A stretch of 64,000 nucleotides of DNA from Immundisolibacterales bacterium (GTDB taxonomy: Bacteria > Pseudomonadota > Gammaproteobacteria > HK1): assembly GCA_026712715.1 (NCBI GenBank), contig JAPOPW010000007.1, positions 1 through 64,000 on the forward strand. The letters run 5' to 3'. The position numbers and the translations under genes were made by a program. The notes beneath the pieces were generated by a model. It ran no database searches. It was not told the DNA's origin and saw only the letters and a list, made by a program, of their open reading frames with translations. Below are positions 1 through 64,000 of the stretch, in pieces (within the stretch, counting starts at the first letter, position 1; the number at the start of each line of letters is the position of its first letter).

Positions 1-249
1 ACCCCGCACCGGGTGACAAGCCCCACCGGCACCGAGCGTCACAGCTTCCCCTATTTCGCGATTCCGCGCCACGACGTCCGCGTCGAGCCGCTCCTTCCCC
101 GGCTGGAGGGCTTCGACCGCCCGGCGGTCGAGGCCGGCTTTATCGTCCGCGAGCTCTACCGGACCAATTGGACCCCGGTCGCCCAGACCGACCCCTCGGT
201 CGACGCGGGCACCGTCGCCGCACGCACGCAGCCTCGGTCTGGCTCTTGA
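1..249 (+). CDS. 2OG-Fe(II) oxygenase, isopenicillin-N-synthase-like, C-terminal part
   Basis: The frame is open from the first base, so the N-terminus lies outside the window; 82 residues remain. The stretch TPHRV followed by ERHSFPYF matches the C-terminal half of the isopenicillin N synthase/gibberellin oxidase family, where the Arg of the HRV motif region and the following R-x-S bind 2-oxoglutarate or substrate. The iron-binding HxD and second His should be upstream and cannot be checked. The last residues (after about residue 67) look unlike the family and lie over the antisense integrase remnant at 222-345, so the natural C-terminus may have been replaced. The substrate cannot be told. 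Confidence 0.6.
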   Translation, partial: TPHRVTSPTGTERHSFPYFAIPRHDVRVEPLLPRLEGFDRPAVEAGFIVRELYRTNWTPVAQTDPSVDAGTVAARTQPRSGS

Positions 250-345
250 CCCCATGCGCAAGCGCCGCCTCCATGACCGCGTGCGGGGTGTGGATCCGCT
301 CGGCCGCCCAGTGGCGGAAGCCCGACCGGAACCCTTGCCTGACCG
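222..345 (-). pseudogene. remnant of a P4-type tyrosine integrase (C-terminal end)
   Basis: On the minus strand the translation contains RQGFRSGFRHWAAER, then EAALAHGVKSQTEAAC. This is the familiar end of P4/CP4-57-type phage integrases, usually HGFRSTFRDWAAE ... EAALAHxVxxxTEAAYRR. Only about 40 codons are recognisable, with no start and no upstream catalytic domain. Two active-site positions are changed: the box II His is Gln (RQGFR) and the Tyr of the EAAY motif, the usual nucleophile, is Cys. It is therefore inactive debris, probably marking the edge of an old integrated element. It overlaps the 3' end of the oxygenase frame on the other strand. Confidence 0.6.
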
Positions 346-458
346 CAAGTAGGAAGTCCGGTATCCACGGTGGACAAACGGATAAAAACGTTGTTAAATC
401 AGTGGGCTGAATGCAGTTTGCCGCGGACAGGATGCCCACGCTCCCGCGCTCCCGGCGG

Positions 459-707
459 CTAGCCCGCCTCGATCTGGGGCAGGAAGAAGACTTCGCTGTC
501 CTCCCGGATCAGCTCGAGGAACGGCTCCTGAAAGATCTCGCCGTCGATGGCGACGGCGACCCCGTCGCGGAGCCGATCCCCCATCCCGGGGAACCGGCTG
601 TCGAGAGCCTTGAGGAGCTGGCGATAGTTCTCCGCCTCGACCTCGACCTCCTTCAGACCGCCCGCGAGCTCGCGGGCGACCTCGTTCGGCAGGACCACCT
701 TCGCCAT
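459..707 (-). CDS. MoaD/ThiS-like ubiquitin-fold sulfur carrier
   Basis: An 82-residue protein with the size and pattern of MoaD/ThiS sulfur carriers: a short beta-grasp with the stretch RDGVAVAIDGE and an acidic EDSEVFFLP segment before the C-terminus. These proteins carry sulfur as a C-terminal thiocarboxylate for molybdopterin or thiamine synthesis. The family normally ends in Gly-Gly; this one ends EAG, keeping only the last Gly. It lies 58 bases downstream of the molybdenum-binding subunit gene on the same strand, so a role in cofactor supply for that enzyme is a reasonable inference. The reading frame is short but well conserved in character. Confidence 0.72.
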   Translation of the reverse strand: MAKVVLPNEVARELAGGLKEVEVEAENYRQLLKALDSRFPGMGDRLRDGVAVAIDGEIFQEPFLELIREDSEVFFLPQIEAG

Positions 708-765
708 CGGAATGCGCCCGACTCTCCCGCGTGCGTCCGCCGCCGCCGGCCCGCCGGAACCGGCC

Positions 766-3051
766 TCAGTCGGCCGCTTCCGGCAGCTTCGCGGCGTCGA
801 GGGCCGCGAGCAGGCGTGGCGGCGACGCCGGAAGATGGTTCATGCGGGTACCGCAGGCGTGGTAGATCGCGTTCGCGACCGCCGCGAGCGGAGGCACGAT
901 GGGCACCTCGCCGACTCCCCGCACGCCGTACGGGTGGCGCGGATTCGGGACCTCGACGAGGACGGTGTCGATCATCGGAAGGTCCGAGGCGACCGGCACC
1001 CGGTAGTCGAGGAATCCCGGATTCTCGAGAGTTCCCGCCTCGCTGTAGACGTACTCCTCGTTGAGGGCCCAGCCGATCCCCTGCACCGCCCCGCCCTGGA
1101 GCTGTCCTTCGACGTAGCTCGGATGGATGGCGCGGCCCACGTCCTGCACCGCGGTATAGCGAAGAACGGTGACCCCGCCGGTTTCCGGATCGACCTCCAC
1201 ATCGCAGACGTGGGTGCCGAAGCCGGGCCCCACCCCGCGCGCGTTTATCGTCGCCTGGCCGGAGATGGGACCGCCGGTCTTCGCCGAGCTCTCCGCGAGA
1301 GCGGTGAGGGAGAGCGGCTCGAACTCGCCGACGTTGCTGCTCGCGGGTCGCGCTTCCCCGTTCTCCCAGACGACGCCGTCCGGGTCGACGTCCCAGATCT
1401 TCGCGGCACGGTTGCGAAGCTCCTCGATGACCTTCTGTCCCGCCTCGACGACCGCCATGCCGACCGAGAACGTGACCCGGCTGCCGCCGGTCATGTCGCT
1501 GTAGGGGACCGAGCTCGTGTCGGGGACGATTGGACGCACCCGGTCGTAGTCGATGCCGAGCACCTCCGCGGCCATGATCGCCATCGAGGCGCGCGAGCCG
1601 CCGATGTCCGGATTCGGGTCCACGACCACTGCCGTGCCGTCCTCGTTGATGTGCAGGGCGGCGCTCGTCTGCCCGCCGATGTTGAACCAGAAGCCGGAGG
1701 CGACCCCGCGGCCCTGGTTGGGTCCGAGCTTCGCCCGGTAGTGCTCGTGGGAGAGCGCGGCCTCGACCGTTTCCGCGTAGCCGATCTCGCGGAACTTCGG
1801 CCCGTAGGCCGCCTTGGTGCCCTCGCGGGCCGCATTGGCAAGGCGAAGCTCGAGCGGGTCCATGCCGAGCTTCTCGGCGAGGTCATCGAGCGCGCTCTCG
1901 ACTCCGAACGCGGCCATCGGCGCGCCCGGGGCGCGGTAGGCCGCGCACTTCGGACGGTTCACGACGACGTCGTAGCCGACCGTCCGCACGTTGTCGATGT
2001 CGTAGGGGGCGAAGCCGCACATGCAGCCGAGCTGCACATGCGAGCCGGAGAAGGCCCCCGCCTGGAAGCGGAGCTCCGCGTCCCCGGCGGTGATCTTGCC
2101 GTCCCTCGTCGCCCCGACCCGCACCTTGACGTGGGCGCTCGACGTCGGGCCGGTCGCTCGGAACACCTCGTCGCGGTCCATCACGATCTTGACCGGGCGT
2201 CCCGCCTTGCGGGAGAGGGCGAGCGCCACCGGCTCGACGTAGATCGTGGTCTTGCCGCCGAAGCCGCCGCCGATCTCGGACGGGGTCACCCGGATCTGGG
2301 AGTTCTCCATTCCGAGAAGCTTCGCGCAGTAGGCCCGGACCATGAACTGGCCCTGGCTCGAGCACCAGACGGTGCATTGCCCGTCCTCGCCCACGCTCGC
2401 GACCGCCGCGTGGGGCTCGATGTAGCCCTGGTGCACCGCTTCGGTGACGTACTCGCCCTCCACCACGACGTCCGCCGCGGCGAACCCCGAATCGAGGTCT
2501 CCGAGCGTGAACTCGCACCGGGACGCGACGTTCGAGGGACGCTCCGGCTTCGGCTCCACCCCTTCGGTGAACATGGTCTCGTGAAGGAGAGGAGCATCCG
2601 GTTCCATCGCTTCCAGCACGTCGACCACGTGCGGAAGCACCTCGTAGTCCACCCGGATCCGGTCGACGGCCTCCTCGGCCGCCGCCCGGGAGGTCGCGGC
2701 GACCGCGGCCACCGCGTGGCCGTCGTAGAGCGCCTTGTCCCGGGCCATGACGTTGCACGAGAGATCCCGGAAATTCATCGGCCCTTCACCGACCATCAGC
2801 TCACCGTCCGGGATCTCGGGAAAGTCCTCCGCGGTAACGACCGCCTTGACCCCGGGGACCGCGAGCGCTGCACTCGCGTCGATTCCGGCGATCCGGGCGT
2901 GGGCGTGGGGGCTGCGCACAATGCGCCCCACGAGCATCCCCGGCATCGTGAAGTCCGCGCCGAAGTTCGCGCGTCCCGTGACCTTGTCGAGCCCGTCGGG
3001 CCGCACCGGGCGGGTGCCGACCCACTTGAACCTGGATGCCGAATCACTCAT
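766..3051 (-). CDS. xanthine dehydrogenase-family molybdopterin-binding subunit
   Basis: A 761-residue large subunit of a molybdenum hydroxylase (xanthine/aldehyde/CO dehydrogenase superfamily). The N-terminal aldehyde oxidase a/b hammerhead region (about residues 20-130) is followed by the cofactor-binding domain, with the GGFGGK motif near residue 255, AYRAPGAP near residue 370, and a C-terminal GVRGVGE containing the Glu expected to act as general base. AYRAPG replaces the AYRCSFR loop of true form I CO dehydrogenase, so CO oxidation is unlikely; the substrate is probably an N-heterocycle or aldehyde. The gene starts 3 bases after the iron-sulfur subunit gene, in the order medium-small-large subunit. 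Confidence 0.9.
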   Translation of the reverse strand: MSDSASRFKWVGTRPVRPDGLDKVTGRANFGADFTMPGMLVGRIVRSPHAHARIAGIDASAALAVPGVKAVVTAEDFPEIPDGELMVGEGPMNFRDLSCNVMARDKALYDGHAVAAVAATSRAAAEEAVDRIRVDYEVLPHVVDVLEAMEPDAPLLHETMFTEGVEPKPERPSNVASRCEFTLGDLDSGFAAADVVVEGEYVTEAVHQGYIEPHAAVASVGEDGQCTVWCSSQGQFMVRAYCAKLLGMENSQIRVTPSEIGGGFGGKTTIYVEPVALALSRKAGRPVKIVMDRDEVFRATGPTSSAHVKVRVGATRDGKITAGDAELRFQAGAFSGSHVQLGCMCGFAPYDIDNVRTVGYDVVVNRPKCAAYRAPGAPMAAFGVESALDDLAEKLGMDPLELRLANAAREGTKAAYGPKFREIGYAETVEAALSHEHYRAKLGPNQGRGVASGFWFNIGGQTSAALHINEDGTAVVVDPNPDIGGSRASMAIMAAEVLGIDYDRVRPIVPDTSSVPYSDMTGGSRVTFSVGMAVVEAGQKVIEELRNRAAKIWDVDPDGVVWENGEARPASSNVGEFEPLSLTALAESSAKTGGPISGQATINARGVGPGFGTHVCDVEVDPETGGVTVLRYTAVQDVGRAIHPSYVEGQLQGGAVQGIGWALNEEYVYSEAGTLENPGFLDYRVPVASDLPMIDTVLVEVPNPRHPYGVRGVGEVPIVPPLAAVANAIYHACGTRMNHLPASPPRLLAALDAAKLPEAAD

Positions 3052-3054
3052 CGC

Positions 3055-3534
3055 TCACGCCTCCGCGCGCATTTCCGCCGCCGCCTTCTGCACCGCGCGG
3101 ACGATCTTGTCGTACCCGGTGCAACGGCAGAGGTTGCCGGCCAGCCAGTACCGGATCTCGGTCTCGCTGGGATCGAGGTCACGGTCGAGCAGTGCCTTTG
3201 CCGCCACCAGGAACCCCGGCGTGCAGATTCCGCACTGAAGTGCCGCCTCCTCGAGGAACGTCCGCTGGAGCGGATGGAGCCGTTCGCCCTCCGCCATCCC
3301 CTCGATGGTTTCGACCTCGCGGCCCTCGGCTTCCACGGCCAGCGCGAGGCAGGCGCACACCAGGCGGCCGTCGAGCATCACGCTGCAGGCACCGCAGTCG
3401 CCCGAGCCGCAGCCTTCCTTGCTGCCGGTGAGTCCGAGCTCGTCCCGCAGCGCGTCGAGCAGGGTCTGGTCCACTTCACAGAGAAACTCCCGCGGCTCTC
3501 CGTTGACCGTCGTCGTCACATGTCGCTTGGCCAT
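3055..3534 (-). CDS. (2Fe-2S)-binding subunit of molybdenum hydroxylase
   Basis: A 159-residue small subunit carrying two [2Fe-2S] clusters that pass electrons from the molybdenum centre to FAD. The plant-ferredoxin-like cluster is seen as KEGCGSGDCGACSV, the second four-cysteine cluster as CGICTPGF and CRCTGYDKIV. Length and order match CoxS/XdhC-type small subunits. It is separated by only 3 bases from the FAD subunit gene upstream and by 3 bases from the molybdenum subunit gene downstream, so the three are almost certainly translated from one message. Confidence 0.93.
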   Translation of the reverse strand: MAKRHVTTTVNGEPREFLCEVDQTLLDALRDELGLTGSKEGCGSGDCGACSVMLDGRLVCACLALAVEAEGREVETIEGMAEGERLHPLQRTFLEEAALQCGICTPGFLVAAKALLDRDLDPSETEIRYWLAGNLCRCTGYDKIVRAVQKAAAEMRAEA

Positions 3535-3537
3535 CGC

Positions 3538-4407
3538 TCAGTTGCTCCTCGCCCGCTCGCTCGCAATGCCGGCGGCGCGGCGCGCCAACACGCCGGCCAC
3601 CTTGGTTCGATAGGTGATTGTGCCCCGCTTGTCGTCGATGGGGTTGCACGCGGCGCTCGCGGCCGCGGCGAGATTCGCCATCGCGTCGTCGTCGAGCCGG
3701 GTGCCGACGAGCGCGTCGGCCGCCTCCGCGACGAGCAGGGGGGTGGGCGCCACCGCGCCGAGCCCGACCCTCGCGGCGGTGCAGGTTCCGCCCTCGTCGA
3801 GGGTGACGCACACTCCTGCACCGACCACCGCGATGTCCATCTCGGTGCGGGGGATGAAGCGAAGGTAGGCGTCGCCGGTACGTGCCGGCCGCGGGGGCAG
3901 GTAGAAGCTCACCACGAACTCGCCGTTTCCGAGCGAGGTCTTGCCGGGGGAGGTGACGATGTCCTCCACCGGCGCCTCGCGCCGGCCGCCCGGGCCGGCA
4001 ATCTCGCAGGTGACCCCGGCCGCAATCATCGCCGGGGTGGAATCCGCCGCCGGGGAGGCGTTGCAGAGATTCCCCCCGAGCGAGGCGCGCCCCTGGATCT
4101 GGGTCGAGCCGATGAGCTCGAACGCCTCGACCACTCCCGGCCACATGGCGACCACCGCCTCGTTCTCGCCGAGGACCGCGCCCGGCACGGCCGCGCCGAC
4201 CCGAAAGCCGCCGTCCTGCGCCCTGACCTCGAGCAGATCCGGGATGTTCTTGACGTCGACGATGACTCCCGGGGAAATCATCCTCGCTCGCATTTGCACA
4301 ATGAGATCGGTGCCGCCGGCGAGCGGTTTCGCTTCGCCGCCGGCATCGGAAAGCAGCGCTACCGCCTCTTCGACGGTGGCCGGCGCTTCGTATCGGACAG
4401 ACCGCAC
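3538..4407 (-). CDS. FAD-binding subunit of molybdenum hydroxylase
   Basis: A 289-residue medium subunit (CoxM/XdhB type). PLAGGTDLIVQM (FAD pyrophosphate loop) and ASLGGNLCNASPAADS are visible in the N-terminal half, followed by the CO dehydrogenase flavoprotein C-terminal domain. The frame is open further upstream, but the GTG at 4405-4407 is preceded by GGAGGGAG at a good distance, and the residues before it do not resemble the family, so that start is chosen. First gene of the three-subunit operon. A TAGAAT -10-like hexamer sits about 47 bases upstream (plus-strand 4454-4459) without a clear -35. Confidence 0.9.
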   Translation of the reverse strand: MRSVRYEAPATVEEAVALLSDAGGEAKPLAGGTDLIVQMRARMISPGVIVDVKNIPDLLEVRAQDGGFRVGAAVPGAVLGENEAVVAMWPGVVEAFELIGSTQIQGRASLGGNLCNASPAADSTPAMIAAGVTCEIAGPGGRREAPVEDIVTSPGKTSLGNGEFVVSFYLPPRPARTGDAYLRFIPRTEMDIAVVGAGVCVTLDEGGTCTAARVGLGAVAPTPLLVAEAADALVGTRLDDDAMANLAAAASAACNPIDDKRGTITYRTKVAGVLARRAAGIASERARSN

Positions 4408-4672
4408 GATGTCGTCTCCCTCCAGTGTCCAGGTAGAACCGTAAACCGCGGGGATTCTACACGAGGCGCCGGCCGGCCGGCCCCGCCGTCGCGCCGGAAT
4501 CGGTCGGCCGGCCCGTCCGGGAGGAATTCCGGACGAGCCGGGCCACCCGGCAGGCACGCCCCTGGGTCCCCCACGCTCTTGCGCGGCGGCGGCTTCGAAC
4601 GTTCCGGTCGCGTGAATCGGCGTCCGCGCGACGCGATGCCCCGAGCTTCCGAACGCCTCCGCGCACCGGGCT

Positions 4673-5458
4673 TCAAACCGCTTCGCTGGCCCCTCCGTCG
4701 ATGTTGATCGCGGTGCCGGCAATGAACGCGGCCCGATCCGAAGCGAGAAAGGCGACCAGGTCGCCGACCTCCTCGGACTCGCCGTACCTTCCGACCGGGA
4801 CGTTGGCGCCCATTCGGTCGTAGTAGGCCTCGAGCGTCTCTCCGTCCCGGCCGCTCCGCTCCCACCGGCGCTCGTGCTGGGCGGACCGGATGAGTCCGAG
4901 GCAGATGGTGTTGACGAGGATGTTCTCCGGAGCGTACTCGTTCGCCATCGCCTTGGTGAGGTTGATGCCGAGGGCGCGGCTCGCGGAGGTCGGAAGGGCG
5001 TTCCTGCGCGGGACCTTTCCGCCCGGGGTCGTCATGTTGATGATTCGCCCGCCGCCGCGCGCGCGAAGGTGCGGCAGCACCGCGCGCGCGAAGCGGATCG
5101 CTCCGAAGACTTTGATCTCCAGGTCCTCGCGCCAGATTGCCTCCGTGGCCTCGAGGAACGGATGGGCGCGCGAGCCGCCCGCGTTGTTCACCAGGATGTC
5201 GATTCCGCCGAAACGCTCCGCCGTGGCCGACACCACCCGCTCGACGTCGTCGTCGCTGCACACGTCGCCCGCGACGGCGAGCACGTCGCCGCCGGAACGG
5301 CCGCGAATCTCCTCCGCCGCACGCTCGAGCACGTCGGCCCGGCGCGCGCAGATCGCCACCTTCGCCCCTTCCTCGCTGAGCCGCAGGGCCGAGGCCCTGC
5401 CGATGCCCTCGCTGCCGCCGGTGACGATCGCGACCTTGTCCTTCAGTCCGAGATCCAT
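4673..5458 (-). CDS. SDR-family oxidoreductase with an atypical active site
   Basis: A 261-residue short-chain dehydrogenase. The NAD(P)-binding TGGSEGIGRA motif and the NNAG motif are intact, and the C-terminal AGTAINIDGG is typical of FabG-like enzymes. The catalytic YxxxK is missing: where YSASKA is expected the sequence reads TSASRA, so Tyr is Thr and Lys is Arg. The upstream Ser position is part of NMTTPGG. The start has GGGAGAGGAC immediately before it. It may use a different mechanism, bind nucleotide without classical reduction, or belong to a divergent SDR subgroup. It is 265 bases from the molybdenum hydroxylase operon on the same strand; a shared pathway is possible but unproven. 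Confidence 0.85.
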   Translation of the reverse strand: MDLGLKDKVAIVTGGSEGIGRASALRLSEEGAKVAICARRADVLERAAEEIRGRSGGDVLAVAGDVCSDDDVERVVSATAERFGGIDILVNNAGGSRAHPFLEATEAIWREDLEIKVFGAIRFARAVLPHLRARGGGRIINMTTPGGKVPRRNALPTSASRALGINLTKAMANEYAPENILVNTICLGLIRSAQHERRWERSGRDGETLEAYYDRMGANVPVGRYGESEEVGDLVAFLASDRAAFIAGTAINIDGGASEAV

Positions 5459-5543
5459 GTCCTCTCCCTTCTCTGTCCAGGTGTGTCCGTCCGCGCCTCG
5501 CGTCCCGGTGGAAACGCGGCCGGTCGGGAATCGCGCCGCGGCC

Positions 5544-6938
5544 TCAGGAGCAGACGGCCTCGATGTGGCGGGCCACCCGACCCGCGTCGTTGGGAACGAC
5601 GACCTTGCGCTCCGGCAGGTCGTCGAGACCCGCGAGCCGCGGGTGGCTGACCTGCGCCCCGGCCGGCGCCGCGGCGGGGAACTTGCCCGGATGGGCGGTC
5701 GCGAGGCACACCGTGGGAGCGTCGCCTCGCAGCTCCTCGGCCACCGTCACCCCCACTGCGGTGTGGGGGTCGAGAACCCGGCCCGTCTTCCGGAACCATC
5801 GCTCGATGGCGGCGACCGTCGCCGCCCGATCCGCGCTTCCGGACACGAACCGGCCCGGCCACCCCGCGCCGACCGGCCCGCCGCCGAGCCCCGCCTCGCC
5901 CGCCGCTTCGAAGGCGGCCATGAACGACCGGACCGCGGATCCGTCCCGGCCGAGCCTCCACCACAGGTATCGCTCGAAGTTGCTCGCGACCTGAATGTCC
6001 ATGGACGGGCTCAACGTGCGACGAACCTCGCCCCGGCGGTAGACCCCGGTGCGGAAGAACCGGTCCAGGATGTCGTTCTCGTTGGTCGCGAGGATCAGGC
6101 GTTCGACGGGGAGACCCATCTCGGCCGCGAGGAACCCGGCGAAGACGTCCCCGAAGTTGCCGGTCGGAACGCTGAAGCTCACCCGCGCGCCCGCCCCCCG
6201 GGGCGCGAGCCGGAGCCACGCGTGGAAGTAGTACACCACCTGGGCGAGCAGCCGCACGCAGTTGACCGAATTGATGGCCCCGAGCCGCCAGCGCGCCTTG
6301 AACGCGGGGTTGTTGAACAGGGTCTTCATGATGCGCTGGCAGTCGTCGAAGGTTCCCTCGACGGCGATGCAGTGCACGTTGCCATCCGCGACCGTCGTCA
6401 TCTGGAGCTCCTGAAGCCGGCTCGTTCGCCCTTCCGGAAACAGGATGAAGACCCGCACGTTCGCCTTCCCGCGCAGGGCCGCGATTGCGGCGCTGCCGGT
6501 GTCCCCGCTCGTCGCGCCGAGTACGTTCAGGGTCTCGCCGGAGCGCGCCAGCTCGTAGTCGAATAGGTGCCCGAGGAGCTGAAGGGCCAGGTCCTTGAAC
6601 GCGAGGGTCGGTCCGTGAAAGAGCTCGAGCAGGTAGAGATCCCCCATCGGAACGACGGGGGCGATCTCCACGGTGTCGAAGCCGGCTCCGTTGCGGGCCG
6701 GGGCATAGCTTCGATCGACGATCGCGCGCAGGTCCGACGCGGGGACGTCGTCGGTGAAACGGCGCAGGATCTCGAACGCGAGGTCCGGATAGGAGAGCCC
6801 GCGCCACGACTCGAGGTGACCGGAGAAATCCGGAAGCCGCTCCGGCATCAGCAGCCCGCCGTCCTCGGCCTGCCCGGCCATGAGGGCCGCGCGGAACGCG
6901 ACGGGCGCTCCCCCGCCTCGGGTGCTCACGTATCGCAT
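5544..6938 (-). CDS. thrC: threonine synthase
   Basis: A 464-residue PLP enzyme converting O-phospho-L-homoserine to threonine. It starts MRYVSTRGGGAP, the usual N-terminus of ThrC, and has GPTLAFKDLA with the PLP-binding Lys, then GATSGDTGSAAI (phosphate-binding loop). Length matches the bacterial long form. The frame stays open upstream but the conserved N-terminus fixes ATG at 6936-6938. No homoserine kinase or dehydrogenase gene is in the window. The gpt-like gene is transcribed divergently, with only 67 bases between the two starts. Confidence 0.93.
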   Translation of the reverse strand: MRYVSTRGGGAPVAFRAALMAGQAEDGGLLMPERLPDFSGHLESWRGLSYPDLAFEILRRFTDDVPASDLRAIVDRSYAPARNGAGFDTVEIAPVVPMGDLYLLELFHGPTLAFKDLALQLLGHLFDYELARSGETLNVLGATSGDTGSAAIAALRGKANVRVFILFPEGRTSRLQELQMTTVADGNVHCIAVEGTFDDCQRIMKTLFNNPAFKARWRLGAINSVNCVRLLAQVVYYFHAWLRLAPRGAGARVSFSVPTGNFGDVFAGFLAAEMGLPVERLILATNENDILDRFFRTGVYRRGEVRRTLSPSMDIQVASNFERYLWWRLGRDGSAVRSFMAAFEAAGEAGLGGGPVGAGWPGRFVSGSADRAATVAAIERWFRKTGRVLDPHTAVGVTVAEELRGDAPTVCLATAHPGKFPAAAPAGAQVSHPRLAGLDDLPERKVVVPNDAGRVARHIEAVCS

Positions 6939-6967
6939 GGCGGAAAGTGTAGCCGGTGGCGACGGTA

Positions 6968-6995
6968 TTGACGGGCGGTCGGTTTCCGGTACATT
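6968..6995 (+). promoter_or_regulatory. sigma-70-type promoter before the xanthine phosphoribosyltransferase gene
   Basis: TTGACG (6968-6973) and TACATT (6990-6995) are 16 bases apart. Transcription would begin near 7002, only a few bases before the GTG at 7006, so the message would have almost no leader. Inferred from sequence only. Confidence 0.4.
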
Positions 6996-7005
6996 GCGTC
7001 TCGCC

Positions 7006-7506
7006 GTGGCCGCCTCGTCCGAAAAGCAATTTCCGGTCTCCTGGGAGCAGCTCCATCGTGATGCGAAGGCGCTCGCGTGGCGCCTCGCCGAGCTCGGGCC
7101 CTGGACGCGCGTCATCGCGGTGAGCCGGGGAGGGATGGTCCCCGCCTGCGTGGTGGCGCGCGAGCTCGACGTGCGGGTCGTCGACACGGTCTGCGCCGTC
7201 TCCTACGACCACATGCACCAGGGCGATCTCGAGATCCTCAAGGCGCCGGAGGACACCGACGGCGCCGACGGCACCAAGGGACGCACCGTCGTGGTGGACG
7301 ATCTCGCGGACACCGGCAAGACCATCGCCGCCCTCCGGGATCTCTACCCGCACGCCCATTTCGCGACCGTGTACGTCAAGCCGGCCGGTCAGCCGCTGGT
7401 CGACACGTTCGTCACCGAGGTGAGCCAGGACACCTGGATCAACCTTCCCTGGGACCTCGAGCTTCGGTTCGCGACCCCGCTGGCCAAGGTGCAGGCGGAC
7501 GACTGA
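7006..7506 (+). CDS. gpt: xanthine-guanine phosphoribosyltransferase
   Basis: About 166 residues closely following E. coli Gpt along its length: SWEQLHRDAKALAWRL, IAVSRGGMVPA, DTVCAVSYDH and the PRPP-binding TVVVDDLADTGKTI, then the C-terminal QDTWINLPWDLELRF. The enzyme salvages xanthine and guanine by transfer to PRPP. The start is uncertain: GTG at 7006 gives the family length, TTG at 6994 is also in frame, and an ATG further up would overlap thrC. A -10-like TACATT at 6990-6995 favours 7006 and a leaderless message. The next gene begins 2 bases after its stop. Confidence 0.88.
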   Translation: MAASSEKQFPVSWEQLHRDAKALAWRLAELGPWTRVIAVSRGGMVPACVVARELDVRVVDTVCAVSYDHMHQGDLEILKAPEDTDGADGTKGRTVVVDDLADTGKTIAALRDLYPHAHFATVYVKPAGQPLVDTFVTEVSQDTWINLPWDLELRFATPLAKVQADD

Positions 7507-7508
7507 CG

Positions 7509-8537
7509 ATGGCCCGGATCGCCGCGGAGGCGCTCGAGGACCAGGCCCTCCGCGCGCTTCGGGCGGCCGGCGCGAGCCCGGAGGAAGCGGCCACCGTGGC
7601 CCGGCATTGCGTCGCGGCGAACCTCGCCGGCCATGACTCCCACGGCGTCATCAACGTCCCCCTCTACATCGAGCGCATCGCCAAGGGGCACATCGTGCCC
7701 GGCGCCCCGTTCGAGGTCCTGAGCGAAAGCGCCACGACCACGGTGATCGACGGCCACTTCGGTTTCGGCTTCGTCGTCTCGGAGCGCGCGATGCGGATGA
7801 CCGTGGACAAGGCCGCGCGCTCCGACGTCGCGGCCACCACCGTGCGGCGCCAGAGCCACGTCGGGCGCCTGACCGACTACGCCCTGATGGCGGCCGAGTC
7901 GGGCATGATCGGCATCATGACCGCCGATTCGGGACGGACCGCCAAGGCGGTCGTCCCCTTCGGCGGGCGCGAGGCGCGCCTTGGCACGAATCCCATCTGC
8001 ATCGCCATGCCGTCGGACCTCGATGCTCCGTTCTTCGTCGACATCGCCACGTCGGCGGCGGCCGCCGGCAAGCTCAGAGTGGCAGCTTCACGCGGCGAGC
8101 CGGTCCCCGCCGGTTGGCTCATCGACCGGAACGGCCGGCCGACGACCGATCCGGGCGCCCTCGCGGCGGGAGGCGCGGTGCTCCCTCTCGGCGGGATCGA
8201 AGGGCACAAGGGCTATGGCCTCTCGGCCATGGTCGAAATCCTCTCCGGCGTGCTCACCGGACTCGGGTTCGGGGTCGACCCGGACGGCCCGCACAACGAC
8301 GGCGTGTTCATGGCGGCGTTCCGGGTCGGGGCATTTCGTCCACTCGAGACGTTTCGCCGCGAAGTGGCCGAGTTCGCAGCGTGGCTCAACGCCACCCCGC
8401 CCGCGGCCGGAAACCCCCGGGTGTACTACCCGGGCGAGATCGAGGACGAACGCACCCGGCGCAACCGCGCGGAAGGGGTGGAGATCGAAGATGGCACCTG
8501 GGCGGCGCTCCGGCGCCTCGCCGGGTCCGGGACGTGA
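7509..8537 (+). CDS. Ldh2/malate-lactate dehydrogenase-family oxidoreductase
   Basis: A 342-residue NAD(P)-dependent dehydrogenase of the type-2 malate/L-lactate family (also ureidoglycolate and sulfolactate dehydrogenases), unrelated to the Rossmann-fold LDHs. The hallmark HDSHGVINVPLYIERI near residues 37-52, with the catalytic His, is present, as is the nucleotide-binding GTNPICIAMP. The C-terminal region is conserved in length. It begins 2 bases after the gpt stop, so the two genes are cotranscribed. The substrate cannot be fixed; sulfolactate or a related 2-hydroxyacid would fit the taurine transporter nearby, but this is only a suggestion. Confidence 0.85.
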   Translation: MARIAAEALEDQALRALRAAGASPEEAATVARHCVAANLAGHDSHGVINVPLYIERIAKGHIVPGAPFEVLSESATTTVIDGHFGFGFVVSERAMRMTVDKAARSDVAATTVRRQSHVGRLTDYALMAAESGMIGIMTADSGRTAKAVVPFGGREARLGTNPICIAMPSDLDAPFFVDIATSAAAAGKLRVAASRGEPVPAGWLIDRNGRPTTDPGALAAGGAVLPLGGIEGHKGYGLSAMVEILSGVLTGLGFGVDPDGPHNDGVFMAAFRVGAFRPLETFRREVAEFAAWLNATPPAAGNPRVYYPGEIEDERTRRNRAEGVEIEDGTWAALRRLAGSGT

Positions 8538-8654
8538 ATCCGGTTCGCGGACCGCGCCAAGCGTGACGCGACCGAGGAACGCGGTCTGTATTCCCGCTCC
8601 GGGCGCAGGCGCGCGAGAACGAAACTGAAATCGAAACGAGGCTGAGATTCGGGC

Positions 8655-9629
8655 ATGAGCAAGAAGCGGATAATGGTTCAGATGCCGGTCACCCCCGGCA
8701 TTCGTTCGGTCCTCGACGAACGCGACGACGTCGAGTACGAACGATTCACGGAGCTCTCGGAGGAGAACATCCTCCAGCACATCGCAAACTACGACGGCGC
8801 CATACTCGGTGGGGTCGCACCGTTCACGGCCCGCATCGTGGGCAATGCGTCCCGGCTCGCGGTCGTGTCGCGTCACGGCGTCGGCTACGACAACGTCGAC
8901 GTTGCCGCGCTGACCGCGGCCGGAATCCCGCTGACGGTGACCGGCACCGCGAACTCGGTGACCGTGGCCGAGCACTCGCTCTTCTTCATGATGTCGCTCG
9001 CCAAGCACGCGGTGAAGTTCGACCGGGAGGTGCGCAAGGGCAACTGGGACATCCGTTTCGAGAACACGGCAATCGACCTCGCCGGCCGAAGGGTGCTGAT
9101 CCTCGGGTTCGGGCGCATCGGGCAGATTCTCGTGAAGCGCTGCCTGGGAATGGACATGGACGTGTGGGTGCACGATCCGTACGCGCCCGACGAAGCCATC
9201 CGCGCGGCGGGAGCGGCACCGGCAACCGACTGGAAGGCTCTGCTTCCGGAGCTCGATTTCCTTTCCGTCAATTGTCCCAAGACGGATGAGACGACCGGAA
9301 TGGTGGGCAAGGCGGAGCTCGCGGCGATGAAGCCCTCCGCCTACGTGGTGAACACCGCTCGCGGGGGAATCGTGGAAGAAGCGGCTCTGGTGGATGCGCT
9401 CGAACGGCGCATCATTGCGGGGGCGGCGGTCGACGCTTTCGAGGTCGAACCCGCTACGGCGGACAACCCGCTGTTTGCGCTGGACAATATCCTGGTGAGC
9501 CCGCACTCGGCCGGCGTCACCGAAGAGTCCATGTTCCGGATGGGTGCCGCATGCGCCCAAAACGTCGTCGACTGCTTCGACGGAAAGCTGGACCCTGCCA
9601 ACGTGGTAAACCGGGAGGTCCTGGGCTGA
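8655..9629 (+). CDS. D-2-hydroxyacid dehydrogenase
   Basis: A 324-residue member of the D-isomer 2-hydroxyacid dehydrogenase family (phosphoglycerate/hydroxypyruvate-reductase-like). The NAD-binding LGFGRIGQ is near residue 150. Catalytic residues are visible as NTARGG (Arg), VEP (Glu region) and SPHSAG (His). It lies 117 bases after the Ldh2-type gene on the same strand. A strong stem overlaps its stop codon (9611-9639). A second member of the family is at 54161. Confidence 0.88.
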   Translation: MSKKRIMVQMPVTPGIRSVLDERDDVEYERFTELSEENILQHIANYDGAILGGVAPFTARIVGNASRLAVVSRHGVGYDNVDVAALTAAGIPLTVTGTANSVTVAEHSLFFMMSLAKHAVKFDREVRKGNWDIRFENTAIDLAGRRVLILGFGRIGQILVKRCLGMDMDVWVHDPYAPDEAIRAAGAAPATDWKALLPELDFLSVNCPKTDETTGMVGKAELAAMKPSAYVVNTARGGIVEEAALVDALERRIIAGAAVDAFEVEPATADNPLFALDNILVSPHSAGVTEESMFRMGAACAQNVVDCFDGKLDPANVVNREVLG

Positions 9630-9639
9630 CACCTCCCGG
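9611..9639 (+). terminator. hairpin at the end of the hydroxyacid dehydrogenase gene
   Basis: CCGGGAGGT (9611-9619) and ACCTCCCGG (9631-9639) form a perfect 9-bp stem with an 11-base loop. The stem starts inside the last codons and is followed by ATTT. It is a plausible transcription terminator. Confidence 0.5.
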
Positions 9640-9645
9640 ATTTCC

Positions 9646-9676
9646 GGCGTTCCCGGCGGCACGCGCCGGGAGCGCC
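9646..9676. terminator. strong hairpin between two convergent genes
   Basis: GGCGTTCCCGGC and GCCGGGAGCGCC pair over 12 positions (one G-U pair on the plus strand) around a 7-base loop. It lies between the stops of the hydroxyacid dehydrogenase (9629) and the cold-shock gene (9687), where a two-way terminator is expected. There is no U tract. Confidence 0.5.
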
Positions 9677-9686
9677 GCGCGCGAGA

Positions 9687-9899
9687 CTACTCGACCACTT
9701 GCAGATTCTCCGCCGCAAACCGGCCACGCCGATCCCGCTCGTTGGTAAAGCTCAAGCGCTGGCCTTCGTAGAGGCTGCGCAAACCGGCTTTCTCAACGGC
9801 GGAAATGTGTACGAAAACGTCCTTCGAGCCGTCGTCGGGCTGAATGAACCCGAATCCCTTGGTCGCGTTGAACCACTTCACGGTTCCACTTGTTTGCAT
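9687..9899 (-). CDS. cold-shock domain protein (CspA family)
   Basis: A 70-residue single cold-shock domain that binds single-stranded RNA and [18 protein letters not shown] contains RNP1 (KGFGFI), and VFVHIS is RNP2. Length and N-terminus are standard, so the ATG at 9897-9899 is secure. The gene has its own promoter about 220 bases upstream (10119-10147), giving a long leader as in cold-inducible csp genes. It may act as an RNA chaperone or antiterminator; cold induction is not shown. Confidence 0.93.
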
Positions 9900-10112
9900 G
9901 GTAGCTCCGTCGGTTGGTAGTTGTTCGTTCAGGCAGGGAGGCGACGTCGATCGGCCCGTACGCCGCCAGTATGGAGCCGTCGGAACGATGGGGTGACTTC
10001 CGGAATGGCGGCGTGATTCGCGAGTTGAGCGAAGCGGGATGGTCGGTCGTTGCTGTCCCGGCTGGGGCGAGGGTCATGCGCGATGTTCCCGGGCACGAAT
10101 GCCTCACCGCGC
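9900..10112 (-). promoter_or_regulatory. long 5' leader of the cold-shock gene
   Basis: If transcription starts about 7 bases after the -10 at 10119-10124, the csp message has a leader of roughly 210 bases with no open frame of note. Leaders of 150-200 bases that refold with temperature are known for E. coli cspA. Here only length and position are seen. Confidence 0.4.
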
Positions 10113-10118
10113 GCCGGG

Positions 10119-10147
10119 ATGCTATGCCCGCTCGGGAGGGGAGTCAA
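10119..10147 (-). promoter_or_regulatory. sigma-70-type promoter of the cold-shock gene
   Basis: On the minus strand TTGACT (10142-10147) and TAGCAT (10119-10124) are separated by exactly 17 bases. It is the best -35/-10 pair in the 338-base gap between the csp gene and the transporter permease gene. The rest of this gap beyond the csp leader holds nothing recognisable. Confidence 0.55.
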
Positions 10148-10237
10148 GCGAACGGGCCCCCGAGCGAGTCCCCGCCCCACGCTGTCGCCGGCCGCATTGG
10201 TCGGATGGAACGACTGCCTCGCGCAGCCGCCTCTCGT

Positions 10238-11137
10238 TCACACCTTGCCCTTCCACGGAACGAGGGTACGTTCGATCTTCCGCATGATGAGATCGAAGAC
10301 GAACGCGACGGCACCGATCACGACGATGCCGAGAAATACGATATCCGTGGCCAGAAACCGGGCTGCGTTCAGCACCATTACCCCGATTCCCGCCTTGGCC
10401 GCGACCATTTCGGCCGCAACCAGTGTCGTCCAGCCGAAGGCGATTGCGACCCGCATGCCGGTGAGGATCTCGGGCAGGGCCGCCTTGATCACCACATGAC
10501 GGAGCACCTGATTGCGCGTCGCACCCATCGAATAGGCAGCATGAATCTGCTCGATCGATACCGAGCGCACGCCGGCCCGGGCGTTGATGGCGACCGGCGC
10601 GAAGCACGCGAGAAAGATCAGGAAGAGCTTGCCCGATTCGCCGATTCCGAACCAGATGATCGTAAGCGGCAGGTATGCGAGCGGCGGAATCGGCCGGTAG
10701 AACTCGATGGGAGGATCGAATACTCCCCGCGCGAGGCGGCTCATGCCCATGGCGATTCCGATGGGGACCGCAGTCACCACGGCAAGAAAGAACGAGCCGA
10801 ATACCCGGTACAGACTCCACAGGATGTGTTCGTGCAGCGTGTGCTCGCTGAAGCCGTGGCAAACGGCCGAGACCTCATCCATGATGCCGATAGCGGTGAG
10901 GAGCTTTTCGAAGTAGAACTCGGTGCACGCGATCTTGTTGAACTTCGCGATTACCATCTCGGGTGACGGGAGAAACAGCGGCCGAATCAACTCGAGCTGC
11001 GTAACGATCCACCAGCCTCCGAGAATGATCGCGATGGTGACGGCGCTGATCGCCGTGCTCTTTCCCCGTCCCGGCGCTCCGAACTGATCGACCGCCTGCG
11101 GAGAACGCCGCCGGAACGCGTCGAGAATGGCGGCCAC
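10238..11137 (-). CDS. tauC: taurine/sulfonate-type ABC transporter permease
   Basis: A 299-residue inner-membrane permease of the TauC/SsuC/NrtB family. Hydrophobic segments include the one around IIVIGAVAFVFDL near the C-terminus, and the EAA loop with ARAGVRSV...IHAAYSMGATRNQVLRHVVIKAALPEIL, which contacts the ATPase. Its start overlaps the stop of the ATPase gene by one base (position 11137), indicating tight coupling. Gene order is binding protein, ATPase, permease. Taurine is the best guess from the binding protein; other sulfonates or pyrimidine precursors use related systems. Confidence 0.88.
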   Translation of the reverse strand: MAAILDAFRRRSPQAVDQFGAPGRGKSTAISAVTIAIILGGWWIVTQLELIRPLFLPSPEMVIAKFNKIACTEFYFEKLLTAIGIMDEVSAVCHGFSEHTLHEHILWSLYRVFGSFFLAVVTAVPIGIAMGMSRLARGVFDPPIEFYRPIPPLAYLPLTIIWFGIGESGKLFLIFLACFAPVAINARAGVRSVSIEQIHAAYSMGATRNQVLRHVVIKAALPEILTGMRVAIAFGWTTLVAAEMVAAKAGIGVMVLNAARFLATDIVFLGIVVIGAVAFVFDLIMRKIERTLVPWKGKV

Positions 11138-11934
11138 TACTCGCCGACCTCCTCGCCGTAGATTATCGACAGGACTTCCTCTCGAATCCGGATGAAGTCG
11201 GACGACGACTTCACCGTACGCGCGTCGCCGCTCTCGAAATACCGTTCGTAGAATTCCAGGTCGTACTGGTGGGTAATCCGGCCCGGCCGCGGGGACATCA
11301 CGATGAGTCGGGTCGCCATGAAGAGCGCTTCCTCCACGCTATGGGTGATGAAGAACACGACCTTCCGGGTCTTTCTCCACACGTCCAGGATGAGCTCCTG
11401 CATGTTCTCGCGGGTGAACGCGTCGAGCGCGCCCAGGGGCTCGTCCATGAGCAGCATGTCGGGATCGCAGGTAAGCGCACGGGCAAGACCGACCCGCTGC
11501 TGCATGCCGCCCGAAAGCTGGTAGATGGGGTATCGCTCGAATTCGGACAGGCCGACGAGGGCCAGGTTCTCCCTTGCCCGCGTCCTGCGGTCCCGGGCCG
11601 CCACCCCCTGGAGCTTGAGGCCGAATTCCGTGTTCTCCACCACGTCCAGCCACGGGAGCAGCGCGTGCTTCTGGAATACGACGCCGCGGTCCCTCCCGGG
11701 GCCGCCGACCGGCATTCCCTTGTGCAGAACCTGTCCCGACGTGGGAGAGAGGAAGCCTGCAATGACGTTGAGAAGGGTGGTCTTGCCGCAGCCGGAGGCA
11801 CCGAGGGCGACAACGAACTCGTTCTCGCGGAAGTCAAGATTGACGTCCTCGAGCGCCATGACCGTACCGACGCCGTCCACGGCCGGAAACTCCATTCCGA
11901 CGTGGTCGAGGCTGATGATCGCGTTCATGTCCAC
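11137..11934 (-). CDS. tauB: taurine/sulfonate-type ABC transporter ATP-binding protein
   Basis: A 265-residue ABC ATPase. Walker A is GASGCGKTTLLN, the signature is LSGGMQQRVGLARAL, Walker B is LLMDEPLGALD, and the switch His lies in FFITHSVEEALFMATR. These match the TauB/SsuB/NrtD class. It follows the binding-protein gene by about 100 bases and runs into tauC. It powers substrate uptake at the inner membrane. Confidence 0.9.
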   Translation of the reverse strand: MDMNAIISLDHVGMEFPAVDGVGTVMALEDVNLDFRENEFVVALGASGCGKTTLLNVIAGFLSPTSGQVLHKGMPVGGPGRDRGVVFQKHALLPWLDVVENTEFGLKLQGVAARDRRTRARENLALVGLSEFERYPIYQLSGGMQQRVGLARALTCDPDMLLMDEPLGALDAFTRENMQELILDVWRKTRKVVFFITHSVEEALFMATRLIVMSPRPGRITHQYDLEFYERYFESGDARTVKSSSDFIRIREEVLSIIYGEEVGE

Positions 11935-12036
11935 ACGGCTGCCGCGGCGAAAGTGCCCCGGCCGTCAGGCCGGGGCGCCTTCCCTATCACGGACCGGGTG
12001 GCGGCCGATGGGCCGCCTGCCATCGGTCTCCCGCGC

Positions 12037-13035
12037 TCAACAACCGCCGTCGAGCACCATCTGGGCGAACTTCGGGGTTGCGGAACCGGAGTAGTCGTCC
12101 AGCACCGCATCCAGCTTTCCCTGGGAAACCAGGAACGCCGACGCGGCGTGCAGCGCATTTTGCACCCCGCCGCCGAGCCAGGTTCCGGATACCTGCTCCT
12201 CGAGAGTCGGGTAGTCGTACAGCGCGAGCACTCCTCCCACCTGGTCCGCGTTCCCGGACACGCTCTTCGCGATCCCCATCGCGTTGTCGGTTCCCGGACC
12301 GTAGGCGTTCGGATTGGCCCGGTAGTCGGCGTCGGCCGAGGAGACCATCTTGACCCACTGGCACGCGAAGTCCGGATTCTCGTCGGTGAACCCCTTGCGG
12401 GCGACCATCGCGTCGAAGGTGGCCTTGCCCCAATTGCTGAGGTCGCCCGAGGTCAGCAGCACGCGGCCCTTCTCCTTCATGCGACCGAGAGCCGGATCCC
12501 ACACGAACCCGCCGTTGATGTCCCCGCGCTCCCACGCGGCGACCATGTCGGGCGGCGACATGTCGAGCACCTCCAGATCCTTCGGGGAGATGTTGAACTG
12601 CTCGAGGGCGAACATCATGTGGAAGTGCGTGGTGGAGCCGAAGGGCACCGCAATCGTCTTGCCCATGAGGTCCTGCGGCGCGGTGACCGAGTCGTCGACC
12701 ACCAGCGCTTCCGCGTCGTTGATGTTGTCGTAGATGTAGATGACCTGCAGGTCGACGCCCCGGCTGAAGCCCGCCGCGGTCGGAGAGGAGCCGTTGAGGG
12801 AGATGTCCACCGAGCCCGATGCCATGGCGTTGATCACCTCGGTCCCCGACGTGAACTTGACGAACTCGATGCTCTTGCCACCGAGCCCGTTCGCCTTGAG
12901 CTCCTCCATTTTCGCCTTCCACGGCCCGTAGACGAGCTGAAAACCGACGGTCACGTCGGCCGCGTGGGCGCTCGCCGCAATTCCCAGCGACGCCAATGCG
13001 GCCACGACCGCACCCTGTTTCATGAGCTTCTTCAT
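12037..13035 (-). CDS. tauA: taurine ABC transporter substrate-binding protein
   Basis: A 332-residue periplasmic binding protein. It begins with a clear signal peptide (MKKLMKQGAVVAALASLGIA, cleavage after SAHA) and continues TVGFQLVYGPWK, FTSGTEVINAMASGSVDI and GSSPTAAG, all characteristic of TauA. AGGAGAAAC lies just before the ATG at 13033-13035, which fixes the start although the frame is open upstream. No tauD (taurine dioxygenase) is in the cluster. The first residues of a probable TauD/TfdA-type oxygenase appear only at the far right edge of the window. Confidence 0.9.
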   Translation of the reverse strand: MKKLMKQGAVVAALASLGIAASAHAADVTVGFQLVYGPWKAKMEELKANGLGGKSIEFVKFTSGTEVINAMASGSVDISLNGSSPTAAGFSRGVDLQVIYIYDNINDAEALVVDDSVTAPQDLMGKTIAVPFGSTTHFHMMFALEQFNISPKDLEVLDMSPPDMVAAWERGDINGGFVWDPALGRMKEKGRVLLTSGDLSNWGKATFDAMVARKGFTDENPDFACQWVKMVSSADADYRANPNAYGPGTDNAMGIAKSVSGNADQVGGVLALYDYPTLEEQVSGTWLGGGVQNALHAASAFLVSQGKLDAVLDDYSGSATPKFAQMVLDGGC

Positions 13036-13451
13036 GGTTCCGTTTCTCCTTATCGAAATTGGAAGATTCGTTTTCTTGGCGGCGAATCGCGATCCGGCGC
13101 ATGCCCGACGCGTTTCGCCTTGAACCGGCTGTCGACACGGGCTCCCGGACCCGCGAGGCGCTTCCCGCCCGGTGCCGAACCCCGCCACTCTACCCCGCCT
13201 GCGGTACGGAGTCGATACGACTCGGCGCGAGTTGCCAGGCAGCTACCGGGAATCGTTTGCCGCGCCCCGAAACACGCGCCGCGAGAAGAAGAATCGAGAC
13301 TCGCCGGGCGGCCGCCGACGCGACGCGGGCGCATCACGGAACGTTGCAATGGAGGGAACCGGCCGAGCGCATTCGCGCCGGGCGCGGCCGCCACGTCGCG
13401 AAACGACGAAGCCATCGTGGCGAACGGGCGGATGGAGAATGACCGGATGGA
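13036..13451. other. 416-base gap between tauA and tRNA-Glu
   Basis: Apart from a candidate tauA promoter (13187-13215) nothing convincing is seen: no open frame with protein character, no transporter regulator, and no clear U-tailed terminator for the tRNA transcript, which would end here. Confidence 0.4.
13187..13215 (-). promoter_or_regulatory. candidate promoter of the tauABC operon
   Basis: On the minus strand TCGACT (13210-13215) and TAGAGT (13187-13192) are 17 bases apart, each matching four of six consensus bases. The leader to tauA would be about 145 bases. Weak but well spaced. Confidence 0.3.
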
Positions 13452-13527
13452 TGGCGTCCCCAGGGGGAGTCGAACCCCCGTCGCCGCCGTGAAAGGGCGG
13501 TGTCCTGGGCCTCTAGACGATGGGGAC
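13452..13527 (-). tRNA. tRNA-Glu (anticodon TTC)
   Basis: A 76-base tRNA with encoded CCA. The acceptor stem GTCCCCA pairs with TGGGGAC and the discriminator is G. The anticodon stem CCGCC/GGCGG encloses loop CTTTCAC with anticodon TTC. The T arm is CGGGGGTTCGACTCCCCC-like. It lies downstream of tRNA-Ala in the same direction and both sit just beyond gltX, the enzyme that charges it. Confidence 0.95.
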
Positions 13528-13580
13528 GAATTCTCTTCGTGCATCCGGGGCGGTCCGGACACGCCGGCCGCCCTCCGGTT

Positions 13581-13656
<76 letters not shown>

Positions 13657-13668
13657 GGGAAGGCGCGA

Positions 13669-13697
13669 ATTCTCCGACCGGCCGGCGTAACTGTCAA
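13669..13697 (-). promoter_or_regulatory. promoter of the tRNA-Ala/tRNA-Glu transcript
   Basis: On the minus strand a perfect -35 TTGACA (13692-13697) is followed after 17 bases by GAGAAT (13669-13674). The next bases, TCGCGCC, form a GC-rich discriminator, typical of stable-RNA promoters under stringent control. The first tRNA starts about 12 bases after the -10. Confidence 0.6.
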
Positions 13698-13810
13698 GGC
13701 GAAGGCAAAGCCCGCCGGACCGCGCCGACCCCGGGCCACGTTTCCGGTTTCGACACCGGACACTGAATCTTCGGTCGGGGGGGGAATGGAGTCGAGCCCC
13801 CAACTCGGCA

Positions 13811-15214
13811 TCACGCGGCACGTGCTCGAATGAAGTCCAGCGCGCGATCGATTCTATCCAGGGTCCGCTCACGGCCGACGAGAGCCAGGGTAACGTCGAA
13901 CGGAGGCGATACCCCGCGTCCGGTCACCGCGACCCGAAGGGGCTGCCCCAGCTTTCCGAGCCCGACGCCCGCCTGCGCCGCGGTGTCCTCCACCGCGGCG
14001 GCGATGCCCGGTGCGCTCCACTCCGGGAGGTGGTCGAGCGCGGCCCTCAGCTTCTCGAGCGGGGCGAGCACCACCGGCCGCAGGTGCTTGCGCGCCGCTC
14101 CCGCGTCGAAGTCTTCGAACTCGCGGTAGAAGTAGACACTCGCCTCGGCCATTTCCCGCAGGGTCGCGGCCCGCTCCCGCAGCGCCTCCGCCACCGCGGT
14201 CGGGGCCGGCCCGTTGCCGATTGGGAGACCGGCCGCGGCGAGCTGACGGCCGAGCTCTTCGCCGAGCCGCTCGGGGCCGCTCCCCTTGATGTAGTGGCGG
14301 TTGAGCCAGTCGAGCTTCTCGGTATCGAACGAGGCGGCGGCCCGGTTCACGGCCTCGATGTCGAAGAGCTCGACGAGCTCCGCCCGGGAAAAGATCTCCT
14401 GGTCTCCGTGCGACCAGCCAAGGCGCGCGAGATGGTTGAGCATGGCCTCGGGGAGATAGCCGTCGTCGCGGTAGCTCGTCACCGAAACGGCCCCGTGCCG
14501 CTTGGAAAGTCGCTGTCCGTCGCGGCCGAGGATCATCGGGACATGGGCATAAGCGGGAAGCTCGCCCCCCAACGCCCGGAGAATGTGGATTTGCCGGGGA
14601 GTGTTGTTGACGTGATCGTCACCGCGGATGACGTGGGTCACCGCCATGTCCAGGTCGTCGACCACTACGGAGAAGTTGTAGGTGGGGCTGCCGTCCCCGC
14701 GCACGATCACGAGGTCGTCGAGCTCGTCGTCGCGGATCACCACCCGCCCGCGCACGAGGTCGTCGATGACCGTCTCACCGTCCTGCGGGGTCCTGAACCG
14801 GATGGCCGGAGGCTCCGGACCGGGCCGCGCTCCGTCCCGGCAGTGTCCGTCGTAACGAGGTTTCTCGCGGCGCGCGAGCTGGTCCGCCCGAAGACTCTCC
14901 AGGCGGGCCTTCGAGCAGTAGCAGCGGTACGCCCTCCCGGAAGCGAGCAGGGTCTCGACCGCCTCCTCGTAACGCGAACCTCGCTCGCTCTGGAAGTGCG
15001 GCCCTTCGTCCCAGTCGAGACCGAGCCATCTCAGTCCATCGAGAATCCCCGCGACCGACTCGGCGGAGGAACGCTGCCGATCGGTGTCCTCGATGCGCAG
15101 GATGAACTGCCCGCCGTGGCGCCGGGCGTACAGCCAGCAGAAGAGCGCGGTACGTGCGCCTCCCACGTGGAGGAAACCCGTGGGGCTGGGGGCGAACCGG
15201 GTGCGAATGGCCAT
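13811..15214 (-). CDS. gltX: glutamyl-tRNA synthetase
   Basis: A 467-residue class I synthetase. The HIGH-type motif is in [18 protein letters not shown] near the start and the KMSKS-type motif is [12 protein letters not shown] near residue 240. The cytosolic length and intact anticodon-binding C-terminal half fit the discriminating bacterial enzyme. The ATG at 15212-15214 is fixed by [20 protein letters not shown] hexamer lies only 6 bases upstream of the start (15221-15226), so the message may be leaderless. Its direction leads into tRNA-Ala and tRNA-Glu. Confidence 0.95.
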
Positions 15215-15220
15215 GGCGCG

Positions 15221-15226
15221 ATTCTA
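15221..15226 (-). promoter_or_regulatory. -10-like hexamer next to the gltX start
   Basis: GCGATAGAATC on the minus strand ends 6 bases before the gltX ATG. The same GCGATAGAATC string occurs before clpS (24442-24452), again within 9 bases of the start. No -35 match is seen in either case. Confidence 0.35.
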
Positions 15227-15300
15227 TCGCGCATGTTTCGCCCGGCGCTCCCGCACATCTGGAAGGCGAGACTCCGAGGACCTACAATTCGTCCAAGGGC

Positions 15301-15375
15301 GGGCGATTAGCTCAGAGGGAGAGCACTGTCTTCACACGGCAGGGGTCGCTGGTTCAAATCCAGCATCGCCCACCA
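15301..15375 (+). tRNA. tRNA-Val (anticodon CAC)
   Basis: A 75-base tRNA with encoded CCA. The acceptor stem GGGCGAT pairs with ATCGCCC and the discriminator is A. The D stem is GCTC/GAGC. The anticodon stem CTGTC/GGCAG encloses TTCACAC, giving CAC, which reads the GTG codon common in GC-rich genomes. TACAAT at 15283-15288 is a likely -10. The macro-domain gene starts 18 bases after the CCA, so tRNA and mRNA are probably made together. Confidence 0.93.
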
Positions 15376-15393
15376 ATTCCCTCCGGCAGGCAC

Positions 15394-15927
15394 GTGAACG
15401 CAACGGACCGGATCGAGATCGTCGAGGGAGACATCACTCGGCTCGCGGTGGATGCGATCGTGAACGCCGCGAACGAGTCGCTGCTCGGCGGCGGCGGGGT
15501 GGACGGCGCGATCCACCGCGCGGCCGGTCCTCGCCTCCTCGACGAGTGCCGCCGGATCGGCGGCTGTCCGACCGGCGAAGCCCGCATCAGCGCCGGCTAC
15601 GACCTCCCCGCGCGCCACGTCGTTCACACCGTGGGGCCGGTCTGGCACGGTGGGGGCCACGGCGAGGACGCTTTGCTCGAGAGCTGCTACCGGGAGTCGC
15701 TCCGGCTCGCGTCCGGGAGCGGCGCCCGGACCGTCGCATTTCCCGCCATCTCGACCGGAGTCTACGGCTTTCCGGTACCGCGCGCGGCGCGCATCGCGGT
15801 TCGGACCGTGGCCGCCGGGCTCGAAGCGCACCCTTCCGTCGAACGGGTCTTCCTCCGCTGCTTCGGCGCCGAATCGCGGGACGCCCACACGCGCGCGCTC
15901 GGGGAACTCAGCGGCTCCGCGGCCTGA
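15394..15927 (+). CDS. macro-domain protein, O-acetyl-ADP-ribose deacetylase-like
   Basis: A 177-residue single macro domain close to YmdB/Macro[38 protein letters not shown] holds the conserved Asn and the ADP-ribose-binding glycines, and [12 protein letters not shown] is the second binding loop. These enzymes remove ADP-ribose from proteins or deacetylate O-acetyl-ADP-ribose; in E. coli the protein also affects RNase III. The GTG at 15394 is the first sensible start and follows tRNA-Val by 18 bases; the ribosome site is weak (GGCAGG). Confidence 0.9.
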
Positions 15928-16238
15928 TCCGGTACGAGTCACCTCGCGCATGCGCCGTCCGCCTCGCCGACTCCGTCAGAGGGGAGCTTCGCTCCCGGCG
16001 CGTCGCAATCCGCCGCGCCAGCTCGGGGAGGCGGCCCACCCGGCCGTCCGGTGAGCGCCCCGCCTGCGCATGCGCATGCGCCGTTCCCCTCGCACGCCAT
16101 CGGTCGCGCCGCATCGAGGGTACGGACGGGTTCGGGACGTCGGTAGGCATCCCCGGGTCCGCTCCCGATGTAGAACCCCGGCCACGACCGTCCGCCGTTT
16201 TCATGCCTGACGGATGTCAGCTCACTCCGGAGAAGCAA
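15928..16238. other. 311-base gap with a hairpin and a short alternating repeat
   Basis: Two things stand out. GGGAGC-TTC-GCTCCC (15982-15996) is a compact hairpin 54 bases after the macro gene, possibly a terminator without a U tract. TGCGCA is repeated head to tail at 16065-16080, and the string GCGCATGCGCCGT occurs both near 15946 and near 16072. No gene was recognised. Confidence 0.35.
15982..15996 (+). terminator. compact hairpin after the macro-domain gene
   Basis: A perfect 6-bp stem GGGAGC/GCTCCC with a 3-base loop (or a 5-bp stem with loop CTTCG). There is no U tract; called a terminator only by position. Confidence 0.3.
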
Positions 16239-16958
16239 ATGAGCGAAACCAGGGCCCTCACCTTCGACGTGTTCGGAACCGTGGTCGACTGGCGGACCTC
16301 GATCGCGCGCGAGGGCCGCGCCTTCGGCGAACGCCACGGAATCGAGACGGACTGGGTCCGGTTCGCCGATGACTGGCGGGGGTTGTATCAGCCGTCCATG
16401 ACCCGCGTGCGCGACGGAGAGCGCCCGTGGATGCCGCTCGACGACCTTCACCGCGAGAGCCTCTGCACGCTTCTCGGACGGCTCGGAGTCACTGTCGGGG
16501 ACGGCGGGGTGAGCGATGCCGCCGTCGACGAGCTCAACCGGGCGTGGCACCGCCTCGATCCGTGGCCCGACGTGCTCGAAGGGCTTGCCCGGCTCAAGCG
16601 CCGCTACGTCCTCGCGACGCTCTCCAACGGCAACGTGGCGCTCATCGTGAACATGGCGAAGCGGGCCGGGCTGCCGTGGGACGCGGTGCTCGGAGCGGAG
16701 GTCGCGCGCAGCTACAAGCCCCGACCGGAAGCCTATCTGACGACGGCGGAGCTCCTCGGCCTCGCCCCCGGGGAGTGCATGATGGTCGCCGCCCACAACT
16801 ACGATCTCGGGGCGGCCGGGGCGCTCGGCTTCCGCACCGCGTTCGTGCGGCGTCCCGGCGAGCACGGCCCGAACCAGACGGCGGACCTTCGCGCCGAGCA
16901 GGACTTCGACGTCGTCGCGGAGAGCTTCATCGATCTCGCAGACTCGCTCGGCGCCTGA
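16239..16958 (+). CDS. haloacid dehalogenase type II-like HAD hydrolase
   Basis: A 239-residue HAD-superfamily protein of the L-2-haloacid dehalogenase subfamily. TFDVFGTVVDWRTS carries the nucleophilic Asp and the WR element typical of type II dehalogenases, TLSNGN holds the Ser/Asn motif II, Lys is in SYKPRPEAY, and the C-terminal acidic motif region reads AAHNYDLGAA. A purine-rich GGAGAAG precedes the ATG at 16239. The HNYDL string is characteristic of this subfamily. Substrate could be a 2-haloacid or a small phosphorylated acid. Confidence 0.85.
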   Translation: MSETRALTFDVFGTVVDWRTSIAREGRAFGERHGIETDWVRFADDWRGLYQPSMTRVRDGERPWMPLDDLHRESLCTLLGRLGVTVGDGGVSDAAVDELNRAWHRLDPWPDVLEGLARLKRRYVLATLSNGNVALIVNMAKRAGLPWDAVLGAEVARSYKPRPEAYLTTAELLGLAPGECMMVAAHNYDLGAAGALGFRTAFVRRPGEHGPNQTADLRAEQDFDVVAESFIDLADSLGA

Positions 16959-18540
16959 CCGCGGCGGGAGGCCCGGGGTCCTCGAGGCCGGCCGCCTCGA
17001 ACAGCGCGGCACGCTCGTGCGCCGGCACGTCCATGAACGCGCCGGCGGGAAGGCGCGAAGGAAGCCGAACCGGTCCGAAACGGGTTCGCATGAGCCGGCT
17101 GACCCGTACCCCCTGCGACTCCCACATGCGGTGGACTTCGCGATTCCGGCCCTCCCCCAGAACGACCCGGTACCAGTGGTTGGCTCCCTCCCCACCTTCG
17201 TCCTCGATGCTGAGGAACCGGGCCGGGCCGTCGTCCAGCTCCACGCCGTGCTCGAGGTTCCTGATCATCCCCGGGTCCACGCTCCCGAGGACCCGGACGG
17301 CGTACTCGCGGTCCATCGCATAGCGCGGGTGCATCAGTCGGTGGGCGAGCTCGCCGTGGGTGGCGAACAGCATCAGTCCCGAAGTGTTGATGTCGAGCCG
17401 CCCGATGGCCACCCAGCGCTCGAAGCGCAGGCGAGGCAGGCGCTCGAATACCGTGGGCCGACCCTCCGGGTCCCGGCGCGTCGTCACCTCGCCCGGCGGC
17501 TTGTGGTAGGCGAGAAGGCGGCAGGTCTCTTCCGCCGGCACGAACACGCGACGACCGTCGATCCGGACCTGATCGCCGGCGCGAATCCGGGTGCCCGCGG
17601 CGGCCACGCGGCCGTTGATCCGGACCCGCCCCTCCGCCACCCATCGATCCACCGCCCGGCGCGAGCCGATCCCGGCCGCGGCGAGACGCTTCTGGACGCG
17701 TTCGAAGGAATCGTCGTCAGCCGTCTGCGCGGGCGGTGAGCGACCGCCCTCCTCCCGGGCGCGATCGGGCGGTCCCGCGCGGTCCTTCGCCCATCCGGCC
17801 GAACGCGTTCGCGCTCCGGAACGAACCGCCTTCCTCCCGTGCCCGTCCTCGGGACCCTGCCGCGTCCGAGTCCGGGTGGGAGGACCCCGCCGGCTAGAGG
17901 TCCCGGGCCGGGAACGGCTTCGGTCGCGCTCCGGTCCGGACGAGGCCGGATCCGGGCCCGAACCCGCCTTCGCTCGCGGGCCGCCCGGCCGCCCGCCGCC
18001 GCCCCGCCGCGATGCCGGTTCCCCTGCCCGGAAGTCCCGCGGCGTGTCGGTCTCGCCCCGCGCCAGGCGAGCCCGGCCGTCCCGGGCGCGGCCGGGCGCG
18101 GCCGTTCCCCTTCGCGAATCCTTGCCGGAACGGCCCGACCGCGCGGACGGACGCGGCCCGCGATGCGGCCCCTCGGACGACCCGGATCGTTCGCCGGACG
18201 TCGCCCTCTTCCGCGTGGCCCCGGTCTTGCCCGACCGCGCGGACGGACGCCGGCCGCGGGACGGCTCCTCGGAGGAGTCGAGCTCCCCGCCGAACGCGGG
18301 CCTCTTGCGCGCGGGCGGGGGCCCCGCGTCGCGACGGCGATCCCCGCTTCGTCCCGTCCCGGAGCCGGCCGGACGCGAATCCTTGCGCGAGCCCCGCCCC
18401 GGCCCGGTGCGCGAGCCCCTATTCTCCGGCGGCTTCCGACTCCCCTTCCGGGGAGCCGTCTTCCGCCCGCTCCGCGCCGGCGCTTCGGTCTTCTCGTCCG
18501 CCGGCGGGGCCGGGTCCGAGGGCTTGCGTTCCGGATCCAT
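16927..18540 (-). CDS. rluB: 23S rRNA pseudouridine synthase RluB with a long basic N-terminal extension
   Basis: A 537-residue protein. From about residue 279 it has the S4 RNA-binding domain (RVQKRLAAAGIGSRRAVDRW) and the RsuA/RluB catalytic domain, with the Asp in GRLDINTSGLMLF. RluB makes pseudouridine at position 2605 of 23S rRNA. The first 277 residues are disordered, rich in Arg, Gly, Pro, Ser, with two copies of RPSARSG; E. coli RluB lacks them. The extension has almost no alternative start codons, so ATG 18538-18540 is likely. The start lies 121 bases inside the 3' end of scpB in another frame. Confidence 0.88.
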   Translation of the reverse strand: MDPERKPSDPAPPADEKTEAPARSGRKTAPRKGSRKPPENRGSRTGPGRGSRKDSRPAGSGTGRSGDRRRDAGPPPARKRPAFGGELDSSEEPSRGRRPSARSGKTGATRKRATSGERSGSSEGPHRGPRPSARSGRSGKDSRRGTAAPGRARDGRARLARGETDTPRDFRAGEPASRRGGGGRPGGPRAKAGSGPDPASSGPERDRSRSRPGTSSRRGPPTRTRTRQGPEDGHGRKAVRSGARTRSAGWAKDRAGPPDRAREEGGRSPPAQTADDDSFERVQKRLAAAGIGSRRAVDRWVAEGRVRINGRVAAAGTRIRAGDQVRIDGRRVFVPAEETCRLLAYHKPPGEVTTRRDPEGRPTVFERLPRLRFERWVAIGRLDINTSGLMLFATHGELAHRLMHPRYAMDREYAVRVLGSVDPGMIRNLEHGVELDDGPARFLSIEDEGGEGANHWYRVVLGEGRNREVHRMWESQGVRVSRLMRTRFGPVRLPSRLPAGAFMDVPAHERAALFEAAGLEDPGPPAAVRRRASLRDR

Positions 18541-19129
18541 TCTTGGCTCCCAGGTCTCCGGCCGGGAAGAGATCGGCCGGCTGCACGTCACGAATCGGGT
18601 CCAGCGCGGGCAGCTCCTCGATGCTCTTCAGGCCGAAATCATCGAGAAACTTGCGCGTGACGCCATAGAGCGCGGGCCGGCCCGGGACGTCGCGATGAGC
18701 GAGCACCCGGATCCACTCGCGTTCGTGAAGCGTGCGCATGATGGAAGTGCTGACCCCCACGCCGCGCACGTCCTCGATTTCACCGCGGGTTATCGGCTGG
18801 CGGTACGCGATGAGCGCGAGGGTCTCGAGGAGGGCGCGCGAATAGCGGGCGGGCCGCTCGCCGAGGAACCGGGCGACCCAGCGAGCGTACTCTTCGCGCA
18901 CCTGGTACCGGAATCCGCTCGCGACCTCCCGGAGCTGGACCCCGCGCCCCTCGCACTCCGTCGCGAGTTCCGCGATGACGCGCCGCACCGCGTCCCGGAG
19001 CTCCTGCGTGCTCATGTCGCTCTCGGTGGCGGCAAGCGCTACGAGCTCGTCGACCGCGACCGGGCCCTCCGCGGCCAGCAGCACGACCTCGACGATGGGC
19101 CGGAATTGATCCTCGAAACGATCGCTCAT
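18419..19129 (-). CDS. scpB: segregation and condensation protein B
   Basis: A 236-residue kleisin-interacting protein of the SMC/ScpAB condensin. The winged-helix core is seen in LLAAEGPVAVDELVAL, SGFRYQVREEYARWV and ALLETLALIAYRQPITRGEIEDVRGVGVS, the strongest family signature. The last ~50 residues are low-complexity. The ATG at 19127-19129 overlaps the end of scpA (ScpA stop at 19126) by 4 bases, giving translational coupling; the 3' end overlaps rluB. Confidence 0.92.
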   Translation of the reverse strand: MSDRFEDQFRPIVEVVLLAAEGPVAVDELVALAATESDMSTQELRDAVRRVIAELATECEGRGVQLREVASGFRYQVREEYARWVARFLGERPARYSRALLETLALIAYRQPITRGEIEDVRGVGVSTSIMRTLHEREWIRVLAHRDVPGRPALYGVTRKFLDDFGLKSIEELPALDPIRDVQPADLFPAGDLGAKNGSGTQALGPGPAGGREDRSAGAERAEDGSPEGESEAAGE

Positions 19130-19935
19130 GAACCTCGCCGTACGTGGATGGGGGCGAAGGGACCGGTCTGCACGAGATCGATCGCGCGCTCGCGCCACAG
19201 CTCGAGGAGCGCGAGCAAGGTCACCACCACCCCCGCGCGTCCCTCCGACGGGGTGAACAGCGAAGTGAACTCCACGTGCCCGGCTCCCTCCCTGCCGAGC
19301 CGGGCGAGCACCGAGGCCATGCGATCGCGCACGGACAGGGTCTCCCGCGCGACGTGGTGTGTCGCGTACATCGCGGCCCGGGAGATGACGTCCGCGAAGG
19401 CCGCCGCGAGATCGGCGAGCGAGACCCGGGGAGGCGGGCGCCACGGCTCGATTGCGCTCGCATCGACCCCGGCGACGAAGAAGTCCCGTCCATCCCGAGA
19501 CACGTCGTCGATGGCTTCCGCGGCGCGGCGAAACCGTTCGTACTCCTGGAGGCGCCGCACGAGATCCGCGCGCGGGTCCGCTTCCTCCTCCTGCGCCGCG
19601 GCCGGCCGGGGCAGCAGCAGCCGCGACTTGATCTCGGCCAGGGTCGCGGCCATCACGAGATACTCCCCGGCGAGCTCGAGCCGAAGCTCGCGCATGAGAT
19701 CCACGTACTCGACGTACTGCCGGGTGATCTCCGCGATGGGAATGTCCAGGATGTCGAGATTCTGGCGGCGGATGAGATAGAGCAGAAGGTCGAGCGGTCC
19801 TTCGAATGCCTCGATGAACACCTCCAGCGCATCGGGCGGGATGTAGAGATCCCGGGGCAGCTCGGTGACGGCCGTGCCGTGCACGAGCGCGAACGGCATC
19901 TCCTGCTGCGAAGGCGCCTGGACCTGGGGGTTCAT
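19126..19935 (-). CDS. scpA: segregation and condensation protein A
   Basis: A 269-residue kleisin that bridges SMC heads. FEGPLDLLLYLIRRQNLDILDIPIAEITRQYVEYV is the conserved N-terminal block, EYLVMAATLAEIKSRLLLP the central block, and the winged-helix C-terminus ends the protein. The first ~30 residues (QVQAPSQQEMPF) are an extra leader seen in some proteobacteria. First gene of scpA-scpB-rluB, 36 bases downstream of the trpS stop. Confidence 0.93.
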   Translation of the reverse strand: MNPQVQAPSQQEMPFALVHGTAVTELPRDLYIPPDALEVFIEAFEGPLDLLLYLIRRQNLDILDIPIAEITRQYVEYVDLMRELRLELAGEYLVMAATLAEIKSRLLLPRPAAAQEEEADPRADLVRRLQEYERFRRAAEAIDDVSRDGRDFFVAGVDASAIEPWRPPPRVSLADLAAAFADVISRAAMYATHHVARETLSVRDRMASVLARLGREGAGHVEFTSLFTPSEGRAGVVVTLLALLELWRERAIDLVQTGPFAPIHVRRGS

Positions 19936-19971
19936 GGCATCAGGGACCGGCGGGCGCGGCTCCCGTCCGGT

Positions 19972-21243
19972 TCAACGATAGTCGAAGCCCATCGCCCGGC
20001 GTACCTCCTCCATGGTCTCGCCGGCCACCTCGCGGGCCTCTTCGCAGCCATTTTGAAGAATCGACCGGACGACGTCGGGCTCGGAAGAGTACTCCAGGGC
20101 CCGGCGCCGGATGGGCTCGAGCTCCGCGAGCACCACGTCGATCAGCGGCTGCTTGCAATCCAGGCACCCGATTCCCGCGCTCCGGCAACCCTGCTGCACC
20201 CATTCGCGGCACTTCTCGTCGGAATAGATCGCGTGCAGCTTCCAGACCGGGCACTTCTCCGGTTCTCCGGGATCGGTCCTTCGCACCCGCGCCGGATCGG
20301 TCGGCATCCGGCGCAGCTTTTCGGCAATCGAATCGGGATCCTCGCGCAGCTCGATGGTATTGCCGTAGGACTTGGACATCTTCTGTCCGTCCACTCCCGG
20401 CATTCGCGACGCCGGCGTCAGCAGCACCTGCGGCTCGGGCAGGATCGCCCGCCCGCCGCCGTCGAGATTCCCCATCAGCCGTTCCCGGTCGCCGATGGAG
20501 ATGTTCTGCTGCGTCTCGAGCAGGGCCCGTGCGGTCGCGAGCGCCTCCTCGTCGCCCTGCTCCTGGTAGCGACGGCGAAGGTCGCGGTACAGGCGCGCGT
20601 TGCGCTTTCCCATCTTCCTGGTCGCGGCCTCCACCCGTTCCTCGAAGTCGGGCTCTCGTCCGAAGATGAAGTTGAAGCGCCGGGCGATCTCCCGCGTCAC
20701 CTCGACATGCGCCGCCTGGTCTTCGCCCACCGGGACGAGGCCCGCCCGATAGATGAGGATGTCCGCGCTCTGGAGCACCGGGTAGCCGAGAAAGCCGTAG
20801 GTGTCGAGGTCGCGCTCGTTCAGGCGCTCTCGCTGGTCCTTGTAGCTCGGAACCCGCTCGAGCCACCCGAGCGGCGTGACCATGGAGAGCAGGAGGTGCA
20901 GCTCGGCGTGCTCGGGTATGCGCGACTGGATGAACAGCCGCGCGTCGGCCGGATCGATACCGCACGCGAGCCAGTCGATCACCATGTCGAGCACCGTATC
21001 CGAGATTACCTCGCGGTCGTCGTAGTGGGTGGTGAGCGCGTGCCAGTCGGCGACGAAGAAATAGCATTCGTACTCGTGCTGGAGCTTGATCCAGTTCATG
21101 AGCACGCCGCGATAGTGACCGAGGTGGAGGCGTCCGGTAGGTCGCATGCCCGAGAGGACGCGCTGCTGGTGTCGGGGGACGGTGGCCAAAACGGATACGC
21201 CGGGAGGAGACGCAAACGAGTGTAACGTATGATCCGCAGCCAT
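19972..21243 (-). CDS. trpS: tryptophanyl-tRNA synthetase
   Basis: A class Ic synthetase of about 423 residues. SGMRPTGRLHLGHYRGVLMNW carries the HIGH-like motif (HLGH) and GQKMSKSYGN the KMSKS motif. An insertion between them (about residues 240-300, with DRERLMGNLDGGGR) makes it longer than the 334-residue E. coli enzyme, as in several proteobacteria. The start is uncertain: ATG 21241-21243 has AGGAG 7 bases upstream but overlaps the ATG of the divergent yciB by 2 bases; TTG at 21187-21189 would give 405 residues and still keep all motifs. Confidence 0.92.
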   Translation of the reverse strand: MAADHTLHSFASPPGVSVLATVPRHQQRVLSGMRPTGRLHLGHYRGVLMNWIKLQHEYECYFFVADWHALTTHYDDREVISDTVLDMVIDWLACGIDPADARLFIQSRIPEHAELHLLLSMVTPLGWLERVPSYKDQRERLNERDLDTYGFLGYPVLQSADILIYRAGLVPVGEDQAAHVEVTREIARRFNFIFGREPDFEERVEAATRKMGKRNARLYRDLRRRYQEQGDEEALATARALLETQQNISIGDRERLMGNLDGGGRAILPEPQVLLTPASRMPGVDGQKMSKSYGNTIELREDPDSIAEKLRRMPTDPARVRRTDPGEPEKCPVWKLHAIYSDEKCREWVQQGCRSAGIGCLDCKQPLIDVVLAELEPIRRRALEYSSEPDVVRSILQNGCEEAREVAGETMEEVRRAMGFDYR

Positions 21244-21808
21244 GAAGAAGCTCCTGTTCGATTTCTTCCCGGTCGCCCTGTTCTTCATCGCCTTCAAGCT
21301 CGAAGACGATCCGCAGCGCGGAATCATGGTCGCGACCGCCGTCATCATCGTCGCGACGCTGTTTCAGGTCGGCTACATGCGGCTTCGCCACGGGCGCATC
21401 GAGAAGTTGCACCTGGTGACCCTCGCCCTGGTCGTCGTCCTCGGCGGCCTCACCCTCGCCCTCGGGGACGAGCGCTTCATCAAGTGGAAGACCACTCTCG
21501 TCAACTGGGGGTTCGCCCTCGTCTTCCTCGGGAGCCAGTTCATCGGCTCGAAGCCGATCGTCCAGCGCCTGATGGACTCGCGGGTGACCCTTCCCGACTC
21601 CGCCTGGACGCGACTCAACCTGGGGTGGACCGCATTCTTCGTGCTTCTCGGCGCGGCCAACCTCTTCGTCGCGTTCCGCTACAGCACCGATGTGTGGGTG
21701 GACTTCAAGTTCTACGGCGTCATCGGCCTGACGTTCGCGTTCATTGCCGGACAGACCGTCTGGCTCATGCGCCAGATGCAGCGCGGACATGCCGACATCG
21801 ACGCTTGA
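21242..21808 (+). CDS. yciB: septation/intracellular-septation protein A, YciB
   Basis: A 188-residue inner-membrane protein beginning MKKLLFDFFPVALFFIAFK, the invariant N-terminus of the YciB/IspZ family, with five or six hydrophobic segments through QFIGSKPIVQRLMDSRV and GLTFAFIAGQTVWLM. The family supports cell-envelope synthesis and division. The conserved N-terminus fixes ATG 21242, so the overlap with a trpS start on the other strand is real if trpS uses 21243. dapE starts 20 bases before its end. Confidence 0.92.
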   Translation: MKKLLFDFFPVALFFIAFKLEDDPQRGIMVATAVIIVATLFQVGYMRLRHGRIEKLHLVTLALVVVLGGLTLALGDERFIKWKTTLVNWGFALVFLGSQFIGSKPIVQRLMDSRVTLPDSAWTRLNLGWTAFFVLLGAANLFVAFRYSTDVWVDFKFYGVIGLTFAFIAGQTVWLMRQMQRGHADIDA

Positions 21809-22934
21809 GCTCGCCTGCGAGCTCGTCCGCCGCCCGTCGATCACCCCCGAGGACGCGGGCTGCCAGGACCTTCTCGCCGGCCATCTGCACGCCCTCGGAT
21901 TCCGGGTCCGCTCCCTGCCCTTCGGCGAGGTCAGCAACCTGTGGGCCCGGCGCGGGACGAAGCCGCCCCTGTTCGTCTTTCTCGGTCACACCGACGTCGT
22001 GCCTCCCGGGCCGAAGGACGCCTGGTCGACCCACCCGTTCGAGCCGGTGCTGAAGGACGGCTACCTGCACGGACGCGGGTCGGCGGACATGAAGGGCAGC
22101 CTCGCCGCGATGGTCACCGCCTGTGCGCGGTTCACCGAACGGCATCCGGCCCCCGCCGGATCGATCGCGCTCCTGGTGACGAGCGACGAAGAGGGCCCCG
22201 CCCGGGACGGGACCCGGCGGGTGGTCGACACCCTCTCCGACGTCATCGACTGGTGCGTGGTCGGCGAGCCGTCCAGCACCGAACGGGTGGGCGACACGAT
22301 CAAGCACGGCCGGCGCGGCTCCCTCAACGGCCGGCTCGCCGTGCACGGGGTGCAGGGACATGTCGCATATCCCGAACGGACCGTGAACCCCATCCACGGG
22401 GCGTGCGCCGCAATCGCGGAAATCCTCGGGATCGAATGGGACGAGGGGAGCGACGACTTCCCGCCGACCCGCTTCCAGGTCTCGAACATCCGGTCCGGCA
22501 CCGGCGCGGTGAACGTCGTGCCGGCCACCCTCGAAGCCGATTTCAACCTCCGCTACTCGCCGGCGCTTGACGATGCGGTCATCCGCGCTCGGGTGGAAAC
22601 GGTGCTCGAACGCCACGGCCTTCGGTGGAGCATCGAATGGGAGCATTCCGCAGCCCCCTTCATTACCCGCGGAGGGAGGCTCGTCGAGGCCGCGAAGTCG
22701 GCCGTGCGGGAGGTGTCCGGGGTCGAGCCGACGCTCTCGACGGCCGGCGGAACCTCCGACGGGCGGTTCGTCGCCCCGACCGGCGCGGAGGTGATCGAGC
22801 TCGGGCCGGTCAATGCCACCATCCACCAGGTCGACGAGCGGGTGGCGTGCGCCGACCTCGACCGGCTGAGCCGGATGTACGAAGGGATCCTCGACCGGCT
22901 TCTCGCCACCCCGGACGGGAACGGGGCACGCTGA
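21789..22934 (+). CDS. dapE: succinyl-diaminopimelate desuccinylase
   Basis: A 381-residue M20 metallohydrolase of the lysine/peptidoglycan pathway, releasing LL-diaminopimelate. Metal and catalytic residues are seen in FLGHTDVVPPG, GRGSADMKGSLAAM and TSDEEGPARDGT; the C-terminal part has STAGGTSDGRF and the final His region NATIHQVDE. The ATG at 21789 overlaps yciB by 20 bases and gives the usual N-terminus. It converges on the aminotransferase gene at 23030, whose product may act in the same pathway. Confidence 0.93.
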   Translation: MPTSTLELACELVRRPSITPEDAGCQDLLAGHLHALGFRVRSLPFGEVSNLWARRGTKPPLFVFLGHTDVVPPGPKDAWSTHPFEPVLKDGYLHGRGSADMKGSLAAMVTACARFTERHPAPAGSIALLVTSDEEGPARDGTRRVVDTLSDVIDWCVVGEPSSTERVGDTIKHGRRGSLNGRLAVHGVQGHVAYPERTVNPIHGACAAIAEILGIEWDEGSDDFPPTRFQVSNIRSGTGAVNVVPATLEADFNLRYSPALDDAVIRARVETVLERHGLRWSIEWEHSAAPFITRGGRLVEAAKSAVREVSGVEPTLSTAGGTSDGRFVAPTGAEVIELGPVNATIHQVDERVACADLDRLSRMYEGILDRLLATPDGNGAR

Positions 22935-22979
22935 CCACGCCGTTCCCGCCCGCCCGCGGGGATGCCGGATTCAGGCGAA

Positions 22980-23010
22980 GCGCCGGAGCCGGATGGATGG
23001 CCCCCGGCGC
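22980..23010. terminator. hairpin between convergent dapE and the aminotransferase gene
   Basis: GCGCCGG (22980-22986) pairs perfectly with CCGGCGC (23004-23010), with a further CC/GG pair inside. It lies between the two stops; no U tract. Confidence 0.35.
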
Positions 23011-23029
23011 CTCCTCGCTCCCGGTCCGC

Positions 23030-24259
23030 TCAGCTCGCGGCGAACGCCCGGAACGCGCGCTCCATCCGCTGCGTGGCCTCGCTCACGTCCTCGTCGCTGA
23101 TGTTGAGCGGCGGGAGGAGGCGCAGCACGCTCGGGCCGGCCACCAGCACGATCACGCCTTCGTCCGCGCAGGCATCCACGAGGGCCCCGGCCTTGCCCGC
23201 GTACGCCTCGCCCAGCTCCGCCCCGATGAGCAGACCCCTTCCTCGCACATCCGCGAAGAGGCCGAGCTCGGAGTCGATCCGGTTCAGGAACATCCGGAAC
23301 GCATCGCCCTGGCGGACGACGTTCGCGAGGAGATCGGACGACCCGGCGAGGCCGACCGCGACCCGCGCAGCCGCCGCCGCGACCGGATTCCCGCCGAATG
23401 TCGAACCGTGCGTGCCCGCCGAGAGCGCATCCGCCGCCCGCGCGCCGACGAGCACCGCCCCCATGGGCAGCCCCCCGGCGAGCGCCTTCGCCATGGTGAC
23501 CACGTCCGGCTCGATGCCGCGCTCCCATTCATGGGCGAAGAACTTCCCGCTGCGACCCATCCCGGACTGAATTTCGTCGAGCACCAGCAGGGCATCGTGG
23601 CGGCGGCAGAGGTCCTGGACATGGCGGAGGAAGCCCTGCCGGGCCGGTGTCACCCCGCCTTCGCCCTGCACCGGCTCCAGCATCACCGCGCAGGTGCGGT
23701 CGGAGATGGCGGCCTCGATCGCCTCCGGATCGTTGAAGGGGCAGTACGTGAACCCTCCCGGCAGCGGTTCGAACCCCTCCTGGTACTTCGGCTGCGCGGT
23801 CGCCGTCACGGTCGCGAGGGTGCGCCCGTGGAACGAGCCCTCGAACGTGATGATCTCGCGTTCCTCGGGCCCCCGGTCCGCCTCGCTCGCGCGCTTGCGC
23901 ACGATCTTGATGGCCGCCTCGTTGGCCTCCGCCCCCGAGTTGCAGAAGAAGACCCGCTCGGCGAACGTCGAGTCCACCAGCTCCTGCGCCAGCCGCACGG
24001 TGGACTCGACGTAGTAGAGGTTGCTCACGTGCAGCAGACGGCCCGCCTGGGCGGTCACCGCCGCCACCAGGTCCGGATGCCGGTGACCGAAGGAGTTCAC
24101 GCTGATCCCGGTGCCGAGATCGATGTACTCCCGCCCGTCGATGTCCCAGAGGCGGGAACCCTCTCCGTGGTCGAACACCACCGGCTTGGGAGCGTAGTTG
24201 GGCACGTAGGTACGGACCCCGGCGGCGACCAGGGCGTCGGTGGAAGTCTCGGGAGCCAT
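23030..24259 (-). CDS. argD: acetylornithine/succinyldiaminopimelate aminotransferase
   Basis: A 409-residue class III PLP aminotransferase. [26 protein letters not shown] (cofactor loop), [23 protein letters not shown] and the PLP Lys in [14 protein letters not shown] follow ArgD/AstC closely, as does the start [29 protein letters not shown]. ArgD enzymes usually also serve as DapC in lysine synthesis, consistent with dapE next door. Closely related GABA or succinylornithine transaminases cannot be excluded. Confidence 0.85.
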
Positions 24260-24445
24260 CTCGTTCCTCTTCGTTCAGGCGCGGACTGCGCGGGCCGCCC
24301 GGCCCGCCGCGGAAGGCGCGCATTCCATCACAGTTTCCCCGCCCGGACCAAGCGTGGGGCCGCGCGGGACGCGAATTCGTGCCGTTGACCGCCGGCCTGC
24401 CCCGAAACGGCCGGTGGGAACGCTCGCCCCGGCGGCGCGTTGCGA

Positions 24446-24451
24446 TAGAAT
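24446..24451 (+). promoter_or_regulatory. -10-like hexamer next to the clpS start
   Basis: TAGAAT within GCGATAGAATC ends 8 bases before the clpS ATG at 24460; a start of transcription at the usual distance would leave almost no leader. No convincing -35. Confidence 0.35.
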
Positions 24452-24459
24452 CAAGCGCC

Positions 24460-24786
24460 ATGGCCAACACACCGGACCCGGCGAGCACTCCCGAGGGAGT
24501 GCTCGAGATCGAAGAATCGGAGCCGAAGGTCGAGGAGCCGCCCCGGTACAACGTGGTGCTGCTCAATGACGACTATACTCCGATGGAGTTCGTGGTCGGG
24601 GTGCTGGAACGGTTCTTCGCCATGGACCGGGAGCAGGCGGTGAGGGTGATGCTGCACGTCCATACACGGGGCAAGGGAGTCTGCGGAACCTTCTCGCGCG
24701 AAATCGCGGAGACCAAGGTGAGCAAGGTGAACCGCTTCTCGCGCGAGCACCAGCATCCGCTCCTTTGCACCATGGAACACGCGTGA
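24460..24786 (+). CDS. clpS: ATP-dependent Clp protease adaptor ClpS
   Basis: A 108-residue adaptor that delivers N-degron substrates to Clp[21 protein letters not shown] is the conserved entry, with the NDD that binds the N-terminal residue of substrates, followed by [25 protein letters not shown]. It lies 38 bases before clpA, the usual order. Confidence 0.95.
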
Positions 24787-24824
24787 GGACCAGGTTCTCC
24801 GACGGCTTTCGAGGAGCTTGAGAG

Positions 24825-27137
<2,313 letters not shown>

Positions 27138-27143
27138 CCGCCG

Positions 27144-27734
27144 GTGCGACTCGCGGGTCTCGCCTGCTGCATTGCGCTCGGCATCGGCACCGCCGGAGCG
27201 GGCACGCAGTCTCCGGCGACCATCTCCCCCGGGCGGATCGTCGCGCTTGCGCGCGTAGTGGACTTCCTTCCCACCGCGGCAACCACGGATCGAGAGGCGG
27301 TCAGAGCGTTCCTGGATGAACGGCTCGCTCCTCACTTCGACTTCGACACGATGGCCCGGCGGGCGGCCGGCCCGTTCTACCAACGCTTCAGCAACGCGGA
27401 ACGCGAAAAGTTCTCCGCGCGCATCAGGGCCATGTTCATCGACGCGCTCGCCAGCAACCTCGTGCCGGGACCGCCCGGGGCAGCGAGGGTCGACATCTAT
27501 CCGACCCGCTTCCTGCGATGGGGAGACGAGGCGTCGGTGCTCGCACGGATAACGAGCGCTCCGACGGCGCCGGTTTGGATGACTTTCCGGTTTCTTCGGA
27601 CTCCCGAGGGATGGATGGCGTTCGATGCGGCCGCCAACGGATTCAGCGCCGTATCCCACTTCAGAACCTATTTCGCCGCCCTCGCACGGCAGCACGGATC
27701 CGGGGTCTTCCATCGCAGGCTGGAGGACCGGTAG
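27144..27734 (+). CDS. MlaC/Ttg2D-like periplasmic protein
   Basis: A 196-residue exported protein: MRLAGLACCIALGIGTAGAG is a signal peptide. The rest resembles the MlaC/toluene-tolerance Ttg2 family, with FLDERLAPHFDFDTMARRAAGPFYQ and a C-terminal FRTYFAALAR. MlaC carries phospholipids between outer and inner membranes. Here the gene stands alone, without mlaFED, 6 bases after clpA with a GTG start, so its partner transporter must be elsewhere or its role differs. Confidence 0.65.
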   Translation: MRLAGLACCIALGIGTAGAGTQSPATISPGRIVALARVVDFLPTAATTDREAVRAFLDERLAPHFDFDTMARRAAGPFYQRFSNAEREKFSARIRAMFIDALASNLVPGPPGAARVDIYPTRFLRWGDEASVLARITSAPTAPVWMTFRFLRTPEGWMAFDAAANGFSAVSHFRTYFAALARQHGSGVFHRRLEDR

Positions 27735-27762
27735 TCAACCACGACACGGAAGGAAAGAACCA

Positions 27763-28035
27763 ATGAAAAAGTCAGACATTGCGGCCCATGTAGCCAACCA
27801 GGCGTCGTTGTCCAGGCCCGTTGCGGACAGCGCGGTCAACGCGGTCTTCTCGGCAATCAGCGACGCCCTTGCACGGGAAGAGACCGTCACCATCGCGGGG
27901 TTCGGCACGTTCTCGACGAAGAGGCGTCCCGCACGTCAGGGGCGCAATCCCCGTACCGGGGAGAGCATCACCATCTCCGCCTCGATAGTCCCGTCCTTCA
28001 AGCCGGGCAAGACCCTTCGCGACGCCGTCAACTAG
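27763..28035 (+). CDS. HU-family DNA-binding protein
   Basis: A 90-residue histone-like protein. It starts MKKSDIAAHVANQASLSRP and has VTIAGFGTFSTKRRPARQGRNPRTGESITI, the beta-arm with the intercalating RNP motif. GGAAGGAAAG lies just before ATG 27763, fixing the start. The position outside the lon region suggests a second HU paralogue. A hairpin follows the stop directly and then the dispersed repeat at 28043. Confidence 0.92.
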   Translation: MKKSDIAAHVANQASLSRPVADSAVNAVFSAISDALAREETVTIAGFGTFSTKRRPARQGRNPRTGESITISASIVPSFKPGKTLRDAVN

Positions 28036-28051
28036 GCTCCTCGAGGGGGCC
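28035..28051 (+). terminator. hairpin directly after the HU gene
   Basis: GGCTCC (28035-28040) pairs with GGGGCC (28046-28051), one pair being G-U, followed within a few bases by ATCTTT. It may end the HU message, but it also overlaps the first bases of the repeat element. Confidence 0.4.
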
Positions 28052-28218
28052 CGATCTTTGCGGATGGTTCAAGTTTGCAAACCGGTTTCAGCACCGAGGC
28101 GTACGAGGCTGCCACCAAGAGAAGTGCCTGCATTTCTCCTGGCAGGGCGCGACGGGGCTTCGGACGAAGATGGGCGGGTTCGACCATGTCCCGTCGGTCC
28201 GAGGCGCAGCCGGGCTAG
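28043..28218 (+). repeat. copy A of a dispersed noncoding element, possible structured RNA
   Basis: This segment and 60806-60954 share long conserved ends but differ in length and sequence in the middle. Conserved parts are ATCTTT-x-CGGATG, TCAAGT-x-TGC, CGGTTTC, CGTACGAGGCTGC-x-ACC, then GGGTTCGA, CGTCG-x-TCCG, CGCAGCC and GCTAG. A hairpin GTTTC/GAGGC here, with G-U pairs, corresponds to GTTTC/GAAAC in the other copy. GGCTGC near 28107 can pair with GCAGCC near 28206. The last four bases overlap the stop codon of the HAD gene on the other strand. Substitutions do not follow a codon pattern, so it is not read as protein. Confidence 0.65.
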
Positions 28219-29120
28219 CCTTCGGCCGGGGCTGCGGCGCGGGCGAATCCGCCCCCGTCGCGGTTCACCGTCCGCACCGCATCGCTGAATCCTCCGGCGT
28301 CGTTCGACGCGACGACACGGTACCGTTCCAGCAGCTCGGGGGCGGCGTTGCCCACCACGAAGGGGTTGGCGCTCCACCGCAACATGCCGCAGTCGTTGTA
28401 GTCGTTGCCGACCGCGACGGTCCGCCCCGCGTCGAGACCGTGGCGGGCGGCAAGCCACGCCACCGCGGACTCCTTGCTCACCCCGCGCGGGCGCACCTCG
28501 ACCCAGATTGAACGCCCGTCCAGGGGCGAAGTGCTCCGGACCACCGCGAAGTCCGACAACCCGGTGCCCAGCCGATCGTGGAGCGCGTCCTCGCCGGGCT
28601 CGAGGATGGCCACGAACTGGCAGGCCGCCGGGAGGGGGCCGGTTCCGTCGTCCGGCCTCGTGCCCGCACCGCCGCCATCGTCCCACGGCGCGGCGAACTC
28701 GCCGTACCTCCCGATGCGCCGTTCGAAGTCCGGATTGCCCGGACGCGCCCGCACGTATCGAAACCGATGGTCGTCCGGCACCGGATCGTGGGCCATGAAG
28801 TCGACCCCGAAACGGCGCAGCGCCTCGGCCACCCGGCGCACGTCTCCCGCCTCGAACGCGTGCCGGCGGAGCAACCGTCGGGACCCCCAATCGAGGATTC
28901 CGGCCCCGCTCGACACCACCAGGTAGTCGATCGGGACTGCGCGATCGAGGACCCGCTCCGCCGCCACGAGCGATCGCCCGGTCGCGACCACGCGGACCAC
29001 GCCGGCCTCGCCGAGCTCCCTGAGGGCGAGCGCATCGCGCGACCCCAACGTATGGTCCGAGCCGAGGAGCGTGCCGTCGAGATCCGTGGCGATCAGGCCG
29101 ACCGGCGGCGGTCGGCTCAC
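28215..29120 (-). CDS. HAD-IIB (Cof-type) phosphatase
   Basis: A 301-residue haloacid-dehalogenase-like hydrolase with a type IIB cap. IATDLDGTLLGSDHTL holds the nucleophilic and general acid Asp residues, VVATGRS motif II, and AVGNDYNDCGML the acidic metal-binding motif IV. These enzymes act on sugar phosphates or cofactors such as pyridoxal or flavin phosphates. The GTG at 29118-29120 has GGAAG just upstream and lies one base after the stop of the fusion oxidoreductase, so translation is coupled; an in-frame GTG at 29135 is the alternative. Confidence 0.85.
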   Translation of the reverse strand: MSRPPPVGLIATDLDGTLLGSDHTLGSRDALALRELGEAGVVRVVATGRSLVAAERVLDRAVPIDYLVVSSGAGILDWGSRRLLRRHAFEAGDVRRVAEALRRFGVDFMAHDPVPDDHRFRYVRARPGNPDFERRIGRYGEFAAPWDDGGGAGTRPDDGTGPLPAACQFVAILEPGEDALHDRLGTGLSDFAVVRSTSPLDGRSIWVEVRPRGVSKESAVAWLAARHGLDAGRTVAVGNDYNDCGMLRWSANPFVVGNAAPELLERYRVVASNDAGGFSDAVRTVNRDGGGFARAAAPAEG

Positions 29121-29121
29121 G

Positions 29122-31266
29122 TCAACTTCCACCACGCCGCCAGCGATGGTAGCGCTCGAGCCACCGCAGGACCCGCTCCGGAGCGTGCTCGCGCCTCCAG
29201 TTTCCGGCTGCGAACTTGGCGCCCTCGGCCATCGTGGGATAGACGTGGATCGTGCCGAGCAGCTTCTTCAGCCCGAGCCCGTGGCGCATCGCGAGGACGA
29301 ACTCCATCAGGAGGTCGCCCGCGTGCTCGCCGGCGATGGTCGCCCCGAGTATCCGATCCTTGCCGGGCACCGTCAGCACCTTGACGAGCCCATGGGCTTC
29401 GGAGTCGGCGATGGCCCGGTCGAGGTCGTCGAATCCGTATCGGGTCACTTCGAACGGGATCCCCTGCTCGGTGGCCTCGATCTCGTTGAGCCCCACCCTT
29501 GCGACCTCGGGATCGGTGAAAGTCGCCCAGGGCACCACCGAATAGTCCGCCCGGAAGCGCTTGAGCCCGCCGAACAAGGCGTTTACCGAGGCATACCAGG
29601 CCTGGTGGGACGCGGTGTGGGTGAACTGATACGGGCCCGCGACGTCGCCGCAGGCGTAGATGTTCGGAAAGCGCGTGGCGAGAAAGTCGTCCGTCTCGAC
29701 CCCCCCGCCGCGAGCCGTCTCGATACCGAGCTCCTCGAGTCCGAACCCGGCCGTGCGCGGGGCACGTCCGACGGCCAGGATCACTTCGTCGAACTCGATC
29801 TCGCGGACCTCGTCGTCCGCGGCCGTGCAGGTGATCGTCTTGCGCCCGCCGTCGCGCGTGAACGCGCTCGCGCGGTGTTCGGTGAGCAGGTCGACGCCCT
29901 CGCCCCGGAGCCGCTCGGCAACGAGCTCGGAGAACTCGGGGTCCTCGCGCGGCAGCACGCGCGCGTGCGTCTGGATCTGGGACACCTCCGACCCGAATCG
30001 CGCGAAGCACTGGGCGAGCTCGCACCCGATGGGCCCGCCGCCCACGACGACGAGGCGGGAGGGGAGGGGTCGGAGCCCCCATACGGTCTCGGACGTGAGG
30101 GGGGCGACGTCCTCGATGCCGGGGATCGGCGGCACGACGGGAGCCGCGCCGGTCGCGACGACGATGTTGCGGGTCGTGATGGTGCGCTCCCCGACGCGCA
30201 CCGCGAAGGGAGACTCGATGAACGCCTCGCCGCGAACGCAATCGACCCCCAGGCCCTCGTAGCGCTCGACCGAGTCGTGCGGAGCGATGCGCTCGATGTT
30301 GCGGTGAACCCGATCCATCACCTGCGCGAAGTCGAAGTCCGCGGTGGCGCCGCGAACCCCGAGCTCCTCCGCGCGTGCGACGTGCGAGAGGAACTTCGCG
30401 GTCCGGATGAGGCTCTTCGAGGGGACGCAGCCGGTGTTGAGGCAATCCCCTCCCATCTCGTCCTTCTCGACGAGGGTGACGCGCGCCCGGACCGTCGCGC
30501 CGATGAGCGAGCTCACGAGCCCCGCGGAGCCCGCCCCGATCACCACGAGATCGCGTTCGAAGCGCTTCGGGCGCCGGTAGCCGCGGTAGATCCGCCGGGC
30601 GCGGAGCGCGTCGACGATCTTCTTCGCGACGAGCGGAAAGACGCCGAGCAGGGCGAAGGAGAGGAGGATGGCCGGAGACAGGATTCCGGCCAGACTCTCG
30701 AGCTCCCCGAGCCGGGTCCCGGCGTTCACGTACACGAGGGTTCCCGGCAGCATGCCGGCCTGGCTCACGAACGCGAACGCCAGCACCCGCATGGACGTCA
30801 ACCCCATCGCGAGGTTGATGATGAAGAACGGGAACACCGGCACGAGGCGCAGGGTGAAGAGGTAGAACGCCCCGTCCTTGCGAACGCCGCCGTCGATTCG
30901 CTCGAGCGCCCCCGCGAACCGGCGTCGCACCGTGTCCCGGGCAAGGTAACGGGCGAGCAGGAAGGCGCAGGTCGCACCAAGGGTCGACGCGAAGGAGACG
31001 ATGACGGTCCCCCATCCAAGGCCGAAGATTGCGCCCGCGACGAGGGTCAGGACGGCGGCGCCAGGCAAGGACAGGCCGGTGACCGCGACGTAAATCGCGA
31101 AGAACACCGCACCGACCAGAAGGGGACGGGCAAGGAACAGATCGTGCATCCGGCCGCGCTGGGCCTGCAGGAACTCGAGGTCCAGGTAACGCCCGAGATC
31201 GAGCGTGAAGAACAGAGCGACGACCACCGCGACCGCGGCGAGGACGAGGAGCTTCTTTCGGTCCAC
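29122..31266 (-). CDS. TVP38/TMEM64 membrane domain fused to a mercuric-reductase-like flavoprotein
   Basis: A 714-residue fusion. Residues 1-230 form a multi-pass TVP38/DedA-like membrane domain (GAAVLTLVAGAIFGLGWG, FTLRLVPVFPFFIINLAMG). Residues 240-714 are a class I pyridine nucleotide-disulfide oxidoreductase with FAD motif VVIGAGSAGLVSS, the redox pair in GGDCLNTGCVPSKSL, NAD(P) motif VVGGGPIGCE and a C-terminal dimerisation domain with THTASHQAWYAS. The C-terminal active site ends HVYPTMAEGAK, as in this group of dihydrolipoamide/mercuric-reductase relatives. Such fusions are known in several proteobacteria; electron acceptor unknown. The HAD phosphatase gene follows directly. Confidence 0.88.
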   Translation of the reverse strand: MDRKKLLVLAAVAVVVALFFTLDLGRYLDLEFLQAQRGRMHDLFLARPLLVGAVFFAIYVAVTGLSLPGAAVLTLVAGAIFGLGWGTVIVSFASTLGATCAFLLARYLARDTVRRRFAGALERIDGGVRKDGAFYLFTLRLVPVFPFFIINLAMGLTSMRVLAFAFVSQAGMLPGTLVYVNAGTRLGELESLAGILSPAILLSFALLGVFPLVAKKIVDALRARRIYRGYRRPKRFERDLVVIGAGSAGLVSSLIGATVRARVTLVEKDEMGGDCLNTGCVPSKSLIRTAKFLSHVARAEELGVRGATADFDFAQVMDRVHRNIERIAPHDSVERYEGLGVDCVRGEAFIESPFAVRVGERTITTRNIVVATGAAPVVPPIPGIEDVAPLTSETVWGLRPLPSRLVVVGGGPIGCELAQCFARFGSEVSQIQTHARVLPREDPEFSELVAERLRGEGVDLLTEHRASAFTRDGGRKTITCTAADDEVREIEFDEVILAVGRAPRTAGFGLEELGIETARGGGVETDDFLATRFPNIYACGDVAGPYQFTHTASHQAWYASVNALFGGLKRFRADYSVVPWATFTDPEVARVGLNEIEATEQGIPFEVTRYGFDDLDRAIADSEAHGLVKVLTVPGKDRILGATIAGEHAGDLLMEFVLAMRHGLGLKKLLGTIHVYPTMAEGAKFAAGNWRREHAPERVLRWLERYHRWRRGGS

Positions 31267-31419
31267 GGTTCAGGCGCCTCCGTGACCGCTCACCGGTACG
31301 CGTCCCTGCACTGCGTCTTCCTCCTTCGCGGTCAACCCGGGCGCCGGCCGGCGGCACCGGCCGGCGGCGGCGAACGATGCGGTCGACCCGGGTCGGCGCC
31401 GGTCACGACTCGGGGCGAC

Positions 31420-32301
31420 TCACGTTCGGGTGAGCAGCCGCATCAGCGACGAAGTATCCCAGCGCCCGCCTCCCATCGCCCGGACCTCCGCGTAGAACTG
31501 GTCGACCAGCGCGGTGAGGGGCAGGCGCGCGCCGATCCGGTCGCCTTCGGCAAGGCACATCCCGAGGTCCTTGCGCATCCAGTCCACCGCGAAGCCGAAC
31601 TCGAACTCGTCGCGGACCATCGTCGGCATGCGGTTCTGCATCTGCCACGAACCGGCCGCCCCCTGCGAGATGACATCGAGCACCTTGCCGGTGTCGAGTC
31701 CGGCCCGGACCGCGAAATTGGTCGCCTCCGAAAGGCCCTGGACGACTCCCGCGATGCAGATCTGGTTGACCATCTTGGTGAGCTGGCCGGCTCCGGGCGG
31801 GCCGATGAGCGAACACACCTTCGAATAGCAGTCCATGACCGGACCCGCCCGCGCGAAAGTCTCCTCGTCCCCCCCGCACATGACCGCGAGCACGCCGTTC
31901 TCGGCCCCCGCCTGTCCACCCGAGACCGGCGCGTCGAGAAACTCGAAGCCCAGGTCCCGCGCCTGCGCGTGGAGCTCGCGTGCGACGACCGCCGACGCGG
32001 TCGTGTGGTCGACGAAGACGGCTCCGGCCTGCATTCCGGCGAACGCCCCGTCCGGCCCGAGCACGACGGATCGAAGATCGTCGTCGTTGCCGACGCACGC
32101 GAACACGACCTCGGCCCCGCGGGCGGCCGCGCCCGGCGTGTCCTCGGCTCGGCCCCGATGGCTCGCGAGCCATTCCTCGGCGCGCGAACGGGTTCGGTTG
32201 TACACCGTCACCTCGTGACCCGCGGCGGCGAGATGTCCCGCCATCGGGAAGCCCATGACGCCAAGTCCGATGAACGCCACCTTCCGAGATTCGCCGCTCA
32301 T
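31420..32301 (-). CDS. 3-hydroxyisobutyrate/tartronate-semialdehyde reductase-like dehydrogenase
   Basis: A 293-residue beta-hydroxyacid dehydrogenase. VAFIGLGVMGFPMAGHLAAAGH is the N-terminal NAD(P) fold, FLDAPVSGGQAGAENG the substrate-binding motif, and GAGQLTKMVNQI holds the catalytic Lys. Length and motifs match GarR/MmsB. The exact substrate (tartronate semialdehyde, 3-hydroxyisobutyrate, succinic semialdehyde) cannot be told. GGAGCAGGAA precedes the start. It stands alone between two operons. Confidence 0.88.
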   Translation of the reverse strand: MSGESRKVAFIGLGVMGFPMAGHLAAAGHEVTVYNRTRSRAEEWLASHRGRAEDTPGAAARGAEVVFACVGNDDDLRSVVLGPDGAFAGMQAGAVFVDHTTASAVVARELHAQARDLGFEFLDAPVSGGQAGAENGVLAVMCGGDEETFARAGPVMDCYSKVCSLIGPPGAGQLTKMVNQICIAGVVQGLSEATNFAVRAGLDTGKVLDVISQGAAGSWQMQNRMPTMVRDEFEFGFAVDWMRKDLGMCLAEGDRIGARLPLTALVDQFYAEVRAMGGGRWDTSSLMRLLTRT

Positions 32302-32379
32302 TTCCTGCTCCGCGACCCGCGACCGGGCGGCACGATACCACAGGCTTCGAACCTGCGATCGGACTCCGGAGTGCGGCCG

Positions 32380-33870
32380 CTATCCGCCCGCGTGCCCGAC
32401 GTCCGTGCGGTGTGCAAACGCCGATTCGATGCCCTGCGACCGCTCCCCTTCGGACCCCGGCGACGGTTCTCCGACCGGAAGGAGCAGGGTCACGCGCAGC
32501 CCGGCCCCGCCGCGCGACGCCTCGTTCTCCGCGAGCTCGACCCGCCCGCCATGCAGGATCGCGACCGCCTCCACCAGAGCGAGCCCGAGTCCGTTCCCGG
32601 TCGTGTTGCGACTCGCCTCGAGCCGGACGAAGCGTCGAAACACGCGTTCGCGGTCTTCCTCGGGGACTCCGGGACCTTCGTCCCGCACGACGATCCGCGC
32701 GCCGGGTCCGCCGCCCGGGGCCGGCGCCATCCCGGCCTCCACGACCACCCTCCCCTCTCCATGCCGGAGCGCATTGTCCACGAGGTTCGACAGGGCCTGG
32801 AACAGGAGATCGCGGTCGCCCGTCGCCGGCAGCTCGCGGCCGGCGCCGCGGAACACGAGCTCGCGACCGCTCTCGTGCGCGTACGGTTCGTAAAGGTCGA
32901 CCGCGTCGCCGGCAAGGGCGCCAAGGTCCAGTCCGGTGAATCCTTCCCGGCTCCCATGGGATTCCACCCGAGCGATGCGGAGCAGGGCCGCGAAAGTGGC
33001 GAGAAGCCGGTCCGACTCTCCGATCGCCGCTTCCACCGACTCCGCCGAATCGGAGCCAAGGCCGCCCGAGTCGCGCAGCTCCTCGAGCCGGGTGCGAAGC
33101 CGGGTCAGGGGCGTCTTGAGGTCATGCGCGATGTCGTCGGTCACCCGACGGATCCCGTCCATGAGCTCCTGGATCCGGTCGAGCATCGCATTGAGCTGCT
33201 CGGCGAGCTGGTCGAAATCGTCACGCGTGCCGCGGGTCGGGATGCGGCGCGCAAGGTCGCCGCGCATGATCTCCCGGCTCGCCCGGTTGATCGCGTCGAT
33301 CCGGCGCATCGTCCCGCGGCCCATCGCGAACGCTCCGAGCACCGCGAGGATCAGGGTCAGGCCGAAGCTCCACGCGAGGGCGAGCCGAATCCGCCGGCAC
33401 GCCCGGTCGATCTCGTGCATGTCGCGGCCGACGAGCAGCAGCAGGCCGCCGGGAAGGACCGATATCCGGGCCCGCGCGAGATGGGGGGTGTCGTCGGGCT
33501 CGCGGGCGGCCCAGAGCGGAAATTCGACCCACCCGCCCGAGGCCGACGCCGCGTCCGGCCAGCCGCTCACGTTGCCCGCGAGCGCACGCCGGCCGGCAGT
33601 GGCGAAAAGGTAGATGTACGGCCCGCGCGGGCTGCGGGCAACCCGATCCTCGAGCACCCGCGAGAACGACGCGAGCCCGCCCCCGCGAAACCGGGCGGTC
33701 AGGCTCCGGAGCTCGCGGTCGATGGCCGCGTCGGCCCCCTCCTCGAGGTGCATCGCGGTAGTCCAGTAGACGAAGCCGAGGACGACGCAGACCGAACCCT
33801 CGAACAGCAGCAGGTACACCACCGCGAGTCGGAACGTGGAGCTTCGGAGGTATCGCGCGAGCGCGCTCAA
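32380..33870 (-). CDS. membrane sensor histidine kinase
   Basis: A 496-residue kinase with a first membrane segment near residues 10-30 (LAVVYLLLFEGSVCVVLGFVYW cannot be missed), a periplasmic region, a second segment around residue 170, HAMP (MRRIDAINRASREIMRGDL), HisKA with VTDDIAHDLKTPLTRLR (His) and a HATPase domain with LSNLVDNALRHGEG and FRRFVRLEASRNTTGNGLGLA. Its start overlaps the response-regulator stop by 4 bases. It phosphorylates that regulator; the upstream protease gene suggests an envelope-stress role. Confidence 0.92.
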   Translation of the reverse strand: MSALARYLRSSTFRLAVVYLLLFEGSVCVVLGFVYWTTAMHLEEGADAAIDRELRSLTARFRGGGLASFSRVLEDRVARSPRGPYIYLFATAGRRALAGNVSGWPDAASASGGWVEFPLWAAREPDDTPHLARARISVLPGGLLLLVGRDMHEIDRACRRIRLALAWSFGLTLILAVLGAFAMGRGTMRRIDAINRASREIMRGDLARRIPTRGTRDDFDQLAEQLNAMLDRIQELMDGIRRVTDDIAHDLKTPLTRLRTRLEELRDSGGLGSDSAESVEAAIGESDRLLATFAALLRIARVESHGSREGFTGLDLGALAGDAVDLYEPYAHESGRELVFRGAGRELPATGDRDLLFQALSNLVDNALRHGEGRVVVEAGMAPAPGGGPGARIVVRDEGPGVPEEDRERVFRRFVRLEASRNTTGNGLGLALVEAVAILHGGRVELAENEASRGGAGLRVTLLLPVGEPSPGSEGERSQGIESAFAHRTDVGHAGG

Positions 33871-34559
33871 TCCTCGGGGTCCCGCAGCCGGTAGCCGACA
33901 CCTCGCACCGTCTCGATGAGCGGCTGGGAGAACGGACGATCCACCTTGGCCCGCAGCCGGGAGACGTGCACGTCCACCACGTTCGTCTGGGGGTCGAAGT
34001 GGTAGTCCCAGACGTTCTCGAGGAGCATGGTCCGCGTCACCACCTGTCCCCGGTGCCGCATCAGGTACTCGAGGAGCGCGAATTCCCGCGGAAGCACCCG
34101 AATGAGCTCTCCGGCCCGGGCCACCGTCCGGCGCCGGGGATCCAGCTCCAGATCCCCGGCCCGGTACACCGTGTCGGTCGCGACCCCGCCGCGCGGCCGG
34201 CGCTGCAGCGCTTCCAGGCGGGCGATGAGCTCGCTGAACGCGAACGGCTTGGTGAGATAGTCGTCGCCGCCCGCCCGAAGCCCTTCCACCCGATTGTCGA
34301 CCTCGGCAAGGGCGCTCAGGATGAGGATCGGGGTGGTGTTGCCCGCCGACCGGACGGTCTTGAGGACGGCAAGGCCGTCAAGCCCGGGAAGCATCCGATC
34401 GACCACCATCACGTCGTAGGCCTGTTCCAGCGCGTGGAACAGGCCGTCGCGGCCATCGCGGGCGACATCGACGAGGTACCCGTGCTGGCGAAGCCCCTTG
34501 GCGATGAACTTCGCCACCACGTCGTCGTCCTCGATGATGAGCGCCCGCATCATGGCCAT
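33867..34559 (-). CDS. OmpR/PhoB-family response regulator
   Basis: A 230-residue regulator: receiver domain with EDDDVVAKFI, phosphoacceptor Asp in VMVVDRMLPGLDG and Lys in YLTKPFAFSELIARL, then a winged-helix DNA-binding domain with LLENVWDYHFDPQTNVVDVHVSRLR. GGGAGAAC precedes the ATG. It sits between the protease gene (21 bases upstream) and its kinase, forming a three-gene operon. Confidence 0.93.
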   Translation of the reverse strand: MAMMRALIIEDDDVVAKFIAKGLRQHGYLVDVARDGRDGLFHALEQAYDVMVVDRMLPGLDGLAVLKTVRSAGNTTPILILSALAEVDNRVEGLRAGGDDYLTKPFAFSELIARLEALQRRPRGGVATDTVYRAGDLELDPRRRTVARAGELIRVLPREFALLEYLMRHRGQVVTRTMLLENVWDYHFDPQTNVVDVHVSRLRAKVDRPFSQPLIETVRGVGYRLRDPED

Positions 34560-34580
34560 GTTCTCCCGATCCCGGAAAGG

Positions 34581-36035
34581 CTATGCGATCTCGACCCGCA
34601 CCGCCACGAAGCGCGGCTGCCCGCGCCGCTCGATGAGCAGCAGCGCATGCTCGCGTCCGCCGTCGGCCACCTTGCGCAGCGCGCGCTGCACGGCCGCGCC
34701 GTCCGAGACGGGCTCGTTCTCGATGCTGACCAGCACGTCGCCGCGCCGTAACTGCGCCTGCGCCGCCGGGCTCCCGGGTTGCACGCCGGCGATCACGAGC
34801 TTGCCGTCGCGCTGTTGCAGGAGCGCCCCGAGGCGCGGCCCCGCGCCGGCTCCGGACTCCCGGGCGTCGCTTGGCGCTTCGCCCCCCGCCTCCGGCCACC
34901 CGCCGAGCTCGACCGCGATCTCGAGCGGCTTGCCGTCGCGGAACACGGTGACCGTCAGAGCGTCCCCCGGCTCCATCGCACCGACCTCTCGGGCGAGCGT
35001 CCTGCCGTCCGTCATCGAGCGCCCGCCGATCGCGGTCACCACGTCGGCCGGCCGGATGCCGGCGTGCGCGGCGGGGCTGTCCGCCACCACCTCGGCCACG
35101 AGCGCTCCTTCGACCTGCTCCATTTCGAGGCTCTCCGCGAGCTCGGGGGTGAGCGGCTGCAGGGACACTCCGAGCCAGCCGCGCGAGACCTTGCCCTCGT
35201 CGATGAGCTCGGCCACCACCGGGGCGGCGATGGAGGCCGGAACCGCGAAGCCGATTCCGACGTTGCCGCCGGACGGGGCGTAGATCGCGGCGTTCACCCC
35301 GATGACCCGGCCGCGCGCGTCGAACAGCGGTCCGCCCGAGCTGCCGCGGTTGATGGGAGCGTCGACCTGCAGGAAGTCGCCGTAGCCGCCGGCGCGGATG
35401 TCGCGCCCGCGGGCGGAGAGGATCCCGGCCGTCACCGTGCCGCCGAAGCCGAACGGATTGCCGATCGCCACCACCCAGTCGCCGACCCGGGCATCGCCGT
35501 CGTCACCGAAGGAGAGCCACGCGCGCGCATCCGCATCCTCAACCTCGAGCACCGCGAGATCGGTCCGGGAGTCCCGGCCGACCACCCGCGCCTCGTGGCG
35601 GGTTCCGTCGTGCAGGGTGACGGTTACCTCCGTCGCACCGGCGACGACGTGGTCGCTCGTGACGATGTGACCCTCCCCGTCGATGAAGAACCCGGAGCCC
35701 ACCTGCAACTGCGGACTCGACGGGGACGGCATCCGCTCGAAGAAGCGCTCGAACGGGGCCTTCCCGAACCACGGCGGGCGCGGCATCCCGGCCGCCACGG
35801 ACGCAGGTTTCTCCACCGTGATGAAGACCACGGCCGGCTGGACCCGTTCGGCGAGATCCGCGAAGCCGGACGACGAGGGCGCGGCAAGCTCTCCGATGGG
35901 TCCGCCCGGCGAACGGGCGGAGTCCGAGGTCACCGCGACCGACTCCGCCGCGCCGAACACGACCGCGCCGGCGAGCGCGCCGGCGCTGAACAGGGCGATT
36001 GCGCCTCGATTTGGAATGGAAGTCGGAAGTTTCAT
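34581..36035 (-). CDS. degP: DegP/HtrA-type periplasmic serine protease
   Basis: A 484-residue Do-family protease. A hydrophobic signal/anchor lies near residues 8-32. The catalytic triad is seen as TSDHVVAG (His), SRTDLAVLEV (Asp) and RGSSGGPLFD (Ser). Two PDZ domains follow (about 265-360 and 385-480). It degrades or refolds misfolded envelope proteins. GGAGG lies 10 bases before ATG 36033-36035. First gene of an operon with a two-component system, an arrangement that would tie proteolysis to envelope sensing. Confidence 0.92.
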   Translation of the reverse strand: MKLPTSIPNRGAIALFSAGALAGAVVFGAAESVAVTSDSARSPGGPIGELAAPSSSGFADLAERVQPAVVFITVEKPASVAAGMPRPPWFGKAPFERFFERMPSPSSPQLQVGSGFFIDGEGHIVTSDHVVAGATEVTVTLHDGTRHEARVVGRDSRTDLAVLEVEDADARAWLSFGDDGDARVGDWVVAIGNPFGFGGTVTAGILSARGRDIRAGGYGDFLQVDAPINRGSSGGPLFDARGRVIGVNAAIYAPSGGNVGIGFAVPASIAAPVVAELIDEGKVSRGWLGVSLQPLTPELAESLEMEQVEGALVAEVVADSPAAHAGIRPADVVTAIGGRSMTDGRTLAREVGAMEPGDALTVTVFRDGKPLEIAVELGGWPEAGGEAPSDARESGAGAGPRLGALLQQRDGKLVIAGVQPGSPAAQAQLRRGDVLVSIENEPVSDGAAVQRALRKVADGGREHALLLIERRGQPRFVAVRVEIA

Positions 36036-36132
36036 GTCGTTGCTGCCTCCAGCGCTGGTTCGACTCGATGTGCCCCGCATGCGCGGGGGATGCGTCGAAC
36101 CCTACGCCGGCCCTCCTTAACCGCCGCTGTCG

Positions 36133-36148
36133 AGAACGTTACGGTTCT
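36133..36148. promoter_or_regulatory. short inverted repeat upstream of degP
   Basis: AGAAC and GTTCT are spaced by 6 bases in the 295-base gap between degP and ntrC, about 100 bases before degP. It could be an operator or part of a stress promoter (GAAC elements are found in sigma-E -35 regions). Nothing else was recognised in this gap. Confidence 0.25.
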
Positions 36149-36330
36149 GCAATGTTGGGAGCGGAGAAGGTCGCGCGGTTGCGCCATCGCGACATTCGCA
36201 TTCGTCGCGGCGCTGGTCCGGGCCACTTGGAGACCGCAACGGGCGAGGGACCGCCCCGATCGCGTCCCTGCAACCGGGTTTCCGGCGAGGGAGCCGTCGC
36301 GCAAGAGTCGAGCCGGCGGCCTCCGGCTCC

Positions 36331-37788
36331 TCAGTTGCCTTCGGGGAAGGGGTCGGACTCGCGGGCGAGCTTGCGGGTGAGGGTGTTGCGCCCCCAGCCG
36401 AGCCGCCGGGCCGCCTCGTGCCGGAGCCCGCGGCTGTGGTGAAGGGCGACTTCGATGAGCGCGCGCTCGAATCGGGGCACCGCTTCGTCCATCAGCCGGA
36501 TATCGCCGGCCCGAAGCCGCTCGTCCGCCCACTTCGCGAGGGCTTGTTCCCAGCTCTCGGACCCGCATCCCTCTTCGCTCCCGCCGGCCGGTGCGGCCGC
36601 CGACGGCGGACCGCCTTCGGGCGAGCCCAGCTCCGGGGGAAGATCCTCCACGCGGACCTCGCGCCCTGCCGCCATGACCGTCAGCCAGCGACAGGTGTTC
36701 TCGATCTGGCGCACGTTGCCCGGCCAGGGCAGGCGGGCGAGGTGCTCTTCGGCCGCCGGCGCAAGCACCTTGGGCTCCACCCCGAGCTCCGCCGCCGCCT
36801 CGGCCAGGAAGTGACGCGCGAGCGGGCCGACGTCCTCGGGCCGTTCGCGCAGGGCCGGCACCCGCACTCCGATCACGTTGAGCCGGTGGAAGAGATCCTC
36901 GCGGAACCGCCCCTCGCGCACCCGCTGTCCGAGGTCCTGGTGGGTGGCCGCGATGATGCGCACCTCGACCCGCACCGGGGCATGTCCCCCGACCCGAAAG
37001 AACTCCTGGTCGGCCAGCACCCGCAGGAGCCGGGTCTGGAGGTCGGCCGGCATGTCCCCGATCTCGTCCAGGAACAGGGTTCCCCCGTGGGCCTGCTCGA
37101 AGCGGCCCCGGTAGCGGGCATGGGCCCCCGTGAACGCGCCGCGTTCGTGTCCGAAGAGCTCCGATTCGAGCAGCTCCGGCGGCACGGCGGGCGTGTTCAC
37201 CGCGATGAACGGGCCGTTGGCGCTGGGACTGTGCTCGTGCAGGGCGCGGGCGACGAGCTCCTTCCCGGTCCCCGACTCGCCGGTGATGAGGACGGTGACG
37301 GTGGAGCGCGAGAGCCGGCCAATGGCACGAAACACCTCCTGCATGGCCGAGGCGGAGCCCACGATCTTCGCCTCCGGGGACGGGCTCTCCGGGGCTTGCG
37401 CTCCCGTGTCCGCCGCGCTCGCGACGGCCCGCGCCGCGACCGTCACCACCTCGTCGATGTCGAGGGGCTTGGCGAGAAACTCGAATGCTCCCTCGCGGTA
37501 CGCGGAGACGGTGCTCTCGAGGTCGGAGTACGCGGTCATCATGATCGCGGGCACGTCGGGGTGGTCCTCGGCGAGCCTCGCCAGCACCCCGAAGCCGTCG
37601 GTCCCCGGCATCCGCACGTCGCAGAACAGCGCGTGCGGCCGGTCGGAGCGGAGCGCGGCAAGAGCGGCGTCCCCGGTCTCGAACGTGCGGGTCCGGAACC
37701 CCGCGCGGGCCAGGGCCTTCTCCAGCACGAAGCGGATCGAGCGGTCGTCGTCGACCACCCAGATCTCGGAGTCCGCGCGGGCCGTCAC
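36331..37788 (-). CDS. ntrC: nitrogen regulation response regulator NtrC
   Basis: A 485-residue sigma-54 activator. The receiver has the Asp in ALFCDVRMPGTDGFG; the AAA+ domain has Walker A GESGTGKELVARAL and the sigma-54 contact loop GAFTGA; the C-terminus has a Fis-type helix-turn-helix (HEAARRLGWGRNTLTRKL). GTG at 37786-37788 overlaps the ntrB stop by 4 bases. Third gene after glnA and ntrB. Two NtrC-type sites and a sigma-54 promoter lie before glnA. Confidence 0.94.
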   Translation of the reverse strand: MTARADSEIWVVDDDRSIRFVLEKALARAGFRTRTFETGDAALAALRSDRPHALFCDVRMPGTDGFGVLARLAEDHPDVPAIMMTAYSDLESTVSAYREGAFEFLAKPLDIDEVVTVAARAVASAADTGAQAPESPSPEAKIVGSASAMQEVFRAIGRLSRSTVTVLITGESGTGKELVARALHEHSPSANGPFIAVNTPAVPPELLESELFGHERGAFTGAHARYRGRFEQAHGGTLFLDEIGDMPADLQTRLLRVLADQEFFRVGGHAPVRVEVRIIAATHQDLGQRVREGRFREDLFHRLNVIGVRVPALRERPEDVGPLARHFLAEAAAELGVEPKVLAPAAEEHLARLPWPGNVRQIENTCRWLTVMAAGREVRVEDLPPELGSPEGGPPSAAAPAGGSEEGCGSESWEQALAKWADERLRAGDIRLMDEAVPRFERALIEVALHHSRGLRHEAARRLGWGRNTLTRKLARESDPFPEGN

Positions 37789-38828
37789 GCGAACGACCCC
37801 GAAACGGGGAGCAAAATGGTGAACACGGTCTCGCCGCCACTGCGCTCGTGCTCGATGATGCCTCCGTGGCGGCTCACGAGGGACTGGGCGATGGGCAGTC
37901 CGAGCCCGGACCCCTCCGCGCGCCCGCTCACCATGGGATAGAAGATCGACTCGGCGAGATCGGGCGGCACCCCGGGCCCGTCGTCGATCACGTCGATGCG
38001 GGCGGCGAGCGGATGCTGGCGGCGGCCGATGTGGGCCTGGTGAACCACCCGGGTACGGACCGCGAGGCGGTCGCCCTTCGCCTGCCGCGCATTCCTCACG
38101 ACGTTGAGCACCGCCTGCACGAGCTGGTCGAAGCTGCCGAGAAGGGAGGGAATGCTCGGATCGTAGTCTCGCGCGATCGCCACCCCCGAACCCGATTCGG
38201 CCTCGACCAGGGAGCACACGCGCTCGGTCACGCGATGAACGTTGAGCAGCTCGTGCTCGACCGGCGCGTCCGGCATCACCAGACGGTCGACCAGCAGGCT
38301 CAGCCGATCCGCCTCCGAGATGATGATCCCGGTGAGCTCGGCGAGCCCTTCCGCCCCGGTGCCGCCGAGCTCGCGCTCGAGAAGCTGAGCGGCCCCGCGG
38401 AGCCCTCCCAGGGGGTTCCGGATCTCGTGGGCCAGTCCCCGCACCACCGCTTCCACCGACTCGTTCTGCATCAACAGCCGCCCTTCGTCGCTCACGCGCC
38501 GGTAGTGCTCCACGTCCGACATCTCGAGAAGCACCCCCGGACCGTCGTCCTCGGCGAGCGGGGTGGCCGTGCAGTCCACCAGCCGGCGACCGAGACGCAC
38601 GCTGCGCTCGACGCAGGCCCGCCCCCCGGCGAGGGCCCGCCCGGCGAGCTCCGCGCACTCTTCGCCGCGCGCCAGCCGGGCAAAGGGGAGCCCGACGCTC
38701 CGCCGCACGCTCGTCTCGAGGAGCGTCTCCGCGGCCGAATTGAGCGCGGCCACCCGGAATCCTTCGTCGAGCACGACCACCGCCGTGCTCATGTTCTCGA
38801 GGACGCGCCTTCGAAGATCCGTGTGCAT
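37785..38828 (-). CDS. ntrB: nitrogen regulation sensor kinase NtrB
   Basis: A 347-residue soluble kinase: PAS domain (ENMSTAVVVLDEGFRVAALNSAA), His box RGLAHEIRNPLGGLRGAAQLL and HATPase domain with VLNVVRNARQA and GRAEGSGLGLPIAQSLV. NtrB phosphorylates NtrC when nitrogen is limiting, under PII control. ATG 38826-38828 has GGAGG very close upstream. It follows glnA by 70 bases and overlaps ntrC by 4. Confidence 0.93.
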   Translation of the reverse strand: MHTDLRRRVLENMSTAVVVLDEGFRVAALNSAAETLLETSVRRSVGLPFARLARGEECAELAGRALAGGRACVERSVRLGRRLVDCTATPLAEDDGPGVLLEMSDVEHYRRVSDEGRLLMQNESVEAVVRGLAHEIRNPLGGLRGAAQLLERELGGTGAEGLAELTGIIISEADRLSLLVDRLVMPDAPVEHELLNVHRVTERVCSLVEAESGSGVAIARDYDPSIPSLLGSFDQLVQAVLNVVRNARQAKGDRLAVRTRVVHQAHIGRRQHPLAARIDVIDDGPGVPPDLAESIFYPMVSGRAEGSGLGLPIAQSLVSRHGGIIEHERSGGETVFTILLPVSGSFA

Positions 38829-38898
38829 GTACCTCCGCGGGGACCGTGCGGGCCGGCGCGCGCGCACCGGCGGACCGAACGGCCGCCTTTCGTTGCGC

Positions 38899-40302
38899 TC
38901 ACAGGCTGTAGTACATGTCGAACTCGCACGGGTGCGTGGCCATCAGCATCCGGTCCACTTCCTCCATCTTGAGATCGATGTACGCGTCGATCATGTCGTC
39001 GGAGAACACCCCCGAGGCGGTGAGGAACTCCCGATCGCCGTCGAGCTCGTCGAGCGCCTCGGCCAGGGTCGCGCAGATGCGGGGAATGCTCCGCTCCTCC
39101 TCGCGGCTGAGCTCGTAGAGGTCCCGGTCGATCGGGTCGCCCGGGTCGATCCGGTTCCGGATCCCGTCGATCCCGGCCATCATCATCGCCGCGAACGTGA
39201 AGTAGGGGTTGCCGTTCGAGTCGGGGAAACGCACCTCGATCCGGGCTGCGTTCGGGTCGTGCACGAAGGGGATCCGAACCGAGGCCGACCGGTTGGTCGC
39301 GGAGTAGGCGAGCAAGGTCGGGGCCTCGAAGCCCGGGACGAGGCGCTTGTACGAGTTCGTCCCGGAATTGGTGAAGGCGTTGAGAGCGCGGGCGTGGCGG
39401 AAGACCCCGCCGATGTACCACAGCGCCTCCTGGGAGAGCCCGCCGTAAAGGTCGCCGGGAAAGAGGTTCCGCCCGTCCCTGGCGAGCGACTGGTGAACGT
39501 GCATGCCGTTGCCGTTGTCGCCCACCATCGGCTTGGGCATGAACGTCGCGGTCATGCCGTAGGAAGCGGCGACGTTGTGCACCACGTACTTGAGCATCTG
39601 GACCTGGTCGGCCTTCTCGACGAGGGTCGCGGCCCCGGTTCCGATCTCCGCCTGGCCGCCGGTCCCCACCTCATGGTGGTGCATCTCGACGTCGAGCCCG
39701 ACCTCTTCGAGGGTGAGGCACATCGCGGACCGGACGTCGAACAGGGAGTCCACCGGAGGCACCGGGAAATAGCCGCCCTTGAGGCGAATCCGATGGCCGC
39801 GGTTGCCGTCCCACTCGGAGTCCCACGCCCCTTCCGATGAGCGGATCTCGTAGAAGCAGTGGTTGATCCCGTCGCCAAAACGCACGTCGTCGAAGACGAA
39901 GAACTCTGGCTCGGGTCCGAAGAGCGCGGAATCGGCAATCCCCGTCGAGACGAGGTGCGCCTCCGCGCGCCTGGCGATCGTGCGCGGATCGCGATCGTAG
40001 CCCTCCATGGTGGCGGGCTCGAGCACATCGCAGCGAAGGATGAGGGTCGGCTCGTCGCGGAAGGGGTCGAGGACGGCGCTCCCGGGGTCCGGCATCAGCA
40101 CCATGTCGGACTTGTCGATGCTTCGCCAGCCCGCGATGGACGAGCCATCGAACATCTTCCCCGTCTCGAAGAACCGTTCGTCGACCGCCTTCGCGGGCAC
40201 GGTCGAATGCTGCTCCTTTCCGCGGGTATCGGTGAACCTCAAGTCCACGAACCTCACGGCTTCGTCCCGGATCCTCTCGATGACGTCGGCTGGTGTCGCC
40301 AT
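38899..40302 (-). CDS. glnA: glutamine synthetase, type I
   Basis: A 467-residue enzyme making glutamine from glutamate and ammonia. [11 protein letters not shown], the metal site [37 protein letters not shown] and the adenylylation-loop Tyr in [10 protein letters not shown] are all present, so it is a GS-I-beta enzyme likely controlled by GlnE. Start ATG 40300-40302 gives the standard N-terminus. Upstream control is unusually clear: sigma-54 promoter at 40370-40385 and two NtrC sites near 40500. Confidence 0.96.
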
Positions 40303-40369
40303 GTTCTTCTCCTCGCGGGCTGCGCCTGGGCCGGCGCGAACTGCACGCGCGCGGCTTCACCCTGGATAC

Positions 40370-40385
40370 AGCACGATCCGTGCCA
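40370..40385 (-). promoter_or_regulatory. sigma-54 promoter of glnA
   Basis: Minus strand TGGCACGGATCGTGCT against consensus TGGCACG-N4-TTGCW: the GG and GC pairs are 10 bases apart as required and only one conserved base differs. Transcription would begin near 40359, giving a leader of about 57 bases. The inner GCACG-GAT-CGTGC is also palindromic, so an overlapping operator is possible. Confidence 0.7.
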
Positions 40386-40495
40386 ACGCCCCGCCGATTT
40401 CGCTCGCCGGGCCCACCACGTGCGTTGCGCGAGTCCGTGCCGGACCGCAAGCGGGGCCGGGCCGCCGGCGCGAGGAAGGGCTCGCCCGGAGATTC

Positions 40496-40512
40496 TGCAC
40501 AATTTTAGTGCG
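40496..40512 (-). promoter_or_regulatory. NtrC-binding site 1 upstream of glnA
   Basis: TGCAC-N7-GTGCG matches the NtrC dyad TGCACC-N5-GGTGCA except for the inner C/G pair and last base. Its centre is about 145 bases upstream of the predicted start of transcription. Confidence 0.65.
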
Positions 40513-40524
40513 AAAAACCCAAGA

Positions 40525-40541
40525 TGCACCAGGATGGTGCG
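40525..40541 (-). promoter_or_regulatory. NtrC-binding site 2 upstream of glnA
   Basis: TGCACCAGGATGGTGCG differs from the NtrC consensus only in its last base. Its centre lies 29 bases from that of site 1, about three helical turns, as in enterobacterial glnA enhancers. Confidence 0.72.
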
Positions 40542-40661
40542 ATACGGCGAACCCATCCCGCGCGCGAAACCGACCGCGAAGGGGAATCAAGGGTTGTGAC
40601 ATCCCGTCCGGCCCGCGAGGGGATACGGCGCATCGTGGCGCGCCGGGGCGGTAGGCGAAGG

Positions 40662-40904
40662 TCAGCTCGACGCGGCGCCGCCGACGACGACGGTGATGAC
40701 GAGCTCGTAGTCGGCGCCGTCCGCGGTCGAGGCAATGCGGTGCCCGTTCAGGCGGCACCAGGCCGGGATGTCGTGGAGCGCTCCCGGATCGGTGCAGGTC
40801 ACCTCGAGGACGTCGCCCGGCGCAAGTCCCTTGACCCGCTCCTGGGTGCGAATGACCGGCAGGGGGCAGAGCAGGCGGCGCGCGTCGAGGGTGGCCCGGG
40901 CCAT
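40662..40904 (-). CDS. TusA/SirA-family sulfur carrier
   Basis: An 80-residue protein with the single conserved CPLPV motif (Cys near residue 13) and the typical two-layer fold, including EVTCTDPGALHDIPAWCRLNGH. TusA-type proteins pass persulfide sulfur to tRNA thiolation, molybdenum cofactor or sulfur oxidation enzymes. It starts 8 bases after the stop of a PP-loop thiolation-like enzyme, which points to a sulfur-relay partnership. Confidence 0.88.
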   Translation of the reverse strand: MARATLDARRLLCPLPVIRTQERVKGLAPGDVLEVTCTDPGALHDIPAWCRLNGHRIASTADGADYELVITVVVGGAASS

Positions 40905-40912
40905 GCGCCGGC

Positions 40913-41965
40913 TCAGACGTACCAGTCGTCCGGGATCGCGCTCGGGGCCATCGGCGTTACCGCGAGCCGCTGCGTCGGCCGGCCCGCGCCGCCGATCTCC
41001 ACGTCGACCCGCTCCGCGCCGCGCCCCTGGCTGAAGCGGGCGGTGAGACGGGCGGCGAGCTCGAGGTCCTCGTCGCCCGGCTCCCCGTCCACCAGGGCGA
41101 GCGGGCCCGGGTGGCTCACCGTGCGAAGGTGAACGAACTGTCCGCGGTATCCGCTCAGGAAATTGTTCTCGCCCTCCTCGCGACCGACGATGACCTTGAA
41201 GTGAGGGCGCGGGCGAAGGTGCCGTCCGACCTTGAGCAGCATGATGTCGTCGAGCTCGTAGTCACGCTCGCCGCGGCTCGTCCAGAGATCGGCGAGCTTG
41301 CTCGAATACTGCCGGTCGGTGAGGAAGCAGCAGCCCCCGGCGGGCTGCGCGTAGTCCTCGATGCCGAAGTCGGCCGCAAGGGCGAACTGCGGCTTTCGCG
41401 TACGCCCCGTGAAGTCGTGCAGGCGCTCGCGCGCCACCCACCCCTCGCGCTCGGGCAGGGTGGGCGGCAGGCGCCGTGCGCAAAGCGGACGGAGAAGCCG
41501 GTCGTCCGCCCCCGATTCGCGCGCCACCACCGGCATGGTCTCGCGCCGTTGCGACTTCGGGCGCTGGCCGATGACCTCGCCGGTGATGATGAAGTCGAAG
41601 CCGTGCTCCTCCATCCACTCCCGCGCGCGGCCGACCATGAACGTCTTGCAGTCGAGGCACGGGTTGAGGTTCGCGCCGTAGCCGTGCTTCGGATTGAGGA
41701 CGACCCGCTTGTACTCCTCGACCACATCGATGAGGTGGAGCCGGATCCCGAGCTGCTCGGCGACCCAGAGCGCATTGTTGCGCGGGTTCGCGCCGCCGCC
41801 GTTCGCCCGGCGGCGGATCGCGTGGGTGTGGCCTTCGACGCAGAAGCCGGTGAAGAAGTTGATGCCTTCCACGTGGACCCCCTGTTCGAGGATGGTCCGT
41901 GCCGCAAGCATCGAATCGAGTCCGCCCGAGATGAGGGCGACCGCCTTGCGGCCCGCCCCCGGCAT
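40913..41965 (-). CDS. PP-loop ATPase, tRNA-thiolation-like (MnmA/ThiI-related)
   Basis: A 350-residue ATP-pyrophosphatase-type enzyme. VALISGGLDSMLAARTIL is the PP-loop; NPCLDCKTFM and PAGGCCFLTD hold conserved cysteines expected in persulfide chemistry. It resembles proteins annotated as MnmA-like thiouridylases but is not MnmA itself: the MnmA motifs for C5-modified tRNA are not evident. The C-terminal part (KVIVGREEGENNFL) is unlike ThiI. GTG at 41983 is an alternative start. A TusA-like gene follows after 8 bases. Target RNA or molecule unknown. Confidence 0.75.
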   Translation of the reverse strand: MPGAGRKAVALISGGLDSMLAARTILEQGVHVEGINFFTGFCVEGHTHAIRRRANGGGANPRNNALWVAEQLGIRLHLIDVVEEYKRVVLNPKHGYGANLNPCLDCKTFMVGRAREWMEEHGFDFIITGEVIGQRPKSQRRETMPVVARESGADDRLLRPLCARRLPPTLPEREGWVARERLHDFTGRTRKPQFALAADFGIEDYAQPAGGCCFLTDRQYSSKLADLWTSRGERDYELDDIMLLKVGRHLRPRPHFKVIVGREEGENNFLSGYRGQFVHLRTVSHPGPLALVDGEPGDEDLELAARLTARFSQGRGAERVDVEIGGAGRPTQRLAVTPMAPSAIPDDWYV

Positions 41966-42006
41966 TGATTCCGAATCGTTCACGATCGCACTGCCACCAT
42001 GTGGAG

Positions 42007-43299
42007 TCAGGGAAGCCGCGACTCGAGCGCATGGAGCTCGCTCGCCCGCTCGCGCCGCCGCACCAGGTGCACCCGGTCCCCGTCCACCATGACCTCGGCC
42101 GCGCGGGGGCGCGAATTGTAGTTCGAACTCATCACGAATCCATAGGCGCCGGCGGAGCGGAGGGCCACGAAATCGCCCTCGCGGATGTCGAGCTCCCGGT
42201 CGCGGCCGAGGAAATCTCCGGACTCGCACACCGGTCCGGCCACCGTGTAGACCGCCCTCCCCTCCCCGTCCCGTCGTTCGCAGGGCTCGATCCGCGACCA
42301 CCCGCCGTAGAGGGCCGGGCGGATGAAGTCGTTCATCGCCGCGTCCACGATCGCGAACCGGTGCCCGCCGTTGTCCTTGATGTACTCCACCCGGGCGAGG
42401 AGAACGCCGGCGTTGCCGCACACGGAACGGCCCGGCTCGAGGAAGACCGTGACGGGGCGCCCGCCGAGGGCATCGCGCACGACGGCCGCGTACTCGGCGG
42501 GCGAAGGCGGAGTCTCGTCCCGATACCGGATTCCGAGCCCTCCCCCGACGTCGACCTCGGTGATCTCGATGCCGTCGCCCGCAAGCTCGTCGATGAGGGC
42601 GACCACCCGTGCGAGCGCGTCGCGGAAGGGTTCGAGGGAGGTGATCTGCGAACCGATGTGGCAGCCGACCCCCGCCATTCGCAGCGACGGCATCCCGGCT
42701 CCGCGGGCGTACAGGTCCCGCGCCTGCGCAATCGGGATGCCGAACTTGCTGCTCTCGAGGCCGGTCGCGATGTAGGGATGGGTCTTCGGATCGACGTCGG
42801 GGTTGACCCGGAGCGCGACCGGGGCCACCCGGCCCGCCTCGTGCGCCACCTCCGCGAGCCGCGCGAGCTCGGATGGCGACTCGACGTTGAACGAGCGGAT
42901 CCCGGCCTCGAGGCCCATCCGCATCTCGTCGCGCGACTTTCCGACCCCGGAGAAGATGACCCGAGCCGGATCGCCCCCCGCCGCGAGCACCCGCTCGAGC
43001 TCTCCCCCCGAGACGATGTCGAAGCCGGAGCCGAGCCGGGCGAGGGCATCGAGCAGGCCGAGGTTCGAGTTGGCCTTGACCGCGAAGCACACCTGGTGGG
43101 GCACCCCGGCGAGCGCGTCGTCGAACGCGCGCCACGCCGACTCGAGCGCCGCGCGCGAGTAGACGTAGAGCGGAGTGCCGAAGCGGTTCGCCAGATCGGA
43201 CAGCCGTGAACCCTCGGCGAAGAGCGACCTCCCACGCAAGGGGAACGGCTCGATGGCCGGCGTCTCGCCCGGAGCCGTCATCGCTGCCGCGACCGACAT
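42007..43299 (-). CDS. lysA: diaminopimelate decarboxylase
   Basis: A 430-residue fold-III PLP decarboxylase giving lysine. FGTPLYVYSRAALE, CFAVKANSNLGLLDAL (PLP Lys), VGCHIGSQI, VDVGGGLGIRY, EPGRSVCGNAG and the partner-site CESGDFLGRDR are all present. The ATG at 43297-43299 begins 2 bases after the lptM stop; another ATG at 43281 is in frame. Operon lptM-lysA-PP-loop-tusA. Confidence 0.95.
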   Translation of the reverse strand: MSVAAAMTAPGETPAIEPFPLRGRSLFAEGSRLSDLANRFGTPLYVYSRAALESAWRAFDDALAGVPHQVCFAVKANSNLGLLDALARLGSGFDIVSGGELERVLAAGGDPARVIFSGVGKSRDEMRMGLEAGIRSFNVESPSELARLAEVAHEAGRVAPVALRVNPDVDPKTHPYIATGLESSKFGIPIAQARDLYARGAGMPSLRMAGVGCHIGSQITSLEPFRDALARVVALIDELAGDGIEITEVDVGGGLGIRYRDETPPSPAEYAAVVRDALGGRPVTVFLEPGRSVCGNAGVLLARVEYIKDNGGHRFAIVDAAMNDFIRPALYGGWSRIEPCERRDGEGRAVYTVAGPVCESGDFLGRDRELDIREGDFVALRSAGAYGFVMSSNYNSRPRAAEVMVDGDRVHLVRRRERASELHALESRLP

Positions 43300-43301
43300 G
43301 T

Positions 43302-43529
43302 TCAGCCGCGCGCGACGGGGCCGCCGGACGGCCGCGCCGCACCCGGCCGCGAAACTTCCCGCGCTTCGAGCCCGGGCGTCCATCGGACAGCGGAGAGAGA
43401 AGACTTCTCCGGGAGCTGGAGCGGCCCGGCCTGCCCGCATCCGCCAAGAGCGAGGACCATCGCCCCACTCGCGGCAAGGATCGCGAGTGCGGCGCCGGAC
43501 GCGCCGGAGCGCCGTTGTCGCTTGCGCAT
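43302..43529 (-). CDS. lptM: LptM (YifL)-type small lipoprotein
   Basis: A 75-residue protein easily missed. A basic start (MRKRQRRSG) and hydrophobic core lead to the lipobox LGGC, followed by GQAGPLQLPEKSS, the hallmark C-GQ-x-GPL-x-LP of LptM/YifL lipoproteins. In E. coli LptM helps LptD fold at the outer membrane. AAGGAAG precedes ATG 43527-43529. As in other gammaproteobacteria it sits immediately before lysA (2-base gap). Confidence 0.85.
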   Translation of the reverse strand: MRKRQRRSGASGAALAILAASGAMVLALGGCGQAGPLQLPEKSSLSAVRWTPGLEAREVSRPGAARPSGGPVARG

Positions 43530-43685
43530 GTTCGCTTCCTTCGTCCTCGATTCGCCCGCCATGCCCCAAGCCCGGTTCGAACGCGACCGGGGCCGCTCCC
43601 GGCGCGCGCTCGTGCGTGACCCGCGGCCCGCATCGAAAGCGGGGGTCCGGGCGCAGCGTTGCACAGCACGGGCAATCGCTTCAAC

Positions 43686-44381
43686 ATGGGGGCCGTGCAG
43701 GACCCCCCGGTCATCTACGAGCCGCGGAACCGCCGGCCCTCGGCCGCCGTCATCTGGCTGCACGGGCTCGGTGCGGACGGTCACGACTTCGCGCCCATCG
43801 TTCCCGAGCTCGGCGCCCTGCGCGCGTGGACCCGCTTCATTTTCCCACACGCCCCGCTTCGCCCGGTCTCCATCAATTTCGGCATGACGATGCGGGCCTG
43901 GTACGACATCCGGATGGATGGCGACGAATTCGTCTCCGACGAAAATCATCTCCGGGCGTCGCAGGAGGCCGTCGAAGGGCTGATCGCGAGGGAGGTCGAG
44001 GCCGGCATCCCCGCCGGCCGGATCGTGCTGGCCGGCTTCTCCCAGGGCGGAGCGGTCGCTCTCCAGACGGCGCTCCGTCATCCGCATCGGCTCGCGGGGT
44101 TGATGGCGCTCTCCACCTACCTGCCCCTCGCCGAGACCCTCGCGGCGGAGCGCGACCCCGCCAACGCCGACATTCCCGTGTTCCTGGCCCACGGCGAGCA
44201 GGACCCGCTGATCGGCATGGACCGCGCCGTCCGCTCCCTCGATGCGCTCCGCCTTCTCGACTACGAGGTGCAATGGCATGCGTATCGGATGGCGCACGCG
44301 GTGTGCCCGGAGGAGATCGCGGATATCGGCGAATGGCTCGCCCGGGTCGTTCCCGCCGCCGCGCGGCCGGGAGAAGGCTGA
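43686..44381 (+). CDS. carboxylesterase/phospholipase-type alpha/beta hydrolase
   Basis: A 231-residue hydrolase of the carboxylesterase II/acyl-protein thioesterase family. AVIWLHGLGADGHDFAPIVPEL gives the oxyanion region, LAGFSQGGAVAL the nucleophile Ser (GxSxG), AHGEQDPLI the Asp region and AHAVCPEEI the His. FPHAPLRPVSINFGMTMRAWYDI is typical of the family. The ATG at 43686 is preferred over an in-frame TTG at 43659. It is transcribed divergently from lptM. Confidence 0.9.
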   Translation: MGAVQDPPVIYEPRNRRPSAAVIWLHGLGADGHDFAPIVPELGALRAWTRFIFPHAPLRPVSINFGMTMRAWYDIRMDGDEFVSDENHLRASQEAVEGLIAREVEAGIPAGRIVLAGFSQGGAVALQTALRHPHRLAGLMALSTYLPLAETLAAERDPANADIPVFLAHGEQDPLIGMDRAVRSLDALRLLDYEVQWHAYRMAHAVCPEEIADIGEWLARVVPAAARPGEG

Positions 44382-44384
44382 CCC

Positions 44385-45827
44385 TCAGGCGCCCGGACGC
44401 GGCGCCGCCCGGCCCTTCGGCTTCCCCCTGTGGCGCCCGCCGCGCGGACGGTTGTCCCGCGGTCCGGACGGACGCCGGCGTTTCGGCAGCGGCGCGGACG
44501 GACGCGGCTCGACCAGCTTCGATTCGTCCACCGGCTCGGCCGGGATCCGCATCCCGAGAAGCTCCTCGATCTCCATCAACGAATAGACGAATCGCTCGCA
44601 GGCGAGACTCACCGCCTCGCCCTTCGCGCCCACCCGGGCAGTCCGGCCGATACGGTGCACGTAGTCCTCGGCATCCTGGGGAAGATCGAAGTTGAACACG
44701 TGCGTCACCCCCGGTATGTGGAGCCCGCGGGCGGCGACGTCCGTCGCGACCAGGATGGAGACTCCGCCCCCGTGGAACCGCTCCAGCAGGGAAAGCCGGC
44801 GCCGCTGCGGCACGTCCCCCGAGAGGACGGCGGCCGCGTGCCCGTTGCCCTCGAGCGCGCTTCCCAGCCGGTCCGCCATCTGGCGGGTATTGACGAACAC
44901 GATCGCCCGCTCCACGTCCGGCTCGCGAAGCAGGCCGAGCAGCAGCGGGACCTTCTCCTCCTGGCCGACGTGGAAGAGACGCTGGACCACCTCGTCGACA
45001 ACCACCCGGTCGGGCGGACGGGTGTCGATCAGGGTCGCTTCGTTCATGTGCTCGTACGCGAGCTCGAGAACCCGCTGCGACAGGGTCGCGGAGAACAGGA
45101 AGCTCAACCGCTCCGTCGGCGGACGAAGGCGCCGGAACAGGTACCGTATGTCGCGAATGAAGCCGAGGTCGAACATCCGGTCCGCCTCGTCGAGAACGAA
45201 CACCTCGACCGAACGCAGGTCGTAGAGGCGCTGCCGGTGATAGTCGATGAGCCGCCCCGGGGTGCCGACGAGGACGTCGAGACCCGCCTCGATCATTCGC
45301 CGCTGGCTCTCGTAGCCGGTCCCGCCGTAGACCACCCCCGTGACGAGTCCGGTATGCCGGCCGATGATCTCGGCGTCCTTGTGGATCTGGATGGCGAGCT
45401 CGCGCGTCGGCGCGACGATGAAGATTCGGGGACGGCAGGCCGGACCGCTCCGGGCGCCCCGGTCCGGGCTGCGCGGCGATGCGCCTTCCCTCGATTCGCG
45501 ATGAGCCGCCGTCTCCGGCGAGTCCGCCGGCACGTTCGAGCCATCCGCCTGCGCTGGCGAATCTCCGCGCAGGACCCGGTTCATCGCCGCGATGAGGAAG
45601 GCCGCGGTCTTGCCGGTCCCGGTGCGCGCCTGCCCCGCGACGTCGCGCCCCGCGAGGGCGAGCGGCAGGGCCTGCGCCTGGATTGGGGTGCAATGTTCGA
45701 ACCCGGCCTCCCTCACCCCCTCGAGAAGCGCCGGCTCGAGGTCCATGTCCTCGAATCGAGTGTCGGAAAAGATGCCGGCATCACCGGCCGATTCGGCCTC
45801 GACGGGCCGCTTGCAATCACTGTTCAA
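44385..45827 (-). CDS. rhlB: ATP-dependent RNA helicase RhlB
   Basis: A DEAD-box helicase of about 480 residues. The Q motif ([21 protein letters not shown]), Walker [13 protein letters not shown] in [15 protein letters not shown] and HRIGRTAR are present. Compared with E. coli RhlB it has about 40 extra low-complexity residues between motifs I and Ia (after residue ~75). The C-terminus is Arg/Pro-rich. No ATG fits; TTG 45825-45827 is the best start and leaves 49 bases to the divergent trxA. rhlB beside trxA is a conserved gammaproteobacterial arrangement; RhlB works in the RNA degradosome. Confidence 0.88.
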
Positions 45828-45876
45828 CTTGTTTCCAATGGGCTGCACACCCTCCAGCGAACGGGAGAAAACCGGA

Positions 45877-46203
45877 ATGAGCGACAAGATTGTCCACCTG
45901 TCGGATGCAGGCTTCGAGCAGGATGTGCTCGAGTCCACGAAGCCGGTGCTGGTGGATTACTGGGCCGAATGGTGTGGACCCTGCAAGATGATCGCACCGA
46001 TTCTCGAAGATATCGCGGAAGAATACGACGGTCGGGTCACGATTGCAAAACTGAACATCGACGAGAATCCGTCCATTCCGCCGAAATACGGTATCCGGGG
46101 CATCCCCACCCTGATGCTCTTCAAGAATGGAACCGTCGAAGCCACCAAGGTCGGCGCCCTCTCCAAGTCGCAGCTCACCGCGTTTCTCGACAGCAACATC
46201 TGA
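45877..46203 (+). CDS. trxA: thioredoxin 1
   Basis: A 108-residue thioredoxin with the active site [13 protein letters not shown] and the cis-Pro loop [14 protein letters not shown] 45877 has GGGAGAAAACC upstream. It reduces protein disulfides in the cytoplasm. Divergent from rhlB. A strong hairpin begins 4 bases after its stop. Confidence 0.96.
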
Positions 46204-46207
46204 TCCC

Positions 46208-46237
46208 GGCTTCGGGCCGACACGCCGGCCCGGAGCC
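46208..46237 (+). terminator. hairpin after trxA
   Basis: GGCTTCGGGCCG and CGGCCCGGAGCC pair over 12 positions with one G-U pair and a 6-base loop. It lies 4 bases after the trxA stop, with no U tract following; also faces the end of the convergent amidohydrolase gene. Confidence 0.55.
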
Positions 46238-46309
46238 AACCCCAGGACATCATCTCCGCGTGCCGGACGCCGGACGGGCGCCCGGGGTCCGGCGCGTGGT
46301 ATCGCACCC

Positions 46310-48028
46310 TCAGTCGGTGAAGTCGCGCAGGACCTTTCCGGGACGCGCGCCGTTCTTCATGATGCCGTCGTCGTTCGCGACGCGGTGACCGTTGACCCAG
46401 ACGCCGTGCACGCCGCGGGCGGGGGTGTGGACCCGGCTCGCGCCGGCCGGGAGGTCCCACTTTCGCACCCGGTCGCCGCGACCCACCGACCCGGGGTCGA
46501 ACAGGAGCAGGTCGGCGCAGGCACCGACCTCGAGCCGCCCCCGTTCCCTGATGCGATAGACGTCCGCGAGGCGGCTCGTCACCGCCTGCACCGCGTGCTC
46601 CAGGGTCATGTCGGCCCGGTCGCGCGCCCAGTGCCCGAGCATGTGGAGACCGAAGCCGGCGTCGCAGAGGAACGAGAGATGGGCGCCTGCGTCCGACAGT
46701 CCGAGGACCCCGTGCGGATGCTCGAGCAGTTCCTTCACCCGGTCCTCGTCCACGTTGAACATGTGGCAGTCCACCAGCGAATCCATCTCGCCGTCGAGGC
46801 AATGGTCGAGGAACCAGTCGAACGGGTCCTTTCCCGCCTCGCGGGCGAGATCGCCGACCACCCGGCCCACGAGTTCGCCGTTCTCCGGCCTGGCCGCTTC
46901 CATGATCCGCATGTGGTCCCACTGGTGATAGGAGAATCGCAGGGGGACCCCGACGGTCCTCGCCTCCGCCTTGACCGCGTCACGAAACGACGCGTCGGAC
47001 AGGATCCGCCGGAACTCGCCGCCGCTCGCAGCCTCCATCGCCGGGCGCCAGGCGAGGAGCGCCTCCAGCGGATAGGGATGGCTGAGACAGAACTCCATCC
47101 CGAGCGGGAAGCACCCGACCTGCCCCCAGAGCTCGCGCCCGCGGCCCTTCGCATCGCCGATCTCGTCGAGCTCCCGGAAAACGCGCTCCGGGTCGTTGGG
47201 GTCCACGAACATGGCCGCGATCATCACCGGCCGGCCGTTGCGGGCGGCGATCTCCTCGAGCCAGGGGACGGTGCTGGTCATCCCCTTGGTCAGCATGAAG
47301 ACGCCCTTGCCGACCTCGCCGAGAGCCCCGGTCAGCTCGAACATCTCGTGCTCGTCGGCGAGCCGCGACGGCATGGGGATCCCGTTCTCGCCGTTGTGCT
47401 GCTCGAGGGTGGTGGTGGAGAAGCCGATCGCCCCGGCATTCATCGCGTCGACGACGAGCCGCTTCATCTCGGCGACCTCTTCACGGGTCGCCGGACGAGA
47501 GGAGGCTTCCTCCCCCAGCACATACGTGCGCACCGACGAGTGGCCGACGAAGCAGGCGACGTTCGGCACCGCGCCCTTGCGCTCCAGCATCGCGAGGTAC
47601 TCGGGGTACGACTCGAAGTCCCAGTCGACGCCGGTCCGCAACGCGTCGAGCGACATCCCTTCCACGTGGGTCAGGTTGCGCAGGGTCCGATCGCGGTCCG
47701 CCTCGCGGCACGGCGCGATGGTGAAGCCGCAGTTGCCGGCCACGACCGTCGTCACCCCGAGCTCGACCGACGGCGTCGCGTAGCCGTCCCAGGTGAGCTG
47801 TGCGTCGAAGTGGGTGTGCAGATCCACGATGCCGGGACAAAGCACCCGCCCCGCCGCGTCGACCTCCTCCGCGCCGCGACCCACATCCGGACCCATGGCG
47901 GCGATCCGCCCATCACGAACGCCGAGCGACTCGCCCTCCCGTCGCGGATTCCCGAGCCCGTCCACCAGGGTCGCGTTGCGTATTACCAGGTCGTGCACGG
48001 TCTTCACCTCCGGCTCGTTCATGTCCAT
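46310..48028 (-). CDS. N-acyl-D-amino-acid deacylase-like amidohydrolase
   Basis: A 572-residue metal-dependent amidohydrolase. LVIRNATLVDGLGNPRREG is the N-terminal beta-sandwich, IVDLHTHFDAQLTWDGYATPS holds the HxH metal site, and LGLSDAGAHLSF the catalytic Asp. The GNCGFTIAPC string and overall length match the N-acyl-D-amino-acid deacylase/dihydroorotase-like group. It would release D-amino acids or cleave a related amide. Start ATG 48026-48028, with a second ATG 6 bases later. Divergent from the nitroreductase gene. Confidence 0.85.
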   Translation of the reverse strand: MDMNEPEVKTVHDLVIRNATLVDGLGNPRREGESLGVRDGRIAAMGPDVGRGAEEVDAAGRVLCPGIVDLHTHFDAQLTWDGYATPSVELGVTTVVAGNCGFTIAPCREADRDRTLRNLTHVEGMSLDALRTGVDWDFESYPEYLAMLERKGAVPNVACFVGHSSVRTYVLGEEASSRPATREEVAEMKRLVVDAMNAGAIGFSTTTLEQHNGENGIPMPSRLADEHEMFELTGALGEVGKGVFMLTKGMTSTVPWLEEIAARNGRPVMIAAMFVDPNDPERVFRELDEIGDAKGRGRELWGQVGCFPLGMEFCLSHPYPLEALLAWRPAMEAASGGEFRRILSDASFRDAVKAEARTVGVPLRFSYHQWDHMRIMEAARPENGELVGRVVGDLAREAGKDPFDWFLDHCLDGEMDSLVDCHMFNVDEDRVKELLEHPHGVLGLSDAGAHLSFLCDAGFGLHMLGHWARDRADMTLEHAVQAVTSRLADVYRIRERGRLEVGACADLLLFDPGSVGRGDRVRKWDLPAGASRVHTPARGVHGVWVNGHRVANDDGIMKNGARPGKVLRDFTD

Positions 48029-48169
48029 CGAGTGCGGCAAGCCGCCATGGGCCGGTATCCCGGTCCGGACGCACGAGGCGCGAATGCAGTTACGCACGCC
48101 GGTCCCGATACGCGCCGCCGCTTCGGTTAGATTATGGCGCAGCCCGCAACCGTGAGAAAGCGAACAACA

Positions 48170-48850
48170 ATGGAACTCTTCGACGTGATGCGAACCACCT
48201 TCGCGGCCCGCTCCTATACCGGCGAGCCGATTCCGGACGACGTTCTCTACCGCGTCCTCGACCATGCACGCTTTGCGCCGAGCGGCGGCAACCGGCAGGG
48301 CTGGCACGTGGTGGTGGTGCGCGATTCCGGCACCCGCGACGTGCTCGCGGACCTCGCGGTGCCCGCCGCGAAACGCTACACGGCCCAGATCGCGGCCGGG
48401 CAGAGCCCCTGGAACTCGGTCGAGCCGCTCGCCGTGGAAGCGGAGGAGATCGAGCGCACCGAGCCCGCGCGGCGCCTCACCGAGACGTTCCGCGAGGCGT
48501 CCGTCGTGCTCGTGGTGTGCGTCGACCTGCGTCTCGTCGCATCCACCGACCAGTACCTGGACCGGGTCGGAGTCATCAGCGGCGCGTCCATCTACCCCTT
48601 CGTCTGGAACATCCTGATGGGGGCACGTCAAGAAGGGTACGGCGGAACCATCACCACCCTCGCGATCGCGCAGGAAGGCAGGATCAAGGGCCTGCTCGGC
48701 GTTCCGGAGAACGTCGCGGTATGCGCGGTGGTTCCGCTTGGCCGCCCCGTGAAGCAGTTGACGAAGCTCCGGCGGGGGCCGGTCGAAGGTTTCGCCGTGC
48801 ACGAACGCTGGAATGGAGACCGGCTTCGGCCGCCGGGGACCGGGGGCTGA
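48170..48850 (+). CDS. nitroreductase-family flavoprotein
   Basis: A 226-residue FMN-dependent oxidoreductase. MELFDVMRTTFAARSYTGEPI, FAPSGGNRQGWHVVVVRD and the C-terminal GVPENVAVCAVVPLGRP are typical nitroreductase-fold motifs. Natural substrates of this group are diverse (quinones, nitroaromatics, enones, dehalogenation). ATG 48170 is chosen for its family-like start; an earlier in-frame ATG at 48134 exists. The enoyl-CoA hydratase gene follows in the same direction after 90 bases. Confidence 0.85.
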   Translation: MELFDVMRTTFAARSYTGEPIPDDVLYRVLDHARFAPSGGNRQGWHVVVVRDSGTRDVLADLAVPAAKRYTAQIAAGQSPWNSVEPLAVEAEEIERTEPARRLTETFREASVVLVVCVDLRLVASTDQYLDRVGVISGASIYPFVWNILMGARQEGYGGTITTLAIAQEGRIKGLLGVPENVAVCAVVPLGRPVKQLTKLRRGPVEGFAVHERWNGDRLRPPGTGG

Positions 48851-48940
48851 GCCGGCTCCGGCGAGCCCTCCTTCCCCCTGCCCTGCTCGCACGAGAACGG
48901 AAGCGGCCGGCGGCCGCGGGTCGCCGTGGAGACGCGGAAA

Positions 48941-49702
48941 ATGACGGAAGTCGTTCGTATCGAACGCGACGACGGCGGGATTGCCGTCCTCACCCTGAAC
49001 CGGCCGCAGGCGCTGAACGCGGTTAGCATCGAGCTTGCCGAGTCGCTCACGGCCGCGCTCGAGGAATGCGGCCGCGACGATGCGACGCGCGCAATCGTCC
49101 TCACCGGGGCCGGCGGCCGCGCGTTCTCGGCCGGCGTCGATCTGCGCGAAGCGTCCACCATGGAGGTGGCGCGCATCGAGGAGTGGTTCGGTACCGTGTG
49201 CCGCACCTACACCGGCATCCTCGCGGTCGACAAGCCGGTCGTCGCCGCCCTGAACGGGCTCGCGGCCGGCGCGGGGTTCCAGATCGCGCTCGTCTCTGAT
49301 CTCCGGGTCGGCCACCCCGGGATCCGGATGGGCCAACCCGAGATCAACGCGGGACTCCCGAGCATCATGGGCTCGTACTGGATGACCCTGCACCTCGGGT
49401 GGGCGAAGAACCAGGAGCTTTCGTACACCGGCCGCTTCATGGACTGCGACGAGTGCGAGCGGCTCGGCCTGCTCGCTGCGGTCGTGGAGGCGGACCGGGG
49501 GATCGCCCGGGCGAAGGAGCTCGCCGGCGAGCTCGCCGCAAAGGCGCCGCTCGCCTTCCGCCGCACGAAGGCGCGCTTTCGCGAGCTCGCCATGCGCGGG
49601 TTCGAGGAGGCGTTCCGCGCCGGCACCCTGGGGCAGCAGGCCGCCTTCGCGCGCGGCGAGCCCCAGGCGATCATGGCGAAATTCCTCCGCCGCCGCTCCT
49701 GA
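48941..49702 (+). CDS. enoyl-CoA hydratase/isomerase (crotonase family)
   Basis: A 253-residue crotonase. LTLNRPQALNAVS, GAGGRAFSAGVDL (oxyanion loop), GLAAGAGFQIALVSDLRVG and GQPEINAGLPSIMG, with one of the catalytic Glu positions, are visible. The second Glu of true hydratases (GAGGTQR region) is replaced by SIMGSYW, so isomerase, hydrolase or another activity is possible. GGAGACGCGG precedes ATG 48941. Confidence 0.88.
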   Translation: MTEVVRIERDDGGIAVLTLNRPQALNAVSIELAESLTAALEECGRDDATRAIVLTGAGGRAFSAGVDLREASTMEVARIEEWFGTVCRTYTGILAVDKPVVAALNGLAAGAGFQIALVSDLRVGHPGIRMGQPEINAGLPSIMGSYWMTLHLGWAKNQELSYTGRFMDCDECERLGLLAAVVEADRGIARAKELAGELAAKAPLAFRRTKARFRELAMRGFEEAFRAGTLGQQAAFARGEPQAIMAKFLRRRS

Positions 49703-49741
49703 GCGGCCGGCGGGTACCGAAGCCCGCCCGCGGACGAACCG

Positions 49742-51616
49742 GTGGTCGGGACCGCTCTCCCCCCTCCTGCGAGCCGCCGGCGGATCTCGGTCACGTCGGT
49801 GGCCGTGTTCGGGCTCGGCGCCCTCGTCGCGATCGCCGCCGGAGCGGTGCTCTGGCTCGGGCTCGGGAGCGCCGCGGAGAGCACGAGACGCCTCATCCAC
49901 GAGCGCTCGGACACGGTGCTCGACTCCCTCGAACAGGAGCTCGGCAGCCGCCTCGAGCCGATCACCGAGCAGGCCCGCTGGATTGCCGCCCTCGTCGAGG
50001 ACGGGAAGCTCGACCTCGCGGATCCGGCCGGTCTCGACGCCTTCATGTTCGGAGCGCTCGCGGCAACCCCCCAGGTGGCGGGGATCGGATTCTTCCGCCC
50101 CGACGGCACGGGACGGGTGTGGTACCGGGATGCGCGGGTCGCGATCAGCGAGGACCGGTCGCAGGATCCGAACCTTCGCCAGTGGATGCAGGCGGGCACG
50201 CAGGCCACGACCACCGCCTGGCGCGATCCCATCTGGATCGACACCCTCGGCAAGGCGGCGGTGCTGCATGATTCGCCCCTTCGCCGGGGCGGTCGCTTCG
50301 TCGGCATGCTCGGTCAGGTCGTGCTGACCGAGGAGCTCTCGCGGGACCTCACCGGCAACGTAGCGCCCAACACGGTCCCATTCGTGCTTCATCGGGATCG
50401 CGACGTCCTCGCCCACCCGCAGCTCGTCCACTGGTCGCCTCTCGGCACGGGCGAGTCGAGACCCCTCGCAGTCATCGACGAGGTGGGTGATCCGGTGCTC
50501 GCCGCCCTCGGGACGAACGCGACCCGCGAGGGTCGGTGGCTCATCCGCTCGGCCCCGGGGATCGACGTGAGCTGGGTGGTCCTGGACGACGTCTGGCACC
50601 TCGTGCTGCAACGCCGGATGCCTCGCTATGGCGAGTGGACGGTCGGGGTCCACGTCAACGTCGAAGCGAACGAGGACCGCACGGTTCAGCACATGGTGCA
50701 GGCGGCGGCCGCCGGAGTCGCCGTGCTCGTCGTCGCGGTCGTGCTCGCGGTGCTCGTCGGGCGCCGGATCAGCCGACCGGTGCGGGCCATCGCCGCGGCC
50801 GCCCGCGTGGTGGAAGGGAACCGCCTGGACGAAGTCCGCCGGCTCCGGCCGAGCTGGATCCGCGAGATGGACGACGCCAACCGCTCGTTCAACCGGATGG
50901 TCGAGGGGCTTCGCGAGCGGCAGTTGATTCGCCGGACCCTCGGCCGGTACGTCCCGGAGAGGGTCGCCAGCGAGCTCCTCTCGGCCGGCGGGCGGATCGA
51001 ACCCACCGAGGTGCGGGCGACGGTCCTGTTCTGCGACCTCGTCGGATTCACCTCCCTCACCGAGACGCTCGGCCCGACCGGCATCGTGGCTGTCCTCAAC
51101 GAGTGGTTCTCGCGCATGACCGAGGTCCTGGAGCGGCGCGGGGGCACCGTCATCCAGTTCCAGGGGGACGCGCTGCTCGCGACCTTCAACGTTCCCGTCG
51201 CCGATCCCGATCACGCGCGTCAGGCGGTCCGGGCCGCGCTGGATATGCTCGCGGCCACCCGCCGGCTGACCGCGGGCGGCCGCGAGCTCGAGTGCCGGAT
51301 CGGAGTCGGCACCGGGACGGTGGTCGCCGCGGCGGTAGGCGCCTCGGGGCGTCTCAGCTACACCGTCTACGGCGACGCGGTCAACCTCGCGGCCCGGCTC
51401 GAATCGCTGAACCGCGATCACGGCACGTCCAACCTCCTCTGCGGCGAGACCGCGGCGGACGCGGAGGACCTCCCCGTCGAACCGGTCGGCACGACCACGG
51501 TGCGCGGGCAGTCGGTTCCCACCCGGCTGTTCACGGTGCGCGAGAGGGAGACGGGTAGGCCTCCGGAGGACGACAGCGAGGGAACGGACGAAGAACGCCG
51601 GAGCGGAGCCGGATAG
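49742..51616 (+). CDS. membrane-bound class III adenylate/guanylate cyclase
   Basis: A 624-residue protein: membrane segment 20-42, extracytoplasmic sensor domain (about 45-310, Cache-like by length and position), second segment 322-343, HAMP (RRISRPVRAIAAAARVVEG), and a class III cyclase domain from about 420. Metal Asp residues are in LFCDLVGFTSL and FQGDALLATF; transition-state Asn and Arg in GDAVNLAARLE. The residue that usually specifies adenine, Lys two before GD, is Gln (QFQGD). Start is GTG 49742. It makes a cyclic nucleotide in response to an outside signal; base preference uncertain. Confidence 0.88.
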   Translation: MVGTALPPPASRRRISVTSVAVFGLGALVAIAAGAVLWLGLGSAAESTRRLIHERSDTVLDSLEQELGSRLEPITEQARWIAALVEDGKLDLADPAGLDAFMFGALAATPQVAGIGFFRPDGTGRVWYRDARVAISEDRSQDPNLRQWMQAGTQATTTAWRDPIWIDTLGKAAVLHDSPLRRGGRFVGMLGQVVLTEELSRDLTGNVAPNTVPFVLHRDRDVLAHPQLVHWSPLGTGESRPLAVIDEVGDPVLAALGTNATREGRWLIRSAPGIDVSWVVLDDVWHLVLQRRMPRYGEWTVGVHVNVEANEDRTVQHMVQAAAAGVAVLVVAVVLAVLVGRRISRPVRAIAAAARVVEGNRLDEVRRLRPSWIREMDDANRSFNRMVEGLRERQLIRRTLGRYVPERVASELLSAGGRIEPTEVRATVLFCDLVGFTSLTETLGPTGIVAVLNEWFSRMTEVLERRGGTVIQFQGDALLATFNVPVADPDHARQAVRAALDMLAATRRLTAGGRELECRIGVGTGTVVAAAVGASGRLSYTVYGDAVNLAARLESLNRDHGTSNLLCGETAADAEDLPVEPVGTTTVRGQSVPTRLFTVRERETGRPPEDDSEGTDEERRSGAG

Positions 51617-51717
51617 TCCCGGCCCACGCCTCGTCCCGGGCAAGGAGGCGCTCGGGCCGGGAACGCAGTCTCGTGTCGCCGGCCGGCAGTCCGACCCGTT
51701 TGGGAACGGGCGGGGCT

Positions 51718-51755
51718 CCGGCGTTGCGGCCGGCCGCGGCCGGCCGCAACGCCGG
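51718..51755 (+). terminator. 38-base near-perfect palindrome after the cyclase gene
   Basis: CCGGCGTTGCGGCCGGCC and its exact reverse complement are separated by only GC. It lies 102 bases after the cyclase stop and 60 before the RidA-like gene. A very stable hairpin or cruciform; terminator by position, with no U tract. Confidence 0.45.
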
Positions 51756-51815
51756 CCGGGCAGACCATGAACGTCGGAAGGCGGAGACCGTTCCGCCGAA
51801 GGAGAGGAGCAGGAA

Positions 51816-52208
51816 ATGAGCGGAATCGAACGAACCATGGTGCCGGGACTCCTTGCCCCGGTGAGTCACTACTGCCACGCCGTGCGGGCCGGCGACCACG
51901 TCTGGATATCGGGCATGGTGGGGGCGCGCAAGGACCGGGACGAGCTCCCGGAGTCGGTCGCCGAGCAGTTCCGGATCGCCCTCGAAGCGGTGGACACCGC
52001 GCTCCGGGCGGCCGGCGGCACCGGACCGGAGAACATCGTCAAGGTGACGGTGTACCTCACCGACGTGAACGACCGCGCGAAGATCAACCCCATCCGCGAG
52101 GAGTACTTCGGGGAGCACCGGCCCGCCTCGACCCTCGTCGAGGTCTCCGCCCTGGTCTCGCCCGCCATGAAGGTCGAGATCGAGGCGGTGGCCTGGGTCG
52201 GCGGGTAG
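51816..52208 (+). CDS. RidA-family deaminase
   Basis: A 130-residue member of the RidA/YjgF/UK114 family, with SHYCHAVRAGDHVWISGMVG, TVYLTDVNDRAKINPI and EHRPASTLVEV, including the Arg that binds the carboxylate of 2-imino acids. It hydrolyses reactive imines or enamines from PLP or flavin enzymes, fitting the aminotransferases and dehydrogenases around. GGAGAGGAGCAGGAA gives a strong ribosome site. Confidence 0.9.
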   Translation: MSGIERTMVPGLLAPVSHYCHAVRAGDHVWISGMVGARKDRDELPESVAEQFRIALEAVDTALRAAGGTGPENIVKVTVYLTDVNDRAKINPIREEYFGEHRPASTLVEVSALVSPAMKVEIEAVAWVGG

Positions 52209-52507
52209 GGCGGCGCGGCCGCACACCCGTCGCGGTCGCGCAGCGCCGCGACGTTCCCGCGAATCCCCACGGACCCTTCGGGGCGGGCAGTCGCGGCGCG
52301 ACGGGTCGGCGCGGAGCGACGCCCGGGTGATGCGCCTCGGCCGCCTTTCCGGCAGGATGCGAGCAACCAGGGGTCGGGCGGGCCGCAGGTGCGAAAGAGC
52401 GGATGGGCGCCCGGACACGAACCACCGCACCGATCGGTGGCAGGATCCCGTCGCATCGAACCGTATCTCCAACCGCAAGCGGAGCCGACCCTCGGACTGA
52501 CGCGCAA
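52209..52507. other. 299-base gap before the GMC oxidoreductase gene
   Basis: No gene or clear promoter. CCCGTCGCG and CGCGACGGG form a distant 9-bp inverted repeat in the first half. Confidence 0.3.
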
Positions 52508-54112
52508 ATGCAGGAACGAACGTACGACTACGTGATCGTGGGGGCAGGCTCCGCCGGGTGCGTGCTCGCCAACCGGCTTTCGGCGGACCCGGGGGCGCGG
52601 GTCGCGCTCCTCGAGGCGGGTGGGAAGGACAGCTACTTCTGGATCCGCATCCCCATCGGCTACCTCTACACGATGAACAACCCGCGCACGGACTGGTGCC
52701 TGAAGACGGAGGCGGAACCGGGGCTGAACGGCCGGGCGCTCGCCTATCCGCGCGGACTCGGCCTTGGCGGGTGCTCGTCCATCAACGGCATGATCTACAT
52801 GCGCGGCCAGGCCCGCGACTACGACCAGTGGCGCCAGCTCGGGAACGCGGGCTGGAGCTGGGAGGACGTGCTGCCCTACTTCATCCGCTCCGAGGACCAC
52901 GCGGACGGCGGGGACGAGCTGCACGGGTCGGGCGGCGAATGGCGGGTCGAGCACCCCCGGATCTCCTGGGAGCTGCTCGACGCGTTCCGCGAGGCCGCGG
53001 CCGAGGCCGGGGTGCCGAAGATCGACGACTTCAACCGCGGCGACAACGAAGGGTCGAGCTACTTCCAGGTGAACCAGCGAACGGGAATGCGCTGGAACAC
53101 CTCGCGCGCGTTCCTGCGTCCGGTCCGCGGTCGGGCGAACCTCGACATCGTCACCCACGCCCGGGCGAGGCGGATCGTGCTCGACGCACGGGACGGGAAC
53201 CCGCGGGCGGCCGGTATCGAGGCGCGGGTGGGCGGGGAAGACGTCGCATTCCGGGCGCGGCGCGAGGTCGTCCTCGCCGCGGGCGCGATCGGCTCGCCGC
53301 ACCTCATGCAGGTAAGTGGAATCGGCGCCGGAGCGCGGCTTCAGGCGGCCGGCATTCCGGTGGTCCACGCCCTCCCCGCGGTCGGGGAGAACCTCCAGGA
53401 CCATCTCCAGCTCCGCCTCATCTTCAAGGTGAGCAACACCCGCACCCTCAACGAGTGGTCCGGCCGCCTGAGTGCACGGGTGGGGATGGCCGTCGAGTAC
53501 CTGCTGTTCCGGCGCGGCCCCCTCACCATGGCCCCGAGCCAGCTCGGGCTGTTCGCGAAGTCCGATCCGTCGCGCGAGACCGCGAACCTCCAGTACCACG
53601 TGCAGCCGCTCTCCCTCGACCGTTTCGGGGAGCCCCTGCACCCCTTCCCGGCGTTCACCGCCTCGGTCTGCAACGTCCGCCCCGAGAGCCGCGGGTCGGT
53701 GCTCGCGACCAGCCCCGATCCCTTCGCGAGCCCCGCGATCCGGCCGAACTATCTCGCGACGCCGGGGGACCGGCAGGTGGCGGTCGAGGCGATCCGTCTC
53801 ACCCGCCGGATCTGCGCCGCGCCGTCCCTCGCTCCCTTCTCGCCCCGCGAGCACCTGCCGGGCGCGGAGAACGAAACCGACGAGGCGCTCGCGCGGGCGG
53901 CGGGCGACATCGGGACGACGATCTTCCATCCCGTGGGGACGGCGCGGATGGGCCGGGACGGAGCGGTGGACGAGCGCCTGCGGGTGCACGGCATCGAAGG
54001 GCTGCGGGTGGCGGATGCCTCCATCATGCCCACCATCACCTCCGGCAACACCAACTCGCCGACGATCATGATCGCGGAGAAGGCGGCCGACTTCATTCGC
54101 GGCGCGGCCTGA
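52508..54112 (+). CDS. GMC-family FAD oxidoreductase (choline-dehydrogenase-like)
   Basis: A 534-residue flavoprotein. FAD motif [17 protein letters not shown], the GMC signatures ([20 protein letters not shown] and [17 protein letters not shown]) and the C-terminal HPVGTARMG with catalytic His, then [17 protein letters not shown], are all present. Family members oxidise alcohols such as choline, glucose or polyethylene glycol. ATG 52508 sits just before the FAD motif. The hydroxyacid dehydrogenase gene follows after 48 bases. Confidence 0.93.
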
Positions 54113-54160
54113 GCATCCTCGCAAGGCTGGCGTGGCGCGCATTCGAACCGAGGACCGAAC

Positions 54161-55207
54161 GTGAGCCTCTCCGTCCTTTCCCTCATTGCACTGCCCGAGG
54201 CCGTCCGGGAGGAGATCCGGGCGGTCGATCCGTCGATCGAGCTCACGATGGCACCGGGGTGGTTCGACGGGGAGATTCGGGAGACCTGGCCGGCATACAC
54301 GACGGAGCGTTACCTCCGCGCGGACGCGATGGGCCGCGGCAAGCGGGCGGAACGCGATGCGCTCCTCGCGAAGGCCGAGGTCGTCGTCGTCGGCTTCCCG
54401 TTTCCGCTCGACATACGGGCACGGGCGCCGAGGCTCAAATGGGTGCACCAGAGGCCGGCGGGGGCGTCGAACATGCTGCGCGGCGACCTCTGGGACGCCG
54501 GGGTGGTGGTCACCTCGTCGCGCGGACACGCCCACAACCTGCCGATCGCGGAGTACGTGCTGGCCGGCATCCTGCACTTCGCGAAGGGCCTCCGGGTCGC
54601 GGCCATCGAGCGCGCGGACCGGCGCTTCCGGGCCGTGGACTACGCGCCCGTGCAGCTTGCCGGCAAGACGGTCTGCGTGGTCGGCGCCGGCGGAATCGGG
54701 CGGGAGGTCGGGCGGCTCTGCGCGGCGCTCGGGATGCGGGTCGTCGGCACGAGACGGGGCCCTGCGCCGCCCGACGATCCCTTCCGTGAAATCCGCGGCG
54801 CGGGCGAGCTGTTCGATCTGCTCGCGGAGAGCGACTTCGTCGCGGTCTGCTGCCAGTGGACCCCGGAGACCGAGAAGCTGATCGGCCACGCTGCCTTCGC
54901 GGCGATGAAGGACGGCGCGGTGCTCGTCAACATCGCGCGCGGCGAGATCGTCGACGAGGAGGCGCTGGTCGCCGCCCTTGCGACGGGGAAGCTCCGCGGC
55001 GCCGCGCTCGACGTCTACGTCGGCGAGTTCGACCACGCACCGGACCCGCGCCTGTGGAGCGACCCGAGGGTGCTGCTCACCCCGCACATCTCGGCCGCCT
55101 CCGACGTCGGCAGCCACCGGGGAGCCGACCTCTTCGTCGCGAACCTGCGCCGCTACGTCGCCGGCGAGCCCCTCGAGAACGTCATCGACTGGAAGCGCGG
55201 CTACTGA
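54161..55207 (+). CDS. D-2-hydroxyacid dehydrogenase
   Basis: A 348-residue D-isomer dehydrogenase. NAD motif [15 protein letters not shown], catalytic Arg in [14 protein letters not shown], Glu region [10 protein letters not shown] and His in [13 protein letters not shown] 54161 has GAGGA upstream. Together with the GMC enzyme it could oxidise an alcohol and then handle a 2-hydroxy or 2-oxo acid; the substrate is unknown. Confidence 0.9.
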
Positions 55208-55438
55208 CGCTGCGACCTCGACCCGGTTGCGGACGGAACCGTCGTTCGCGCCCGGCCCTTCGATTCCCGAGAGTAGGCGCCGCAACGCGGCAAGCCGCCG
55301 CAGTTGTCGCAACCGCGATACGACTACCGACCTACTCACGCAACGCGGCCGAAGACCGGCTGCACTCTCCGCACCCTTCGCCCCTCGCGGCAACCCGGAA
55401 GAAAGTTCCCGCGTTCTTGGGCGGTCGCCCGGGCGGCG

Positions 55439-56590
55439 TCAGATTCCTTGGGCGATTGCGACGTTCAGCCCTATCGCCTCGACACGCTCGTGGATGGGAA
55501 ACCGGGAGTCGCCGGGAAAGATCAGGCACAGCCGTTCGAGCATGAGGTCGGACAACGCCGAGTGCATCGACCGCGTCATCGCCGGCGCGCTCGTCCGCTT
55601 GAACTCGAACCCGATCCGCCGTCCGCCGTCGCTCACCAGCAGGTCGAGCTCCGCGCCCCGGTGCGTCGCCCAGTAGTAGCACCGATCCCAGTCGACTCCG
55701 AGAGTCCGCACGATCTCCTGCATGGCGAACCCCTCCCACGAAGCGCCGGACTTGGGATGGCCCGTGAGCGCAAACTCGCTGCCGACTCCCAGCAATGCAT
55801 GCAGCAAGCCCGTGTCAGCCACGTAGACTTTTGGCGCCTTGACCTGCCGTTTCTTCAGATTCTCGTGCCATGGCAGCAGCTTCCGCACCACGAGGGAGTC
55901 GACGAGCGCATCGACATAGGTGTTGACGGTAGGAGCGGTTACGCCCAAGGCTCGGCCAATCTCCGCGCCGTTCCAGCGATTCGCGTGGTAGTGCGCGACC
56001 ATCGTCCAGAAGCGGCGCATCGTCGTCGCAGGCACCGATACCCCAAGCTGTGGAAGGTCGCGTTCGAGGAAAGTCCGAATGAACGCTCCCCGCCATCCGT
56101 AGCTCCCCTCGTCGTCCGGAGCGAGAAAGGAAGGTGGGAAGCCGCCGCGCGACCAGAGACGCTCGACCAACTCGGTACCCGTCTCTCCAAGGCTGAAGGG
56201 GGGAAGCTCGTGGTATGCGATGCGGCCCGCCAGCGTCTCGGAGGACTGCCGGAGCAGCTCGGGTCCCGCGCTGCCCAGAACGAGAAAGCGGGCCGCATTG
56301 TCGGGCCGGTCCACAAGGACGCGAAGCAGCCGAAAGAGCCCTTCCAGGCGCTGTACCTCGTCGATGACGATCAGCCCCCGAAGAGGTTCGAGCGCGAGCT
56401 TCGGGTCCGCAAGCTTCGCCTCGTCCGTCGGGTCTTCGAGATCGAAGACCGTGACCGGTTCCCGTTCGCGGCCAATCAGCCCGCGAGCCAGCGTCGTCTT
56501 GCCGACCTGCCGTGCGCCGATGAGTCCGACGACCGGAAACCGCCGGAGCAGCTCACGGACCGATGCTTCGTGCTGAGCCCGAGGAATCAT
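55439..56590 (-). CDS. AAA-type ATPase with DUF4143 domain
   Basis: A 383-residue protein. The N-terminal P-loop ATPase (AAA_14) has VGLIGARQVGKTTLA and Walker B LIVIDEVQRL, then LGSAGPELLRQSSETLAGRI, typical of this group. The C-terminal DUF4143 region has a winged-helix part (GRALGVTAPTVNTYVDALVD) and a restriction-endonuclease-like motif, GAELDLLV ... GFEFKRT. Function unknown; such genes are patchily distributed and behave as mobile or selfish cargo. The start lies 7 bases after a perfect TATAAT, with a perfect 14-bp inverted repeat over that region, suggesting self-control and a leaderless message. Confidence 0.88.
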   Translation of the reverse strand: MIPRAQHEASVRELLRRFPVVGLIGARQVGKTTLARGLIGREREPVTVFDLEDPTDEAKLADPKLALEPLRGLIVIDEVQRLEGLFRLLRVLVDRPDNAARFLVLGSAGPELLRQSSETLAGRIAYHELPPFSLGETGTELVERLWSRGGFPPSFLAPDDEGSYGWRGAFIRTFLERDLPQLGVSVPATTMRRFWTMVAHYHANRWNGAEIGRALGVTAPTVNTYVDALVDSLVVRKLLPWHENLKKRQVKAPKVYVADTGLLHALLGVGSEFALTGHPKSGASWEGFAMQEIVRTLGVDWDRCYYWATHRGAELDLLVSDGGRRIGFEFKRTSAPAMTRSMHSALSDLMLERLCLIFPGDSRFPIHERVEAIGLNVAIAQGI

Positions 56591-56597
56591 CCGTGGA

Positions 56598-56603
56598 ATT
56601 ATA
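56598..56603 (-). promoter_or_regulatory. consensus -10 of the DUF4143 ATPase gene
   Basis: A perfect TATAAT on the minus strand ends 7 bases before the ATG. Transcription would start at or next to the start codon. It partly overlaps the inverted repeat; no -35 match is present. Confidence 0.5.
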
Positions 56604-56642
56604 CGGGAAAATCTAAGATGTATTTTTCGATTTTCCCGTATA
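56600..56642. promoter_or_regulatory. perfect 14-bp inverted repeat, probable operator
   Basis: TATACGGGAAAATC (56600-56613) and GATTTTCCCGTATA (56629-56642) are exact reverse complements, 15 bases apart, in an AT-rich patch within GC-rich surroundings. The spacing places the two half-sites about 29 bases centre to centre, close to three helical turns. Likely bound by a dimer, possibly the ATPase itself. Confidence 0.65.
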
Positions 56643-56659
56643 GATCATCTGGGCCACCT

Positions 56660-56681
56660 GAATGATCTGAGAATGATCTGA
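56660..56681. repeat. tandem 11-base direct repeat
   Basis: GAATGATCTGA occurs twice head to tail, 18 bases beyond the inverted repeat upstream of the DUF4143 ATPase gene. It may be a second binding site or a slip duplication. Confidence 0.5.
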
Positions 56682-56859
56682 ATAGTCCTGAACATCCGGC
56701 ACGGAACGTCGCCGGCGGCGCCCGGGCGGGGGACGCCGGGGCGAGAATCCATCGGGGGGGGTCCCGTGCGCGCCACCGGAAATCGGTCCCGTCCCGGCCC
56801 GCAACGGCCGCGGCCATCAGCGCATCGTCCGGGAGTTCGTCGATATTCGAAAATGTAGA

Positions 56860-57168
56860 TCAGGGGTCGGCGGCGGCGAGGAGGGCGGCGGCGATCTCCT
56901 CCCATTCGTCGTCGAGGGGGGCGGCCGAGGCGGGGAGGTCCGCGCGCCGGTACCAGTAGCCGGCGTTCGCGAGGTCGCCCTCGACCCGGTGCAGGTGGGC
57001 GTGCACCCACGAGCCGTCCCGGCCGCCGTCGCTCTGGGCGGCGCCGTGGGCCGCGTCCCACTCGTCGCGGGCGAGGTGCCAGAGCGCCCGCAGGGCGGGG
57101 CTGAGACCTTCCGGCGGCTCCCCGGCCGCGCCCTTTGCCGCGGCCCTGAATTCCTTCGCGTCCATCAT
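56860..57168 (-). CDS. conserved hypothetical protein
   Basis: A 102-residue soluble protein of unknown function, with the recognisable core LWHLARDEWDAAHGAAQSDGG, then WVHAHLHRVEGDLANAGYWYRRA. I recall similar proteins as a conserved family in many environmental bacteria; no activity is known to me. Its start overlaps the stop of the CitE-like gene by 4 bases, so it is cotranscribed and may relate to that pathway. Confidence 0.75.
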   Translation of the reverse strand: MMDAKEFRAAAKGAAGEPPEGLSPALRALWHLARDEWDAAHGAAQSDGGRDGSWVHAHLHRVEGDLANAGYWYRRADLPASAAPLDDEWEEIAAALLAAADP

Positions 57169-58052
57169 GCTTCTCCTCCGGCGGCGCGGTCGATCGCCTC
57201 GGCGAGGTCGATCACCCGCTGCGCCTTGTCCACGATCGGATAGTCGATGAAGTAGCCGTCCACCTGGATCGACGCCGACCCGCGCGCCTCCGCCTCGCGG
57301 AACGCCTCGAGGTAGCGGTGCGCCTGCGCGACCTCCTCGGCGGTCGGCGAGAACGCCTCGTTCACCGGTTCCACCTGCTCGGGGTGAATGCAGAGCTTGC
57401 CCTGAAAGCCGAAGTCGCGCGCGAGCTCCGCGGAACGCCGCAGCGAGTCGAGCTTGCCGATGTGGATGAACACGGTGTCGATCGGCGGCTCGATCCCCGC
57501 TGTCCGGCTCGCGAGCGCGATCGCGGACCGCGCCTGGTCGAGCTCACGCTCGCCGTCCGTCCACCGAAGCCCCATGTCGAGGGTGTAGTCCCCCGCCCCG
57601 AACGACAGGCGGCGCACCCGGGTGCCCGCCTCGCAGATGGAGGCAATCGCCGCCACCCCCCGGCCGGTCTCGATGATCGGCACGATGTCGAAGCCGCCCG
57701 GCTCGAGCCCGCGCTCGCGCTCGAGCTGACCGACCACCCAGTCCACGGTCCGAAGGTCGGACGCGGACTCGAGCTTGGGCAGCACGATCCCGTCGATTCC
57801 GGGCCGGACGACGGCCTGGAGGTCGCCCCAGCAGTAGGGGGTGTCGACCGCGTTCACCCGCACGTAGCCCCGGGCGCGGTGCGGCCGGTTCGCAAGGGCG
57901 CCGACGACCACGCTCCGGGTCGCCTCCTTCTCCGCAATCGCCACCGCGTCCTCGAGGTCGAGGATCACCACGTCGGCATCGAGGCCGAGCGACTTCTCCA
58001 CCTTGCGGGGATGATTTCCGGGGGCGAAGAGAAGGGATCGGAATAGCGGCAT
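57165..58052 (-). CDS. HpcH/HpaI/CitE-family C-C lyase
   Basis: A 295-residue CitE-like lyase. MPLFRSLLFAPGNHPRKVEKSLG is the CitE N-terminus (Arg and Pro-Gly-Asn loop binding CoA or acid), LDLEDAVA holds metal and substrate residues, and IVPIIETGRGV the second metal Glu. Related enzymes split citryl-, malyl- or methylmalyl-CoA thioesters. GGGAGAAGC precedes ATG 58050-58052. A TAGAAT hexamer at 58097-58102 on the minus strand may be its -10. Divergent from the HpaB-family gene. Confidence 0.88.
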   Translation of the reverse strand: MPLFRSLLFAPGNHPRKVEKSLGLDADVVILDLEDAVAIAEKEATRSVVVGALANRPHRARGYVRVNAVDTPYCWGDLQAVVRPGIDGIVLPKLESASDLRTVDWVVGQLERERGLEPGGFDIVPIIETGRGVAAIASICEAGTRVRRLSFGAGDYTLDMGLRWTDGERELDQARSAIALASRTAGIEPPIDTVFIHIGKLDSLRRSAELARDFGFQGKLCIHPEQVEPVNEAFSPTAEEVAQAHRYLEAFREAEARGSASIQVDGYFIDYPIVDKAQRVIDLAEAIDRAAGGEA

Positions 58053-58163
58053 GAAGCTTCTCCCTCGTGCTCGAACGGACGTGCGGCGCGCGGACGATTC
58101 TAATCCGCTGGTACCATGGAGCGCGCTCCGGCGAGAGAGAGGCGAGCGAGAGGAGATGGGCCG

Positions 58164-59732
58164 ATGCTGATGTCGTCCGCGGACTATCGGGAGTCGCTGC
58201 GCGCCTACCGGCCGCGCGTCTTCGTGCAGGGCAGCCGGGTCGAGAGCGTGCCCGACGAGCCACGCCTCGCGCCCGGCGTCAATGCGGTCGGCGTCACCTA
58301 CGACTTCGCCCGTTCGGAGCGCTACCGGCCGGTCGCGACGGCCATTCAGCACACGAGCGGATCCACCGTCAACCGCTTTCTCCACATCAACCGGACGACC
58401 GACGACCTCCTTGCGAAGCTCGAGTACACGCGCGCCGTCTGCCAGGAAACGGGCTGCGCGATGCGCTACCTCACCATGGACGGCTTCAACGCGGTGTGGC
58501 AGACCACGCATCGGATGGACGAGGAGAACGGCACCGACTACCACCCTCGCTTCGTCGATTACCTGCACGAGGCCCAGGAGCAGGACCTCACCGTCGGCAT
58601 CGCGATGACCGACGCGAAGGGGGACCGGAGCCTTCGCCCCCACGAGCAGCCGAACCCGGACGCCTACCTCCGGGTGGTGGAGCGACGCCCGGCAGGCATC
58701 GTGGTCTCCGGGACGAAGGCGATCGTCACCTCCGCGCCCTACGTCCATCATCTGCTCGCCCTCCCCGGCCGCAACATGCTCGAGGCGGACGCTGACTTCG
58801 CCGTCGCATGCGCGGTGCCCGTCGACGCCGAGGGGCTGACGATCGTCGCCCGGCCGGCCGGGCGGCCCGGCGAGTCGGGCGCGGTCTTCTCCGGCAAGTA
58901 CGGGCAGACCACCGGGGTGTGCATCTTCGACCGGGTGTTCGTGCCCTGGGAGCGGGTGTTCATGTGCGGGGAGTGGGCCTTCGCCGACCCGCTTACCAAG
59001 ACCTACGCGGCCCACCACCGGCAGACCTGCATCGGCGCCCGGGCCGGATTCGGGGACCTCCTCATCGGCGCCGGCGCGCTCATGATCGAGGCGAACGGGC
59101 TCTGCGCCTCCCGGAGCGCCCCTCTCCGCGACACGATGGTCGAGCTCATCAAGGTGGTGGAGAGCTTCTACGCCTGCGGGGTCGCCGCCTCCGTCTACGG
59201 CACCATCGACCCATCCGGCGCGGCGGAGCCCGAAGCGGTCTACGCCAACATCGGCAAGCTGCTGCTCTCGACCAAGATCTACGACATGCACCGCCTCGCG
59301 CACACCGTCTCGGGGGGGCTCATCGTCGCCCTTCCGACGCCAGAGGACGACCACAACCCGGAGACCGGGGCGGACCTCGCCGAGGTGCTGACCGGCCGCC
59401 CGGACGTGCCGTACGCGAAACGCGCGGCGGTCGCCCGGTTCATCGAGGACATCACCGCCTCCTACGCGGGGGGCTGGATGTCGGTCATCAGCCTGCACGG
59501 CGGCGGCTCGCCGGAGGCGATGAAGGGCGAGATCCACCGCCGCTACCCCATCGCGGACCGCAAGGCGCTGGTGGAACGGCTCATCGACCGGGGCGTGGCC
59601 GCGGGCGCGGGCGACGCCGCGCCCGGCGAGCGCGCCGCTCAGCCGGGGCAGTGCTGCGATACGGGCTGTGAATTGCCGGCGGCGGTCCCGGTCGTGCCGA
59701 AACTGACCGGAATCGCGGCCGGCGACGACTGA
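58164..59732 (+). CDS. 4-hydroxyphenylacetate 3-monooxygenase/4-hydroxybutyryl-CoA dehydratase-family protein
   Basis: A 522-residue flavoprotein of the HpaB/AbfD family, acyl-CoA-dehydrogenase fold. VSGTKAIVTSAPYVHH and VFVPWERVF are family motifs. The four [4Fe-4S] ligands of 4-hydroxybutyryl-CoA dehydratase are incomplete: by alignment to memory one Cys is kept (Cys98), the second is Tyr102, His285 is kept (HHRQTC), and the third Cys position is Ala292. That favours a flavin monooxygenase. The tail has an extra Cys cluster (GQCCDTGC). AGGAG lies 8 bases before ATG 58164. Substrate unknown. Confidence 0.82.
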   Translation: MLMSSADYRESLRAYRPRVFVQGSRVESVPDEPRLAPGVNAVGVTYDFARSERYRPVATAIQHTSGSTVNRFLHINRTTDDLLAKLEYTRAVCQETGCAMRYLTMDGFNAVWQTTHRMDEENGTDYHPRFVDYLHEAQEQDLTVGIAMTDAKGDRSLRPHEQPNPDAYLRVVERRPAGIVVSGTKAIVTSAPYVHHLLALPGRNMLEADADFAVACAVPVDAEGLTIVARPAGRPGESGAVFSGKYGQTTGVCIFDRVFVPWERVFMCGEWAFADPLTKTYAAHHRQTCIGARAGFGDLLIGAGALMIEANGLCASRSAPLRDTMVELIKVVESFYACGVAASVYGTIDPSGAAEPEAVYANIGKLLLSTKIYDMHRLAHTVSGGLIVALPTPEDDHNPETGADLAEVLTGRPDVPYAKRAAVARFIEDITASYAGGWMSVISLHGGGSPEAMKGEIHRRYPIADRKALVERLIDRGVAAGAGDAAPGERAAQPGQCCDTGCELPAAVPVVPKLTGIAAGDD

Positions 59733-59776
59733 GCGCCGACCCGGCCGTCCCGGTCGGGGTCGGGCGCCCCGCCCCG

Positions 59777-60652
59777 TCACGCGGCCGGTGCGTCTCCCCC
59801 GCTCCCGGTCATCTTCACATAGTCGTCGAAGAGGCGCCGGGTGACGGGGCCGACCCGTCCGTTTCCCACCGGATGCCCGTCCACCCGGACGGTTGGCCGG
59901 ATCTCGGTCGAAGTCCCGGTGAAGAAGACCTCCTCGGCCGCGCGCAGCTCCTCGACCGGAATCGCCCGTTCCTCCACCGGAAATCCGAGCGCCCTCGCCC
60001 GCTCGAGGACGAAGCCCCGGGTGATCCCGTGCAGGATGTAGTTCGAGGCGGGCGACGTGGTGACGGTTCCGTCGAGCACCGCGAAGAGGTTGTTGTTGGT
60101 CCCCTCGAGGGCCATGCCGTCGCGGACGAAGATCGCATCTTCCACCCCCGCGTCGACCGCGGTCTGCTGGGCGAGCACGTTCGCGACGAGCGAGATCACC
60201 TTGATGTCCGCCCGCCCCCACCTGCGATCGGGGTAGGTGACCGCAGCGAATCCCTCCTCCCAGCGGCTCCGGGGAGGCCGCACGATAGGGTTCGCGAATC
60301 CATAGACGGTGGGCGGGACCGCCCCGGACGGGAAGGCGTGACCGCGCGGTGCGACCCCGCGGCTCACCTGCACGTAGACGAAAGAGAACGGAACGTCGTC
60401 GAGGCCGTTCTCCGCGAGCAGCCGGCGATGGATCTCCGGCATCGCGGCGACGTCGTAGCCGATGCGCAGTCCCTCGAGACTGCGGGAGAGCCTTGCGAGG
60501 TGGCGATCGAGGAGAAAGGGCTCACCATGGTAGGCGGGAGTCGCTTCGTAGACGCCGTCGCCGAAGAGGAAACCCCGATCCTCGACCGGAATCATGGCCT
60601 CGGACTTGGGCACGAACTCGCCGTTCAGGTAGACGATGCTCTCGTTCTTCAC
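59777..60652 (-). CDS. fold-IV PLP aminotransferase (D-amino acid/branched-chain type)
   Basis: A 291-residue class IV aminotransferase. VYLNGEFVPKSEAMIPVEDRGFLFGDGVYE is the standard start, ADIKVISLVANVLAQQ holds the PLP Lys, and GTNNNLFAVLDG and ILHGITRGFVLERA complete the active site. It looks closer to D-amino acid transaminase than to IlvE. GTG 60650-60652 has GGGAGGAAG upstream and is preferred to earlier in-frame starts. Confidence 0.88.
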   Translation of the reverse strand: MKNESIVYLNGEFVPKSEAMIPVEDRGFLFGDGVYEATPAYHGEPFLLDRHLARLSRSLEGLRIGYDVAAMPEIHRRLLAENGLDDVPFSFVYVQVSRGVAPRGHAFPSGAVPPTVYGFANPIVRPPRSRWEEGFAAVTYPDRRWGRADIKVISLVANVLAQQTAVDAGVEDAIFVRDGMALEGTNNNLFAVLDGTVTTSPASNYILHGITRGFVLERARALGFPVEERAIPVEELRAAEEVFFTGTSTEIRPTVRVDGHPVGNGRVGPVTRRLFDDYVKMTGSGGDAPAA

Positions 60653-60805
60653 TTCGCGCTTCCTCCCGCCATCCAAGTTGACCTGCACGCCGTCCACCCC
60701 GGACGCGCGCCGCCGTACGAACCGGTCGACGATCATATCCGGGGTGACGAACGGATGGGGGTTTCCGCCGACCGCCCGGTCGAGGGCGGCTTCGCCAGAC
60801 TCCTT

Positions 60806-60954
60806 GAGGCGCCCCGAATCTTTACGGATGAGTCAAGTCTGCGAATCGGTTTCGGGAGCGAAACGTACGAGGCTGCTACCGCTACGCAGCGGCCGGGTCT
60901 CGAACCAGAGGGGGTTCGAACAGGTCTCGTCGATCCGGGACGCAGCCTCGCTAG
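60806..60954 (+). repeat. copy B of a dispersed noncoding element, possible structured RNA
   Basis: The second copy of the element at 28043-28218, same orientation, about 27 bases shorter. Visible stems on the plus strand: GTTTCG/CGAAAC around GGAG; CGAGGCTGC (60868 region) with GCAGCCTCG (60942-60950), a perfect 9-bp closing stem; and TCGAACC/GGTTCGA inside it. It fills most of the 325-base gap between the divergent aminotransferase and COG0523 genes and ends 23 bases before the latter's ATG, so it could lie in its leader. The rest of the gap shows nothing. Confidence 0.65.
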
Positions 60955-60977
60955 ACTAGCGCTTGCGGGTACGGAAG

Positions 60978-62390
60978 ATGACGAACGCAAGCGCAGAGCC
61001 GGCAATCGATCTCGCGGCGCTCCTCGGTGCGTCGCTCGCCCAGTGGGCGGTCGACGCGCGCCTTGAGCCGGCGGGCGACGCTGCGGTGGTGCGGTGGGGA
61101 GACGGCGCGGCCGTGCGGATCGGGCGGCGGCGGGCGGCGGACGGGACGGGGGCGGCCTGGACGCTCGACGACGAGCCGCTGGCCTCGGTCCTCGAGGTAC
61201 TGCGCGAGGTGCGGCACGCGGTGGACCCGGACTTCGCGCCGGCGCGACTTCGGATCGGCCCCCCGCCTCCGGACGACGAGGACGGACCCGGGATTCGGGA
61301 CTTCGACCCGCGGCGCGGAACCGAGGGCGCGGTCGGGCGGCTGCCCGTCTTCGTCCTCACCGGGTTCCTCGGAAGCGGCAAGACGACACTCCTCAACCGG
61401 CTGCTTCGGGCGGAGGGGTTTCGCGACACCGCGGTCGTCGTCAACGAGCTGGGCGCCATCGGCATCGACCACCTGCTCGTCGAGTCGAGCGACGACGACT
61501 CGGTGGTCGAGCTTGCGGGGGGGTGCCTTTGCTGCGCGGTCCGCGGAGACCTCGCCCGCACCTTGAGTGAGCTAGTCGCGCGGCGCGAGGCGGGCGCCTG
61601 CGCACCATTTTCCCGCATCCTCATCGAGACGAGCGGCCTTGCGGACCCGACGCCGATCGAGTCGCTCCTGCTCGCTGACCCCGCGCTCGCGGAGCGCATG
61701 AAGCTCGCCGGCGTCACCGCCTGCGTGGCCGCGACGACCGGCGACTCGGTGCTCGACCGGTACCCCGAGGCGGTGCGCCAGGTCGCGGCCGCCAATCTTC
61801 TCGTCACCACCAAGACCGACCTCGCGGCGGTGCCGGCCGCTCTCGACGAGCGCCTGCGGTACATCAACCCGGGCGCGAATCGGGTCGCCGCCGAGTTCGG
61901 GCGGGTGCGACCGGCGGACGGCGCCGCCGACAACGCCGAGACGGACGGCACCCATGCGGACGTCCTTCCCCTGCGCCGATTCTCCCGCCGGTTGCCGGCA
62001 CCCGCGTCCGACGAGTCCGTCCCGCACGCAGTCGGAATCGACACGTTCACCCTCGTCCGGCACGAACCGATCGCGGGCGCGGCGCTGACCCTTTTCCTCC
62101 GCGCCCTCGTCGAGCACGCGGGCCCGCGGCTGCTTCGGCTCAAGGGATTCGTCGAGATCGCGGAAGCGCCCGGCCGGCCGGTCACCGTCAACGGCGCAGG
62201 TCACGTCTTCGAGCCGGTGGAGCCTCGCTCGAGCGGCTGGCCGGGTCCCGACCGACGAAGCCGCCTCGTCCTCATCGGGGAGGGCATCTCCGCCCCCTGG
62301 TGCGATCGCATGCTGGACGCCCTCGACCTGGACGTGCGGGAGGCTGCGAGGTTCCGGGGGTACACTTCGCAGCGGACGGGAACCGCCTGA
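60978..62390 (+). CDS. COG0523 (CobW/ZNG-type) metal-chaperone GTPase with an N-terminal extension
   Basis: A 470-residue G3E GTPase. Walker A is TGFLGSGKTTLLN near residue 132, the metal-binding CxCC is GGCLCCAVRGDL, and TKTDL is the nucleotide-specificity motif; the C-terminal CobW domain follows. The first ~120 residues are an extra domain of unknown fold ending in an acidic linker (PPPPDDEDGPG). Such GTPases hand zinc, cobalt or iron to target enzymes. The hydantoinase gene, coding for a metalloenzyme, starts 32 bases downstream and is a likely client. Confidence 0.88.
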   Translation: MTNASAEPAIDLAALLGASLAQWAVDARLEPAGDAAVVRWGDGAAVRIGRRRAADGTGAAWTLDDEPLASVLEVLREVRHAVDPDFAPARLRIGPPPPDDEDGPGIRDFDPRRGTEGAVGRLPVFVLTGFLGSGKTTLLNRLLRAEGFRDTAVVVNELGAIGIDHLLVESSDDDSVVELAGGCLCCAVRGDLARTLSELVARREAGACAPFSRILIETSGLADPTPIESLLLADPALAERMKLAGVTACVAATTGDSVLDRYPEAVRQVAAANLLVTTKTDLAAVPAALDERLRYINPGANRVAAEFGRVRPADGAADNAETDGTHADVLPLRRFSRRLPAPASDESVPHAVGIDTFTLVRHEPIAGAALTLFLRALVEHAGPRLLRLKGFVEIAEAPGRPVTVNGAGHVFEPVEPRSSGWPGPDRRSRLVLIGEGISAPWCDRMLDALDLDVREAARFRGYTSQRTGTA

Positions 62391-62422
62391 TCCCGGGCAT
62401 CCCGCAGGAGAGCTCGAGAGCC

Positions 62423-63865
62423 ATGTACGACCTCATCATGCGCGGCGACCGAATCGTCCCCCCGCACGGCGTGACCAAGGCCGACCTCGGCGTTCGCGAC
62501 GGGCGCATCGCGGCCGTTGCCGAGTCGGGAACCCTCCGGGACGCGGCCCGGGAAATTGACGCGAGCGGAAAGATCGTCATGCCGGGCGGCATCGACCCGC
62601 ACGTGCACTGCGCCTGGCACATCCCCGCCATCGAAGGCGGCGAGGCGCAGCTCACCGGGCCGCCGGCGCAGGTGAGCCGGGCGGCCCTGTTCGGCGGCAC
62701 CACCACGATGATCGACTTCGCGGCGTGGGAACCCGGGGAGACCCTCGCGCAGACCGTCGAGAAGCGTGACGAGGCGTGGGCGGGGAAGTGCCATTGCGAC
62801 TACGCCTACCACATCATGCTGCGCGACCGGATCCCGCCCGAGCGCCTCGAAGAGCTCGGACGGCTCATCGACGCGGGCTACCCGACGGTCAAGATTTTCA
62901 CCACCGACATCCCCCCGAGCCGGCGCGGGCGGATGATCCGCTTCGGCGACATCTGGGAAATCTTCAAGGTGATCGCCGCCCACGGCGGCCTCGGCGTCAT
63001 CCACGCCGAGGACGACGACATCGTCATGCACATGTACGACAAGCTCATCGGCGAGGACCGGGCGGCGTTCGAGAACATGGCGGAGGTGCACAACGCCCTG
63101 TCCGAGGAACTCTCCTTCCGGCGGGTCATCCGCCTCGCCGAGAACGTTCCGGGCACCGCGCTCTACATGATGCACACGAGCGCGGCGAGCGGGGTGGAGG
63201 CGGTCGCGGAGTCGCGGGCGCGGGGCTTTCCCATCTACGGCGAGACCCTGCACCAGTACCTCATGTTCACCTCGGAGGACTACCGGCGCCCTCGCGGCCA
63301 GATCTACCACACGTACCCGTCCCTCAAGTCGAAGTCGGACCAGCGCGCGCTCTGGGCGGGCCTGCGCGACGGGGTGATCCACACCGTCGCGACGGACGAG
63401 ATCTGCTGCACGCTCGCCGTCAAGCTCCAGGGACGGCGGATCGACGACACCACCGGGGGCAACGCCGGGGTCGAGCCGCGCCTCGCGGTCATGTACACCC
63501 AGATGGTGACCGAACGCGGCTGGCCGCTCGAGACCTTCGTCGAGCTCACCTCCACCAACGCCGCGAAGCTGATGGGGCTCTATCCGCGCAAGGGGGCGAT
63601 CGCGGTCGGGGCTGACGCGGACATCACCGTCCTCGATCCCACCGCCGCGCGCACGGTGCGCAACGATGACCTCCACGAGTCCGACTACACCCCGTGGGAA
63701 GGTCAGGAGGTGTCCGCGTGGCCGACGACCACCGTCCTGCGCGGCAAGGTCGTCGTCGAGGACGGCACGTTCCACGGCGACCTCTCCGACGGGCAGTACC
63801 TGAAGCGCACGATTCCGGACTCGGTACGGGCGCGACGTTCCTCCCGCGACTTCTCCGAATCCTGA
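62423..63865 (+). CDS. D-hydantoinase/dihydropyrimidinase-like amidohydrolase
   Basis: A 480-residue cyclic amidohydrolase. LIMRGDRIVPPHGVTKADLG is the N-terminal sandwich, GGIDPHVHCAW the HxH metal site, YPTVKIFTTD the carboxylated bridging Lys, VIHAEDDDIV and MMHTSAASGV further metal His residues, and ATDEICC the catalytic Asp. Ring-opening of hydantoins or dihydropyrimidines gives N-carbamoyl amino acids. GGAG lies upstream of ATG 62423. Cotranscribed with the COG0523 gene. Confidence 0.9.
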   Translation: MYDLIMRGDRIVPPHGVTKADLGVRDGRIAAVAESGTLRDAAREIDASGKIVMPGGIDPHVHCAWHIPAIEGGEAQLTGPPAQVSRAALFGGTTTMIDFAAWEPGETLAQTVEKRDEAWAGKCHCDYAYHIMLRDRIPPERLEELGRLIDAGYPTVKIFTTDIPPSRRGRMIRFGDIWEIFKVIAAHGGLGVIHAEDDDIVMHMYDKLIGEDRAAFENMAEVHNALSEELSFRRVIRLAENVPGTALYMMHTSAASGVEAVAESRARGFPIYGETLHQYLMFTSEDYRRPRGQIYHTYPSLKSKSDQRALWAGLRDGVIHTVATDEICCTLAVKLQGRRIDDTTGGNAGVEPRLAVMYTQMVTERGWPLETFVELTSTNAAKLMGLYPRKGAIAVGADADITVLDPTAARTVRNDDLHESDYTPWEGQEVSAWPTTTVLRGKVVVEDGTFHGDLSDGQYLKRTIPDSVRARRSSRDFSES

Positions 63866-63888
63866 CTGCAAGGGGGGCGGCACGGGTC

Positions 63889-64000
63889 ATGAGCGGTTCC
63901 CGGGGTACCGGACCCGACGTCCTGATGCGTCCGGCCCGCGATCCGGCCGGCTGGACGGCCGGGGAGATGGCGGCGACGCAGGACTGGCTCCACCCCCTGA
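63889..64000 (+). CDS. start of a probable TauD/TfdA-family dioxygenase (partial)
   Basis: Only the first 37 codons are in the window. RDPAGWTAGEMAATQDWLHPL resembles the entry of TauD/TfdA-like Fe(II)/2-oxoglutarate oxygenases, which often read PAAWxAxELxxxxSWxHxL. A run of G residues before the ATG gives a ribosome site. No active-site residue is visible yet, so the call rests on this short match and on its position after the hydantoinase gene. Confidence 0.45.
   Translation, partial: MSGSRGTGPDVLMRPARDPAGWTAGEMAATQDWLHPL

Follow-up and report, generated by a model that had tools for sequence, protein, structure and literature searches.

The window analysed here, a stretch of 64,000 nucleotides from an Immundisolibacterales bacterium, is part of contig 74 of a 5.05 Mb genome in 82 contigs (G000, hereafter the own genome) and carries two copies of a non-coding element in the same orientation. 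Copy A lies between the convergent genes of an HU-type DNA-binding protein and a HAD-like hydrolase, copy B between those of a class IV aminotransferase and a CobW-family GTPase (Table 1). A first-pass annotation had described two such copies with conserved ends at these places, and in searches of the own genome their similarity proved far beyond chance. The 3' ends it gave were correct, whereas its starts at 28043 and 60806 are 11 bases inside the true starts at 28032 and 60795, and at both ends each unit has CTAG or a one-transition variant of it. The middles, which had been called unrelated, differ by an extra 24-nt hairpin insert in copy A; the remainder aligns with copy B, with 124 of 159 aligned bases identical (78%), middles included.

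Table 1. Element copies, their parts and the neighbouring genes in the window.
Feature	Position	Strand	Details and basis
Copy A, long form, whole unit with both terminal CTAGs	28032..28218	+	187 nt; own-genome search, iterative alignment, sequence model, exact empty site in G002
Copy A, 5' terminal CTAG, contains TAG stop codon of HU gene	28032..28035	+	Sequence, gene calls, single CTAG in G002 empty site
Copy A, 3' terminal CTAG, contains TAG stop codon of HAD hydrolase gene (minus strand)	28215..28218	+	Sequence, gene calls, G002 empty site
Copy A, hairpin insert GAGAAGTGC-CT-GCATTTCTC, marks the long form	28119..28138	+	Alignment of short and long copies; absent from copy B
Copy A, right-end hairpin region, consensus CGAGGC-GCA-GCCTCG, distal arm here decayed to GCCGGG	28200..28214	+	Alignment
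Copy B, short form, whole unit; 5' tetramer CCAG, 3' tetramer CTAG	60795..60954	+	160 nt; own-genome search, iterative alignment, sequence model
Copy B, 5' terminal tetramer CCAG, one-transition variant of CTAG	60795..60798	+	Sequence
Copy B, 3' terminal CTAG; further CTAG at 60956-60959	60951..60954	+	Sequence
Copy B, right-end hairpin region CGGGAC-GCA-GCCTCG	60936..60950	+	Alignment
HU-type DNA-binding protein gene, left neighbour of copy A	27763..28035	+	Pfam PF00216, E 4e-32
HAD-like hydrolase gene, right neighbour of copy A, convergent	28215..29135	-	Pfam PF08282, E 5e-27
Class IV aminotransferase gene, left neighbour of copy B	59777..60736	-	Pfam PF01063, E 3e-44
CobW-family GTPase gene, right neighbour of copy B	60978..62390	+	Pfam PF02492, E 1e-40

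The consensus of the element in the own genome measures 163 nt in the short form and 187 nt in the long form, which additionally contains the self-complementary 24-nt insert. Its 5' end reads CTAG-ACTCCTTGAGGGGCCCCGAT and its 3' end GTCGGTCCGAGGCGCAGCCTCG-CTAG; the end motifs can also be written CTAG-ACTCCTTGAGG... on the left and ...GGTCCGAGGCGCAGCCTCG-CTAG on the right. Beyond the terminal tetramers the sequences flanking the aligned copies are unrelated. Some middle segments represent different subfamilies. Five copies seemed to possess an alternative 3' end, but this is only apparent and is caused by a structured insert of 61 nt within the right end, the terminal GCAGCCTCGCTAG being mostly kept. 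The insert has the form CTTGCC...GCAAG with two inner hairpins and occupies the same place in short and long forms alike; its carriers in the own genome are L019 (about 3456-3516), L033, L036, L040 (about 8858) and L047 (about 3269). A peptide product was dropped from consideration, in agreement with the first-pass annotation, as each reading frame is interrupted by stops in many copies.

Searching the own genome with copy A as the query returned 44 matches, with E values of other copies down to 5e-58, and copy B returned 43. A model of the sequence alone, trained on 48 copies and with matches counted at E <= 0.001, raised this number to 77 and gave 27 matches in G001, at least 8 in G002, 23 in G010, 16 in G016 and one in G004. 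The element is therefore present in at least 77 copies in the own genome and in dozens more among relatives of the same family. Nucleotide search of the 21 relatives that belong to the same class but to other families found no element. It was also absent from IMG/VR, searched by exact pattern, and from the plasmids and phages searched, and an origin from a phage or plasmid was dropped on these grounds. A pattern scan covering one genome per species was positive for the MAGs jk18x27bins.56 and jk18x1bzbins.85, both labelled Gammaproteobacteria, and for one MAG labelled Defluviicoccus; a match in Myxococcota comprises the right end alone and may be due to chance. In G002 and other relatives conservation is limited to about 55 nt at the left end and about 40 nt at the right end; the sequence in between is quite unlike, one example being a long GC-rich inverted repeat. 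Element middles of G002 (L130-L133, L143-L145, L148) show the GC-rich palindromic repeat GGGAGCGCGGGCTTCC(A/C)GCCCGCG, which is partly reiterated several times within one copy (L133). At two pairs of orthologous sites in the own genome and G001 (L023/L085 and L038/L090) we noticed that different subfamilies of the element are present although the adjoining coding DNA is nearly identical, which suggests that the resident element was converted or replaced at its site.

The clearest information on how these copies arose comes from sites where the element is missing. G002 is a complete genome from the same genus, and in it the convergent HU and HAD genes both end in one CTAG that holds their two stop codons, AACTAGCCC. 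At this position the window reads AACTAG-[179 nt]-CTAGCC, that is, 183 bp extra between two CTAGs. Likewise, the copy at L022:12382-12544 is matched in G001 by an exact empty site with a single CTAG. The copy at L195:3477-3639 is also missing from G001, where the adjacent gene stops at the same codon (CGA TAG vs CGC TAG). For copy B, the search for an empty site met a spacer that was too diverged. Where two units stand in tandem (L052 and L034), their overlap is exactly the one tetramer that they have in common. Together, the empty sites and the tandem units establish that a discrete unit was inserted, or else precisely lost. The element is thus mobile DNA, and of the possibilities listed in the first-pass annotation it is the mobile non-coding element that agrees with the high copy number, the empty sites and the tandem units. 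That the repeat is not mobile and has multiplied solely through segmental duplication or homologous recombination might be read from the differing subfamilies at orthologous sites, which suggest conversion between copies; since the flanks are unrelated right up to the tetramer and exact empty sites contradict it, we regard this as hardly credible.

We also considered whether the element acts as RNA. The first-pass annotation had derived an RNA from changes between copies A and B that keep a stem, namely GTTTC pairing with GAGGC in one copy and with GAAAC in the other. Across 48 copies, two-sided changes in the left hairpin, the GTTTC/GAAAC stem, the right hairpin and a 9-bp stem were no commoner than in shuffles, and all four stems change no more compatibly with pairing than shuffled letters do; the argument from compensatory changes falls away. 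An R-scape-like covariation test on 104 copies gave no pair at E < 1, and the strongest links it found lie in the middle of the element and do not pair. This test was home-made and not R-scape itself (a FastTree tree, substitutions re-dealt along the branches, 20 null alignments), and its power on closely related copies is uncalibrated. RNAalifold returned almost no consensus structure, with an energy of only -1.3 kcal/mol. Folding energies of whole copies are ordinary, with a mean z of about -0.7 on the plus and about -0.5 on the minus strand; the right end shows a slight folding excess over shuffles and the left end has no stable hairpin. In Rfam the elements had no match at the gathering threshold, and copy A had none at E <= 5. 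Neighbouring genes are arranged opposite/opposite in 21 cases, opposite/same in 20, same/same in 11 and same/opposite in 7, and a cis-regulatory leader or riboswitch was dropped for this reason. The search in the genome and its relatives that had been proposed as a check was well chosen; the part concerning further copies was borne out and the part concerning covariation was not; structured RNA on grounds of covariation was dropped as no signal was seen.

A family of structured small RNAs or leaders, multi-copy by happenstance, would gain from the right-end hairpin being mildly stabler than shuffles, from the self-folding 24-nt and 61-nt inserts, which resemble expansion segments, and from an alternative 9-bp stem CGAGGCTGC/GCAGCCTCG that is paired at 89%. 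Against this stand the covariation result, the stem changes matching shuffles, the ordinary folding of the whole element on both strands, the missing Rfam match and the variable position and orientation with respect to genes, including 7 cases between convergent genes. We therefore consider an RNA family, and with it the small RNA or structured leader suggested earlier, very improbable. Given that the stem changes equal those in shuffles and folding is ordinary, the GTTTC pairings are most simply explained as wobble pairs that came about by chance while the copies decayed. More generally, the case cautions that when two copies of a repeat seem to differ by compensatory changes, neutral decay can be the cause.

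We next turn to the tetramer at which the element is found. CTAG is rare in the window, with 8 occurrences against 53 expected, an approximately 6.6-fold depletion, and four of these eight are located at or adjoining copies A and B. Among 50 copies none was located inside a gene, and 17 contained a TAG stop codon within a terminal tetramer, 14 at the 3' end and 4 at the 5' end, copy A having both. Counts of stop codons and neighbours use gene calls from our own codon-usage script and are approximate. The sampled DNA of the own genome beyond the elements contains 54 CTAGs, of which 18 coincide with predicted stop codons and 17 fall in spacers; by comparison, only 2 of 9900 CCAG, CTGG and CCGG sites in this background are at stop-codon positions. 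These counts and the lack of copies inside genes fit insertion into CTAG followed by loss of those insertions that break genes. Most terminal tetramers are now CTAG, CCAG, CTGG or CCGG. A strict CYRG target was considered first, but the stop-codon statistics and the substitution bias favor CTAG with later drift: along their whole length the copies differ above all by A>G and T>C changes, so much of the tetramer variation can be attributed to drift from CTAG. The target may nevertheless be a relaxed CYRG, as C1 of the 5' tetramer is kept in 54 of 54 copies and G4 in 52 of 54, better than expected from how other C and G positions drift, and about 41% of copies have C or G at its middle positions.

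Taking these results together, the element is very probably a short (about 160–190 bp), non-coding and non-autonomous mobile DNA element that inserts into CTAG. A transposase supplied in trans would perform the insertion and leave CTAG on each side, either by duplication of a 4-bp target or since the element brings a terminal CTAG of its own. CTAG is scarce in the genome and is often a TAG stop codon with a C before it, so that many surviving insertions lie precisely at the ends of genes. There an insertion regenerates CTAG and retains the stop codon. Inserted copies then decay with no constraint to be seen, both tetramers drifting mostly to CCAG, CTGG or CCGG. The mobility, the strong link with CTAG, the copy number, the spread through the family and the lack of RNA covariation are all shown by the data above.

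Two ways of movement have to be weighed. A MITE-like derivative of a CTAG-duplicating IS family, moved by a DDE transposase, would account for one CTAG at empty sites and CTAG on both sides of filled sites. Its model would be IS481-like elements with the target NCTAGN, a term used in IS481 papers, or IS5-like elements with YTAR. Such an element should have inverted repeats at its termini, yet its ends are no more alike than shuffled ones: the local score is 12.2 vs 11.3 after shuffling, and end-anchored comparison yields a mean of 3.0 matches in 12. In addition, although a single CTAG is found at two exact empty sites, the 5' tetramer of a copy does not predict its 3' tetramer, the two being identical in 15 cases with 19.6 expected, which weakens a simple target duplication. 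On balance a DDE-moved derivative is possible, though less likely than not.

A single-strand HUH-type element, as in derivatives of IS200/IS605, REP/BIME or IS91-like elements, would insert 3' of a tetranucleotide and bring along its own 3' tetranucleotide beside a hairpin. The hairpin abutting the 3' tetramer and the missing inverted repeats are in line with this, and because of the unlike ends we lean weakly towards an enzyme independent of inverted repeats, for instance a single-strand HUH-like one. Moreover, the 3' tetramer tracks the internal relationships of the copies, agreeing with the tetramer of the nearest neighbour in 25 of 62 copies (Mantel p 0.04), and the 5' tetramer does not (10 of 62, p 0.13). 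The element may therefore carry its 3' tetramer along, in the manner of HUH-type systems; the signal is weak, and stop-codon selection at the 3' CTAG may confound it. The left end has no stable hairpin either, and the enzymes are missing: the Y1 transposase PF01797 is absent from G000, G001, G002, G003, G004 and G016 and the Y2 transposase PF04986 from G000, G001, G002 and G010, with G002 being a complete genome. An origin from IS200/IS605 or RAYT was dropped for want of PF01797 and an IS91-like origin for want of PF04986. We regard an HUH-type mechanism as a tentative candidate, at most slightly more likely than a DDE-moved derivative. No ORF is conserved among the copies, and the sampled loci contain no longer version of the element, all 142 pairs of left and right ends being 118–257 nt apart. 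Aligned copies of the own genome differ from the consensus by at least 5.5% (median 13.8%). The family thus does not look recently active there, and the mobilising enzyme may have been lost.

Several known systems resemble the element in part. REP/BIME sequences associated with RAYT/TnpA-REP occur in many dispersed intergenic copies, have a tetranucleotide at the base of their hairpin, form grouped units and are often found by gene ends (PMC3733652, PMC8266576); they are defined as palindromes of 20–40 bp with a GTAG or CGTC tag (PMC3733652). The element shares the dispersed intergenic copies, the tetranucleotide at the hairpin foot, the groups and the location at gene ends, but it measures 160–190 bp, has CTAG instead of GTAG or CGTC, carries a hairpin at one end only and resides in a genome without a Y1 transposase. 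The enterobacterial small mobile repeats RU-1/ERIC (127 bp) and RU-2 (168 bp) are similar, as described (PMC2759123), in size and in their intergenic multi-copy distribution; they are not known to have the target and ends of the element. With MITEs the element has in common that it is short, non-coding, multi-copy and bordered on both sides by a fixed short target; it differs in the missing terminal inverted repeats, the uncorrelated tetramers at its two ends and the lack of a partner IS among the sampled loci. The IS481 family is known to target NCTAGN and the IS5 group YTAR. Both have a CTAG-type target in common with the element, whose ends are not inverted repeats.

The kind of element is thus known, short non-autonomous mobile DNA, and it is the target and the unlike ends that set it apart. 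That it represents a CTAG-specific, stop-codon-sparing family moved by a kind of transposase not yet linked to such short elements, lacking inverted repeats, having a hairpin on one side only and taking self-folding inserts along as modules, strikes us as rather unlikely. Its target is a tetranucleotide strongly depleted in the host and largely coinciding with stop codons, so that a compact genome can be colonised while reading frames are spared. At copy A both convergent genes retain their stop codons.

During mapping of the copies we made some further observations on intergenic sequences. L125:3043-3176 and L157:603-763 constitute an orthologous spacer of the own genome and G001 with weak matches to the element in opposite orientation. 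A second dispersed non-coding repeat adjoins an element copy at L022:3441-3661 (contig 82 of the own genome). Segments of this repeat have matches throughout G001 and G004, at many places in each, and it is missing, together with the element, from the corresponding sites of G001 and G002. Finally, the spacer sequence ACCGGACAACCCTTGTGCTACAAAACCGGACAGTTCCATTCGTTGCCAACACCGGAC at L022:4086-4155 has matches of 88–100% at many places in G002, G013 and G016.

Follow-up and report, generated by a model that had tools for sequence, protein, structure and literature searches.

Introduction

Directly ahead of the start codon of an ATPase gene in an Immundisolibacterales bacterium, a perfect palindrome overlaps the -10 element of the promoter, and the question raised by this locus is whether the palindrome is an operator and, if so, which protein binds it. 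The original prediction, made on the letters of the window (the whole stretch of 64,000 nt analyzed here), took it for an autoregulatory operator of a probably leaderless gene. Our comparison with the upstream regions of homologous genes indicates that the operator is real and found across the family, that it sits on a promoter of the leaderless kind, and that it is most likely autoregulatory.

The Palindrome and the Promoter in the Window

The start-proximal arm of the palindrome (56600-56613) reads TATACGGGAAAATC and is an exact inverted copy of the start-distal arm (56629-56642), i.e., of the exact reverse complement of TATACGGGAAAATC; a 15-nt spacer (56614-56628) lies between them, and no strand is assigned to arms or spacer. 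This is precisely what had been described, two perfect 14-bp arms 15 bases apart that cover the -10 region. The -10 hexamer TATAAT (56603-56598, minus strand) has its TATA in common with the start-proximal arm and is placed 7 nt (56597-56591) ahead of the ATG (56590-56588, minus strand), at or beside which transcription probably starts. No Shine-Dalgarno-like run occurs between TATAAT and ATG, so that the earlier statement of a perfect TATAAT ending 7 bases from the ATG without a ribosome site was confirmed. No recognizable -35 match is found 17 nt upstream of TATAAT in the window, the sequence there being AAAATA.

Taken alone, the palindrome is ordinary and suggestive only, and it is the comparative evidence given below that lifts it beyond chance. 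Of the perfect inverted repeats in the 64 kb whose spacers do not exceed 30 nt, one is longer and one other also has 14-bp arms, which puts the palindrome in shared second place; when up to three mismatches are allowed, the half-site matches three places in the window, where shuffling predicts 0.9. The longer repeat (51718-51755) is a perfect 38-bp G+C-rich palindrome with 19-bp arms and no spacer, located between two plus-strand ORFs and lacking a T run after it, and the other 14-bp repeat (23965-24012) has a 20-nt spacer and G+C-rich surroundings. A tandem 11-bp repeat, GAATGATCTGA, is found at 56660-56681, just upstream of the palindrome.

The ATPase and Its Family

The gene (55439-56590, minus strand) encodes a protein of 383 aa composed of an ATPase, a predicted winged helix and a PD-(D/E)XK-like part. 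Pfam assigns AAA_14 (3.8e-24, 85.6 bits, curated cut-off 27) and DUF4143 (1.2e-42, 145.8 bits, curated cut-off 28.1) to it, and PADLOC matches it to the candidate defence family PDC-S01 (3.8e-77, model PDLC04790); PHROGs and NCBIfam searches gave no useful name for it. The Walker A region (residues 24-33; 56492-56521, minus strand) has G25, G30, K31 and T33 invariant in 18 diverse sequences, as are D77 and E78 of the Walker A/B set. In the structure model (mean pLDDT 94.2), residues 188-257 (55820-56029, minus strand) form helix-turn-helix-like helices and a wing, and we regard them as a predicted winged helix-turn-helix; Pfam HTH matches are weak and below the cut-off in the 383-aa protein, and a Thermus homologue passes two HTH families. 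The C-terminal part, residues 258-383 (55442-55819, minus strand), keeps E286, E314, D316, E329 and K331 invariant in the same 18 sequences.

The combination of AAA_14, DUF4143 and invariant nuclease-like residues resembles PDC-S01, a group of single-gene ATPases that bear a PD-(D/E)XK domain (PMC12988326). This archaeal immunity survey counts PDC-S01 ATPases among the commonest candidate defence genes of prokaryotes, ranks them as the fourth most common defence and describes validation as pending for most such candidates (PMC12988326). The view that the gene is of a defence type is backed by the PADLOC match, at the level of a candidate family. The closest solved folds to residues 1-268 are two archaeal ATPases, PABY2304 (2qen; Z 17.0, rmsd 3.0, 246 residues aligned) and SSO1545 (2fna; Z 16.4, rmsd 3.2, 248 aligned), which are tied; their identity is 18-19% and the alignment leaves the C-terminal part uncovered. 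The next matches include NLR, CED-4 and Avs5 chains among others, from which we have labeled the two ATPases "STAND-like"; a common fold is not equal to a demonstrated function. In the open-access literature we found no ligand, target or regulation reported for a PDC-S01 ATPase.

Conservation within the Genome and the Genus

The exact palindrome occurs once in the 5.05-Mb genome, and the same holds for its core, GGGAAAATC-N10-20-GATTTTCCC. As a signature of the family the exact palindrome was rejected, having been found in one of 274 genomes of the class, the window's own; it was absent from viral contigs, and a relaxed form had three matches in the genome collection, none of them adjoining a DUF4143 gene. 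A genome of the same genus (G658) carries an orthologue with 87% protein identity, in which the start-proximal arm is identical at 14/14 positions and the start-distal arm at 12/14 (26/28 in all), the spacer keeps its length with 6/15 identical positions, and the next 40 nt upstream agree at 8/40. The arms have therefore been held while the spacer and the flank have drifted. A second copy in the window's own genome (L007/L040) has a different inverted repeat ahead of its start, and this observation led us to collect homologues.

The slot that holds the gene (window 55235-56860; L075, 1774-2604; L076, 1058-8931) is variable. One congener, G657, has another gene in place of the ATPase, which we take to be GST-like, and G658 has several extra genes between the palindrome and the next gene, among them a presumably transposase-like ORF. 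Because of the gene in the G657 slot and the insertion beside the palindrome in G658, no clean empty site is available and the borders of a cassette are unreadable. Copies of the family are frequent on plasmids (131 to 351 matching plasmid records). DUF4143 genes that look truncated or frame-shifted were seen in the window's own genome (L011-L014) and in relatives (L078, L080, L082 and L089), some with the upstream repeat kept, and such decayed copies suggest frequent gain and decay.

Inverted Repeats and a Shared Half-Site among Homologues

Homologues were taken from 28 places in 21 of 398 genomes of the phylum (window included), from 18 plasmid loci picked for diversity among the 131 to 351 matching records, and from 19 stretches of relatives, one of which is the G658 orthologue. 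From 67 loci we removed L029 (no start), L044 (no N-terminus), L010 (no match) and L091 (duplicate), and the remaining 63, including the window, were scored. L046 was scored with a corrected start, upon which its repeat became significant, and the truncated or partial genes L011-L014 were left out of the 63, L012 being examined singly. The controls were 44 annotated genes, all of them neighbors of the plasmid loci. The region from -75 to +9 of each start was tested for inverted repeats against dinucleotide shuffles.

A significant inverted repeat was found in 47/63 homologues at p<0.05 and in 36/63 at p<0.01, against 7/44 and 6/44 of the controls, and the repeat scores of the two groups differ at p=4e-10; the homologues are related to each other and their counts are accordingly non-independent. 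The other 16 homologues had no significant repeat, and those of Thermus (L054) and Sinorhizobium (L062) had none. Typical examples are of the form CCTTGCAAAT...ATTGCAAGG followed by ATG in relatives from Rhizobium, Sphingobium and Roseovarius; L020 has ACCATGAAAATCG, and a Moraxella homologue has a perfect 21-bp arm. The dyad centers lie at -19 to -22 in 24 of the 47 and at -28 to -34 in 16, the window being at -31, and both main placements overlap the predicted promoter. A shift of one helical turn between the main positions (about -19 and -31) was noted and is not put forward as a rule, since other centers lie at -11, -26, -40 and -48.

When the arms are read from the dyad, most of those in homologues fit one register, approximately CCTTGAAAATTCGG, the half-site of the window being GGGAAAATC. 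A model of two half-sites, trained for each locus without that locus and its relatives of >60% identity, recognized 50/63 homologues at p<=0.02 and 0/44 controls. The gap between the 14-mers was 9 nt in 44 of these 50 and 10 nt in the other 6, and so the centers of the half-sites are 23-24 bp apart. For a held-out set we used 41 IMG/VR loci, which after removal of two without an N-terminus and six duplicates left 33, none of them used in training. At p<=0.05 the model recognized 5/7 of those with at least 37% identity and 5/26 of those below, and the plain repeat test was positive in 11/33; judged by these counts, the arrangement is strong near the clade of the window and fades with distance. 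Three loci (L026, L028 and L035) have TTCCGATATGC in common at the start; their ATG falls within the stretch that forms an operator half-site in other homologues, which would fit an upstream shift of the start codon into the half-site.

The original prediction had named unrelated sequences upstream of close homologues as the outcome that would speak against it, and what was found in the homologues was related half-sites in the same arrangement. It had also proposed a search for the same palindrome upstream of other DUF4143 genes; beyond the genus this exact palindrome was not found in the genomes and contigs searched, but related half-sites in a like arrangement were.

Predicted Leaderless Promoters

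We counted a hexamer as a -10 element when its second base was A, its sixth base T, and it lay 6-8 nt before the start. Such an element was found in 36/63 homologues and 4/44 controls, while shuffles gave a mean of 6.6/63 and a maximum of 15. A Shine-Dalgarno-like run precedes only 2/63 homologues, and none of the 47 with a significant repeat, compared with 16/44 controls. The position of the -10 element and the near lack of ribosome sites support the leaderless reading, and the starts of homologues look like those of leaderless messages; what had been called "probably leaderless" on the basis of one gene is supported by the comparison of many. We found no account of an operator or a leaderless promoter for the PDC-S01/DUF4143 family in the open-access literature.

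Which Protein Would Bind the Operator

We think it probable that the palindrome serves as an operator for the very gene it precedes, and that a dimer of the ATPase would bind it via the winged helix and repress its own promoter. The predicted winged helices of the dimer would contact the two inverted half-sites, about two helical turns apart. The operator overlaps the -10 element and the spacer between -35 and -10, with the transcript beginning at or beside the ATG, and because operator and promoter overlap, a bound dimer would exclude RNA polymerase. In this way a single-gene ATPase-nuclease of the candidate defence family PDC-S01 would regulate itself negatively, and its expression may rise upon release, perhaps via ATP turnover or contact with foreign DNA. 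It is by comparison among homologues that the operator and its arrangement are shown, as is the leaderless promoter, and the relatives' own versions at about the same spot suggest that the protein switches off its own gene.

The similarity of operators tracks the identity of proteins (rho 0.53). Paralogues of one genome have differing operators, with no excess of similarity within a genome (residual -0.022, p=0.77, 11 pairs), and operators that follow the protein and not the host genome speak against a common host factor. Covariation was examined in 40 loci, i.e., the 47 repeat-positive loci minus L061, L032, L059 and four with short proteins; for the covariation test with domains cut by structure and for the paralogue test, L060 was also dropped, leaving 39. 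With domains cut by structure, the winged helix showed no covariation with the operator in excess of that of the remaining protein (partial r 0.095, p=0.12), whereas the AAA part (p=0.014) and the nuclease part (p=0.023) did. A weak covariation of the winged helix seen with the first cut (residues 201-245, p=0.027; residues 246-300, p=0.03) vanished with structure boundaries and was discarded. The proteins of L079 and L084 have nearly identical recognition helices and several half-site positions that are unlike. Because the winged-helix test failed, binding by the protein itself is what we infer, and repression and release are likewise proposed; of the suggested "autoregulatory operator", the operator is supported by comparison, and for self-regulation the covariation test was inconclusive to negative.

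The missing preference for the winged helix is what would be expected if the operator were bound by some other regulator, encoded by the host or by a neighboring gene. This explanation is nevertheless unlikely, because paralogue operators within one genome differ and track the protein, the core palindrome is unique to this gene within its genome, and annotated neighbors, inspected by eye, vary among the 17 plasmid loci (of 18) that are annotated. In the same inspection no constant partner was seen among annotated plasmid neighbors, and a toxin-antitoxin pair was rejected. Slightly less likely still is that the inverted repeat is primarily a DNA site for an enzymatic role, such as self-marking, a nuclease target or the end of a cassette, its promoter position being secondary. 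The invariance of the nuclease-like residues in 18 sequences, the other gene occupying the slot in a congener and the abundance of the gene on plasmids would fit this idea, but a second copy is absent from the other end of the gene, and the repeat is placed relative to the -10 and the start codon, as a regulator requires. Also against it, the homology with the G658 copy stops at the palindrome, and this is explicable by selection on coding and operator DNA.

That the repeat works as a 5'-terminal hairpin of the transcript, in attenuation, stability or translation control, seems improbable to us. Some homologues (e.g., L021 and L060) have long arms with short loops that could fold as RNA; against it, the half-site sequence and the distance between the half-site centers are conserved in addition to pairing, no Rfam match was obtained at E up to 1, and with a start at or beside the ATG the repeat would be largely untranscribed. 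That the repeat is a matter of chance, or an ordinary trait of A+T-rich intergenic DNA, we hold to be very improbable. Two more perfect repeats of at least 14 bp in the 64 kb and the 7/44 significant controls agree with it, but comparative results already contradict it, the repeat being found in 47/63 homologues with a common half-site and a fixed spacing, and the orthologue keeping the arms and not the spacer.

Relation to Known Systems and Significance

In bifunctional proteins of the BirA kind, an enzyme is its own repressor through a winged helix. The likeness to the present ATPase is that enzyme and self-repressor would be united in one protein, the autorepression being proposed here; the difference is that the enzyme is another one and is without a known ligand. 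RptR is a small DNA-binding dimer that acts at a palindromic site to shut down the promoter of a defence island of the restriction-modification type (PMC12255303). Repression of a promoter by a dimer at a palindromic site, as we propose for the ATPase, is similar to this; RptR, however, is a separate regulator whose site combines a 6-bp palindrome with three direct repeats, whereas here operator and presumed effector are parts of a single gene and the operator is a long palindrome of two half-sites. To PDC-S01, for which we found neither described in the open-access literature, the present analysis adds the predicted operator and leaderless promoter.

More tentatively, PDC-S01 proteins in general might be self-repressing immune ATPases, in which a dimer sits on a dedicated operator, cross-talk between paralogues is avoided by divergence of operators, and foreign DNA pulls the protein off so that more protein is made; we regard this wider reading as possible and rather doubtful. 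In line with it, the Thermus thermophilus HB27 gene TT_P0211 (AAA 14, DUF4143) is described as rising 6.6-fold only when plasmid and Argonaute are present together (PMC4406477), a hint only, because TT_P0211 is a distant homologue. Judging from its location and domain content, TT_P0211 probably corresponds to TT_RS11170. The start of TT_RS11170 reads TTGTCT-17-TATCAT-6-ATG, the -10 being overlapped by the short inverted repeat TGAATGA-cta-TCATTCA, and the repeat scorer chose another repeat, upstream. A closer Thermus homologue on pTT27 (H116-H119) is interrupted by ISTth8 in HB27 records and has a full match in the HB8 record.

The point of interest is the conservation of an operator together with a very common, uncharacterized family of ATPase-nucleases. 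With a conserved operator, work on this family gains a defined DNA partner, a promoter prediction and an easy reporter assay. Should the protein be its own repressor, the level of its expression would contribute both to the safe keeping of the system and to its activation, and the divergence of operators would provide a way to sort its many paralogues.
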